40,759 nucleotides of DNA from Gammaproteobacteria bacterium (GTDB lineage: Bacteria; Pseudomonadota; Gammaproteobacteria; GCA-2400775): assembly GCA_016765075.1 (NCBI GenBank), contig JAESQP010000090.1, forward strand, positions 1-40,759, given 5' to 3'. This document shows, one piece after another, positions 1 through 40,759 of this stretch. Below the pieces are notes generated by a model. It had not been told where the DNA came from. It was given only the letters and a program-made list of their open reading frames with translations, and ran no database searches. The translations under genes and the position numbers were made by a program. Numbering within the stretch: position 1 is the stretch's first letter; each line of letters opens with the position of its first letter.

Positions 1-336
1 AAAGGTTTTCAGCCATTAGCCACCCTTGATTGTGATCGGTTTGTGGGTGCTGATCTCAGTGGCCGTCAGCTTGACGAGGCCAACTTGGTTGAGCATGACT
101 TGAGTGATGCCAATTTACAAAAGGCTAGCCTGATTCATGCTGATTTTCGCATTGCCAAATTAGTCAATACCGATTTTCGTGGAGCCGATCTGACGGGTGC
201 AGATTTTAGTTATGCCATATTAGATGGTGCGCGACTACAAGGAGCGAAACTCAGTAGTACTAAATTCTTTCATGTCGATCTAGACAAATTGGATTTGCAA
301 GATGTCGATATAAGCCAGGCACAAGTGCTTGTTTGA
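1..336 (+). CDS. Pentapeptide-repeat protein (5' end outside window)
   Basis: The frame is open from the first base to a TGA at 334-336, so the gene starts upstream of the window; the GTG at 43 is an internal valine in the middle of a repeat, not a convincing start. The translation shows repeated five-residue units of the A(D/N)Lxx kind, for example GADLS, EANLV, DANLQ, KASLI, GADLT, GADFS and GARLQ, which build the right-handed quadrilateral beta-helix of the pentapeptide-repeat family. No other domain is visible in this C-terminal part. Such proteins have varied roles, including DNA mimicry and scaffolding, and the fragment gives no clue which. There is a short A/T-rich gap and no clear terminator on this strand before the convergent porin gene. 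Confidence 0.85.
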   Translation, partial: KGFQPLATLDCDRFVGADLSGRQLDEANLVEHDLSDANLQKASLIHADFRIAKLVNTDFRGADLTGADFSYAILDGARLQGAKLSSTKFFHVDLDKLDLQDVDISQAQVLV

Positions 337-382
337 GTGTGGCAATCAGTAAATAGATATTAATTTCGAGTATTTGTTGGCA

Positions 383-417
383 ATAAAAATCCCCTATACG
401 CAATGCGTACAGGGGAT
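383..417 (-). terminator. Rho-independent terminator of the TorF-type porin gene
   Basis: Read on the minus strand, a hairpin with CCCCT paired to AGGGG and an inner TACGC/GCGTA stem around a 3-nt loop is followed by ATTTTTATT. It lies about 20 bp past the porin stop codon. Confidence 0.75.
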
Positions 418-435
418 TGTGTAGAGCGCTAAAAT

Positions 436-1152
436 TTATAGATCGAAGCTAGCGCCGACACTGACGACAAAGGTGACTTCATCGGAGTTAGAACCAAGAG
501 CGCTGGATCTTGCATTATCATTTGTTGAAAAACCAATGCTTGCTTCCCAAGTGTCGTCAAAAGATTTAACGAGGCTTGCATCAAAGTGAGTATAATCATC
601 GTTGTTGTTGATGTCCCAGTTACCGATGACGAAACTTGCACTTAAAGTATCGTTAATAGGCAGGTCATATCCTAGTGAAAAATAAGGAGCATCTTGCTCG
701 TCGCCATTAAAAACAACATTAAAGGCTTGAATGTAGGTGAATGAAAACTGGCCATAACCAAGACCAATGACCAATTCTTCGTAATCTTGGAAGAAGTCTT
801 CGCGTGTATAAGTGAGGGCTACCAGACCAATATCGTATGAAAGGGCGCCAGCTTCGCCTGCGTAGCCAACATAGTAATCAATCTCGTTTTCACCAGCAGA
901 ACCGGTTGTGCCGCCGCCAACATTCGAACCCCAAACACCAACGTAGAAACCAGCACCTGAATCCCAATCAACGCCGCCAGATACCGCAGCTTCGCCACCA
1001 GTTTGTGAAATACCTCGAAACAAGTAATCACTTGCAACACCTGCATTGGCTGAAAATGAGCCAGTAGCACTAGCAACCATAGGTACAGTCATGCCAGCAA
1101 TCGCTAGCGAAGTCGCCAGGGCAAGCGGGCTAAGTTTTTGAGTCAAGGACAT
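436..1152 (-). CDS. TorF-family putative porin (conserved hypothetical Gcw_chp type)
   Basis: The protein has 238 residues from the ATG at 1152, which I prefer over the longer frame to 1251 because AGGAGA lies just upstream and a signal peptide begins at once (MSLTQKLSPLALATSLAIAG, cleavage near VASATG). The mature part opens with SDYLFRGISQTGGEAAVSGG and GFYVGVWGSNV, the hallmark motif of the TIGR02001/TorF family. The rest is alternating aromatic/polar strands ending in FDL, as expected for an outer-membrane beta-barrel with a C-terminal aromatic strand. It sits alone, with its own terminator. A 7-bp inverted repeat (GTACTGT at 1204-1210, ACAGTAC at 1227-1233) lies in the leader and could be an operator. 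Substrate is unknown. Confidence 0.85.
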   Translation of the reverse strand: MSLTQKLSPLALATSLAIAGMTVPMVASATGSFSANAGVASDYLFRGISQTGGEAAVSGGVDWDSGAGFYVGVWGSNVGGGTTGSAGENEIDYYVGYAGEAGALSYDIGLVALTYTREDFFQDYEELVIGLGYGQFSFTYIQAFNVVFNGDEQDAPYFSLGYDLPINDTLSASFVIGNWDINNNDDYTHFDASLVKSFDDTWEASIGFSTNDNARSSALGSNSDEVTFVVSVGASFDL

Positions 1153-1414
1153 TATTATCTCCTGGTTAATAAGGTAAAAAAATAGGTAGTTCAATGCCCG
1201 TGCGTACTGTCCTGTGTCTAGGTCATACAGTACCGAGGCTGTATCTTCCATAGCAGCTAATGTGCCAAGAGTATTTTCTATTTATTTAACAATGAGTTAA
1301 GTTAACTCTGAAGGTGGGAGTTGTTTTGCCAAAAAATAAATGCACAGTTTTGATTCACTATATGCCTATTTCGCACAGCTTTGGTGCGCAGTAGTATGCT
1401 GACGTTAAGGCGAG

Positions 1415-2506
1415 CTAGCTTAGTGCTTTGGCGTAGGCGGTTTCAGACAAGGCGCTCCATTGGGCATTGTCTTTGGCAAAGGCGCGGTAGGCGTTAAGCA
1501 CTTTGGCAAAGGTGGCGTCTTTGGCTGCTTCTTCATTCAGTGATTCTTCGGTCAGTTGTTTGAGCGCAGTGATGACATCATCAGGGAAGGGCAGGATTTC
1601 GACTTTGTGTTCTTCACGTAAAGTTTTGAGTGCAGTGAGGTTTTTGGCTTCGAACTCAGACAGCATCCAGATATTACTGGCCGCTGCTGCATTCTCGACG
1701 ATTAGTTGCAGATCTTCGGGTAGCTGTTGCCAGGCATCCGTGTTGATGATGAGCTCTAAGGTGGGGCCGGGCTCGTGCCAACCAGGGTAGTAATAATATT
1801 CTGCCGCACGATGCAGGCCGAGCCGCAGATCATGATAAGGCCCGACCCATTCCGTGGCATCGATATTACCGCGTTCCAGTGAGGTATAAATTTCACCACC
1901 AGATAATAAGACGGGGTTGGCGCCCGCTTTGGCCATGACTTTGGCGCCTAACCCAGGGATGCGTATTTTAAGTCCTTTCAGATCAGCAATAGATTCAATC
2001 TTTTTACGAAACCAGCCACCCATTTGCACGCCGGTATTGCCCATCGGTAGCGGGGTCAAATTAAACGGTTGATAGATTTCTTGCCATAGTTCTCGGCCGC
2101 CACCGTAATACATCCAGGCGTTCATACCTTGCGCATTAAGACCAAAAGGCACGGCGGTAAAAAATTGTGCCGCAGGAACCTTGCCTGCCCAATAATAGGC
2201 GGCACCATGCCCCATTTCGACCGTACCTTGTGATACGGCATCAAAACTTTGCAAGGCTGGAATGAGTTCGCCGCCGGCGAATACAGCAATACGTAAACGA
2301 TTATTACTCATCAACGCGACGTCTTTGCTGAAGCGTTCGACACCTTCGTGAAAGATGGGAAAATTAGGTGGCCAGGTGGTGACAATTTTCCAATTGAAGC
2401 GTTGATCTGAAACAGCAGCTGTGCTCTGTTCGCCACGTTCACAGGCAGCCAACCCTGTAGCGATACCAGCAGCGCCTAGGCCTTGTACAAATTGACGTCT
2501 TTTCAT
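1415..2506 (-). CDS. TRAP transporter solute-binding protein (DctP family), orphan
   Basis: The ATG at 2506 gives 363 residues and has AGGAA 8 bases upstream; the longer frame to 2554 would overlap uvrD and bury the signal. The N-terminus reads MKRRQFVQGLGAAGIATGLA, a twin-arginine motif (RRQF) followed by a hydrophobic stretch and an LAAC lipobox, suggesting Tat export and possibly lipid anchoring. The body has the family's landmarks: KIVTTWPPNFPIFHEGVERF near the start, GLKIRIPGLGAKVMAKAGA, and SLERGNIDATEWVGPYHDLR, typical of the TakP/DctP branch that binds 2-oxo acids or carboxylates. It begins 8 bp after the uvrD stop, so the two may be co-transcribed. No dctQ or dctM membrane partner is present here, so the permease must be elsewhere. 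Confidence 0.88.
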   Translation of the reverse strand: MKRRQFVQGLGAAGIATGLAACERGEQSTAAVSDQRFNWKIVTTWPPNFPIFHEGVERFSKDVALMSNNRLRIAVFAGGELIPALQSFDAVSQGTVEMGHGAAYYWAGKVPAAQFFTAVPFGLNAQGMNAWMYYGGGRELWQEIYQPFNLTPLPMGNTGVQMGGWFRKKIESIADLKGLKIRIPGLGAKVMAKAGANPVLLSGGEIYTSLERGNIDATEWVGPYHDLRLGLHRAAEYYYYPGWHEPGPTLELIINTDAWQQLPEDLQLIVENAAAASNIWMLSEFEAKNLTALKTLREEHKVEILPFPDDVITALKQLTEESLNEEAAKDATFAKVLNAYRAFAKDNAQWSALSETAYAKALS

Positions 2507-2514
2507 TCTTGTTC

Positions 2515-4710
2515 CTATATTGCTTGCAGATTGGCGTAGGCAGCGACCAACCATTTGCTACCTGCGGCATTAAAATTAATTTGTATACGCGCTTGGCTGC
2601 CTTGTCCTTCGTAACTCATAATGGTGCCTTCACCAAACTTGGGGTGTGCCACTTGCTGGCCAAGGCGCAAGCCTAACGGTGCGTCATCGATAGGTGCACT
2701 ACGTTGTCTATTTCCTCGCCCGGTTGCCTGTGGTCTGGTGCGGCGCACAGTATTGGTTTGTGGTGCGCGTTGTTTTGGTCTGATCTCTTTAATTAGTTCT
2801 GTAGGAATTTCATTAATAAAGCGTGAGGGTGCGGCAAAGGTTTCAGAGCCGTGTATGCGACGGGTTTCGGCATGGGTAATATAAAGCCGTTGTCGTGCGC
2901 GGGTAATGCCGACATAGCATAATCGACGCTCTTCCTCTAAACGTCCCGGTTCGTTAATTGACATTTTATGTGGGAACAGCCCTTCTTCAACGCCACATAA
3001 AAATACCGTAGGAAATTCCAGGCCTTTGGCACTGTGCAAAGTCATTAACTGTACGCAGTCGTCGCTTTGGTTGCCTGCGGATTCGCCGGCTTCTAATGAA
3101 GCATGAGATAAAAATGCATCGAGCGGTGCCATGTCCATGGACTCATCGTATTGAAATTGGCGCGCCGCAGAACCAAGTTCTTCCAGGTTTTCAATGCGTG
3201 CCTGACCGCGTTCACCTTTGTCTTTTTTAAAATGTTCTATTAAACCGGTATGTTCGACGACCAGTTCAACCGTGTCACCAAGATCTAGCCCATCGCAATC
3301 GTTTGCAAGTTTTTCGATAAGACTAACAAAGCCTGATAGAGCGCTGATAGCACGTGATGCGAGCAATTGTTGATGACATAACGCACAAGCGGCATCCCAT
3401 AACGAAACTTTATAGTCACGAGAATGATCACGTATGGCTTGCAAACTACGCTCGCCGATGCCACGGGTAGGTAAGTTCACGACACGTTCAAATGAGGCAT
3501 CGTCATGCCGATTACTCATCAAACGTAAATAGGCTAAGGCATTTTTAATTTCGGCACGTTCATAAAATCGCAAGCCGCCATAAACGCGATATGCTATCCC
3601 GCGCGCCAGTAAAGCTTCTTCGAATAAACGTGATTGTGCATTCGAGCGATAAAGAATGGCGTGATCACTGCGACGCATATCGAGATCGGTGTAAATTGCA
3701 ATTTGTTCGATGACGTAGCGCGCTTCTTCAATATCATTAAAGGCACGATAGAGCTGGATGGGTTCGCCATTGCTGCCATCGGTCCACAGTTTTTTGCCCA
3801 GGCGAGACGTATTATTTTCAATCAAGGCATTCGCTGCGTTCAATATATTGGCAGTTGAACGGTAATTTTGTTCTAAACGAAAGGTTTGCGTGCCAGTAAA
3901 GTCTTTGCTGAAACGTTGAATATTTTCAATTTTAGCGCCACGCCAGCCATAGATTGATTGGTCATCATCGCCAACAACAAATAATTTATTATCTCTGCCT
4001 GCTAACATCTGAATCCAGGCATACTGAATTGAGTTAGTATCTTGAAACTCGTCAACCAGGATATGTGAAAATCGGCCACGATAATGGTTGAGTATTTCTG
4101 GTTTATTGCGCCATAGTTCAAGCGCACGCAAAAGCAATTCAGCGAAATCAATGAGGCCGCCGCGCTGACAAATATCTTCATAGCCTTGGTAGATTTTGAC
4201 CATCTGCCGTAGGTATGGGTCACCGCGATCTTCAATATGTGCTGCACGCAGTCCCTCGTCTTTGCGCGAATTAATAAATCCCTGCGCTTGTTTGGCCGGC
4301 CACTGTGAATCGTCAAGATCCATTGCCTTGATTAAACGTTTAATGATGCGCTGCTGATCTTGTGAGTCGAGTATTTGAAAACCCTGGGGCAGGCTAGCAT
4401 CTTGCCAATGCGTACGTAACAAGCGGTGAGCAAGGCCGTGAAAGGTGCCGACCCACATCGAGCCAACGGGAATGCCGAGCAGGCTTTCGATACGGCCACG
4501 CATCTCGGCGGCAGCCTTGTTGGTAAAGGTGACGGCAAGCACCGCATAGGGCGAGACTTTTTCGACTTCGATTAACCAACTTATACGATGTACGAGTACT
4601 CGCGTTTTGCCACTGCCAGCGCCAGCCAGTATCAGAGCATGCTGACCATCGACAGTGACGGCATTACGTTGGGCTTCGTTAAGGGGGTTTAATATTTCGC
4701 TGACATCCAT
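2515..4710 (-). CDS. uvrD: DNA helicase II, UvrD
   Basis: Superfamily 1A 3'-5' helicase used in nucleotide excision repair and mismatch repair. Visible motifs, in order: Walker A AGAGSGKT in the first 40 residues, the GTFHGLAHRLLR region (motif Ic), Walker B/DExx as DEFQDT, motif III GDDDQSIYGWRGA, motif IV region LEQNYRS, motif V TLHSAKGLEFPTVF, and motif VI VGITRARQRLY. The C-terminal end (LGQQVAHPKFGEGTIMSYEG) is the usual UvrD/PcrA tail. At about 731 residues it is full length. I place the start at MDVSEILNPLNEAQ (4710) because family members start MDVS; an ATG three codons upstream (4719) is also possible and neither has a strong ribosome binding site. Divergent from the lipoprotein gene at 4795. 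Confidence 0.96.
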   Translation of the reverse strand: MDVSEILNPLNEAQRNAVTVDGQHALILAGAGSGKTRVLVHRISWLIEVEKVSPYAVLAVTFTNKAAAEMRGRIESLLGIPVGSMWVGTFHGLAHRLLRTHWQDASLPQGFQILDSQDQQRIIKRLIKAMDLDDSQWPAKQAQGFINSRKDEGLRAAHIEDRGDPYLRQMVKIYQGYEDICQRGGLIDFAELLLRALELWRNKPEILNHYRGRFSHILVDEFQDTNSIQYAWIQMLAGRDNKLFVVGDDDQSIYGWRGAKIENIQRFSKDFTGTQTFRLEQNYRSTANILNAANALIENNTSRLGKKLWTDGSNGEPIQLYRAFNDIEEARYVIEQIAIYTDLDMRRSDHAILYRSNAQSRLFEEALLARGIAYRVYGGLRFYERAEIKNALAYLRLMSNRHDDASFERVVNLPTRGIGERSLQAIRDHSRDYKVSLWDAACALCHQQLLASRAISALSGFVSLIEKLANDCDGLDLGDTVELVVEHTGLIEHFKKDKGERGQARIENLEELGSAARQFQYDESMDMAPLDAFLSHASLEAGESAGNQSDDCVQLMTLHSAKGLEFPTVFLCGVEEGLFPHKMSINEPGRLEEERRLCYVGITRARQRLYITHAETRRIHGSETFAAPSRFINEIPTELIKEIRPKQRAPQTNTVRRTRPQATGRGNRQRSAPIDDAPLGLRLGQQVAHPKFGEGTIMSYEGQGSQARIQINFNAAGSKWLVAAYANLQAI

Positions 4711-4794
4711 CGGCGGCATTTTAGCAGATTGTATCGCTGACTTTCAGTATCGAATAAGATGTATCATTAGAACGAGTGTGCACTGGAGAACGTT

Positions 4795-5238
4795 GTGAAT
4801 TTATTAGGCATTAAGCAAATTATCAGTATTGGCCTTTGCCTTATCATGTTGATATTAGTGGGCTGTGAGAAAACATTGGAGGTTGACCCGCAACTGATTG
4901 CTATTAGTTTTTACGCCAACCTAAAAGATAAAGATTTTGAGAAGGCCAGCGAATTATTCTCTCCTGGAATGCAAGAAAGCGCCTCGCACCAAGCCTGGAT
5001 TGACTTTATGGCAGGTGTACAAGAGGATCTTGGCAAGTTAAACAAGGTACGTTTCAAAAATATCGAGACCAATACGGTACGCACTGGCCGCATGTTTATC
5101 TTTGATGTTGCAGTAAGTTATGAAAAAGGTAACGCTGCCGAGACACTGCGCTTGTTTCAACACCTCAGCGCTACCGATCTTGAAGCGGTGTCCTATGATG
5201 TTAGAGCCAATGGACTGACGGTGCGCGCACCACGCTAG
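4795..5238 (+). CDS. Small predicted lipoprotein of unknown function
   Basis: This 147-residue frame starts at GTG with GGAG about 10 bases upstream. Residues 1-24 form a lipoprotein signal (IISIGLCLIMLILVGC; lipobox LVGC). The mature domain, with ISFYANLKDKDFEKASELFSP followed by alternating strands, resembles the small alpha+beta (NTF2/DUF4019-like) folds found in secreted proteins, but I cannot assign a family with certainty. It stands alone between divergent uvrD and the convergent comM gene. Confidence 0.7.
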   Translation: MNLLGIKQIISIGLCLIMLILVGCEKTLEVDPQLIAISFYANLKDKDFEKASELFSPGMQESASHQAWIDFMAGVQEDLGKLNKVRFKNIETNTVRTGRMFIFDVAVSYEKGNAAETLRLFQHLSATDLEAVSYDVRANGLTVRAPR

Positions 5239-5260
5239 TCTGTGCCTCTGCCTATATAAG

Positions 5261-6763
5261 CTAGGCGCCACGATCCATGCGACGATAACTGATAGCCTCA
5301 TGCAGGTGTGAGCTGGCGATATGCTCGCTAGCCGCTAAATCGGCAATGGTACGTGCAACCTTGAGAATGCGATGGTAGGCGCGAGCGGAGAGTTTAAGCT
5401 GTGTCATCGCTTGTTGCAGTAGCTTGGCATCTTCATCGCGTAGTGCGCAGGTTTGTTTAATTTCTTTTTCACTGAGCGCTTGATTGGTTTTATTACAGCG
5501 TTGCGTTTGTAATAAACGCGCGGCTTTGATGCGTTTGGCCACATCAAAGCTTGATTCGGCTAGCGCCCTGTTATGCAGTTCTTGTATCGGCACTGCGGGC
5601 ACTTCAACATGCAGGTCGATACGGTCGAGCAAGGGGCCAGAGATACGTGAGCGGTAGCGATTTATTTGATCGGGTGAGCAACGGCAGGCGACGTTGTTAT
5701 CGCCATAATGGCCGCAGGGGCAGGGGTTCATGGCGGCAATTAATTGAAAACGTGCTGGGTATTGCGCTTGCCGTGCAGCACGCGAAATAGAGATGCTGCC
5801 TGACTCGAGTGGTTCGCGTAGTACTTCCAATACTTTACGATCAAATTCGGGCAGCTCATCGAGAAACAACACGCCGTTATGCGCCAGTGAAATTTCGCCG
5901 GGTTTGGCAAGGCTGCCACCGCCCACCAGCGCGACTGCCGATGCGGTGTGGTGTGGATGGCGAAAAGGACGACGCCCCCAGTGCTGCCAATCGATGCCAT
6001 GGTTGCTGACGGAACTGATCATTGCTGTTTCCAGCATTTCGTTTTCGGTTAGCGGTGGCAAGAGTTTGAGCAAGCGTGAAGCAAGCATAGTTTTACCGCT
6101 GCCTGGCGGGCCGATCATAATGAGGTTGTGAGCGCCTGCGGCAGCGACTTCCAATGCGCGTTTGGCATGAAACTGCCCATGCACTTCACTCAGGTCAGCT
6201 TCGTCGTTGGTGACCTCAATGTGTGGTCGTGGTGTGATACGTGCCAGCGGTTTAACCTCTTGCAGGTGTGCACAGACGGCAAGCAAATGATCAGCGCCAA
6301 CACAATGCGCTGTTTTAATCAGGCTGGCCTCAGCAGCGTTAGCTTGGGGCAAGATCAGTCGATGCCCAGCCTTGCTGGCGGCGAGGACAAAGGGTGCGAC
6401 ACCATGGCAAGTACGTAAGCTACCATCAAGCCCTAATTCACCGATAACTTCGTAGTTGTCGAGGCTGCTTTGTTTAATCTGTCCTGATGCACATAAAATA
6501 CCCAGAGCAATAGCCAGGTCGTAGCGTGCGCCTTCTTTAGGCAGGTCGGCAGGTGCCAGGTTGACGGTAATACGTCGCGGTGGAAAATCGAATTGCGAAT
6601 TTAATAAGGCGCTGCGTACGCGATCTTTACTTTCTTTGACGGCAGTTTCGGGTAGACCAACGATCGAAAAGCTGGGCAAGCCACGTGACAAATGCACTTC
6701 AACAATGACCGGCGGCGCACTAATGCCGACTGCGGCACGACTCAAGACCTTGGCTAAGGCCAT
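5261..6763 (-). CDS. comM: YifB/ComM family Mg-chelatase-like AAA+ ATPase
   Basis: The 500-residue length matches the YifB/ComM family. It starts [19 protein letters not shown] with AAGGA 9 bases upstream. The N-terminal domain ([33 protein letters not shown]) is a Lon-protease-like ChlI domain; the central AAA+ module has Walker [16 protein letters not shown], Walker [10 protein letters not shown] and sensor region [13 protein letters not shown] with the following cysteines ([11 protein letters not shown]); the C-terminal Mg_chelatase_C domain has [19 protein letters not shown]. ComM in naturally competent gammaproteobacteria is a hexameric branch-migration helicase that aids integration of transforming DNA. 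No other competence gene is in view. Confidence 0.94.
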
Positions 6764-6806
6764 AACAACATCCTTGTTAGTGAGAAAATTCTTGCCTGGT
6801 CAGCAA

Positions 6807-7049
6807 CTATTTAGGCGCTTCCAGTTGCGCTAGTTGTTTTTCCAAGGCATCCACCTTACTACGTGTACGTTCAAGTACGCCACGTTGCACATCGAATTGC
6901 TCTCGTGTGACTAAATCCAGCTTGCCTAAGCGTGATTGCAGCATAGCTAGAAATTGTCGCTCCAGGTCAGCTTGTATTTCGCGTGCGCCGCTGGGCACAG
7001 CGGCGGCGAGTTTTTTTGCTAGCTCATCAAACAACGTAGAGTTGATCAT
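6807..7049 (-). CDS. ubiK: Ubiquinone biosynthesis accessory factor UbiK (YqiC/BMFP)
   Basis: An 80-residue protein that begins MINSTLFDELAKKLAAAVP and continues as an amphipathic helix and a C-terminal coiled coil (REQFDVQRGVLERTRSKVDALEKQLAQLE), the standard BMFP arrangement. In Escherichia coli UbiK assists aerobic ubiquinone synthesis together with UbiJ and binds membranes. It lies 43 bp upstream of comM on the same strand, as is common in gammaproteobacteria, and its upstream neighbour is the divergent glnK control region. Confidence 0.9.
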   Translation of the reverse strand: MINSTLFDELAKKLAAAVPSGAREIQADLERQFLAMLQSRLGKLDLVTREQFDVQRGVLERTRSKVDALEKQLAQLEAPK

Positions 7050-7124
7050 TTCTTAGGGTGATCCAAAAGAGTAACAGTCGGTATCTTATCCCATCGAGCA
7101 TCTTGCATAAATGGTTGAATAAAG

Positions 7125-7141
7125 CGAGCCATAGTGGTGCG
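7125..7141. promoter_or_regulatory. Candidate NtrC binding site, distal (weaker)
   Basis: The right half TGGTGCG matches the NtrC half-site; the left half matches only partly (GCCA). Against TGCACCA-N3-TGGTGCA there are about four mismatches. It lies 32 bp (three helical turns) upstream of the stronger site, as expected for a cooperative pair. Confidence 0.45.
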
Positions 7142-7156
7142 AAGCCCTATAAAAAG

Positions 7157-7173
7157 CGAACCACATTGGTGCA
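7157..7173. promoter_or_regulatory. Candidate NtrC binding site, proximal
   Basis: CGAACCACATTGGTGCA matches the NtrC dyad TGCACCA-N3-TGGTGCA at 12 of 14 defined positions. It sits about 60-75 bp upstream of the sigma-54-like element at 7234, a normal enhancer distance. Confidence 0.6.
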
Positions 7174-7233
7174 TAGGTTCTGCGTTAAGCATGTCACACA
7201 ACATAACACTATGATTATTATAATAAAAAAAAT

Positions 7234-7249
7234 TTGGCACAAATGATGC
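7234..7249 (+). promoter_or_regulatory. Sigma-54 promoter for glnK-amtB
   Basis: TTGGCAC, five bases, then ATGC gives the -24 GG and -12 GC elements at the fixed spacing of the RpoN consensus TGGCAC-N5-TTGC, with one mismatch in the -12 box. Together with the upstream NtrC-like sites and the nitrogen-control genes downstream this is a convincing nitrogen-starvation promoter. Transcription should begin near 7260. Confidence 0.75.
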
Positions 7250-7261
7250 CCCTCATTATTC

Positions 7262-7863
<602 letters not shown>

Positions 7864-7897
7864 AACACATTTTAAGTTAACTTCCGCGGAGGATGTT

Positions 7898-9160
7898 ATG
7901 GAAGCAAATATTTTTCACCTGCAGTATGCAATGGACACCTTTTATTTCTTGGTGTGCGGCGCGCTGGTCATGTGGATGGCCGCTGGCTTTTCCATGCTTG
8001 AAGCCGGTTTGGTTCGTGCTAAAAATACCACTGAAATCTTAACCAAAAACGTCGCGCTTTATGCTGTTTCTTGCATTATGTATATGGTTTGCGGCTACGC
8101 TATTATGTACGACGGTGGTTTTTTCTTGTCTGGCATTGCTGATGTAAATGTTGATGAAGTCCTCGCTGGCATGGCAGAACAAGGCGACTTCACGGGTGAT
8201 GCAACCTATGCCGGCGCATCTGATTTCTTCTTCCAGGTTGTTTTTGTAGCTACAGCGATGTCGATTGTTTCTGGCGCCGTTGCAGAGCGTATGAAGCTTT
8301 GGGCCTTTTTGTTTTTCGCCGTGGTGATGACGGGTTTTATCTATCCAATGGAAGGTAGCTGGACCTGGAACGGAGCTGATGTATTTGGCTTATATAACCT
8401 TGGCGAGTTGGGTTTCTCCGATTTTGCTGGCTCAGGTATCGTCCACATGGCCGGTGCTTCGGCAGCTTTGGCGGGTGTAATTCTACTGGGCGCGCGTAAA
8501 GGCAAATACGGCAATGATGGAAAAGTACACCCTATTCCTGGTGCCAACCTACCGCTAGCCACCTTAGGCACATTCATTTTATGGATGGGTTGGTTCGGTT
8601 TTAACGGCGGCTCAGTGTTAAAACTTGGTGACATCGCCAACGCTGCGTCAGTGGCTATGGTGTTTTTGAATACCAATGCCGCGGCTGCGGGCGGCTTGGT
8701 TGCGGCCTTAGTTCTGGCTCGTGTATTGTTCGGCAAAGCTGACCTGACTATGGCGCTTAACGGTGCCTTAGCAGGCTTGGTTGCGATTACTGCTGAGCCT
8801 TCTACGCCAACGGCTTTGCAAGCAACCTTGATTGGCGCAGTAGGTGGCGTCATCGTTGTATTGTCTATCATCTTGCTTGACAAGCTGAAGATCGATGATC
8901 CTGTCGGTGCTATCTCTGTGCACGGTACGGTGGGCTTGTTCGGTCTATTAGTGGTACCGCTAACTAACGATGGCGCGGCCTTCACTGGCCAGCTCATAGG
9001 CGCGGCCACTATCTTTGTTTGGGTCTTTGTCACTAGCTTGATTACCTGGAGTATTCTCAAAGCAGTTATGGGTATTCGTGTCAGTGAAGAAGAAGAGTAT
9101 GCAGGTGTTGATATATCTGAATGTGGAATGGAAGCCTATCCAGAGTTCAGCAAGAAATAG
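7898..9160 (+). CDS. amtB: Ammonium transporter AmtB
   Basis: 420 residues from the ATG at 7898, which has GGAGG upstream; the longer open frame from 7838 overlaps glnK and is not needed. The protein has the 11 membrane helices of the Amt/Rh family. Recognisable landmarks are MWMAAGFSMLEAGLVRAKNT in helix 1, the first pore histidine in SGIVHMAGASAALAG, GTFILWMGWFGFNGGS, and the second pore histidine in ISVHGTVGLFGLL. It conducts ammonium uptake and recruits GlnK to the membrane when nitrogen is sufficient. It forms an operon with glnK and is followed by a strong terminator. Confidence 0.97.
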   Translation: MEANIFHLQYAMDTFYFLVCGALVMWMAAGFSMLEAGLVRAKNTTEILTKNVALYAVSCIMYMVCGYAIMYDGGFFLSGIADVNVDEVLAGMAEQGDFTGDATYAGASDFFFQVVFVATAMSIVSGAVAERMKLWAFLFFAVVMTGFIYPMEGSWTWNGADVFGLYNLGELGFSDFAGSGIVHMAGASAALAGVILLGARKGKYGNDGKVHPIPGANLPLATLGTFILWMGWFGFNGGSVLKLGDIANAASVAMVFLNTNAAAAGGLVAALVLARVLFGKADLTMALNGALAGLVAITAEPSTPTALQATLIGAVGGVIVVLSIILLDKLKIDDPVGAISVHGTVGLFGLLVVPLTNDGAAFTGQLIGAATIFVWVFVTSLITWSILKAVMGIRVSEEEEYAGVDISECGMEAYPEFSKK

Positions 9161-9182
9161 ATTCCTGCTCAGTCAGGCTTAA

Positions 9183-9207
9183 GGGGCGCTTTAGCGCCCC
9201 TTTTTTT
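9183..9207 (+). terminator. Rho-independent terminator of glnK-amtB
   Basis: An 8-bp perfect stem GGGGCGCT/AGCGCCCC with a 2-nt loop is followed by seven T residues, 23 bp after the amtB stop. Confidence 0.95.
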
Positions 9208-9300
9208 GTGACCGAATTAGAGAGTTTTTGCTAAAAATATGGAAATTGACCAATAATCGCGTTAAGTTAACAGCCAGATTCGCTGTAGTGGAGTTGTTCT

Positions 9301-9792
9301 ATGATTAAATTCTGCATTGCTATTTTACTCGTGCTCTTATTTTCAAGCGCACAGGCCAAGCTCTATCAGTATGAAGATGCCGAGGGTAATGTTTATTTTA
9401 CTGACGTGCCGCCTATTGGTGTCAATGTGCAAGAGCATGAGCTTAAAGGGGGTAAGTCTCGCGTAGAAAATGTAGAGGCACTCCATGCTGCGCGTGAGGC
9501 GCTGGTTAAAGCAAAAGAAGCGGCCACTAAGGCTACAGTTATTTCTGAGAAAGCAGCCAAGGATCAAGAGATTCGTGACAAGAACTGTGAGATTGCGCAA
9601 GAGCGTTTGCGCTTTTATAGCGACAATGCTGGACGACGTATTCGTGTTAAAAATGCAGAAGGCGAATATATCTATAAGACAGCAGAAGAAACCATAGCCA
9701 ACACGGAAGCGGCCAGCCAGCTCGTTGATGAATGGTGCAATCCACCTAAGTCGCAAGAGGCCGAAAGAGGGGATGGGGCAGCTCAGCCATAA
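9301..9792 (+). CDS. Exported DUF4124-domain protein
   Basis: 163 residues with a signal peptide (MIKFCIAILLVLLFSSAQA) followed directly by the short DUF4124 module KLYQYEDAEGNVYFTDVPP, which is common at the N-terminus of periplasmic proteins of gammaproteobacteria. Residues about 60-100 are an alanine/lysine/glutamate-rich helix, probably a coiled coil, and the C-terminal part contains two cysteines (NCEIAQERL and DEWCNPP) that could form a disulphide. Function is unknown. It is convergent with the SPOR gene. Confidence 0.75.
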   Translation: MIKFCIAILLVLLFSSAQAKLYQYEDAEGNVYFTDVPPIGVNVQEHELKGGKSRVENVEALHAAREALVKAKEAATKATVISEKAAKDQEIRDKNCEIAQERLRFYSDNAGRRIRVKNAEGEYIYKTAEETIANTEAASQLVDEWCNPPKSQEAERGDGAAQP

Positions 9793-9848
9793 CCTGATAT
9801 TTAGTTAGGCGAAACGGAACTGTTAAGCGCGTTTTTTGCGAAAGAAAG

Positions 9849-10460
9849 CTAATTTATCTGCAATACTACGGTTTCAATATCATTATCTTGTAATCGATAG
9901 CGTACCGTATTCACTTTATCGAGCCTATCGAACGGTCCGACCCGAACGCGATGCCAAGCGACCTTGTCATTAATTTTTACAGTTTCGATATTTGCTGTGA
10001 CACCAATTAAGGCCAACCGTGCTTTAAGTTGATCGGCCTGTTTAAAGGTTTTAAAGGCGCCCGCTTGTAATAAGTAATTGCCACCCTTATCAGCATCGGG
10101 AATTGGCGCAACTTTTTTTGGCTGACTTTTTATAATTTGTTCATCAGGGATGATTATTTCACGTTCAGGTAATAAGTGATAAAAATCAAACCGCGGCTTC
10201 TCGGCTACTTTTTGTTTAGCTACGCTGGTTTTCTTTTTTGTGGCAGGTTTGGCTTTTTGCTTGGTCGCAGGTTCAACAGCGGTATTGTCAAGGTTAGCTT
10301 CGGTGCGCGTATAGAGATAAGCGGCCAGTGCTACGATTAAGCCTAGTATTAAGCCAATTAGTAGCCATAACCATGGTGGTGTTGGCTTATTGCGTTGGCC
10401 GGCGCGTCGATTAGTACTGCGGCGGGCTTGTTTTTTTCGAGCTTTAGGTTTGGTTGCCAT
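9849..10460 (-). CDS. SPOR-domain membrane protein (FtsN-like)
   Basis: 203 residues: a very basic cytoplasmic N-terminus (KPKARKKQARRSTNRRAGQR), one membrane helix at about 29-49 (WLWLLIGLILGLIVALAAYL), a Lys/Ala/Pro-rich periplasmic linker, and a C-terminal SPOR domain (YLLQAGAFKTFKQADQLKARLALIG ... WHRVRVGPF). SPOR domains bind denuded septal peptidoglycan, and this architecture is that of FtsN-type division proteins. The gene begins 2 bp after argS; the argS-SPOR order is common in gammaproteobacteria and supports co-transcription. Confidence 0.88.
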   Translation of the reverse strand: MATKPKARKKQARRSTNRRAGQRNKPTPPWLWLLIGLILGLIVALAAYLYTRTEANLDNTAVEPATKQKAKPATKKKTSVAKQKVAEKPRFDFYHLLPEREIIIPDEQIIKSQPKKVAPIPDADKGGNYLLQAGAFKTFKQADQLKARLALIGVTANIETVKINDKVAWHRVRVGPFDRLDKVNTVRYRLQDNDIETVVLQIN

Positions 10461-10462
10461 GC

Positions 10463-12211
10463 TTACATCGATTTGGGTGCTGAGACACCCAGCAACGTTA
10501 GGCCATTCTTCAACACCTGAGCTACTGCGTTGATTAGTGTTAGGCGTGCATTACGTATTGCATGGTCATCGACTAAAAAGGCATGAGCGTTGTAATAGCT
10601 GTGAAAGTCGCCGGCTAATTGCCTTAGATAATTTGCTAGCTGATGTGGTTCGCGTTGTAAGGCGCTATTGAGAACGATCTCTGGATAGCGGGAAAGAGTC
10701 ATCATAATATCGATTTCGTGCTTTTCTTTTAATGGTGTTAAGGTAACACTGGTATCGAGCGGACTAAAACTCTTTTCCACCAATTTATTCATGGCCGTAG
10801 AAATTCTTGCATAGGCATATTGAATATAAAACACCGGGTTTTCGTTAGATTGTGATTTAGCCAAATCAAGATCGAAATCCATGTGTTGTTCAGTGCGGCG
10901 CATGACATAGAAAAACCGCGCAGCATCATTACCCACTTCTTCACGTAGTTCACGTAAAGTGACGAAAGAGCCACTGCGCGTCGACATGGCAACTTTTTTG
11001 CCATGTCGAAATAAGTTAGCAAATTGCACCAGCAAGACTTCCAGTCTTTTTGGGTCTTCCCCTGTTGCTTGAATGGCGGCTTTAACGCGCGCGATATAAC
11101 CGTGGTGATCGGCACCCCAGATATTAATGACGTGGTCATAACCGCGGCTGTATTTTTCCAGGTGATAGGCAATATCGGAGGCAAAATAGGTGGGCGCGCC
11201 GTTATCGCGCAATACCACACGATCTTTTTCATCACCAAAGTCACTGGACTTAAACCATAGGGCGCCTTCTTTCTTGTAAATAGTGTTAGCACCTTTTAAC
11301 CGTTCTATGGCTTTGTCAATGGCCTGGCTGTTGACTAGAGAGCGTTCTGAAAACCATTGTTCATATTCAACGCCAAATTCAGTCAGGTCTTCACGGATGT
11401 CACTCAGAATCACATCTAATCCGGCTTGATGAAAAATGAAGTAATCCTCGTCGAGCAATGCTTTGGCATTATTAATCAGCCCGTCAATATGTGCTTCTTT
11501 ATTGCCACCGGCGGGTTCATCAGCCGGTACTTTATCAAAGACTTGCGCTGCGCTGATTTTTAAACTATCGCCTTTGTCTTTAAAGACATTTGCCGCGATG
11601 TCATGGATGTAATCACCTTGATAACCATTGCTGGGAAATGTCAGCGTTTCACCACAAGCCTCTAAATAGCGTAGCCAAATGCTGGTCGCGAGAATATCCA
11701 TCTGTCGCCCGGCATCATTAACATAATACTCACGTTCAACCGTGTAACCGATAGCGGTGAGTAAATTAGCCAGTGTCGCGCCATAGGCCGCGCCACGGCC
11801 ATGGCCAACATGCAAAGGTCCGGTTGGGTTGGCTGAGACAAATTCGAGCTGAATTTTTTTGCCCTGACCATGGTTGCTCAAGCCATAATTTTCTGCCTGA
11901 GTCAGAATTTCACCGACGACGCCATGAGCAACGTCGGGCTTGAGGTGGAAATTAATAAACCCTGGGCCAGCAATTTCCGCTTTCTCGATAATCGCGTTAT
12001 CAGGCAAGGCATCGATAATTAGCTGTGCTAGCTCACGTGGATTACGGCGAGCGACCTTAGTTAGCGTCATTGCCATATTGGTCGCGAAATCACCATGTGT
12101 TTTATCACGCGTGGCTTCAATATGGATGGGATGATTGTCGGGGCTGAGCTCGAGATCAGCGCTAATTTTCTCTAGGGCGCTGGTCAACAGTGCCTGGATC
12201 TGGTGTTTCAT
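10463..12211 (-). CDS. argS: Arginyl-tRNA synthetase
   Basis: 582 residues, full length for the class Ia enzyme that charges tRNA-Arg. The N-terminal Add-1 domain (first ~110 residues) recognises the tRNA D-loop; the HIGH signature appears as HVGHGR at 134-139 within FVSANPTGPLHVGHGR; the KMSKS-like loop is KKVAMSTRSGSFVTL; and the C-terminal anticodon-binding (DALR) domain ends in NGLTLLGVSAPKSM. It sits between priA and the SPOR gene, all on the minus strand; 105 bp separate it from priA. Confidence 0.97.
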   Translation of the reverse strand: MKHQIQALLTSALEKISADLELSPDNHPIHIEATRDKTHGDFATNMAMTLTKVARRNPRELAQLIIDALPDNAIIEKAEIAGPGFINFHLKPDVAHGVVGEILTQAENYGLSNHGQGKKIQLEFVSANPTGPLHVGHGRGAAYGATLANLLTAIGYTVEREYYVNDAGRQMDILATSIWLRYLEACGETLTFPSNGYQGDYIHDIAANVFKDKGDSLKISAAQVFDKVPADEPAGGNKEAHIDGLINNAKALLDEDYFIFHQAGLDVILSDIREDLTEFGVEYEQWFSERSLVNSQAIDKAIERLKGANTIYKKEGALWFKSSDFGDEKDRVVLRDNGAPTYFASDIAYHLEKYSRGYDHVINIWGADHHGYIARVKAAIQATGEDPKRLEVLLVQFANLFRHGKKVAMSTRSGSFVTLRELREEVGNDAARFFYVMRRTEQHMDFDLDLAKSQSNENPVFYIQYAYARISTAMNKLVEKSFSPLDTSVTLTPLKEKHEIDIMMTLSRYPEIVLNSALQREPHQLANYLRQLAGDFHSYYNAHAFLVDDHAIRNARLTLINAVAQVLKNGLTLLGVSAPKSM

Positions 12212-12316
12212 TAAAGCTTAAGTGTCCATAAAGCGAGAAGTACAACGGACTATTATGCCGCGCCTGTTAATGAGTGCAAGTGTGGTGCTATGAATTATAG
12301 CCATGTGACTTTACTG

Positions 12317-14524
12317 CTAATTCATATCCATTGGGTCAACATCGATTGACCAGCGCACTTTTCTTGCCAATTTTATAGTCGAAAGCTGGCGTACCCATTG
12401 ATAAAGCAGCTGGTGCAAGCTGCGCCTGTCGTTGGCTTGTATGAGTAGCTGGGCACGGAAACGTCCTGCGCGCTTTGTCATGGGTGCGGGGATCGGGCCG
12501 AGTAAACTGATTTCATTTGCTGCGAATGATTCGGCATGTTCTTTTGCGCATTGTAAAAACTGTAGAGGTGCTGCTTCATCGACTGCCTCGGCACGTAATA
12601 AGGCCATATGGCTAAAGGGCGGCAGTTCGGCAGCGCGACGCTCGAGGGTTAATTGTTTACTGAATGCGCGGTAGCCTTCACTAATCAGTGTTTGTAGTAA
12701 AGGATGTTGTGGATGATGCGTTTGGATAAGCACGTGACCGGCTTTGTCGCTACGCCCAGCGCGCCCAGCAACTTGTACGACAAGCTGTGCTAGGTGTTCT
12801 AGCGCGCGAAAGTCTGTGGCGAATAGGCCTTGGTCGGCGTTAAGAATTGCAGCCAGTGTGATATTGGGTAGATGATGGCCTTTGGCAATCATTTGCGTAC
12901 CAACCAGTATATCGCCTTGCCCGGTTTCGATTTGCTTGAGCAGCTTGTTCATCGCACCTTTTTGTTGGGTGGTATCGCGATCAATGCGAATAATGCGCTG
13001 ATCGGGGAAGAGTGTTTTCAAGGTGTCTTCAATTTGTTCGGTACCAAAGCCGAGGGTAGTCAGCTCCTCACTTTGGCAATCACTACAGCGTTTGTCGAGT
13101 GCGCGTTGTGAGCCACAATGATGACAGCGTAGGCAGTGTTTGGCGTGGTGCACGGTCATATTGGCATCGCAGCGCTGGCATTTGGCAATCCAGCCACAGT
13201 CATGGCAGAACAAAACTGGGGCATAGCCACGACGATTGACAAATAAAAGTATCTGTTCACCTTTTGCCAAAGTTGCTTGCATGTGGGCAATCAACATGGG
13301 TGATAAGGCCCCCTTGAGTGCCTGGCGACGCATGTCGATAAGGCCGATGGTAGGTGGTTTTGCATTACCGCCGCGTTCGGGTAGGTGCAACCATTGATAG
13401 CGTTTGCAGCGCGCGTTTTCGCTCGATTCCAAGGATGGTGTGGCAGAACCCAGCACGATGGGGAGATTGAGTTGCTGTGCACGACGAATAGCAATGTCAC
13501 GCGCATGGTAGCGAAAACCATCTTGCTGTTTGAAGGAGAGGTCGTGTTCTTCATCAACAATAATCAGGCCGGGATTGGCCAAGGGTAAAAATACGGCGGA
13601 GCGAGTGCCAACGATGATCTTGGCTTTGCCGCTGGCGGCAGCTTGCCAGGCGCGCGCGCGTTCGCTGTCGTTAAGACCGGAATGGTAGGCAACAAAGTTG
13701 TGATGAAAACGCTGCTGCACGCGCTGTGTTAATTGTGGGGTGAGGCCAATTTCGGGCACGAGTAGTAGGCATTGTTTGTTGTCATCTAAAGCGGCTTGCA
13801 TGGCCTCGAAATAGACCTCCGTTTTACCGCTACCGGTCACGCCTTCGAGCAGCAAGCAGCTAAAGCCGCTGAGCTGTTGGCGTATTTGCGTGATGGCTGT
13901 TTGTTGGTGGCTGTTTAGCTGAATGTCTGACGTGTTAATTTTTGTACTAATCTTAGGCTCGCAGCGTTGAACCAACTGTTTATCGATCAGTATTTTTAAA
14001 ATTGCTTGCCAGGAAAATGTACAGTTTTGCAGTTCAGTGCGGCTTAACATGAAATGGTTGGCGTGCTGAAACTGTTGCAGTAATGTTTGTTGGCGTGGTG
14101 CACGAGCCAGTGATTGGCACTCACAATCTTGGCCGGCCTGGGTTAAAGACCAGTGGTTGTCAGTGGCCTTGCTGACCTCTTGGTCGCGGCGTAGCAGGGT
14201 AGGTAGCGCAGTGGCTAAGACTTCACCTAAAGGGTGATGGTAGTAATCTGCGGCCCAACGACACAGCGTGAGTAATTCTTGTGGCATGCTGTCGCCATCA
14301 AGGCAACGAATGGCGCGACGCAGCCGTTCTCGGGGAATTTCGCTTTTTGCTGCCGTTTCAATCAAGACACCAAAGCGTGTGTTTTTGGCAAAGGGAATTT
14401 CAACTCGACTACCCACTGATAGATTGGAAATATCTGTGTCAATGGGTGCTAAATAGTCGAACAAGCGATACAGCGGCGTGGCGACTGCGATGCGTAAAAT
14501 GATGTCATTTTTTGTTGACTTCAT
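12317..14524 (-). CDS. priA: Primosomal protein N' (replication restart helicase PriA)
   Basis: 735 residues. The N-terminal 3'-DNA-binding domain (LRIAVATPLYRLFDYLAP) is followed by a winged helix and the helicase core with Walker A GVTGSGKTE at about 228-236, DEEH box (IIVDEEHDLSFKQQDGFRYHARD) and motif VI region VVQVAGRAGRSDKAG. Eight cysteines in the zinc-binding insert (CHDCGWIAKCQRCD, CLRCHHCG, CSDC) are all present. PriA reloads the replisome at collapsed forks. No clear Shine-Dalgarno precedes the ATG. Upstream lies the DnaA-box-rich AT block at 14525-14857. Confidence 0.97.
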   Translation of the reverse strand: MKSTKNDIILRIAVATPLYRLFDYLAPIDTDISNLSVGSRVEIPFAKNTRFGVLIETAAKSEIPRERLRRAIRCLDGDSMPQELLTLCRWAADYYHHPLGEVLATALPTLLRRDQEVSKATDNHWSLTQAGQDCECQSLARAPRQQTLLQQFQHANHFMLSRTELQNCTFSWQAILKILIDKQLVQRCEPKISTKINTSDIQLNSHQQTAITQIRQQLSGFSCLLLEGVTGSGKTEVYFEAMQAALDDNKQCLLLVPEIGLTPQLTQRVQQRFHHNFVAYHSGLNDSERARAWQAAASGKAKIIVGTRSAVFLPLANPGLIIVDEEHDLSFKQQDGFRYHARDIAIRRAQQLNLPIVLGSATPSLESSENARCKRYQWLHLPERGGNAKPPTIGLIDMRRQALKGALSPMLIAHMQATLAKGEQILLFVNRRGYAPVLFCHDCGWIAKCQRCDANMTVHHAKHCLRCHHCGSQRALDKRCSDCQSEELTTLGFGTEQIEDTLKTLFPDQRIIRIDRDTTQQKGAMNKLLKQIETGQGDILVGTQMIAKGHHLPNITLAAILNADQGLFATDFRALEHLAQLVVQVAGRAGRSDKAGHVLIQTHHPQHPLLQTLISEGYRAFSKQLTLERRAAELPPFSHMALLRAEAVDEAAPLQFLQCAKEHAESFAANEISLLGPIPAPMTKRAGRFRAQLLIQANDRRSLHQLLYQWVRQLSTIKLARKVRWSIDVDPMDMN

Positions 14525-14857
14525 GGCTAAAATGATGGTTGTGGCTGGTCAAGGTTGACGTAAATCATTGTTTTTTTCGCTAAGTGATTGTTCGTTAGTG
14601 TTATCCACAAAATCTGTGGATAAGTCTGTGGATTAACTGCAATGTACAGTATAAAACAGTGGTTTTTATACTGCTTGTTACAAATTGGTTATAAATTGAT
14701 CGATATATAAATATATTAAAAATCAATGACTTACATTTACATTAAATATAGCGGTAGTTTTTATAGAAAAATCGCTTGAAAATTTTTTAAATTTCTGCAG
14801 GTGTGCATAACTCACCGCAAAAACCTATTTAAGACAAGCAATGAGTGTATTTTGGTG
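14525..14857. promoter_or_regulatory. Origin-like region: DnaA boxes, IHF consensus and AT-rich block
   Basis: This 333-bp non-coding stretch between hemJ and priA has no supportable gene. It contains TTATCCACA at 14601-14609 (perfect DnaA box), its inverse TGTGGATAA at 14615-14623, TGTGGATTA at 14627-14635 (one mismatch), and TGTGCATAA at 14802-14810 (fits the relaxed consensus). Between them are about 160 bp of strongly AT-rich DNA, including 14697-14722 and 14779-14793, and an exact IHF consensus at 14721-14733. The combination resembles a replication origin with an unwinding element, but could also be DnaA control of priA or a DnaA-titration site. Confidence 0.55.
14721..14733 (+). promoter_or_regulatory. 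IHF consensus site
   Basis: AATCAATGACTTA fits WATCAANNNNTTR exactly. It lies in the AT-rich block between the DnaA boxes at 14601-14635 and 14802-14810. Nearly the same word occurs twice in the nrdJa control region. Confidence 0.5.
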
Positions 14858-15280
14858 CTAAAAGGGTTTGACCACGACCAAGATAATAATAGCGATGAGG
14901 CCGAGCACGGGGATTTCGTTGAGCCAGCGGTAAAAGACGTGACTATGCTGATTATTGTCGAGCTTGAACACAGTATAGAGCTTGCCGCAGTAGAAGTGAT
15001 AAACCACCAGTAGCAGCACTAAAAAGAGCTTTAAATGCAGCCATAAGTCGCCAGAATACGCCGACCAAACCGTACTTAATAGCCAGCCGCCGGAAATCAG
15101 CGTTAGCACCATGCCAGGCGTCATGATGCCAAAATAGAGTTTGCGCTCCATGATTTTGAAGCGCTCGATGCTGGTCGCATCGTCGGCCCGAGCGTGGTAG
15201 ACATAGAGGCGTGGCAAATAAAATAGCCCAGCAAACCAGGTTACCATAAAAATAACATGAAAGGCTTTAACCCATTCCAT
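14858..15280 (-). CDS. hemJ: HemJ-type protoporphyrinogen IX oxidase / CopD-family membrane protein
   Basis: 140 residues with four predicted membrane helices, starting MEWVKAFHVIFMVTWFAGLFYLPR with AGGAAAG 7 bases upstream. The conserved histidine in helix 1 (AFHVIFMVTWFAG), the RLYVYH motif, and the ERKLYFGIMTPGMVLTL segment are those of the HemJ (UPF0093) family, which oxidises protoporphyrinogen IX in bacteria lacking HemG or HemY. No other heme gene is nearby. Same strand as, and 63 bp downstream of, the histidine phosphatase. Confidence 0.88.
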   Translation of the reverse strand: MEWVKAFHVIFMVTWFAGLFYLPRLYVYHARADDATSIERFKIMERKLYFGIMTPGMVLTLISGGWLLSTVWSAYSGDLWLHLKLFLVLLLVVYHFYCGKLYTVFKLDNNQHSHVFYRWLNEIPVLGLIAIIILVVVKPF

Positions 15281-15343
15281 CAGTAGCTTTCCTCATAATG
15301 AATGATCCGGGGCACTGGTGTAGCACGGCTTCAATATGGCGCA

Positions 15344-15898
15344 TTACATTTGATATACCCCATACTCCCAGTAATTACTACCCGGCTTTGAAGGGCCCGC
15401 CCAGTTTCTGGACAGTAATTCTTTGGCTATGAAATAATTTATAAGGGCATGCCCTACCAGTAATACGCTTTCATGGGTATGGGTTATTTCTATCAAAGTC
15501 GATGCTGCCAGTTTTGCTCTTTTCTTCGCCATCGATAGCGACTCTTCATTTTGAGAAAAGCCGAAAACTGACATACACCGTAGTAAAACAGCCCAGGTAC
15601 TCACTGACATTTTCACGGAGCCACTGTTAAAATGAGGTAGGCTCACTTCCCGAAATACAGCATCAATTTTATGAATATCTATAAATCCAAGTGCCTTTGC
15701 AGATTCGATTGAACGACATAAATCACTGCACACGACTACATTGCATAATACTGCTTTTTCTTTTGCAACGGTTGGTGGTTCTGCGGATATACCTGAAAGA
15801 TCATAATTTCTAATGATCTTTTTAATATCACGAGACCGCACTTTTCCTGCTAGCTCAAACGCCGGTTTTCCATGTCGAAGTAAAGTAATTTCTGCCAT
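15344..15898 (-). CDS. Histidine phosphatase family protein
   Basis: 184 residues. The phosphoglycerate-mutase-like signature is at the N-terminus as LLRHGKP (RHG, catalytic His9) and the second active-site histidine is in LLVGHALINYF. The arginine of VVCSDLCRSIESAKALG is in the place of the usual SxxxRaxxTA motif. Substrate is unknown and the family includes phosphoprotein (SixA) and sugar-phosphate phosphatases. It starts 11 bp after the epimerase stop, so probably shares its transcript. Base composition here is slightly more A/T than in the neighbours, and several residues between the motifs are cysteines. Confidence 0.8.
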   Translation of the reverse strand: MAEITLLRHGKPAFELAGKVRSRDIKKIIRNYDLSGISAEPPTVAKEKAVLCNVVVCSDLCRSIESAKALGFIDIHKIDAVFREVSLPHFNSGSVKMSVSTWAVLLRCMSVFGFSQNEESLSMAKKRAKLAASTLIEITHTHESVLLVGHALINYFIAKELLSRNWAGPSKPGSNYWEYGVYQM

Positions 15899-15909
15899 GT
15901 TGCAGTGAT

Positions 15910-16794
15910 TTAATAATCTTTTTCTTTTTGTTTAAAACAATCGGCAAGACCCGATGCCAAATCAGGAAAGCGCAAGTTGACGCCTAAATGTTCACGCAGC
16001 CGTGTGTTATCAATGCGCCGTGATTCAGATAAATAAGACAGCATGGCTGGTGATAATTCAACTTTGGCTTGCTCCAGGCTAATCGTCTTTGGCCTGGGCA
16101 AGCCTGCGTAATCGGCGACAGCATTAAAATAATCGGTCATAGTGGATGGTTGATTATCGTTAACGTTATACAAGGCATAAGGCGCGTCTATTTTAGCAGC
16201 TTGCAGACAAGCGCTGACGAGGTCATCGACGTGAATGCGATTGCTGTACGGTGCTTCTTCGCTGTGTACTACGGGCTTAGCCAGCCTTGCCTCAGGTGTG
16301 CGACCAGGCCCATAAATCCCTGGTACACGTAGAGTGACGAAGGTGACCTTGTTTTGTCGGCACCAAGCCAATAATTGCTGCTCGGCGTCAAGACGTCGTT
16401 GTGCGCGATCACTTTGCGGATTGGTTGGACTGTCTTCTGTCACCCAGCCACCATCAGTATTACCGTAAACACCGGTAGTGCTAATCAATACAATACGTTC
16501 AGGTGGTGCTTGCTGACCCATAAGACGAAGGAACGTTTGCAACCGTTGGTCAACAGTGCCACTGGCTGGCGGTGGCACATGATAATGAATCACCGCGTTA
16601 GTACAATTAAGTTTGATATTGTTTGTCGTACGATCAAGGTCTAGTTGCTCGCATATAATGCCTGCACGCGTTAATTGTTGCGCCTTATCAGCACGCGTGA
16701 CAGTTGCGGTAACGGTTAAGCCGCTTTGTATTTCAGCATGAGCAAGTCGCTGCCCGACATAACCGCAGCCAATAATGATTCGGTGGTTACTCAT
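15910..16794 (-). CDS. NAD-dependent epimerase/dehydratase family protein (YeeZ-like extended SDR)
   Basis: 294 residues. A Rossmann nucleotide-binding motif appears at once as IIGCGYVGQRLA (GxGxxG). VLISTTGVYGNTDGGWVTEDSP provides the STTGVYG element of the atypical extended SDR group, and RVPGIYGPGR and NRIHVDDLVSACLQAA match the substrate-domain landmarks. The usual YxxxK is not evident: this is the normal situation for the YeeZ branch. Substrate unknown. It is first in a likely operon with the histidine phosphatase and perhaps hemJ; divergent from the gene at 16930. Confidence 0.85.
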   Translation of the reverse strand: MSNHRIIIGCGYVGQRLAHAEIQSGLTVTATVTRADKAQQLTRAGIICEQLDLDRTTNNIKLNCTNAVIHYHVPPPASGTVDQRLQTFLRLMGQQAPPERIVLISTTGVYGNTDGGWVTEDSPTNPQSDRAQRRLDAEQQLLAWCRQNKVTFVTLRVPGIYGPGRTPEARLAKPVVHSEEAPYSNRIHVDDLVSACLQAAKIDAPYALYNVNDNQPSTMTDYFNAVADYAGLPRPKTISLEQAKVELSPAMLSYLSESRRIDNTRLREHLGVNLRFPDLASGLADCFKQKEKDY

Positions 16795-16929
16795 AATAAA
16801 AGTCTGTCGATAGTGAGAATAACCCTGATAGTGCGACTATAAGGCATCTTTAAGATGTAAAGTCAGGGACAGTGTTTTTGTGCCGACATATTTACTGTAT
16901 TTATAGGCAGCATACAGGACAGCTCACAC

Positions 16930-17697
16930 ATGTTTCGTCAATTACGAATATTAGCGTTATTGTTATTGTTGTTTGGCGTTGCGCTCACTACATGGCAAAC
17001 AAAAATGCGTACCACCGACTGGGATGAGTCTTTGTGGATGGTGGTATATCCGATAAACGGCGATGGCAGCGACGCGTCACGCCGATATATTGAAGGCCTG
17101 AAAGAATCTACGTTTGAGCCCATAGAAAGTTTTCTTAAACGTGAGGCGAAACGTTATGGTGTTGCCATTGATCAGCCACTTATCGTTAAGTTATCTACTG
17201 AGCTTGATGAATTACCACCCGCACCGCCGCAATCGGCTAACCCACTTAGGGTCGCCTGGTGGAGTTTGAAAATGCGTTATTGGGCACTTACACATAATAA
17301 TTTTGACGGCCCATCGCCAGACATTCAAATGTTTGTGCTCTATCACGACCCAGATAAACAACAACAGTTAGCGCATTCCTTGGGGTTAGAGAAAGGCTTG
17401 ATTGGTGTCGTCAATGCTCATGCGGGTAAAAAAATGGCAGCAAGAAATAATGTCGTTATCGCGCATGAGATGTTACATACGGTAGGTGCGAGTGATAAAT
17501 ACGATGTGTCGAATAACTTGCCCATTTTCCCTGTCGGTTATGCCGAGCCTGATCGCAACCCTTTGCATCCGCAGCGTAAGGCAGAGGTCATGGCAGGCCG
17601 CATTCCACACTCAGCACGTAAGGCGGTGATGCCGCGGGGACTTAAATCGACAATGGTTGGTGAAACAACCGCAATAGAGATTAGGTGGCTACCTTAG
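16930..17697 (+). CDS. Predicted membrane-anchored zinc metallopeptidase, unknown family
   Basis: 255 residues beginning with a hydrophobic helix (ILALLLLLFGVALTTW) that could be a signal anchor, with AGGA about 10 bases upstream of the ATG. The rest has no other TM helix. The motif HEMLHTVGASDKYD (His179, Glu180, His183, possible third ligand Asp189 or Asp192) has the HExxH pattern and a following glycine that recall metzincin-like peptidases; NNVVIAHEMLHTVGA is flanked by a beta strand as in active-site helices. The C-terminal part contains GYAEPDRNPLHPQRKAEVMAGRIPHS. I do not recognise a named family. It is a single gene, convergent with the RHH regulator. Confidence 0.7.
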   Translation: MFRQLRILALLLLLFGVALTTWQTKMRTTDWDESLWMVVYPINGDGSDASRRYIEGLKESTFEPIESFLKREAKRYGVAIDQPLIVKLSTELDELPPAPPQSANPLRVAWWSLKMRYWALTHNNFDGPSPDIQMFVLYHDPDKQQQLAHSLGLEKGLIGVVNAHAGKKMAARNNVVIAHEMLHTVGASDKYDVSNNLPIFPVGYAEPDRNPLHPQRKAEVMAGRIPHSARKAVMPRGLKSTMVGETTAIEIRWLP

Positions 17698-17762
17698 CCC
17701 GCGTATTGCATTATATTAGAATGAATTATATTTTTTGCCAGGTAGGGTGCACTAGCTAACGT

Positions 17763-18137
17763 TTAGCTGATCAAGGCCATGATGGCGCGGCGCTTATTTT
17801 CAGGTAATTGTCGAAAAATAGCGACAAGTTGTTGTTCGTGGTTATCAAGTTCATTAATATAAGTTTTAGTAGGCTCTTGCACTCCGAGAGCCTGCCCCCC
17901 GTGTCCAGCACGGGGCAGGCTCCGAGAAAGCGTGGGGGTGCCTGGTAGCGAATCGGAGCTGTCCAGTAATATACGGTCGCCTAACAGTGTTTTTTCTAGC
18001 CGCATAATAATCTCCGCCGTCATACTACGGTGATTATTGGATGCAATTTCACGAATCTCTTCGCGCATTCCTTGCGGAAACCTCAGCACAAATTTAGGTG
18101 CCAACTCTGACGGGTAACGCTTGTGTCCTTCACTCAT
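17763..18137 (-). CDS. Arc-like ribbon-helix-helix DNA-binding protein with in-frame palindromic insert
   Basis: 124 residues. The N-terminal half (KFVLRFPQGMREEIREIAS, then NNHRSMTAEIIMRLEKTL) is the Arc/MetJ ribbon-helix-helix fold: the beta strand FVLRFP supplies the operator contacts. The C-terminus (NHEQQLVAIFRQLPENKRRAIMALI) is a helical segment. Between them a Gly/Pro/Arg-rich linker of about 22 residues, roughly SRSLPRAGHGGQALG, is encoded by a G/C-rich hairpin (17882-17926) unlike the surrounding DNA. Such proteins usually act as transcriptional repressors; the target is unknown and the gene may autoregulate. Confidence 0.78.
   Translation of the reverse strand: MSEGHKRYPSELAPKFVLRFPQGMREEIREIASNNHRSMTAEIIMRLEKTLLGDRILLDSSDSLPGTPTLSRSLPRAGHGGQALGVQEPTKTYINELDNHEQQLVAIFRQLPENKRRAIMALIS
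17882..17926. repeat. G/C-rich palindromic element inside the RHH gene
   Basis: AGCCTGCCCC...GTG pairs with CACGGGGCAGGCT around the 5-nt loop TCCAG, with two unpaired C residues in the left arm. The hairpin is bracketed by the 7-bp direct repeat CTCCGAG (17882-17888 and 17920-17926). It preserves the reading frame. Confidence 0.7.
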
Positions 18138-18377
18138 AAGCGAAGCATAGAGCTTAACAGTACCTGTTTTCTATAGTGTCAACTTGACATCATTCGTTTG
18201 TTTTGTTAAAGTGCTTGATAGCTATATCATTGATTTCTATGAGAATTTTCTTTATTCGCATAGTTGGGATTTTATTACATTAATGATCAGCTGCAATTAA
18301 ATTATTATACAAAAATAATTTAGCGTAATTATTGCAGGTGATTGGATATGTGTTTGTTTTTCCTAAGGAAGAAATGA

Positions 18378-18593
18378 GTGACTATGGAAATCTTCTCACT
18401 GTATCCCCGTCCTGGGCAAAGCCTGTTCATTGATCTTAAGCAAAAAAATACGGAAAAGAAGGCATCAGATTTATTTTCTGGTGGCCCTGTAGAGGTACTT
18501 TTTTGCCGTGCCAGCGATGGTAAAATTGCACTGAGTATTAAGGTGCCAAGTGAGCTGGATATTTTTTTGTGCGATGCCATCGAGGATGTGTGA
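18378..18593 (+). CDS. Small CsrA-like protein (divergent)
   Basis: 71 residues from a GTG with AAGGAAG six bases upstream (an in-frame ATG at 18384 would give 69). The sequence LYPRPGQSLFI matches the first strand of CsrA (LTRRVGETLMI), and PVEVLFCRASDGKIALSIKVPSELDIF matches strands 2-5 and the conserved proline of CsrA ([26 protein letters not shown]). A 17-residue basic/polar insert (KQKNTEKKASDLFSGG region) separates the first two strands. Of the two RNA-contacting arginines, the N-terminal one is kept, but the position of Arg44 is a leucine. It may be a CsrA paralogue with altered RNA binding. Family assignment is my alignment by eye. Confidence 0.55.
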   Translation: MTMEIFSLYPRPGQSLFIDLKQKNTEKKASDLFSGGPVEVLFCRASDGKIALSIKVPSELDIFLCDAIEDV

Positions 18594-18620
18594 AGCTTTC
18601 TGGTATCGTTTTATCCCCAG

Positions 18621-19547
18621 CTATTTACCCCAACTATTTAACAGGGTTTGTGATGGCGCAAAAAAATAGCTACCACTAGGCGCATGTGAAAAATCCATCA
18701 GATGATCGTGCAGGCCATCACCACTTTCCCCATACATGTGCGCTAGCATTTTCTCATAAATATCTAAGCGTCGACTATAAGACAGAAAAAACAGGCCTTT
18801 ATCGCCTGATGCAGTGCCATAGGGCATGCTGTGTCTGAGAATCTCGAGTTCTTCACCCTTTTCCTCAATCACCACGCGGCTAATGTGCGCCGTGTCAGGC
18901 AGACTGTTTTCATTTAGCTCGACGCTATCAACCTTGGTGCGACCAATAATGTTTTCTTGTGCCGACACATCCAGCTTCTGCCATCTATCAAGATCGTGAA
19001 TAAAGCGCATCGCTAGCACATAGCTGCCCCCGGCAGAGGCAATATCTTCTGAGCCAATTAGGGCGACGTCACAACGTTCTTGTTCTTCTTCTGGGTTTTC
19101 AGTGCCATCAATAAAGCCAGTAAGGTCTCTATTATCAAGAAATAAAAACCCCTGCGTCTCATTGATAACACTGACACTATCGGACAGTGCTGCCAAGAGG
19201 TTTTGGCAAAGCAAAAAATTAATATCAACGGCGTTTGAATGACAATGAAAGAATAGATCTACTTCGCCGGCTGTTGCAGAGACTGCTCCCTGACCAATAG
19301 TTTTAAATGGTTTGAGTTGCTGTGGCATTGTCTGCGCTAATTTTTGCCAAATATTTGAGCCAAAGGCAATGCTCGCGACCAGGTTACTGTCGTTGTATTC
19401 GGCGCGAATATCTGCTGTCATTGAAGCTAGGCGATGGCCGACAGCACGTACAGTTGTGATGGGGTTCACAGTTCCGTTTAATCGTAGCGATATAAAGCTA
19501 CCGTAACGACCACTATGTGGAATAATAGCTGATTGCGGCTGTGACAT
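18621..19547 (-). CDS. Dyp-type heme peroxidase
   Basis: 308 residues from the ATG at 19547, which has GGAG 6 bases upstream; an upstream in-frame ATG (19592) lacks a ribosome binding site and would read through a tandem repeat. The diagnostic GxxDG motif is GFIDGTENPEEEQ (distal Asp), the proximal heme histidine is in AMRFIHDLDRWQ, and RTKVDSVELNENSLPDTAHISRV and GLFFLSYSRRLDIYEKMLAHM complete the family pattern (YfeX-like class). No signal peptide, so cytoplasmic. It oxidises dyes and probably porphyrins or other substrates with peroxide. Single gene, convergent with the CsrA-like gene. Confidence 0.93.
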   Translation of the reverse strand: MSQPQSAIIPHSGRYGSFISLRLNGTVNPITTVRAVGHRLASMTADIRAEYNDSNLVASIAFGSNIWQKLAQTMPQQLKPFKTIGQGAVSATAGEVDLFFHCHSNAVDINFLLCQNLLAALSDSVSVINETQGFLFLDNRDLTGFIDGTENPEEEQERCDVALIGSEDIASAGGSYVLAMRFIHDLDRWQKLDVSAQENIIGRTKVDSVELNENSLPDTAHISRVVIEEKGEELEILRHSMPYGTASGDKGLFFLSYSRRLDIYEKMLAHMYGESGDGLHDHLMDFSHAPSGSYFFAPSQTLLNSWGK

Positions 19548-19639
19548 TTTAACTCCGTTGAGGGTGTTTGACTCCGTTGAGGGTGCGTTCATTTGCGTTA
19601 GTGTAACGTCTAAGCAATAGACAGTGTAAGGGATTGTTC

Positions 19640-19690
19640 ATGCAGCAAGCACGCGCCAAATTTTTCGTTTATCGCTTGGCTCAGCGCTAG
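19640..19690 (+). CDS. Short leader ORF translationally coupled to the diguanylate cyclase
   Basis: A 16-codon frame, MQQARAKFFVYRLAQR, starts at ATG with AAGGG seven bases upstream. Its TAG stop (19688-19690) shares one base with the GTG start of the downstream gene (TAGTG). The downstream GTG has no ribosome binding site of its own, so re-initiation is the likely way it is translated. Could alternatively be a sequencing frameshift that cut off the true N-terminus. Confidence 0.45.
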   Translation: MQQARAKFFVYRLAQR

Positions 19691-20793
19691 TGGGAGCTTG
19701 GGTGACGCGGCATAGTGGCACACGCCCATCTTCGCCAGAGCAACTGCGCACACGGCTTGATAGCTTGCTGGCAGAGGCACGCAAAAACGAATACAAAATG
19801 CGTCGTTTCCAGGCTTTGCAGCTTAAGCTGTTTGGTTTGAACTCCTTACACGAATTGTTGCACGCTTTACTATGCCCAGATCGTTCTCAGTTTGATTGGG
19901 ACATTGTTACCATCGTGCTGGTCGATACCGAATACGAGCTCAGGCGTGTGTTGGAAGGTAACGACGATATATTGCAGTATCCAAACCTAAACTTCGTTGA
20001 TAACGATGAGGGTCTACAGTCACTTTTCCCACCTTTAGCACTTACCCCTATTATTGGCACGTTTAAACCCAATGCCTATCAAACCCTGTTTGTCCACGTG
20101 CAAGAAAAGCCAGCCAGCGTCATGTTGTTACCTTTGGTGCGTCATGGAAAACTTATTGGTAGTCTTAATATTGGTAGCGTTGATGTGCAACGTTTTACGC
20201 GTGGTTACCGTGCTGATTTTATGAAACATCTGGCGGCAGTGGTGGCGATTTGTATAGAAAATGCGATGAATATGGAGCGCATAAAGTTGCTGGGTTTAAC
20301 GGATACCTTGACCGGCGCCAATAACCGTCGCTACTTTGATCAGCGCTTAGAAGAAGAGATTGGGATATCGCGGCGCAACCATCAACCGTTGGCATGTTTG
20401 TTGCTGGATATTGACCATTTTAAACATATCAATGACAGCTATGGTCATCAAACAGGGGACTTGGTATTAAAGCAAGTGACACAGTTGGTTCGTACGGAGT
20501 TGCGTAGTAGTGATGTGTTGGCGCGTTATGGTGGTGAAGAGTTTGTGGTGTTGTTAACGTGTACTGATATAAGCGTAGCAATAGACGCGGCTGAACGAAT
20601 AAGACACAGCGTTGCCAGACAAACATTTACGAGCATCGACGGACAGGTGTTTCAACTCACTCTCTCAGTAGGTGTTGCAACAACCAGTTATTTGCCAGAC
20701 TGCGTTCTGAGCGGTGAAAGCCTTGTCTCCTACGCAGATAAGGCACTCTACTCAGCCAAAGAGAAGGGTCGAAATCGCGTTATATCGGCTTAG
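19690..20793 (+). CDS. DUF484-GGDEF diguanylate cyclase
   Basis: 367 residues. Residues ~15-200 form a DUF484/GAF-like sensor domain (helical start LRTRLDSLLAEARKNEYKMRR, then ASVMLLPLVRHGKLIGSLNIGSVD). A GGDEF domain follows: DTLTGANNRRYFDQRL, LLDIDHFKHINDSYGHQTGD, active-site GGEEF at 281-285, and C-terminal YADKALYSAKEKGRNRV. The inhibitory I-site RSSD (272-275) is exactly five residues before GGEEF, so product feedback by cyclic di-GMP is expected. No membrane helix. Start codon GTG overlaps the stop of a 16-codon ORF. Confidence 0.93.
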   Translation: MGAWVTRHSGTRPSSPEQLRTRLDSLLAEARKNEYKMRRFQALQLKLFGLNSLHELLHALLCPDRSQFDWDIVTIVLVDTEYELRRVLEGNDDILQYPNLNFVDNDEGLQSLFPPLALTPIIGTFKPNAYQTLFVHVQEKPASVMLLPLVRHGKLIGSLNIGSVDVQRFTRGYRADFMKHLAAVVAICIENAMNMERIKLLGLTDTLTGANNRRYFDQRLEEEIGISRRNHQPLACLLLDIDHFKHINDSYGHQTGDLVLKQVTQLVRTELRSSDVLARYGGEEFVVLLTCTDISVAIDAAERIRHSVARQTFTSIDGQVFQLTLSVGVATTSYLPDCVLSGESLVSYADKALYSAKEKGRNRVISA

Positions 20794-21179
20794 GGTCTGT
20801 CAGATCTGGTTGCCATAACTTACGAAAAAAAAGATCGCAATAATCATTAGTATCGCCAGGCTGTCAAAGACAGCATAACTCAATATATGCATCCTCATTG
20901 ATAATGGGTTATTTTTCTGACGATGCCAATAGTCAAGGCTAGCTATTGCCAGCTTAAGCGCGTTTTACCACAAATTGTGGCAACTGCACTGCGATAGTGG
21001 ATGATTTTAACCAAATCATAATTACCCATACGATAAAAGCAGCTTTTACAAGGTGGCACTGACAAGGCAGTAGACCCTAAACTATCAGCGTATGGTAAAA
21101 GTGGTTGCTGGCGTTTACTATGCTACGCTGTTCCATATGGCTTCTTATGCTGAGATCAAGGTAAACAGGAGCACTGAAA
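20794..21179. other. Non-coding interval, no gene seen
   Basis: 386 bp. I see short palindromes (CCACAAATTGTGG near 20970, and TAAAAGCAGCTTTTA near 21035), and the aggagc ribosome binding site of the GFA gene at the end. A 32-codon minus-strand frame (20800-20898) encodes one hydrophobic helix but has no ribosome binding site. Nothing else is supportable. Confidence 0.5.
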
Positions 21180-21608
21180 ATGGCTACGAAACAAAGTATC
21201 GACGGGCAGTGTTTATGCGGAGCTGTCACCGTTAAGGTGGCATCAGCAGAGACAAAATTAGGTGCCTGTCATTGTAATATGTGCCGACGCTGGGCTGGTG
21301 GCCTTCTCTTGGCGATAGATTGTGGTACACAGGTCAGCTTTAATGGTGAAGATAATATCTCTGTTTATGATTCATCTGAATGGGCCGAGCGTGGTTTTTG
21401 CAAGCAGTGTGGCAGCAACCTCTTTTATCGTTTAAAAGACAATCAACAATATATGATGCCTCCTGGTTTGTTTGATGGGTTTGATAGCCTGACGTTTGAT
21501 CATCAAATCTTTATTGAAGAAAAGCCAGATTATTACGACTTTGCTAACGATACGCATAATATGACGGGCGCAGAAGTCTTCGCAGCGTTTAGTCAAAAAG
21601 AAGATTGA
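21180..21608 (+). CDS. GFA-family (glutathione-dependent formaldehyde-activating enzyme/CENP-V) protein
   Basis: 142 residues with the three zinc-binding cysteine groups of the Mss4-like GFA fold: CLCGAVTVKV near the start, ACHCNMCRRWAGG, and GFCKQCGSNLFYRL. The first Cys pair and the CHCxxC centre are intact. Despite the name, most members have no demonstrated formaldehyde activity. AGGAG lies ahead of the ATG. It is followed 83 bp later by srkA on the same strand. Confidence 0.9.
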   Translation: MATKQSIDGQCLCGAVTVKVASAETKLGACHCNMCRRWAGGLLLAIDCGTQVSFNGEDNISVYDSSEWAERGFCKQCGSNLFYRLKDNQQYMMPPGLFDGFDSLTFDHQIFIEEKPDYYDFANDTHNMTGAEVFAAFSQKED

Positions 21609-21691
21609 TCTAGCCATCAGTTATTGTAATGGACTGATTTTAAGCAGTCGCTTTTCTGGTTCATCGCCCAAGTGTCGGCTATGATGCTGCG

Positions 21692-22708
21692 ATGCCTGAC
21701 CTGATACCTAATACGAACTCGCCTTATCAACACCTGACGCCTGATGTGATTTTAAACTCGGTTGAATCACTGGGCTATGTTTGTGATGGTCACTTGCACG
21801 CATTAAACAGCTACGAAAATCGTGTCTACCAGATTGGTATCGAAGGCAGTGCGCCATTGATCGCTAAATTTTACCGACCTGGGCGTTGGTCACAAGACGC
21901 TATTTTAGAAGAACATCAATTTGCCCTTGAGCTCACCGAGCATGAAATACCCGTGGTGGCGCCGTTATTACATGACAATGGTGAGAGTCTGCATCAGACG
22001 CTAACGCATCAAAACCAGAGCTACCAATTTGCCCTTTATCCGCGGTGCGGTGGTCGTTGGCCAGATTTAGATAGCAAACAAGACCGCGAGCAAATGGGGC
22101 GCCTGCTAGGCCGGCTGCATGCGGTGGGCGCCACACAGCAATTCCAATATCGCCAGCATATCGATATTGAGACTTTAGGTCGCAAGCCGCGCGAATTTAT
22201 TTTGCGTGAAAATTTGCTGCCCGATTATTTAGTTGAGGCCTATGACACCTTGACCCGAGATTTACTCGTACAAATTGAAATGCGTTTTGATTCACTTGAT
22301 TATTTACAGCGCATACGCCTGCATGGGGACTGTCATCCCGGCAATATATTATGGACTGACAGCGGGGCTCATTTCGTTGATTTGGATGACAGCGCCAGTG
22401 GGCCACCAATACAAGACTTGTGGATGTTACTATCTGGTGACGCAGATGAAACAGCACGCCAACTGGAAGAGTTTTTGACGGGCTATGAAACTTTTTTCAG
22501 TTTTGACCACAGCAGCGTGATGTTGATAGAACCCCTGCGCACCCTACGTATCATGCATTATGCAGCCTGGTTGGCTAAGCGTTGGCAGGATCCTGCTTTC
22601 CCCATTGCTTTCCCCTGGTTTGGTGGTCCGCGCTATTGGGAGGAACATATACTGAGTTTGCGAGAACAAGTTGCAGCGATGAATGAATCAGAGGTCTTTT
22701 TAAGCTGA
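21692..22708 (+). CDS. srkA: Stress response kinase A (YihE/SrkA)
   Basis: 338 residues, an aminoglycoside-phosphotransferase-fold protein kinase. Visible motifs: N-terminal YQHLTPDVILNSVESLGY; VYQIGIEGSAPLIAKFYRPGRWS with the ATP-binding lysine; EEHQFALEL (helix C Glu); catalytic loop RLHGDCHPGNILW; metal-binding FVDLDDSASGP; and the SrkA tail RIMHYAAWLAKRWQDPAFPIAFPWF. In E. coli SrkA counteracts stress-induced death acting against MazEF. Hairpins in the 169 bp after it (22755-22773 and 22779-22798) lack a T run. Confidence 0.93.
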   Translation: MPDLIPNTNSPYQHLTPDVILNSVESLGYVCDGHLHALNSYENRVYQIGIEGSAPLIAKFYRPGRWSQDAILEEHQFALELTEHEIPVVAPLLHDNGESLHQTLTHQNQSYQFALYPRCGGRWPDLDSKQDREQMGRLLGRLHAVGATQQFQYRQHIDIETLGRKPREFILRENLLPDYLVEAYDTLTRDLLVQIEMRFDSLDYLQRIRLHGDCHPGNILWTDSGAHFVDLDDSASGPPIQDLWMLLSGDADETARQLEEFLTGYETFFSFDHSSVMLIEPLRTLRIMHYAAWLAKRWQDPAFPIAFPWFGGPRYWEEHILSLREQVAAMNESEVFLS

Positions 22709-22877
22709 TATTTGGTGCTTATTCAGCCAGTATGGTCTAACCTAAATATATCTTGAAGGGCTTGAATCCCTTCGGTAGAGCTGGGTGTCTCCCCAGCTTC
22801 AACGAGAACAACGCCGCCATTGCAGTTTTATATAGAGCTTCCCTAGCTTAGTACTCACATTTACGGAGTTTAACGTT

Positions 22878-23408
22878 TTGCATTATCAACGATTATTTAA
22901 GGCAGCGCGCATCGTGTTATATACACTATGCGTGTTCACACTATCTTTTTATGGTTATGCCAGCAGTGATAACCCGGGTAAGGTCATCGCTGGCTGGGTC
23001 GAAAAGATCAGCTTAAAAGATCAGTCCTATGTGCTTAAGGCCAAACTCGATAGTGGCGCCGAAACCTCATCCATTCATGCCGAAGATATCGAGCTATTCA
23101 AGCACGAGGGTAAGCGTTGGGTTCGGTTTAAACTGCTGCTGGAGGACACAGATGGTAAAGCCATGACGCTTGCGTTGGAGAAAAAGCGCGCGCGTCGTGT
23201 CAAGATTAAACAACACAATGGTGTGCACGATAGTCGCCCAGTAGTTGAGCTCGATATTTGCTTCGATGGTCGCCCTTACGCAGTTGAATTTACACTCGCT
23301 GATCGCTCCGAATTTATTTACCCTGTGCTGCTCGGCAGGCGTTTTCTAGCGGGTGTTGCCGTTGTTGACCCAGAGGCGACGTTTTTGACTCAAGCTCGCT
23401 GCCAATAA
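22878..23408 (+). CDS. Exported retropepsin-like 'ATP-dependent zinc protease' (COG4067, RimB-like)
   Basis: 176 residues starting at TTG with ACGGAG nine bases upstream. A signal peptide (IVLYTLCVFTLSFYGYASS) is followed by a single compact domain: LKAKLDSGAETSSIHAEDIELF carries the DSGA (58-61) active-site-like motif of aspartic retropepsins, and VLLGRRFLAGVAVVDPE is the matching second motif of the PF05618 family. The old label 'zinc protease' is doubtful; the fold is aspartyl-protease-like. It leads a co-directional group with the 7-TM protein, ATP-grasp ligase and AspA-like gene, which is a known conserved neighbourhood. Confidence 0.85.
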   Translation: MHYQRLFKAARIVLYTLCVFTLSFYGYASSDNPGKVIAGWVEKISLKDQSYVLKAKLDSGAETSSIHAEDIELFKHEGKRWVRFKLLLEDTDGKAMTLALEKKRARRVKIKQHNGVHDSRPVVELDICFDGRPYAVEFTLADRSEFIYPVLLGRRFLAGVAVVDPEATFLTQARCQ

Positions 23409-23444
23409 GCGCTCTTGATAGTTACGCTGGAGTGAGAAAGCGCT

Positions 23445-24980
23445 ATGGGTAATATCACTGTAAAAATATGGGCCGTGTTGTTGGCTGGCCTGGGTTTGGT
23501 CATTTTTGCACATAAGCTATTCGATATCGGCTTGCCGCTGAGTCCCGATCAAGATACCGAGGTTTGGACAGTGCAGGCGCGTATCGCATTTGATGGCGGC
23601 GGCGGCCCAGCCAAGCTGGGGTTTCATATCCCCGCCACCACGCCGGGACTATCCAAAATCGACGAAGATTTTATCTCCAGTCGTTTTGGTCTTGCGGTGG
23701 ATAAAGAGGGCGATAACCGCAAAGTAGAGTGGGCTGTACGCAGAGCGCAAGGCCAACAGACGTTATATTATCGTATCTCGGTGACTAAAACTGACACACA
23801 GGTAGGCTGGCCATCAACGCCACGTTTTCCAAATGTGCCTGACTATGAAGAACCCTATGCCTCTGCTATCAAAGCGACTATTGAAGATGTGCGTAGCGAA
23901 TCAGCGGATGTGCAAAGCTATGTGCGCGAATTACTGGAACAGCTCAATTCAGTACAGCCCAATGAAAATATTGAACTGATTCGCGGTCGCGCTCAAAATC
24001 AAACGCAGTGGCTTGGGGAAATTATTAATATCCTCAAAGGCGTACGCATTCCGGCACGTGTTCTCTGGGGGATAGTACTATCAGATGCGGCCAATAACGC
24101 CAATTTACAAGCCTTATTGCAAGTGCATAATGGCAAGCGTTGGCTGACCTTCGACCCTATTAATGGAAGAGTCGGCGTTCCTGAGAATTTTCTTTCCTGG
24201 CGTGTAGGCAACGAACCTTTATTTGTTGTCGAAGGTGGCGGCCCTGTCGATGTCGTTTTCTCGGTGTCTAAAAACTATCGTGAATTAATTGATATTGCAC
24301 GTAAAAACGCAGAGTCCAGTAATTCGCTGTTAGCAGGTTTTTCATTATTGTCATTGCCACTGCAAAGCCAAAATGTCTATCGTTTGCTGATTATGGTACC
24401 TATTGGTGCATTAATTGTTGTGTTTTTCCGTACTTTTATCGGTATTAAGACCTTTGGTACCTTCATGCCTATTTTAATTGCGCTGGCCTTTCGCGAGACC
24501 CAATTACTCTGGGGTATTGTTTTATTTGTCATGATTGTGTCATTGGGTCTCATGCTACGTTTTTATCTTGAGCGAATGCGGCTATTGCTGGTGCCACGCC
24601 TGACATCAATATTGGTGATTGTCGTTATATTGATGGTCATTATTAGCATTATCACCAACGAACTGGGCGTCGATCGCGCGCTATCTGTTGCATTATTTCC
24701 TGTCGTCATTTTGGCCATGACCATCGAGCGCATGTCAATTACCTGGGAAGAAAATGGCGCAAGAGAAGCCATGATGCAAGGGCTGGGTAGTCTGATTGTT
24801 GCCTGTGTTGGTTTCCTTGTGATGAACAACGAAAGTTTGATGTATTTAATGTTTGTTTTTCCAGAACTGCTTTTTATTGTGCTGGCCTTGAGTTTATTAA
24901 TGGGTCGTTACACTGGTTACCGTTTATTTGAATTGCATCGATTCCGCGCCATGGTCACCGACAAAGATAAGACATCGTGA
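23445..24980 (+). CDS. Inactive transglutaminase fused to 7-TM domain, inner-membrane protein
   Basis: 511 residues. One N-terminal membrane helix (IWAVLLAGLGLVIFAHKLF) precedes a periplasmic region of ~270 residues whose second half (LGEIINILKGVRIPARVLWGIVL ... HNGKRWLTFDPINGRVGVPENFLSW) has the transglutaminase fold; the catalytic cysteine position is not a cysteine, so it is expected to be inactive. From about residue 310 a block of seven membrane helices follows (MVPIGALIVVFFRTFIGIKTFGTFMPILIALAFRE and on), the PF14402 domain. It likely binds a peptide or amino-acid ligand for the ATP-grasp partner. Its 3' end overlaps the ligase by 4 bp. Confidence 0.88.
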   Translation: MGNITVKIWAVLLAGLGLVIFAHKLFDIGLPLSPDQDTEVWTVQARIAFDGGGGPAKLGFHIPATTPGLSKIDEDFISSRFGLAVDKEGDNRKVEWAVRRAQGQQTLYYRISVTKTDTQVGWPSTPRFPNVPDYEEPYASAIKATIEDVRSESADVQSYVRELLEQLNSVQPNENIELIRGRAQNQTQWLGEIINILKGVRIPARVLWGIVLSDAANNANLQALLQVHNGKRWLTFDPINGRVGVPENFLSWRVGNEPLFVVEGGGPVDVVFSVSKNYRELIDIARKNAESSNSLLAGFSLLSLPLQSQNVYRLLIMVPIGALIVVFFRTFIGIKTFGTFMPILIALAFRETQLLWGIVLFVMIVSLGLMLRFYLERMRLLLVPRLTSILVIVVILMVIISIITNELGVDRALSVALFPVVILAMTIERMSITWEENGAREAMMQGLGSLIVACVGFLVMNNESLMYLMFVFPELLFIVLALSLLMGRYTGYRLFELHRFRAMVTDKDKTS

Positions 24981-25915
24981 AATGGTTTGCGACTCCGGGC
25001 CAGTTACGTGGCCAAGGCGTGATGGGGATGAACCAGCGTAATAGCGATTACATTATGCGTTATAACCCGCGCCATCTTTACCCGCTTGTTGATGACAAGG
25101 TGTATACCAAGCGCTTGGCATTGGCAAAAGGTATAGCTGTACCGCCGCTCTACTCTGTACTTGAAATTCAGCATGAGATTAAAGGTCTTGATGCTATGCT
25201 GAAGACGCATCAAGATTTTGTTATGAAGCCCTCACATGGCAGTGGTGGCAACGGCATTCTTGTCGTCGATGGTCGACTTGGTAATCACTATCGCAAAACC
25301 AATGGTGATTTGATCAGTTCGGCAGCCATTGGCCACCATGCCTCTAACATACTCAGTGGCATGTACAGCCTGGGTGGTGCTAATGACCAGGTGTTGATTG
25401 AATACCGTGTTCAGTTCGACCCGTTTTTTTCACACATCAGTTATCAAGGTGTGCCCGATATTCGAGTCATTGTCTTTCGCGGTGTACCGGTTGCCGCGAT
25501 GGTGCGGTTGCCGACACGCGCCTCTGACGGTAAGGCAAACCTGCATCAGGGTGCCATGGGTATTGGTATCGACCTTGTAACGGGGATTAGTAAGGGCGGC
25601 GTCTGTAACGATAGAGCTGTAAGTTGTCATCCTGATACCGGTTATGACACTACCGGAATAAAAATTCCACATTGGGACACCATCATGAAACTCGCTATTC
25701 GCTGTGCTGATACCGTTGGCCTGGGTTATCTCGGTGTTGATATTGTCATGGATCGTGATATGGGACCGTTAATGCTCGAACTCAATGCGCGACCTGGCTT
25801 GAATGTACAGATCGCCAATCAAACGGGCCTATTAAACAACCTGGGTAAAATTGAAAGTCTCGACAAGTTACCCGATTGTGTTGATGCGCGCCTTGCCTTA
25901 GCTAAAGCAGCCTGA
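24977..25915 (+). CDS. Alpha-L-glutamate ligase-like protein (RimK-related ATP-grasp)
   Basis: 312 residues from a GTG that overlaps the preceding stop (GTGA), so translation is coupled. Motifs of the ATP-grasp ST/RimK-related group: GQLRGQGVMGMNQRNSDYI, the ATP-binding lysine and glycine loop VMKPSHGSGGNGILVV, IRVIVFRGVPVAAMVRLPT, and the Mg-binding C-terminal LGVDIVMDRDMGPLMLELNARPGLNVQIAN. It should ligate an amino acid (family name suggests glutamate) to a carboxylate; the acceptor is unknown. Context with the transglutaminase-7TM and retropepsin-like genes matches an amidoligase system predicted from comparative genomics. Confidence 0.9.
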   Translation: MKWFATPGQLRGQGVMGMNQRNSDYIMRYNPRHLYPLVDDKVYTKRLALAKGIAVPPLYSVLEIQHEIKGLDAMLKTHQDFVMKPSHGSGGNGILVVDGRLGNHYRKTNGDLISSAAIGHHASNILSGMYSLGGANDQVLIEYRVQFDPFFSHISYQGVPDIRVIVFRGVPVAAMVRLPTRASDGKANLHQGAMGIGIDLVTGISKGGVCNDRAVSCHPDTGYDTTGIKIPHWDTIMKLAIRCADTVGLGYLGVDIVMDRDMGPLMLELNARPGLNVQIANQTGLLNNLGKIESLDKLPDCVDARLALAKAA

Positions 25916-25928
25916 GTAATAACCGCTA

Positions 25929-26218
25929 TAGTGTAGTGTAATGGATAAAGGGTGCCTATCAGCGTAACGAGAAGCCATTAGCTGCAAGGCGCGTTGCGCA
26001 GAGAATGGCGCGCCCTTTATAAGCAACGCACCAACAGTAGGCGCTTTAGGCGACGCAGCAGATGATGGCTTCTCATTACGCCCGAAGGGAGACCCACAAA
26101 TGACTCAATACTACGTTATAGCCTTTATCAAGGGAACAACCCTTCATTGCAGGCTACGCCTTGTCTTGAGTCATTTGTGGGTCTCTGATAGGTGCCCTTT
26201 ATCCGTTACACCACACTA
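25929..26218. mobile_element. MITE-like element with 34-bp terminal inverted repeats and two internal hairpin arms
   Basis: Terminal repeats 25929-25962 and 26185-26218 pair over 34 bp with three mismatches and both end in TA. Inside, 25962-25978 pairs with 26065-26081 (16 of 17) and 26089-26108 pairs with 26166-26185 (20 of 20). The right arm extends further (TAGCCT/AGGCTA and AAGGG/CCCTT). The 290-bp unit has no ORF. The fold is an outer stem opening to a three-way junction with two long arms. The boundary TA dinucleotides fit a TA target duplication of the Tc1/mariner/IS630 type, but the flanks are only two bases and that part is inference. Confidence 0.78.
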
Positions 26219-26250
26219 GGGAATCTCTGATCAATTCATGGAACACAATC

Positions 26251-27576
26251 TTGCGATCACTTGTTAGCCTGATATTGCTATTTTCTCTTTGTTTTGGCAG
26301 CCCTGCGTTAGTCATTGCGGAGGATGTGCTCATCGCAACCAACGATATTAATGATGACAAGGTAGCGCAAGCTGCTGTCGCGCCCTCTGTTGACCTGAAA
26401 GACATTGCTCCGCTGCCAGTACCGGTAGAAGTGGCACCACAAGATGCTGGCATCACCGAACAACCAACGCCCATTGAAAGTAAACCAGATGAAGCAAATA
26501 AAGATGATGTTGCGCGGCAGGCAGATAGCGAAGATAAATTTATTATCCTCGGTTCTGAAGTCACGCCAGGCATTGCCACACGCTTGGCCTGGTCGCCTAA
26601 TGTGGGCATCAGTGGACTTAATCTGCCAACACCCGTATTAGTTATTAATGGCAAGCATCGTGGCAAAACACTGTGTTTGACCGCCGCCATTCATGGTGAT
26701 GAGTTAAACGGTATCGAGATAGTACGCCGTGTAATGTACGACATCGACCCCAAAAAACTCCACGGAAGAATTATTGGTGTACCCATTGTCAATCTGCAAG
26801 GCTTTCAGCGCGCCTCGCGCTACTTACCTGATCGTCGCGATCTCAATCGTTTTTTCCCTGGCGATCCTCAAGGCAGCTCAGCTTCACGTATTGCACACTC
26901 TTTGTTTACCGAAGTGATTCAACATTGTGATGCGTTGATTGATTTACATACCGGCTCTTTTCGCCGCACAAACCTACCTCAGTTGCGGGCGAATATGTTA
27001 AACCCCGATGTGGCCGAATTTAGTGAAGGTTTTGATGATATTGCCGTCGTCCATAGTGAGGGCAGCCCAGGCATGTTACGTGTTGCCTCATTGCAGCAGG
27101 GCATTGTTGCCGTCACACTTGAAGTCGGTGAATCATTGCGCTTGCAAGAAAGTGAAGTAAAAGCCGGTGTTAAAAGTATTAACGCCCTGCTTGAGCGTGA
27201 AGACATGTATTCACGCTTGTTTACCTGGGGTGAACCAAAGCCGGTTTATTATCAATCACATTGGGTTCGTGCAGCGCAGGGTGGTATTTTATTAAGCCGT
27301 ATTGAGTTAGGTGATTCCGTTGATAAAGGCGATATTCTTGGTAGCATTATCGATCCTATCACTAACGAAGAGTCCAAGCTTCGTGCGTCGTACGATGGCC
27401 GTATTATCGGCATGGCGGTTAATCAAGTCGTTATGCCGGGTTTTGCTGCATACCATATAGGCATTCGCGCCTCGGAAGAGACCGTTGTTGCTGAAGAGGA
27501 GATGGCTATACAGGAAAGCGATATTAAGATACAGCAGCGCGACAATACGATTCAGGCGATCGATCCTGAAGAATAG
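26251..27576 (+). CDS. Exported AspA/AstE-like zinc carboxypeptidase (succinylglutamate desuccinylase/aspartoacylase family)
   Basis: 441 residues starting at TTG (no ATG in frame; weak ribosome binding site, which may reflect the MITE just upstream). The signal peptide (SLVSLILLFSLCFGSPALVIA) is followed by a ~90-residue acidic/Pro-rich linker and the catalytic domain: AAIHGDELNGIE supplies His148 and Glu151, LIDLHTGS supplies His233. The C-terminal ~80 residues (QGGILLSRIELGDSVDKGDILGSI ... DGRIIGMAVNQVVMPG) form the barrel-sandwich domain usual for the family. It ends the ATP-grasp cluster; a role in hydrolysing the ligase's amide product in the periplasm is inference. Confidence 0.85.
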   Translation: MRSLVSLILLFSLCFGSPALVIAEDVLIATNDINDDKVAQAAVAPSVDLKDIAPLPVPVEVAPQDAGITEQPTPIESKPDEANKDDVARQADSEDKFIILGSEVTPGIATRLAWSPNVGISGLNLPTPVLVINGKHRGKTLCLTAAIHGDELNGIEIVRRVMYDIDPKKLHGRIIGVPIVNLQGFQRASRYLPDRRDLNRFFPGDPQGSSASRIAHSLFTEVIQHCDALIDLHTGSFRRTNLPQLRANMLNPDVAEFSEGFDDIAVVHSEGSPGMLRVASLQQGIVAVTLEVGESLRLQESEVKAGVKSINALLEREDMYSRLFTWGEPKPVYYQSHWVRAAQGGILLSRIELGDSVDKGDILGSIIDPITNEESKLRASYDGRIIGMAVNQVVMPGFAAYHIGIRASEETVVAEEEMAIQESDIKIQQRDNTIQAIDPEE

Positions 27577-27749
27577 GGTGCGCCAAAGTTGCCTTGAGTG
27601 ACGCTGGTCTTTTTCGTCCCACCAAGCTTGAACTTAAGCCGACAATCCCCTAGGCTTTAAAGCAGGTTCCCACACACACTGTATATTAGAAATTCTCATT
27701 TGAGTTTTCAGTAATATCGTGTTTCCAGCTTATTTGCAGGCTCTGCATA

Positions 27750-28352
27750 ATGACTGTATCGCTGTCAAAACACAGGCAAATCACCCCTTCTTCAGAGGCG
27801 CAAGCGCAACGTGATCAAAAAGATCGCGAGCTAATTGAACGCATTGCTTCGGCGCGGGATCATACTGCTATGGAAGCCTTCTATGTGCAGTATCGACCGA
27901 GGCTAAGTGGTTTTTTACGGCGCTTAACCTATGATAATAGCCTGATTGAAGAGGCCTATAACGATGTCATGCTTAAGGTGTGGCACAAAGCGCATCAATA
28001 TCAGGGGCAATCGAAGGTTTCCAGCTGGGTTTTCTCCATCGCCTATCGCACTTGTCTGCGTATGGTGAAAAAACAGCAATCGCGCCAAAGCGTACTGGAT
28101 ACGCTTGGACAAAGTGATCTGCCCAGTAGTGCATCGCTGCATGAGGCAACAGAACAGGCAGACCTTATCGATAGCGCGTTGGCAAGACTGTCAGCAAAAC
28201 ATCGACTGGTTATTGAGCTCAGTTATTTTAGTGGTTACTCCACTGAAGAGGTGGGCCAAATCGTGCAATGCCCGACGAATACGGTAAAAACGCGTTTGCA
28301 CCATGCGCGAAAAAAGATTCGTACTTTTGTTGAAGAGACAACGAAAAAATAA
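27750..28352 (+). CDS. ECF-type RNA polymerase sigma factor
   Basis: 200 residues. Region 2 (AMEAFYVQYRPRLSGFLRRLTYDNSLIEEAYNDVMLKVWHKAHQY, then KVSSWVFSIAYRTCLRMVKKQQ) and region 4 (ALARLSAKHRLVIELSYFSGYSTEEVGQIVQCPTNTVKTRLHHARKKI) are intact, without a region 3: a group 4 (ECF) factor. Anti-sigma gene starts 12 bp later. It likely transcribes its own operon; a weak GAACTT-like element is visible near 27629 but I cannot assign it with confidence. Confidence 0.93.
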   Translation: MTVSLSKHRQITPSSEAQAQRDQKDRELIERIASARDHTAMEAFYVQYRPRLSGFLRRLTYDNSLIEEAYNDVMLKVWHKAHQYQGQSKVSSWVFSIAYRTCLRMVKKQQSRQSVLDTLGQSDLPSSASLHEATEQADLIDSALARLSAKHRLVIELSYFSGYSTEEVGQIVQCPTNTVKTRLHHARKKIRTFVEETTKK

Positions 28353-28363
28353 TGAGAGAATGA

Positions 28364-28957
28364 ATGATGAGTCATACTAAACGTACTCACCCGCTGGAAG
28401 GCTTGATCGCTGATTACCTCAATGGACACCTGTCCGATGCAGATACTGAAAGGCTGGATTTGGCCATGGCGCAAGACGCGCAACTACGGGAAATGGTCGA
28501 ATTTGAGCGTAATATTCAGTCGGCCATTACCTCAGAGCAAGCAGTGCCAACGCATGTTTCACAGTTCGCAGAAATCGCGGATAAGCTGGAGGGTTCATCG
28601 GCCTCACACGCTTCACGTTGGCTGACGTGGGGATCTTCATTCGCCGTTGTCATGCTGGTTGCGGTTATCGTTGCTTATTTGCCGCAAGCTGAGCCGCCAA
28701 TTAACCAGTTCGAGATGCTGTCGGATATCCCGCTTACCTATGACAAGCCTATTTTACGCATCATCAATAAAGATAATTTGGACGAATCGGCACTTAACCG
28801 CTTGCTTAACGATTACGATTTAAAAATGGTAAAACGCTACCCAGAGGCTAACGCAATGGATGTAATAGCCAACACATCCATGCAACTTGAGCTGGTTGCA
28901 AAACAACTGGAGCAAGATAGGCGAGTGAAATTTATACAATTAAAGCAGGCACAATAG
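28364..28957 (+). CDS. Membrane anti-sigma factor
   Basis: 197 residues. The cytoplasmic part (EGLIADYLNGHLSDADTERLDLAMAQDAQLREMVEFERNIQ) looks like a RskA/ZAS-like anti-sigma domain without the HxxxCxxC zinc ligands. One membrane helix at about 88-106 (WGSSFAVVMLVAVIVAYLP) is followed by a ~90-residue periplasmic domain ending with RVKFIQLKQAQ. That ending, after two helices, recalls an inhibitor/propeptide-like ferredoxin fold. Operon position between a sigma factor and a subtilase gene makes regulated proteolysis likely. Not recognised by name. Confidence 0.8.
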   Translation: MMSHTKRTHPLEGLIADYLNGHLSDADTERLDLAMAQDAQLREMVEFERNIQSAITSEQAVPTHVSQFAEIADKLEGSSASHASRWLTWGSSFAVVMLVAVIVAYLPQAEPPINQFEMLSDIPLTYDKPILRIINKDNLDESALNRLLNDYDLKMVKRYPEANAMDVIANTSMQLELVAKQLEQDRRVKFIQLKQAQ

Positions 28958-28962
28958 CCCCC

Positions 28963-30141
28963 ATGTCACACTTTCGAAATACATACCGAGCACTTATTAT
29001 GTCAGGCATCTTTGCCCTGATGGTGGGCTGCGCGTCAAGCCCTGATGCCAGCGTTGCAGAGCTGGAAAATGCTGACAAGGTAATGATCGTTGTTATCGAC
29101 GACCCACGTAGTGAGCGCCGTAAGCGCGGCGTATCCGGCCCTGGCTATTCTGCCCGTCTTGACTACAAAGATGATCCGCTGCTGCACGCAAGAGCGGCAG
29201 CCATCGCCGATGACCACGGCCTGTCTATTTTATCGGAGTGGCCTTTAAGAAATTTGAATGTGCATTGCTTTGCCATCGTCCAGCCTGCGGATGAGGTGCT
29301 CGATGCACTGCAAAACGATGAGCGCGTACGTTGGGTGCAACCGTTTAACCGTTTTGCAGTGAAGAATAGCAATACCGGCGCTGGAATAAGCGAATTACCT
29401 GTTAATCAATTTGGCCATCAATTTAATCAGAAATTTTTTAATGAAATTAGCCAACGTGGCAATAATGTCAACATTGCCGTGATCGATACGTCGGCCGATA
29501 CCAGCCACCCTGACTTGCTACGTAGCAGAATTACGCAAGCCAATTTCGCCGGTCAGCGCGGACTGCAAAGCAAAGAAGCGCACGGCACGGCAGTAGTCGG
29601 ACTAATTGCAGCCAAACCTAGCACCTCTAAGGGGATCGCTGGGTTAGCTAATGATGCCAATGTGCATTTACTACGTGGCTGTTGGCAAGACGCAAACAAT
29701 AGGGGGATATGTAATACGCTGACTCTTGCTTTGGCATTTGATGCGGCAATCGATTTACAGCCTGATATCCTCAATTTAAGCTTGACTGGCCCTCACGACA
29801 AAATTTTAGCTAAATTGCTAGCGCTCTTACTAAAGAAAAAGACGTTAGTGGTTGCTGCCTATGACGAAAATCGTTCAGCGAAAGAACGTTTTCCAATGCC
29901 ACAACCCGGTGTCATTTACGCCTATGGGACTGATGGCGATACTCAGCATCCTGTTGCTGGCAATATATTTTACGCACCACGGCATGCTCTATCACTCACA
30001 CCTATGGCTGGTTACGAACTTGTCTCTGGCCATTCTATTGCGACACCACATATTTCTGCAATGGCAGCCTGTTTAATCAGTCGTTACCCTAAGGCAACGA
30101 GAAAGCAAATCGTGGCCAATCTTCAGCAATGGCTAAGCTAA
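28963..30141 (+). CDS. Lipoprotein subtilisin-like serine protease (S8), oxyanion position altered
   Basis: 392 residues. A lipoprotein signal (lipobox ALMVGC, Cys23) precedes an I9-like prodomain (~40-130: KVMIVVIDD ... RVRWVQPFNRFAV) and the S8 catalytic domain: Asp175 in NIAVIDTSADTSHPDLL, His207 in EAHGTAVVGLIA, Ser358 in SGHSIATPHISA. The oxyanion-hole asparagine expected in AAGN is replaced: the stretch reads VVAAYDENRS, with Asp301 at that place. S8 enzymes normally need that Asn, so activity may be low or different. It is 5 bp downstream of the anti-sigma gene. Anchored in a membrane, it could cleave or sense the anti-sigma factor. Confidence 0.88.
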   Translation: MSHFRNTYRALIMSGIFALMVGCASSPDASVAELENADKVMIVVIDDPRSERRKRGVSGPGYSARLDYKDDPLLHARAAAIADDHGLSILSEWPLRNLNVHCFAIVQPADEVLDALQNDERVRWVQPFNRFAVKNSNTGAGISELPVNQFGHQFNQKFFNEISQRGNNVNIAVIDTSADTSHPDLLRSRITQANFAGQRGLQSKEAHGTAVVGLIAAKPSTSKGIAGLANDANVHLLRGCWQDANNRGICNTLTLALAFDAAIDLQPDILNLSLTGPHDKILAKLLALLLKKKTLVVAAYDENRSAKERFPMPQPGVIYAYGTDGDTQHPVAGNIFYAPRHALSLTPMAGYELVSGHSIATPHISAMAACLISRYPKATRKQIVANLQQWLS

Positions 30142-30262
30142 AACCCATTCGTAATACCTTGTTAATTACTTCACAATTGTTTAACACTTTTAGTCGCAGC
30201 AGCACGTTAGCTTCAAACCAAGCTATGATGTAAGCATCTTTAAAAGAACAACAAACTTCTCC

Positions 30263-30982
30263 GTGTATTACAACTTTAGCCGCCAAGCTGTCCAATCACC
30301 CATGCTATGGGCGTGTTTGATTCTGAGCCCTCAGGTAATCGCCTACGACGGAGAAAATGAACTGGGACTTGTTGTACAAGCTGCGTCAGACTGGGTCTAC
30401 GATGGTACGACTGAAACCCGTGGCGAACCGAGTATAGGCATCAATGGTGAATGGCGCTTGCAATCTTCGGTTTTCCTCGGCTTTGAAGCGCATGAAGCCA
30501 GGGTGGTGGTTGAACAACAACGACAGCGTTCAGTTGCACTCTATGCCGGTGTTGATCATCTCCTGAGTAAAGACTGGTACAGCGCCTTATCACTTCAGCA
30601 CCGAGCGTTTCCAGGCTCGGTCGCTGAATGGGACTTCACTGAAATAGTGCTACAGTTTGCCTACCGTGATAATTGGTCATTCAGTTTTGACTACTCGCCG
30701 GATTATTACGAACGAGACACCGAAGCATTTGGCACCGAGCTAAGCTATACAAACAATATCAGCTCGCGCAGTTACTGGTCGATACAAGCAGGTACGCAGC
30801 AACTGTCGGAATCTCAATTGGTTGATTATCACTATGCGCGCCTTGGCCTGGGCATATCGACGGCTGCACTTAATTTTGATCTTTCTTATGGCTGGAACAG
30901 TGAGGATGGAACCCTCCTGTTTGGCAGCGAACCCATATTATCGCCCGAGCTTGTATTACAACTGAATTACCGCTTGAAATAA
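30263..30982 (+). CDS. Outer-membrane beta-barrel protein, TorF-like
   Basis: 239 residues starting at GTG, with a poorly defined signal peptide (AVQSPMLWACLILSPQVIA). QAASDWVYDGTTETRGEPSIGINGEW parallels the SDYxFRGISQT...P opening of TorF-family porins, including the porin at 436-1152. Alternating-residue strands continue to a C-terminal LQLNYRLK. Its position 120 bp after the subtilase, same strand, makes it a candidate member of the sigma-factor regulon. No transported substrate can be inferred. Confidence 0.68.
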   Translation: MYYNFSRQAVQSPMLWACLILSPQVIAYDGENELGLVVQAASDWVYDGTTETRGEPSIGINGEWRLQSSVFLGFEAHEARVVVEQQRQRSVALYAGVDHLLSKDWYSALSLQHRAFPGSVAEWDFTEIVLQFAYRDNWSFSFDYSPDYYERDTEAFGTELSYTNNISSRSYWSIQAGTQQLSESQLVDYHYARLGLGISTAALNFDLSYGWNSEDGTLLFGSEPILSPELVLQLNYRLK

Positions 30983-31124
30983 GCGTAGTAGCAAAGATCG
31001 CAATACCACGGTAGCGCAATATATTACCCACCCCCTTTATTTTTTCGCTAGCTAATGAACCCTTGAGGCCATCAACGTACTCTTACACCCTGCATAATAT
31101 TGACACAATCAAAAGGAGAGAAGA

Positions 31125-32762
31125 ATGAATTTAAGACAAACAATACGCCTGGCCTTGGCTGTGCCCGCTATGGCAACGCTTGTGGCGTGTGGTGGCAGCG
31201 GCGGTAATAACACATTAGTTGCAGATACAGCTTGTCCTGCTGTTGGCAACTTGACAGTCACTGACCTCGGTGTAAGCCAATGCCAGGTCACCGGCACATT
31301 GACTGAAGATGCAATAATGAGTTCTGCCGTCACCTGGTTTTTAGAAGGCAAATTACAAATTGGTGATATGTCTTCAGCCGCAATCCTGGATATTGATGCA
31401 GGCACGCAAATTCGCGGTGACAATGCCGGTGCAACTGACCATGTATTGGTTTTTCCAGGCTCTGCGTTACAGGCCAATGGTACTAGCGCAGCCCCCGTAC
31501 AGTTCCTCTCTGACGATGCCAATGTTAGTGGCAGCGGCGAATGGGGTGGCGTATTCCTGCGAGGCTTCAACGGCACGACGCTTACTGCAGCGACACAAGG
31601 TGTTAACGATCTTGATTACGTCGTAGTGGCTGAAGCTGGTGCGTCAGTAGACGTCTCTCTCAACGGTGAACCAGCAGTCACTTATCAAGACAATATCGTT
31701 GTTAACGGCGTTGATAGCACGACGACGCTAACCTTCGTGCAATCACACAACTCTGCACGCGATGGTTTTCACATCCTAAACGGTGATCCGCGTATGGCGT
31801 GGTTATTGGCGACCGGCTCTGGTCGTGATGGTGTTTGGTACCGTGACTTTAGAGGGTTAATTAAAGACTTGATGGTCATTCACTCTTCTGACATAGATGG
31901 CAGCACGGGTCGTGCAGGTATCTATGCCAGTGAAAGTATCAGTTTCGATGTTAATGAAGGCTCAAACCCACGTATCGTCAACGCAACATTGGTTGGCCGT
32001 GACGATTCGAGTGAAGATGGCAACGGCAATGTTGCTGATAACGAAGTGGGTATTATCTTTGCTGACAATACTGATCAAATCCGCCTAGCTAACGTATTGA
32101 TTGCAAACTTTCGTAATGGTTGCTATGAGGCTAACGACGGCGCAGATCTAACGGGCATTGACACAACGATTCCAGGTCCAACTTACTTAGATGGTGTTCA
32201 TTGTACCCATGAAGCTGATGTTAATAGCAATTTTGCTATTGTTCGTGGTAGTGCTATTGCTGGCTTCCCAGTAGGTACCGTTGCAGCAAATAACTCCAAT
32301 GGTAATGGTTTGGTTTATTACGGTGGTCCAGGTCCTGAAATAATGGGTCCTGGTAATAGTAATACGTTTAATGCCGCAGCAGGTGGCATTAACTTCACTG
32401 GTGAAATTCAGGATCGTACTGGTAATTTCACTGCCGGTTGGTATCTGGATAACCTCCGTGGCTTGGGTAATGGTCTCACAGGTAATGCTGCGTTCCTCAA
32501 TGGCTTCCTTGATGGTAATACCAATAGGGATGGGAATGTGACTGGTGGTGGGATTGGGATTGTAGATGCAGCGGATACTAACTCACCGTTCATCATCTCT
32601 GCGGCGATGCCGTTTAACCTGGATGTCGCAGACGATACCTTTGGTTATGACTTGACTCACATCGGTGCTGTTCGTGGCGGTGCTGTCACTAACACCCAGT
32701 TCGATGGCTGGACGGTTGCAACCGGTAATGATGACGGTTTTGCAGTACAGTTCGTGCCATGA
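31125..32762 (+). CDS. Predicted lipoprotein with beta-helix-like repeats, unknown function
   Basis: 545 residues with AGGAGAG ahead of the ATG. Lipoprotein signal (ALAVPAMATLVACGGSGG; lipobox LVAC) followed by Gly/Asn/Asp-rich short strands: QIRGDNAGATDHVLVFPGSALQANG, GEWGGVFLRGFNG, NPRIVNATLVGRDD, IRLANVLIANFRNGCYEAN, in the style of right-handed parallel beta-helix proteins. Aromatic WxG and NGLVYYGGPGPEIMGPG segments appear in the last third. I do not recognise a catalytic motif. A strong terminator follows at 32783-32811. Single-gene unit. Confidence 0.7.
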   Translation: MNLRQTIRLALAVPAMATLVACGGSGGNNTLVADTACPAVGNLTVTDLGVSQCQVTGTLTEDAIMSSAVTWFLEGKLQIGDMSSAAILDIDAGTQIRGDNAGATDHVLVFPGSALQANGTSAAPVQFLSDDANVSGSGEWGGVFLRGFNGTTLTAATQGVNDLDYVVVAEAGASVDVSLNGEPAVTYQDNIVVNGVDSTTTLTFVQSHNSARDGFHILNGDPRMAWLLATGSGRDGVWYRDFRGLIKDLMVIHSSDIDGSTGRAGIYASESISFDVNEGSNPRIVNATLVGRDDSSEDGNGNVADNEVGIIFADNTDQIRLANVLIANFRNGCYEANDGADLTGIDTTIPGPTYLDGVHCTHEADVNSNFAIVRGSAIAGFPVGTVAANNSNGNGLVYYGGPGPEIMGPGNSNTFNAAAGGINFTGEIQDRTGNFTAGWYLDNLRGLGNGLTGNAAFLNGFLDGNTNRDGNVTGGGIGIVDAADTNSPFIISAAMPFNLDVADDTFGYDLTHIGAVRGGAVTNTQFDGWTVATGNDDGFAVQFVP

Positions 32763-32782
32763 TCTAATTTTCTGGTGCTGAG

Positions 32783-32811
32783 AAAAAGGCTCCCTTTGGG
32801 AGCCTTTTTTT
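32783..32811 (+). terminator. Rho-independent terminator after the beta-helix lipoprotein gene
   Basis: AAAAAGGCTCCC/GGGAGCCTTTTTTT, a 12-bp stem with a 3-nt loop and a T run, 20 bp after the stop. The run of A on the other side makes it usable on the minus strand too. Confidence 0.92.
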
Positions 32812-32966
32812 ATTGTGTTCAATTAAATGTTAGATCTTTTGTTACACCAATAAAGATAACGCGCCATGAAGGCGAAAAACACTGTTTGAGAATGACTCCA
32901 CTGCTGTCATTACAGGAATAAGAATGTGTTCAAATGTCTATATTGAATAATATGAATTTCTCCTTA

Positions 32967-33683
32967 CTAGCCACACTTTGAATCCCCACAATTCAAGCAG
33001 GTCAAACAGCCATCCATAATAATCATCGCTTGGGTATTACATTTCATGCACAGTTGTGAGCCTTCGGGAAAGTCGCTGGTGTCACTTGTCTCTGGTGTGA
33101 TGTTTACTTTGGCTTGAGCGGCCTCAAATTGCGCGCGTTTTTCTGTGACCAGCTTTTGTTGGTGTTCATCAAGTTCTTTGCTTTTAAGCATGCCGATACT
33201 GATTAAATGTTGTTCGATAACGTTGCCGAGTTCAGCCACCAGTGAGGGGACAAACTTGCCACCTTTTTTAAAATAACCACCACGCGGATCAAACACCGAA
33301 TGCAGTTCTTCAACCAGGAAGGTGATATCGCCGCCTTTGCGGAATACGGCGGACATAATGCGAGTGAGTGCGACAATCCACTGAAAGTGATCCATATTTT
33401 TCGAGTTAATAAATATCTCGAATGGGCGACGTAGTTCATGCTCAGTGCCCTGGTTAAGAATAATGTCATTAACGGTGACATAGAGCGCATGGTCAGATAA
33501 CGGTGTTTTAATCTTATAGGTAGAGCCAATGAGCACATCCGGCCGTTCAACCTTTTCATGCATGTGAATGACGTTAGATACGGGTTTTTCTTCCGCTGCT
33601 GGCGTAGTGGCATCCGCTACGCTGTTGTCTGATTTGTCGGCAACACGGTAGCCGATAATCTTGCTGTCTATTTTTGTCGCCAT
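32967..33683 (-). CDS. nrdJb: Class II ribonucleotide reductase, NrdJb subunit (TSCPD domain)
   Basis: 238 residues. The TSCPD-type domain (VTVNDIILNQGTEHELRRPFEIFINSKNMDHFQWIVALTRIMSAVFRKGGD, then RGGYFKKGGKFVPSLVAELGNVIEQHL) matches the C-terminal subunit that Pseudomonas-type bacteria carry as a separate gene (NrdJb). The C-terminus has the cysteine cluster CMKCNTQAMIIMDGCLTCLNCGDSKCG, probably a zinc-bound and/or redox-active tail that re-reduces the active site. AGGAAG precedes the ATG, and the gene follows nrdJa by 27 bp. No other function has been assigned to this domain. Confidence 0.88.
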   Translation of the reverse strand: MATKIDSKIIGYRVADKSDNSVADATTPAAEEKPVSNVIHMHEKVERPDVLIGSTYKIKTPLSDHALYVTVNDIILNQGTEHELRRPFEIFINSKNMDHFQWIVALTRIMSAVFRKGGDITFLVEELHSVFDPRGGYFKKGGKFVPSLVAELGNVIEQHLISIGMLKSKELDEHQQKLVTEKRAQFEAAQAKVNITPETSDTSDFPEGSQLCMKCNTQAMIIMDGCLTCLNCGDSKCG

Positions 33684-33710
33684 GATGATCTTCCTAAAAA
33701 TATATTCGAA

Positions 33711-36700
33711 CTAGAATTTACCGTAGTAGCCTTCTTTCAAGGCATCGTAAAGATTGGCGGCTGAATGTGTTTCGCCATCATAGTCAATCTCTTCATTACC
33801 TTTCACGCTGACTTCTGTGCCATCTTCAAGCTTAAAGGTGTAAGTGGTATTTTCCAGATCTTGTTCTTTGACCAGTACACCCTGGAACACTTCGGGATTG
33901 AAGCGGAAGGTGGTGCACCCTTTCAGTCCACGTTGATAGGCGTAGATATAAATGTCTTTAAATTCTTCATAAGGAAAGTCGGTGGGTACGTTGGCCGTTT
34001 TTGAAATGGATGAATCTATCCAGTATTGCGCGGTAGCTTGCACATCGACATGTTGTTTGGGTTTGATATCATCGGCCGAGATAAAGTAATCAGGCAGTTT
34101 TTCATTGGCCTGTTCCGAATAAGGCATTGCCTTGTCATTGACTAATTCACGGTAGGCCAATAGTTCAAAGGAATAGACATCAACTTTTTCTTTACTCTTT
34201 TTACCTTCGCGAATAATGTTACGTGAATAGTGATGGGCAAAGCTGGGTTCAATACCGTTACTGGCGTTGTTGGCCAACGACAGAGAGATAGTGCCGGTGG
34301 GTGCAATGGAGCTGTGATGAGTAAAGCGTGCGCCCACTTCTGCCAATTGTTCTACCAGTTCGGGCGCAACTTCGGCAATGCGTTGCATATAGCGGCTGTA
34401 TTTTGCGTGTAGCACTTTACCTTTAATAACATCGCCGACTTGCCAGCCATCTTTAGTCATTTCTGGGCGTTTACGCAGCATAGCTTCGTTGACAACGAAG
34501 TCTTTTTGTAAAATAGGTGCCGGGCCTTTTTCGCGTGCGAGTTCTAATGCAGCATGCCATCCGGTGATGGCGAGTTCTTTGGTGATACGTTCGGCAAACT
34601 CTAGGGAATCATCGGCACCATATTTCATGCGCAGCATGGTCATGGTTGAGCCAAGACCCAGATAACCCATACCATGGCGACGCTTGCTAATAATTTCGTG
34701 ACTTTGCTTTTCTAAAGGCAGGCCATTGATTTCAACGACGTTATCGAGCATACGCGTGAAAATAGCTACGACAGCTTTATATTCATCCCAATCAAAATAG
34801 GCGTCTTCAGTAAACGCTTTGCGGACAAATTTAGTTAGGTTAATTGAACCGAGCAAGCATGAGCCATAAGGTGGCAAAGGTTGCTCGCCGCAATTGTGTG
34901 CATGAATACCATTGGCATCAAATGTATTGATACCTGGAACTTGTATATCGTAAACATCTTCAGTCGCATCAGGGCTTATGGATTTAACGCGAGCAAAAAA
35001 ATGTTCCTGATTTATCTTACGTTTATAGGCCTTTAAGTTTAACGCTAATTTTGTAGATTTTTCTGTATCGGCAAAGTCAATCAATTGCTTAAAAACCAGC
35101 ATATTATCGCCTGAAATAACAAGTTCATGCTGTGGTTTTATCTGGTAATCAGCAGTACCCCCTTTGCCATTCGGCAGTTCTTTAATCTGGGTTTTTCTTC
35201 GATTACGATAAATGGTTGATACCATACCCAAACGTAAAAGCATACGTTGTACCGCTTTTAGCCGAGGTAAATCAGATTGGGCAAGACGGATACTAACGCC
35301 TTTTTGCAGATCGCCCTGAACCGAACCATCTGCATCAAAGAAGCCCTTTAGAAAACCTTGATAAAAGTCGCTGGAGGTGTTTTCCAAACATTTGCTAATA
35401 CATTTGTCGCCTGGCTTCATACCCAGCTCTTGCGCCAGTTTTTTTAAACCAACCAGTTTTATACGATATTCGTTTCTTCCCTTCACTTCCGACCAGCCAT
35501 TAAAATCAGATCGCTTTTTGATTTCAGCCACTGCCTCCAAAGCTGTTTGCATAACAGCCTCTACACCCAAATTTATAGACTGGCCATTGACAACTTGTGC
35601 TGTTTTCCATACAGAAAGTACTGCAGTGTCTTTATTTAGTGTGCCGTCGCCTATTAGCAAGCCCATTAGATAGCCTTGATTTTTAGTATAACGACCAGGC
35701 CAGACAGGGCTATTTCGATGATTATTTAATAAAATCTTATCGCCTGCTGTTAATTTCTCGACTTCGCACCAATCTGTTTCGGTAACATAACGAGTATGCT
35801 TGATAATTCTTTTGACACGATGATCAGCTGTCAGGCGAAGACTATAACCTTCTTCAGTTTGTAACCTAACGGTAGCTTTAGTTGCGGTTTTGAAAAAACC
35901 TTCGGCACCCGATGAATGAAGCTTTCCATCCACCTGAATTTCTACAGACTGTCCCAGTAACTGACTAACCTGACGTGGGCCTTGTGAAGTTTGCACCCAA
36001 GTGTCGCCTGTTACACAAGGATTGGTGGCACGCACGTCTTCGCAAAACCAATTGTTGTTCATGTCATTAACATTGTCGATGAGGATAAAGCCAGGCTCAG
36101 CAAAGTCATAGGTCGCTGCCATGATGGCATCCCACAAGCGACGGGCAGGCAGTGTTTTATAGATTTGGCAGGCAACCAGACCTGCCTCGCTACAGGCATA
36201 GCTGCTGTGGCTAGGCCACTCGCGCCAGATAATATTGCTATTGTTTTCAAGGTCGATATTGTCAGCGTTGACCTCTTCTCGTGTCAGTGGGAAGGCTAGC
36301 TGCCAATCACCCTCTTCGAGCACGGCCTTCATAAAGTCATCGGTGATTAACAGCGACAGGTTGAATTGGCGTAAGCGGCCGTCTTCGCGCTTGGCGCGAA
36401 TAAAATCCAGCACATCGGGGTGCCCAACATCAAACGTCCCCATTTGGGCGCCCCGTCTGCCGCCAGCGGAGGAGACGGTAAAACACATCTTGTCGTAAAT
36501 ATCCATAAAAGAAAGCGGCCCAGAGGTGTAGGCGCCGGCGCCAGTGACATAAGCTCCTTTGGGCCGCAAGGTGGAAAACTCGTAACCAATACCACAACCG
36601 GCCTTTAGCGTCAGGCCAGCTTCGTGAACCATGCTGAGGATGCCATTCATGGAATCTTCGATGGTGCCAGAAACGGTACAGTTAATGGTTGAGGTGGCAG

Positions 36701-36989
36701 GTTTGTGAGCCAGTGCGCCGGCGTTAGAGAGTATGCGTCCGGCAGGGATAGCACCGTGGTGCAGTGCCCAGAGGAAACTTTCATACCATTCAGCACGTTT
36801 TTCTTCGCTGCTTTCGACATCGGCCAAGGCGCGTGCGACACGTTGATAGGTGCCATCTATATCGGCATCGACGTTGTCGCCGTTGCGGGTTTTAAGGCGG
36901 TATTTTTTGTCCCAGATGTCCGCTGAGGCAGCCTGCATGGGAATCGTTTTATTCGTTGCAACGACTTTAAGTTGAACCTGCTCGCTCAC
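33711..36989 (-). CDS. nrdJa: Adenosylcobalamin-dependent ribonucleotide reductase NrdJa, interrupted by an intein
   Basis: 1092 residues from a GTG at 36989 that has TAGGGG seven bases upstream; the ATG at 37040 (1109 residues) lies inside an NrdR-like box and is less likely. The N-terminal extein has STINCTVSGTIEDSMNG, KAGCGIGYEFSTLRPKGA and SSAGGRRGAQMGTFDVGHPD, and the C-terminal extein LPPYGSCLLGSINLTKF, THHSSIAPTGTISLSLANNASNGIEPSF and QRGLKGCTTFRF, all class II RNR landmarks. After removal of the 375-residue intein 717 residues remain, matching NrdJa. The active-site radical cysteine is the first residue after the intein (NP-C-GEQPL). It converts ribonucleoside diphosphates to deoxyribonucleotides without oxygen dependence; a co-transcribed NrdJb follows. 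Confidence 0.93.
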   Translation of the reverse strand: MSEQVQLKVVATNKTIPMQAASADIWDKKYRLKTRNGDNVDADIDGTYQRVARALADVESSEEKRAEWYESFLWALHHGAIPAGRILSNAGALAHKPATSTINCTVSGTIEDSMNGILSMVHEAGLTLKAGCGIGYEFSTLRPKGAYVTGAGAYTSGPLSFMDIYDKMCFTVSSAGGRRGAQMGTFDVGHPDVLDFIRAKREDGRLRQFNLSLLITDDFMKAVLEEGDWQLAFPLTREEVNADNIDLENNSNIIWREWPSHSSYACSEAGLVACQIYKTLPARRLWDAIMAATYDFAEPGFILIDNVNDMNNNWFCEDVRATNPCVTGDTWVQTSQGPRQVSQLLGQSVEIQVDGKLHSSGAEGFFKTATKATVRLQTEEGYSLRLTADHRVKRIIKHTRYVTETDWCEVEKLTAGDKILLNNHRNSPVWPGRYTKNQGYLMGLLIGDGTLNKDTAVLSVWKTAQVVNGQSINLGVEAVMQTALEAVAEIKKRSDFNGWSEVKGRNEYRIKLVGLKKLAQELGMKPGDKCISKCLENTSSDFYQGFLKGFFDADGSVQGDLQKGVSIRLAQSDLPRLKAVQRMLLRLGMVSTIYRNRRKTQIKELPNGKGGTADYQIKPQHELVISGDNMLVFKQLIDFADTEKSTKLALNLKAYKRKINQEHFFARVKSISPDATEDVYDIQVPGINTFDANGIHAHNCGEQPLPPYGSCLLGSINLTKFVRKAFTEDAYFDWDEYKAVVAIFTRMLDNVVEINGLPLEKQSHEIISKRRHGMGYLGLGSTMTMLRMKYGADDSLEFAERITKELAITGWHAALELAREKGPAPILQKDFVVNEAMLRKRPEMTKDGWQVGDVIKGKVLHAKYSRYMQRIAEVAPELVEQLAEVGARFTHHSSIAPTGTISLSLANNASNGIEPSFAHHYSRNIIREGKKSKEKVDVYSFELLAYRELVNDKAMPYSEQANEKLPDYFISADDIKPKQHVDVQATAQYWIDSSISKTANVPTDFPYEEFKDIYIYAYQRGLKGCTTFRFNPEVFQGVLVKEQDLENTTYTFKLEDGTEVSVKGNEEIDYDGETHSAANLYDALKEGYYGKF
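34893..36017 (-). other. Intein with LAGLIDADG homing endonuclease in NrdJa
   Basis: 375 residues, from Cys1 (CVTGDTWVQT, block A) to the terminal HN (block G: GIHAHN), inserted between NP and CGEQPL; the +1 residue is Cys. Block B is LRLTADHRV with the TxxH motif (intein residues 63-66). Two LAGLIDADG motifs occur as LMGLLIGDGTLN (118-128) and GFFDADGSV (225-233). Block F is DVYDIQVPGINTFDANGIHAHN. All residues needed for splicing (Cys1, TxxH, penultimate His, terminal Asn, Cys+1) are present, and both endonuclease acidic residues seem kept, so it looks complete. Confidence 0.93.
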
Positions 36990-37031
36990 AAATGCGCCCC
37001 TAGTTTTTGTTGTTACAGAAGAATTAAGAAA

Positions 37032-37047
37032 CCACAACATATTGTGG
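37032..37047. promoter_or_regulatory. NrdR-box-like palindrome upstream of nrdJa
   Basis: CCACAACATATTGTGG is a near-perfect dyad that fits the NrdR box (consensus close to acaCwaTATaTwGtgt). It is 43-58 bp upstream of the GTG start. A second box at the usual 31-32 bp spacing is not seen; only a weaker match occurs at 37185-37200. Supports the shorter nrdJa start. Confidence 0.6.
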
Positions 37048-37368
37048 TGAGCTGCTAAGGCTACGCTCGTGTTAAGGTCACGTCAATAGATCAGATAAAA
37101 TAAATTATACCAATAAAATCAATCACTTACAAAACACTAACAAAATCAATGACTTGCTGTGAGGATATTCTGTGTATAAGCTGTGCACAAGATATAGTAG
37201 TGAGGAAAAGTCAAAAAACTGTCGTTTAAATGGGCTGTTTTTATGAAAAATGGCAGTAAAGGCTGCCTTTTTTGGTCAGACGATAGTATTCTAAGCGGCT
37301 TTCGTCGCTAGGTAGTATAGTCAGGCGCTTGTTTAAGGTGTTCGATTAGGGAATTGAGGTAAAACCAA
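37048..37368. promoter_or_regulatory. Divergent control region of nrdJa and the small membrane-protein gene, with DnaA and IHF sites
   Basis: About 320 bp without a gene. TGTGTATAA at 37171-37179 (reverse TTATACACA) and TGTGCACAA at 37182-37190 are DnaA-box-like and spaced 11 bp, one helical turn. AATCAATCACTTA (37117-37129) and AATCAATGACTTG (37144-37156) fit the IHF consensus exactly. In E. coli nrd is under DnaA and other nucleoid factors, so the content is fitting. GAGG precedes the ATG at 37369. Confidence 0.5.
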
Positions 37369-37644
37369 ATGAAATTTATCAAGATGTTGCCATTGTTGCT
37401 CGGTATGCTGTTTGCTGCGGGGTCGTATATGAGCGTTGTGGTCGCTGATACCAGCGTTATAGCTGCGGCTAGTGGTGCTGCTAGTCACGCATCTAAAGAT
37501 CCTAACAGCTTAATGAAAGATGCGTATTTCTATAAGGAGACGAATGACACGTTCGCACTAAAATTTGTCATCGTTGGGATTTCGATTGCGCTATTATTTA
37601 CTCTCGTAAGCATTGTTACTGGTGCGGGGAAAAATAAGGGCTAG
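37369..37644 (+). CDS. Small exported/membrane protein of unknown function
   Basis: 91 residues with GAGG about 10 bases upstream. The N-terminus (MKFIKMLPLLLGMLFAAGSY) is a signal peptide, likely cleaved near VVADT; a second hydrophobic helix at about 65-84 (FVIVGISIALLFTLVSIVTG) is near the C-terminus, with a basic tail GKNKG, so an outside-in orientation is likely. The middle (DPNSLMKDAYFYKETNDTFALK) is short and polar. I do not recognise it. It is expressed alone, divergent from nrdJa, and ends in two stem-loops. Confidence 0.65.
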   Translation: MKFIKMLPLLLGMLFAAGSYMSVVVADTSVIAAASGAASHASKDPNSLMKDAYFYKETNDTFALKFVIVGISIALLFTLVSIVTGAGKNKG

Positions 37645-37651
37645 GCCTGAC

Positions 37652-37711
37652 AGGCTACTTTTGTAGCCTCAATAAAAAAGGTATCTCTGCATTCATCAGG
37701 GATACCTTTTT
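37652..37711. terminator. Bidirectional terminator between small membrane-protein gene and sat
   Basis: AGGCTAC-TTTT-GTAGCCT (37652-37669) is a 7-bp hairpin without a T run. AAAAAGGTATC (37675-37685) pairs with GATACCTTTTT (37701-37711) in an 11-bp stem whose A and T tails serve both strands. Both neighbours converge here. Confidence 0.85.
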
Positions 37712-37725
37712 GCTTTATATCTGTA

Positions 37726-38940
37726 TCAGCGCGCTGAATGCCCGCTTAGCGTCACTTCAACCTTATCTTCTTCTTTAATGCTGGCGTAGTACTTACGTAG
37801 AATTTTGAGTACTTCGGGGCGGCTAAACTCGGCGGGTACGTCATCATCTTCCGATAGCATTTTACGTAGCTTGCTACCAGACAACAGTAAGCGATCCTCG
37901 GCATCATGTGGACAAGTGCGCATTGACGCCATGCCACCACATTTGTAACACCAAAATGTCCAGTCCAGTTTCAACGCTTGCGTTTGTAATGCGCCATCAG
38001 GGATTTCATCAAAAATATGGTGAGCGTCAAACGGGCCATAGTAATCACCCACGCCGGCATGGTCGCGACCAACAATCAAATGTGAGCAACCGTAATTTTG
38101 GCGAAACAGAGCATGCAACAAAGCTTCACGTGGCCCAGCATAACGCATATCAAGCGGATAACCCGACTGTATGACGGTGTCATCAACAAAGTGATTTTTA
38201 ATTAATGTGCTGATGGCATTAGAGCGCACATCAGCCGGGATATCACCAGGTTTGAGTTTACCCAACAGTGAATGAATCATGACGCCGTCACAGGTTTCGA
38301 TAGCGACTTTGACTAAATACTCGTGTGAGCGGTGCATGGGGTTACGGGTTTGAAAGGCTACGACGGTGCTCCAGCCTTTTGCTTCAAACAAGGCGCGCGT
38401 TTGCGTTGGCGTCATATAATCACTGAAGGCCGTCGGGAAATTACCTTGCGATAACACCTTAACCGGGCCAGCGAGATTAATGTCGCCTTGTGCCATAACC
38501 ATCTGCACACCGGGGTGTTCAGTGTCTGTGGTTTTAAATACGGTTTCGCACTCGTGTGCTTTATCAATAGAGTATTTTTCGCTGACGGTCATGGTCGCCA
38601 TGATGTCCTGGCTTCCACTATCGACTAAAGCGATTTCATCGCCAGTGTTAATGGTGTCAGCCGTGCTTGGGTCAGTAGAAAGTGTAATGGGAATAGGCCA
38701 AAACAAACCATTGGCCAGGGTGTAGTTGTCACACACGCCCTGCCAATCTGCCTTATCCATAAACCCATCCAGCGGGGTAAAACCGCCGATACCCAACATG
38801 ATGAGATCACCCACTTCGCGTGAGCTAATCCGCACCTGTGGCAGTTTGGCGGCGCGGGCTGATTCTGCATTGCATTCTGCACCTTCCAGCAATAAGGGCT
38901 TAAGTTGATCCGCGCCGTGAGGTGTGACGAGTGTAGACAT
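37726..38940 (-). CDS. sat: Sulfate adenylyltransferase, dissimilatory type (ATP sulfurylase)
   Basis: 404 residues from [17 protein letters not shown] (the frame is open 17 codons further, to 38991). The active-site [15 protein letters not shown] and [20 protein letters not shown] motifs are exact, and [15 protein letters not shown] is the zinc-binding motif of the Sat/dissimilatory group rather than the CysDN type. It interconverts sulfate+ATP and APS+PPi; in sulfur oxidisers it runs toward ATP and sulfate. No apr genes are next to it. Downstream neighbour tauE is on the same strand just upstream of it in transcription. Confidence 0.95.
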
Positions 38941-39036
38941 GGGGATGGGTAACTCCGAATTAGCAATAGAATTGCCCGGTTGTGGGCACAATAACCCTTA
39001 TTCTAGCCTAATTCGTCACTATTTTGGTTGAGATAG

Positions 39037-39831
39037 CTAACCGAAAAGCATTTTTATGCCGATGACGATAAGTAGCAAGGTAAATGCTTTTTTCAATATT
39101 ACGGGATTGAGTTTGTATGCCAGACGGGCGCCGATAGGGGCAAACACCAGTGTTGCTGCGCTAATTGTTGCGAACGCGGGCCAATAAACATAGCCACTAC
39201 TCATGGTTGGTAGCCCGACAGCATCGGATCCTGTAATGATAAAACTGATAGTGCCGGTCAAGGCAATAGGGACACCCACGGCTGACGCTGTTGCTACGGC
39301 ATGGCGCAGGGATTGACCGCGCAAGATGAGGTAGGGACCTGCCAATACGCCACCGCTAATGCCCAGGCATGAGGCGAGGCTGCCGATAAGGGTGCCAACG
39401 ACAGGCATCTCGATTTTGTGCGGCGTAAAGTCGCCTCTGTGCGGTGATAGCTTAAGTAATAACTTGATAGCTAAAATAACCAGTAGCAGCCCGAACAGTT
39501 GTTGCAAGCTATCACTTGATAGGCTGTCGGCGAATAGTGCCCCCACCATTGCGCCAACGATAATGCCCGGCAGTAAACGCCAAATCAGCGGCCAGCGAAC
39601 TGTCTTATGACGATGATGTGTCCAGGCCGATGCGCTGCTAGTGACAATAATCGTAGCCAAAGACGTGCCGATGGCGATATGGGTGAGATGATCATTGCTA
39701 AATTGTAGCGCGGTAAATATTAGTACCAGCCCTGGTACGATAATAATGCCGCCACCAATACCGAACAGGCCAGCACATGTGCCAGCGAAGGCGCCTATCG
39801 CTAGATAGCTGACAAGATTGATAATGTCCAA
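39037..39831 (-). CDS. TauE/SafE-family sulfite/anion exporter-like permease
   Basis: 264 residues from a TTG (MDIINLVSYLAIGAFAGTCAG) with AAGGAA ten bases upstream. Eight hydrophobic helices and the paired glycine motifs LFGIGGGIIIVPGLV and LASCLGISGGVLAGPYLILRG are those of the TauE/SafE family (DUF81). Members export sulfite, sulfoacetate or other organic anions; here the sat gene about 100 bp downstream fits a sulfur role, but this is inference. A 5' polA fragment lies immediately upstream and reads into this gene's start region. Confidence 0.88.
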   Translation of the reverse strand: MDIINLVSYLAIGAFAGTCAGLFGIGGGIIIVPGLVLIFTALQFSNDHLTHIAIGTSLATIIVTSSASAWTHHRHKTVRWPLIWRLLPGIIVGAMVGALFADSLSSDSLQQLFGLLLVILAIKLLLKLSPHRGDFTPHKIEMPVVGTLIGSLASCLGISGGVLAGPYLILRGQSLRHAVATASAVGVPIALTGTISFIITGSDAVGLPTMSSGYVYWPAFATISAATLVFAPIGARLAYKLNPVILKKAFTLLLIVIGIKMLFG

Positions 39832-39874
39832 ATTGAATATTTCCTTCGTAAGGAGTAGTTAAAGAACCTCTGAA

Positions 39875-39979
39875 CAAGGCATGAAAGGCGCGATAAAGAT
39901 AGGAAGAGCCATCGACCAGGGTCAATGGTTTGTCGCAAGGCGTACTCATTAAGGGGATGTCGATATCGGTAGCAGGCAT
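39875..39979 (-). pseudogene. polA: Truncated 5' end of polA (DNA polymerase I)
   Basis: Reading the minus strand, MPATDIDIPLMSTPCDKPLT continues into LVDGSSYLYRAFHAL, which is the exact N-terminal motif of bacterial DNA polymerase I (5'-3' exonuclease domain). After FHAL the similarity stops and the frame runs on through non-polA codons into tauE to a stop at 39698. So only ~35 codons of polA are left. The complete gene must be elsewhere if the cell has one. Confidence 0.7.
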
Positions 39980-40238
39980 AGCGCTATTTTCACCAATTGC
40001 GGACGATTGGACAAGAAAAACAGTGTTGCAGCCAAGGGGTATTTGAGTCAGCCGCGCCATCGTAGCTGCCACATCAGGCCATGCATCATTAACAGGCAGA
40101 GCCCTCCTGTTTAACGAAAAGGATCGGAAAAAGGGGTCAAAAGGGCTTTTTCTCGCTACGATCACCTAAGTCCGACAGGCTCCTAGCGTCCTTTACCCAC
40201 CTTGATAAAGGACGCGTCATTGGCTTGATGGTTTAGCG
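39980..40238. other. Non-coding interval between polA fragment and FG-GAP gene
   Basis: The minus-strand frame that holds the polA fragment stays open to 40165 but has no recognisable domain. A 10-bp perfect hairpin, GCGTCCTTTA (40186-40195) with TAAAGGACGC (40206-40215), lies 24-53 bp past the end of the FG-GAP gene, and may be its terminator although no T run follows. The run AAGTCCGACAGGCTCCTAG near 40168 resembles the ends of some insertion sequences; I cannot confirm this. Confidence 0.35.
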
Positions 40239-40759
40239 TCAGGGGTTGGTTTGGTTGAGATAGACGCGGTTGGCCTGTCCCAAGTTACCCGCGACCAGGT
40301 CGAGGTCGCCGTCATCATCGATATCCGCCAGTGCCACAGAGCGGGTGAAATTGGCGCCCAGCGCCTGCGTGCTGTCAGTAAAGCTGCCGCTGCCGTCGTT
40401 GGTATAGACGCGGTTGGCCTGTCCAAAATTCCCCGCCACCAGGTCAAGGTCGCCGTCGCCATCAATATCCGCCAGTGCCACAGAGGTGGTGTCATTGGTG
40501 CCCAGCGCCTGCGTGCTGACAGTAAAGGTGCCCATGCCGTCGTTGACATAGGCTCGGTTGGCCTCTCCAAAATTCCCCGCCACCAGGTCAAGGTCGCCGT
40601 CACCATCAATATCCGCCAGTGCCACAGATTGGGTGTTATTGGCGCCCAGCGCCTGCGTGCTGACAGTAAAATTGCCGCTGCCGTCGTTGACATAGACGCG
40701 GTTGGGCTGTGCATTATTGCCCACGACCAGGTCAAGGTCACCGTCGCCATCAATATCCG
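40239..40759 (-). CDS. FG-GAP/VCBS-repeat protein (5' part outside window)
   Basis: Frame open to the window edge; codons before the GTG at 40724 keep the repeat (DIDGDGDLDLVVGN), so the gene begins beyond the window. Three and a half near-identical repeats of 48 residues, each with ALADIDGDGDLDLVAGN, NRVYVNDGSGNFTVST and QALG, are typical of FG-GAP/VCBS beta-propeller repeats; DxDGDGDxD is a calcium-binding loop. It ends in VYLNQTNP, so no C-terminal anchor or sorting domain. Probably a secreted or surface adhesion-type protein. The last unit has DIDDDGD instead of DIDGDGD. Confidence 0.9.
   Translation of the reverse strand, partial: DIDGDGDLDLVVGNNAQPNRVYVNDGSGNFTVSTQALGANNTQSVALADIDGDGDLDLVAGNFGEANRAYVNDGMGTFTVSTQALGTNDTTSVALADIDGDGDLDLVAGNFGQANRVYTNDGSGSFTDSTQALGANFTRSVALADIDDDGDLDLVAGNLGQANRVYLNQTNP
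40327..40759 (-). repeat. 144-bp tandem repeats inside the FG-GAP gene
   Basis: GCCAGTGCCACAGA (plus strand) recurs at 40327, 40471 and 40615, exactly 144 bp apart, with most other bases conserved. The high DNA-level identity shows recent expansion or homogenisation. Confidence 0.9.

Follow-up and report, generated by a model that had tools for sequence, protein, structure and literature searches.

A MITE-type element between an ATP-grasp ligase gene and an AspA-like gene of a gammaproteobacterium carries a conserved two-hairpin cassette

Between the gene for a RimK-like ATP-grasp ligase and an AstE/AspA-like gene of a gammaproteobacterium lies a short stretch of DNA that can fold on itself, which raises the question whether a mobile element or a native part of the operon is located here and in which form its hairpins are selected. 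The locus was analysed within a stretch of 40,759 nucleotides, hereafter referred to as the window. An earlier note on this DNA had placed a MITE-like element between these two genes, the latter starting at TTG, and the gene positions obtained here agree with this (Table 1). The element proper was delimited to positions 25931-26216, i.e., 286 bp with 29-nt ends that are identical at 25 of 29 positions. When the outer TA is included, the terminal inverted repeat (25929-25962/26185-26218) comprises 34 nt, so that the length and place given earlier hold, its identity having to be lowered from 31/34 to 30/34 (88%). The left arm, described earlier as a stem of 17 bp (16/17), is present, its stem being longer and less perfect (24 nt, 88%), and the 20-bp perfect stem ascribed to the right arm sits inside a 23-nt repeat of 96% identity (26089-26111/26163-26185). 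Folding of the element yielded a minimum free energy of -155.1 kcal/mol as compared to -82.0 +/- 4.6 kcal/mol in 200 dinucleotide shuffles (z = -15.8), which documents the strong foldback of the whole unit. The three-way junction proposed for it has to be revised, as positions 26081-26089 form a conserved mini-hairpin of their own and the junction is hence strictly four-way. No transposase ORF was found within the element, the length of which is below the 500 bp used as MITE criterion.

Table 1. Features of the element and its neighbouring genes (positions in the window).
Feature	Position	Strand	Basis or remark
Upstream gene, ATPgrasp_ST / RimK-like ATP-grasp	24977..25915	+	outside element
Left target-duplication copy, TA	25929..25930	.	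context A-TA
Left terminal repeat, 29 nt, GTGTAGTGTAATGGATAAAGGGTGCCTAT	25931..25959	+	inverted-repeat search; first base-to-CAG spacing in relatives
CAG opening the conserved cassette	25960..25962	+	invariant in 37 aligned elements
Arm 1, hairpin module	25962..26081	+	covariance-model match 25962-26056, E 2.9e-12
Arm 1 lower stem	25962-25985/26058-26081	+	box CAAGGC from 25985
22-nt insert CCAACAGTAGGCGCTTTAGGCG	26031..26052	+	at CA^A of arm 1 3' box
Central mini-hairpin CCCGAAGGG, at junction	26081..26089	.	alignment; motif count
Arm 2, same module inverted, module strand minus	26089..26185	-	covariance-model match 26088-26185 on minus strand, E 1.4e-20
CTG closing the cassette, pairs with CAG	26185..26187	+	alignment and predicted structure
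Right terminal repeat, 29 nt, minus strand reads GTGTGGTGTAACGGATAAAGGGCACCTAT	26188..26216	-	
Right target-duplication copy, TA	26217..26218	.	context TA-G
Downstream gene, AstE/AspA-like, TTG start	26251..27576	+	outside element

A BLAST search of the own genome (2.0 Mb, 163 contigs) revealed three more full copies with 84-86% identity, one partial copy and several weaker relatives of the element. The motif CGCCCGAAGGGAG occurs 21 times in this genome when at most one mismatch is allowed (reversed control, 0), and most of these sites are foldbacks of like design whose stem sequences are quite different. The orthologous ATP-grasp/AspA-like intergenic region is empty in the two closest relatives, both uncultured Gammaproteobacteria (L060 and L061; 85% and 82% protein identity, at which a base-exact empty site is beyond resolution), and two relatives without the element have an ATG at the position aligned with the TTG start of the AspA-like gene. 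Considering the several copies in the own genome and the empty orthologous sites in two relatives, the element in the window is mobile and of MITE type; being neither a single copy nor bound to one site in all relatives, it is what the earlier note had taken it for, with a TA duplication in a CTAG-like target adding to copies and empty sites.

From many genomes, about 56 related elements were delimited, which range from 261 to 290 bp and follow a common plan, namely a 29-nt end, CAG, arm 1, CCC-NNN-GGG, arm 2, CTG and a second 29-nt end, whereby the spacing from the first base to CAG amounts to 29 nt in 46 and to 28 nt in seven of 53 relatives. TA is found at both ends in 27 of the 56 elements, as it is in the window, at one end in another 27 and at neither end in two. 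End frequencies let one expect about 29, 23 and 4, respectively, and the asymmetry of intact TA ends hence fits independent decay. Of the 27 elements with both TAs, 19 have the context C-TA..TA-G. At three loci (L271, L272 and L276) TA alone is duplicated and not the whole CTAG, for which reason a 4-bp, IS5-like CTAG duplication was dropped for this subfamily set. Some genomes witnessed recent amplification, as documented by 67 and 93 end matches versus 0-1 in the control, with contigs stopping inside elements. No BLAST match was returned in plasmids or phages with the window element as query, or in E. coli genomes with the L053 element. Among further copies, one that CTAG flanks is shortened by deletion to 104 bp (L262:201-304), and another, of 450 bp, has its terminal repeat interrupted by what looks like a second element with inverted repeats (L260:321-770). 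A different foldback family with ends CTAG|GGGGCGTTCTCAAT (L056, L163 and L041) abuts or neighbours elements in the genus and holds similar CAAGGCG/CAACGCC boxes.

As to the insertion sites, 28 of 41 gene pairs that flank elements are co-directional, as compared to 43 of 56 for the background at those loci, both based on crude ORF calls, and within this limit operons are neither preferred nor avoided. No bias towards convergent (terminator) sites was found among the element loci, which sets them apart from the Pseudomonas fluorescens repeats, for which a tail-to-tail bias was reported (PMC2718517). To the right of the window element (26219-26240), the flank GGGAATCTCTGATCAATTC is similar to the terminus of a different repeat (CTAGGGAACCTCTGATTAATTC in L149), and judged by this likeness a single CTAG site may be common to two elements there. 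Elsewhere in the window, a ribonucleotide reductase ORF on the minus strand (33711-37040, 1109 aa) contains, as read from its translation only, an apparent intein-like segment (CVTGDTWV ... HAHNCGEQ), and 218-nt repeats with a spacing of 144 bp, coding for repeated DGDGDLDLVAGN-type sequence, occupy the window's end (40254-40759).

The next question concerns the enzyme that moves the element. IS630/Tc1-mariner elements insert at TA, and for the IS630 preference for TA in CTAG the work of Tenzen & Ohtsubo 1991 is cited (both according to PMC2170065). A search for IS630 transposase genes (DDE_3) in five genomes of the genus found none; element-rich genomes of other families do carry such genes. 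Two IS630 transposase loci sit between terminal repeats flanked by CTAG, with ends CTAGTACATCGACC.. and CTAGTACTCC.., their ORFs belonging to the IS630 family by NCBIfam NF033545 and Pfam DDE_3; both ORFs are split into pieces and these two copies may be decayed. Their ends are identical to element ends at 25-26 of 29 positions, the best of 500 shuffle sets reaching 20. These matches concern subfamilies B and D, the own-genome element L040 being among the matching elements, whereas the end type of the window element (subfamily A) agrees with the IS630 ends found at 6-11 of 29 positions, and a transposase matching the ends of this subfamily was not found. As a consequence, the IS630 assignment of the window subfamily rests on the TA duplication and the shared architecture. 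The IS630-like mobilisation proposed before is thus backed by the ends of other subfamilies and lacks a parent for that of the window; IS630-type mobilisation in trans would be the best mechanism for the element. Several other candidates were discarded. A putative autonomous element in G103:C147 turned out to be two unrelated ends flanking ordinary genes, the end at L285 points away from the transposase fragment, and REP/BIME mobilisation by RAYT was rejected given that the Y1_Tnp genes of the own genome have no element alongside. The latter two genes, which are of Y1_Tnp/RAYT type (C135 and C67; L189 and L195) and unlinked to the element, have GGGGTCAGA-type repeats around them.

For the interior, 37 elements were aligned nearly gap-free. 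RNAalifold predicted 97 pairs, of which 83 show compensatory double changes. Paired cells amount to 95.6% as compared to 68.6% after shuffling of partners and 32-41% after a shift of 1-3 columns, and the covariation score to 0.699 versus 0.188 (shuffled) and about 0.1 (shifted), values obtained on the alignment from which the structure was derived, the margin being very large. Essentially, the structure is conserved while the sequence is rewritten. A further signature comes from the mismatches. In 66 non-redundant lower stems, with the module strand taken as reference, G.T and A.C mismatches stand at 77:32, and in 35 distinct outer stems at 28:34; the G.T excess is therefore confined to the arms and to the module strand (per-arm sign test, p = 0.02), albeit shared ancestry may inflate this bias. 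Of 68 arms, 56 also fold more stably on the module strand when RNA parameters are used and 50 when DNA parameters are used, a difference to which the shared boxes may partly contribute. Stems maintained purely as palindromes of double-stranded DNA would be expected to show both mismatches equally often, so that the 77:32 in the arms argues for selection of a single strand. Considering this, a folded single strand, be it RNA or ssDNA, is suggested to be the selected form of the arms, and the claim that selection on structure goes beyond ordinary MITE ends gains strong support from the compensatory changes and the G.T bias. From these patterns, a double-stranded role as transposase sites is inferred for the ends, and a present or past role as folded single strand for each arm.

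Both arms are variants of one module, since arm 2, when reverse-complemented, aligns with arm 1. Their common length is about 97 nt and the boxes CAAGGCGC, GCAGG.AATGG, CCTTG.CAAG and GCAACGC are common to both. When Pseudomonadota were searched with R1, a covariance model describing the arm (cut-off E <= 0.001), 98 of 398 genomes and 58 of 213 genera had matches, among them complete genomes in a single contig and members of other classes. Neighbouring plus and minus matches lie about 7 nt apart, which identifies the two-arm plan as the common form. The cassette occurs between IS630-like ends (L297, L300-L303 and L311), between ends GGGCCTGTTGACGTTT with CTAG (L310 and relatives), which by eye are like IS5-family element ends (L187), and between several further end types; besides the IS630 and IS5 resemblance, none was traced to transposases. 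Relatives are also found, by BLAST and unannotated, on named plasmids of Azotobacter, Halomonas, Pseudomonas, Pseudoalteromonas and Photobacterium. Given this recurrence between different ends, the hairpins themselves appear to be maintained. Since arm 2 is inverted, one correctly oriented module is always present on either strand. The 22-nt insert of arm 1 is absent from many relatives, and identical inserts are present in genomes of different bacterial families. Apart from the window, the insert was observed at L021, L044, L266, L267, L268, L270, L261, L018 and L028; CCAACAGTAGGCGCTTTAGGCG (25-mer CACCAACAGTAGGCGCTTTAGGCGA) sometimes replaces the whole arm tip, and near copies exist in different surroundings as well. 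IMG/VR lacks the 25-mer. A likeness of the module to integron attC sites, i.e., an imperfect strand-specific hairpin, was considered and set aside; the insert is located at CA^A rather than at the attC crossover.

Based on these findings, the element is with high probability a non-autonomous MITE-type element with IS630/Tc1-mariner-type ends that carries a two-hairpin cassette selected as folded single strand. In the suggested mechanism, the 29-nt ends would be bound in double-stranded form by an IS630-family transposase supplied in trans, which would cut the element out and place it at another TA within CTAG. The two inverted module copies around CCC-NNN-GGG that lie inside these ends would be selected as folded single strand, whereby the inverted duplication would ensure that either strand or transcript holds one correctly oriented module. 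What speaks against this explanation is the failure to find DDE_3 in five genomes of the genus together with the poor match of the element's own ends, the lack of one TA in about half of the copies and the fact that template switching in palindromes also yields compensatory changes without functional selection.

The last point leads to an ordinary IS630-derived MITE, the interior of which is functionless and the stems of which are self-corrected by intrastrand template switching or conversion. This would agree with an outer stem that covaries as strongly as the arms and shows no G.T preference; it is rendered unlikely by the unpaired boxes and the module length being kept across the phylum, by the G.T bias in the arms only and on one module strand, and by the same cassette residing between different terminal repeats. 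If a single strand is selected, the hairpins could, by analogy with Correia/NEMIS and ERIC, belong to an RNA element whose transcript exposes one sense hairpin and alters RNase III/E processing or host-operon termination. Such a role would be in line with the strand-specific G.T bias and with elements that are close to genes, follow the local gene-pair orientation and do not avoid operons, yet each transcript holds one sense and one antisense module, convergent sites are not favoured and Rfam gave no match, and this variant is given a low probability as well. Folded single-stranded DNA, to which a host factor might for instance bind during replication or transposition, is likewise considered rather improbable as a separate explanation. 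It would account for the greater stability of the module strand with DNA parameters too, for the combination of the cassette with several transposon ends and for the central loop, which is often GNA, a triloop type stable in DNA, whereas the Y1/RAYT genes of the own genome are unlinked to the copies. A native, immobile structured element of the operon, though neatly placed between two conserved genes, is practically refuted by the empty site in two relatives and the repeats elsewhere in the genome.

As an IS630-type MITE, the element is of a known kind. According to PMC2229807, RUP of Streptococcus pneumoniae (IS630-Spn1) resembles it in its TA duplication, IS630-shared ends, lack of an ORF and intergenic location, and differs by its 107 bp and 9-bp contiguous ends from a family of 261-290 bp with 29-nt ends and a phylum-wide two-arm interior. 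The same paper describes Correia/NEMIS and ERIC/IRU as TA-flanked MITEs with strong RNA foldback, like the element, and most bacterial repeat RNAs as one stem loop that runs from end to end and lacks arms and linker, so that the two-armed element is set apart from Correia/NEMIS, ERIC and RUP by their descriptions. ERIC and NEMIS influence the stability or processing of mRNA. In CIR of Caulobacter and Brucella two long inverted repeats likewise form two arms; as described there, CIR is devoid of terminal inverted repeats, in contrast to the IS630-type ends, inverted module pair and CCC-NNN-GGG centre found here. High-copy intergenic repeats are also known from P. fluorescens (R0, R2, R200 and others; R200 being 320 bp and R26 352 bp), R0 and R2 having inverted repeats of resident IS elements, as stated in PMC2718517. 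The cassette is present in Pseudomonas records. Near the window element Rfam gave no match at E <= 1 and the relatives stayed below the gathering threshold, a single miRNA match among them (26.9 bits versus a gathering score of 60) being due to chance. An earlier description of the cassette was not found in open PubMed Central papers and may exist elsewhere.

MITEs are usually seen as shrunken IS with a meaningless middle, whereas here the middle is conserved, phylum-wide, and the ends vary. We tentatively entertain the idea, somewhat short of favouring it, that the cassette is an autonomous evolutionary unit, i.e., a strand-specific RNA or ssDNA module whose inverted duplicate would work in either insertion direction and which transposable elements with ends of unrelated transposase families (IS630, IS5-like and others) would share across Pseudomonadota. 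Its task would be identical in each of them, for example attracting a conserved host factor or keeping an insertion from harming the interrupted operon. HK022-put-like antitermination is only an idea. If the cassette is functional, it would represent a widespread structured element missing from Rfam, present in many genomes and breaking assemblies in some, and the covariance model together with the conserved boxes makes both a host factor and the tolerance of insertions in operons directly testable.
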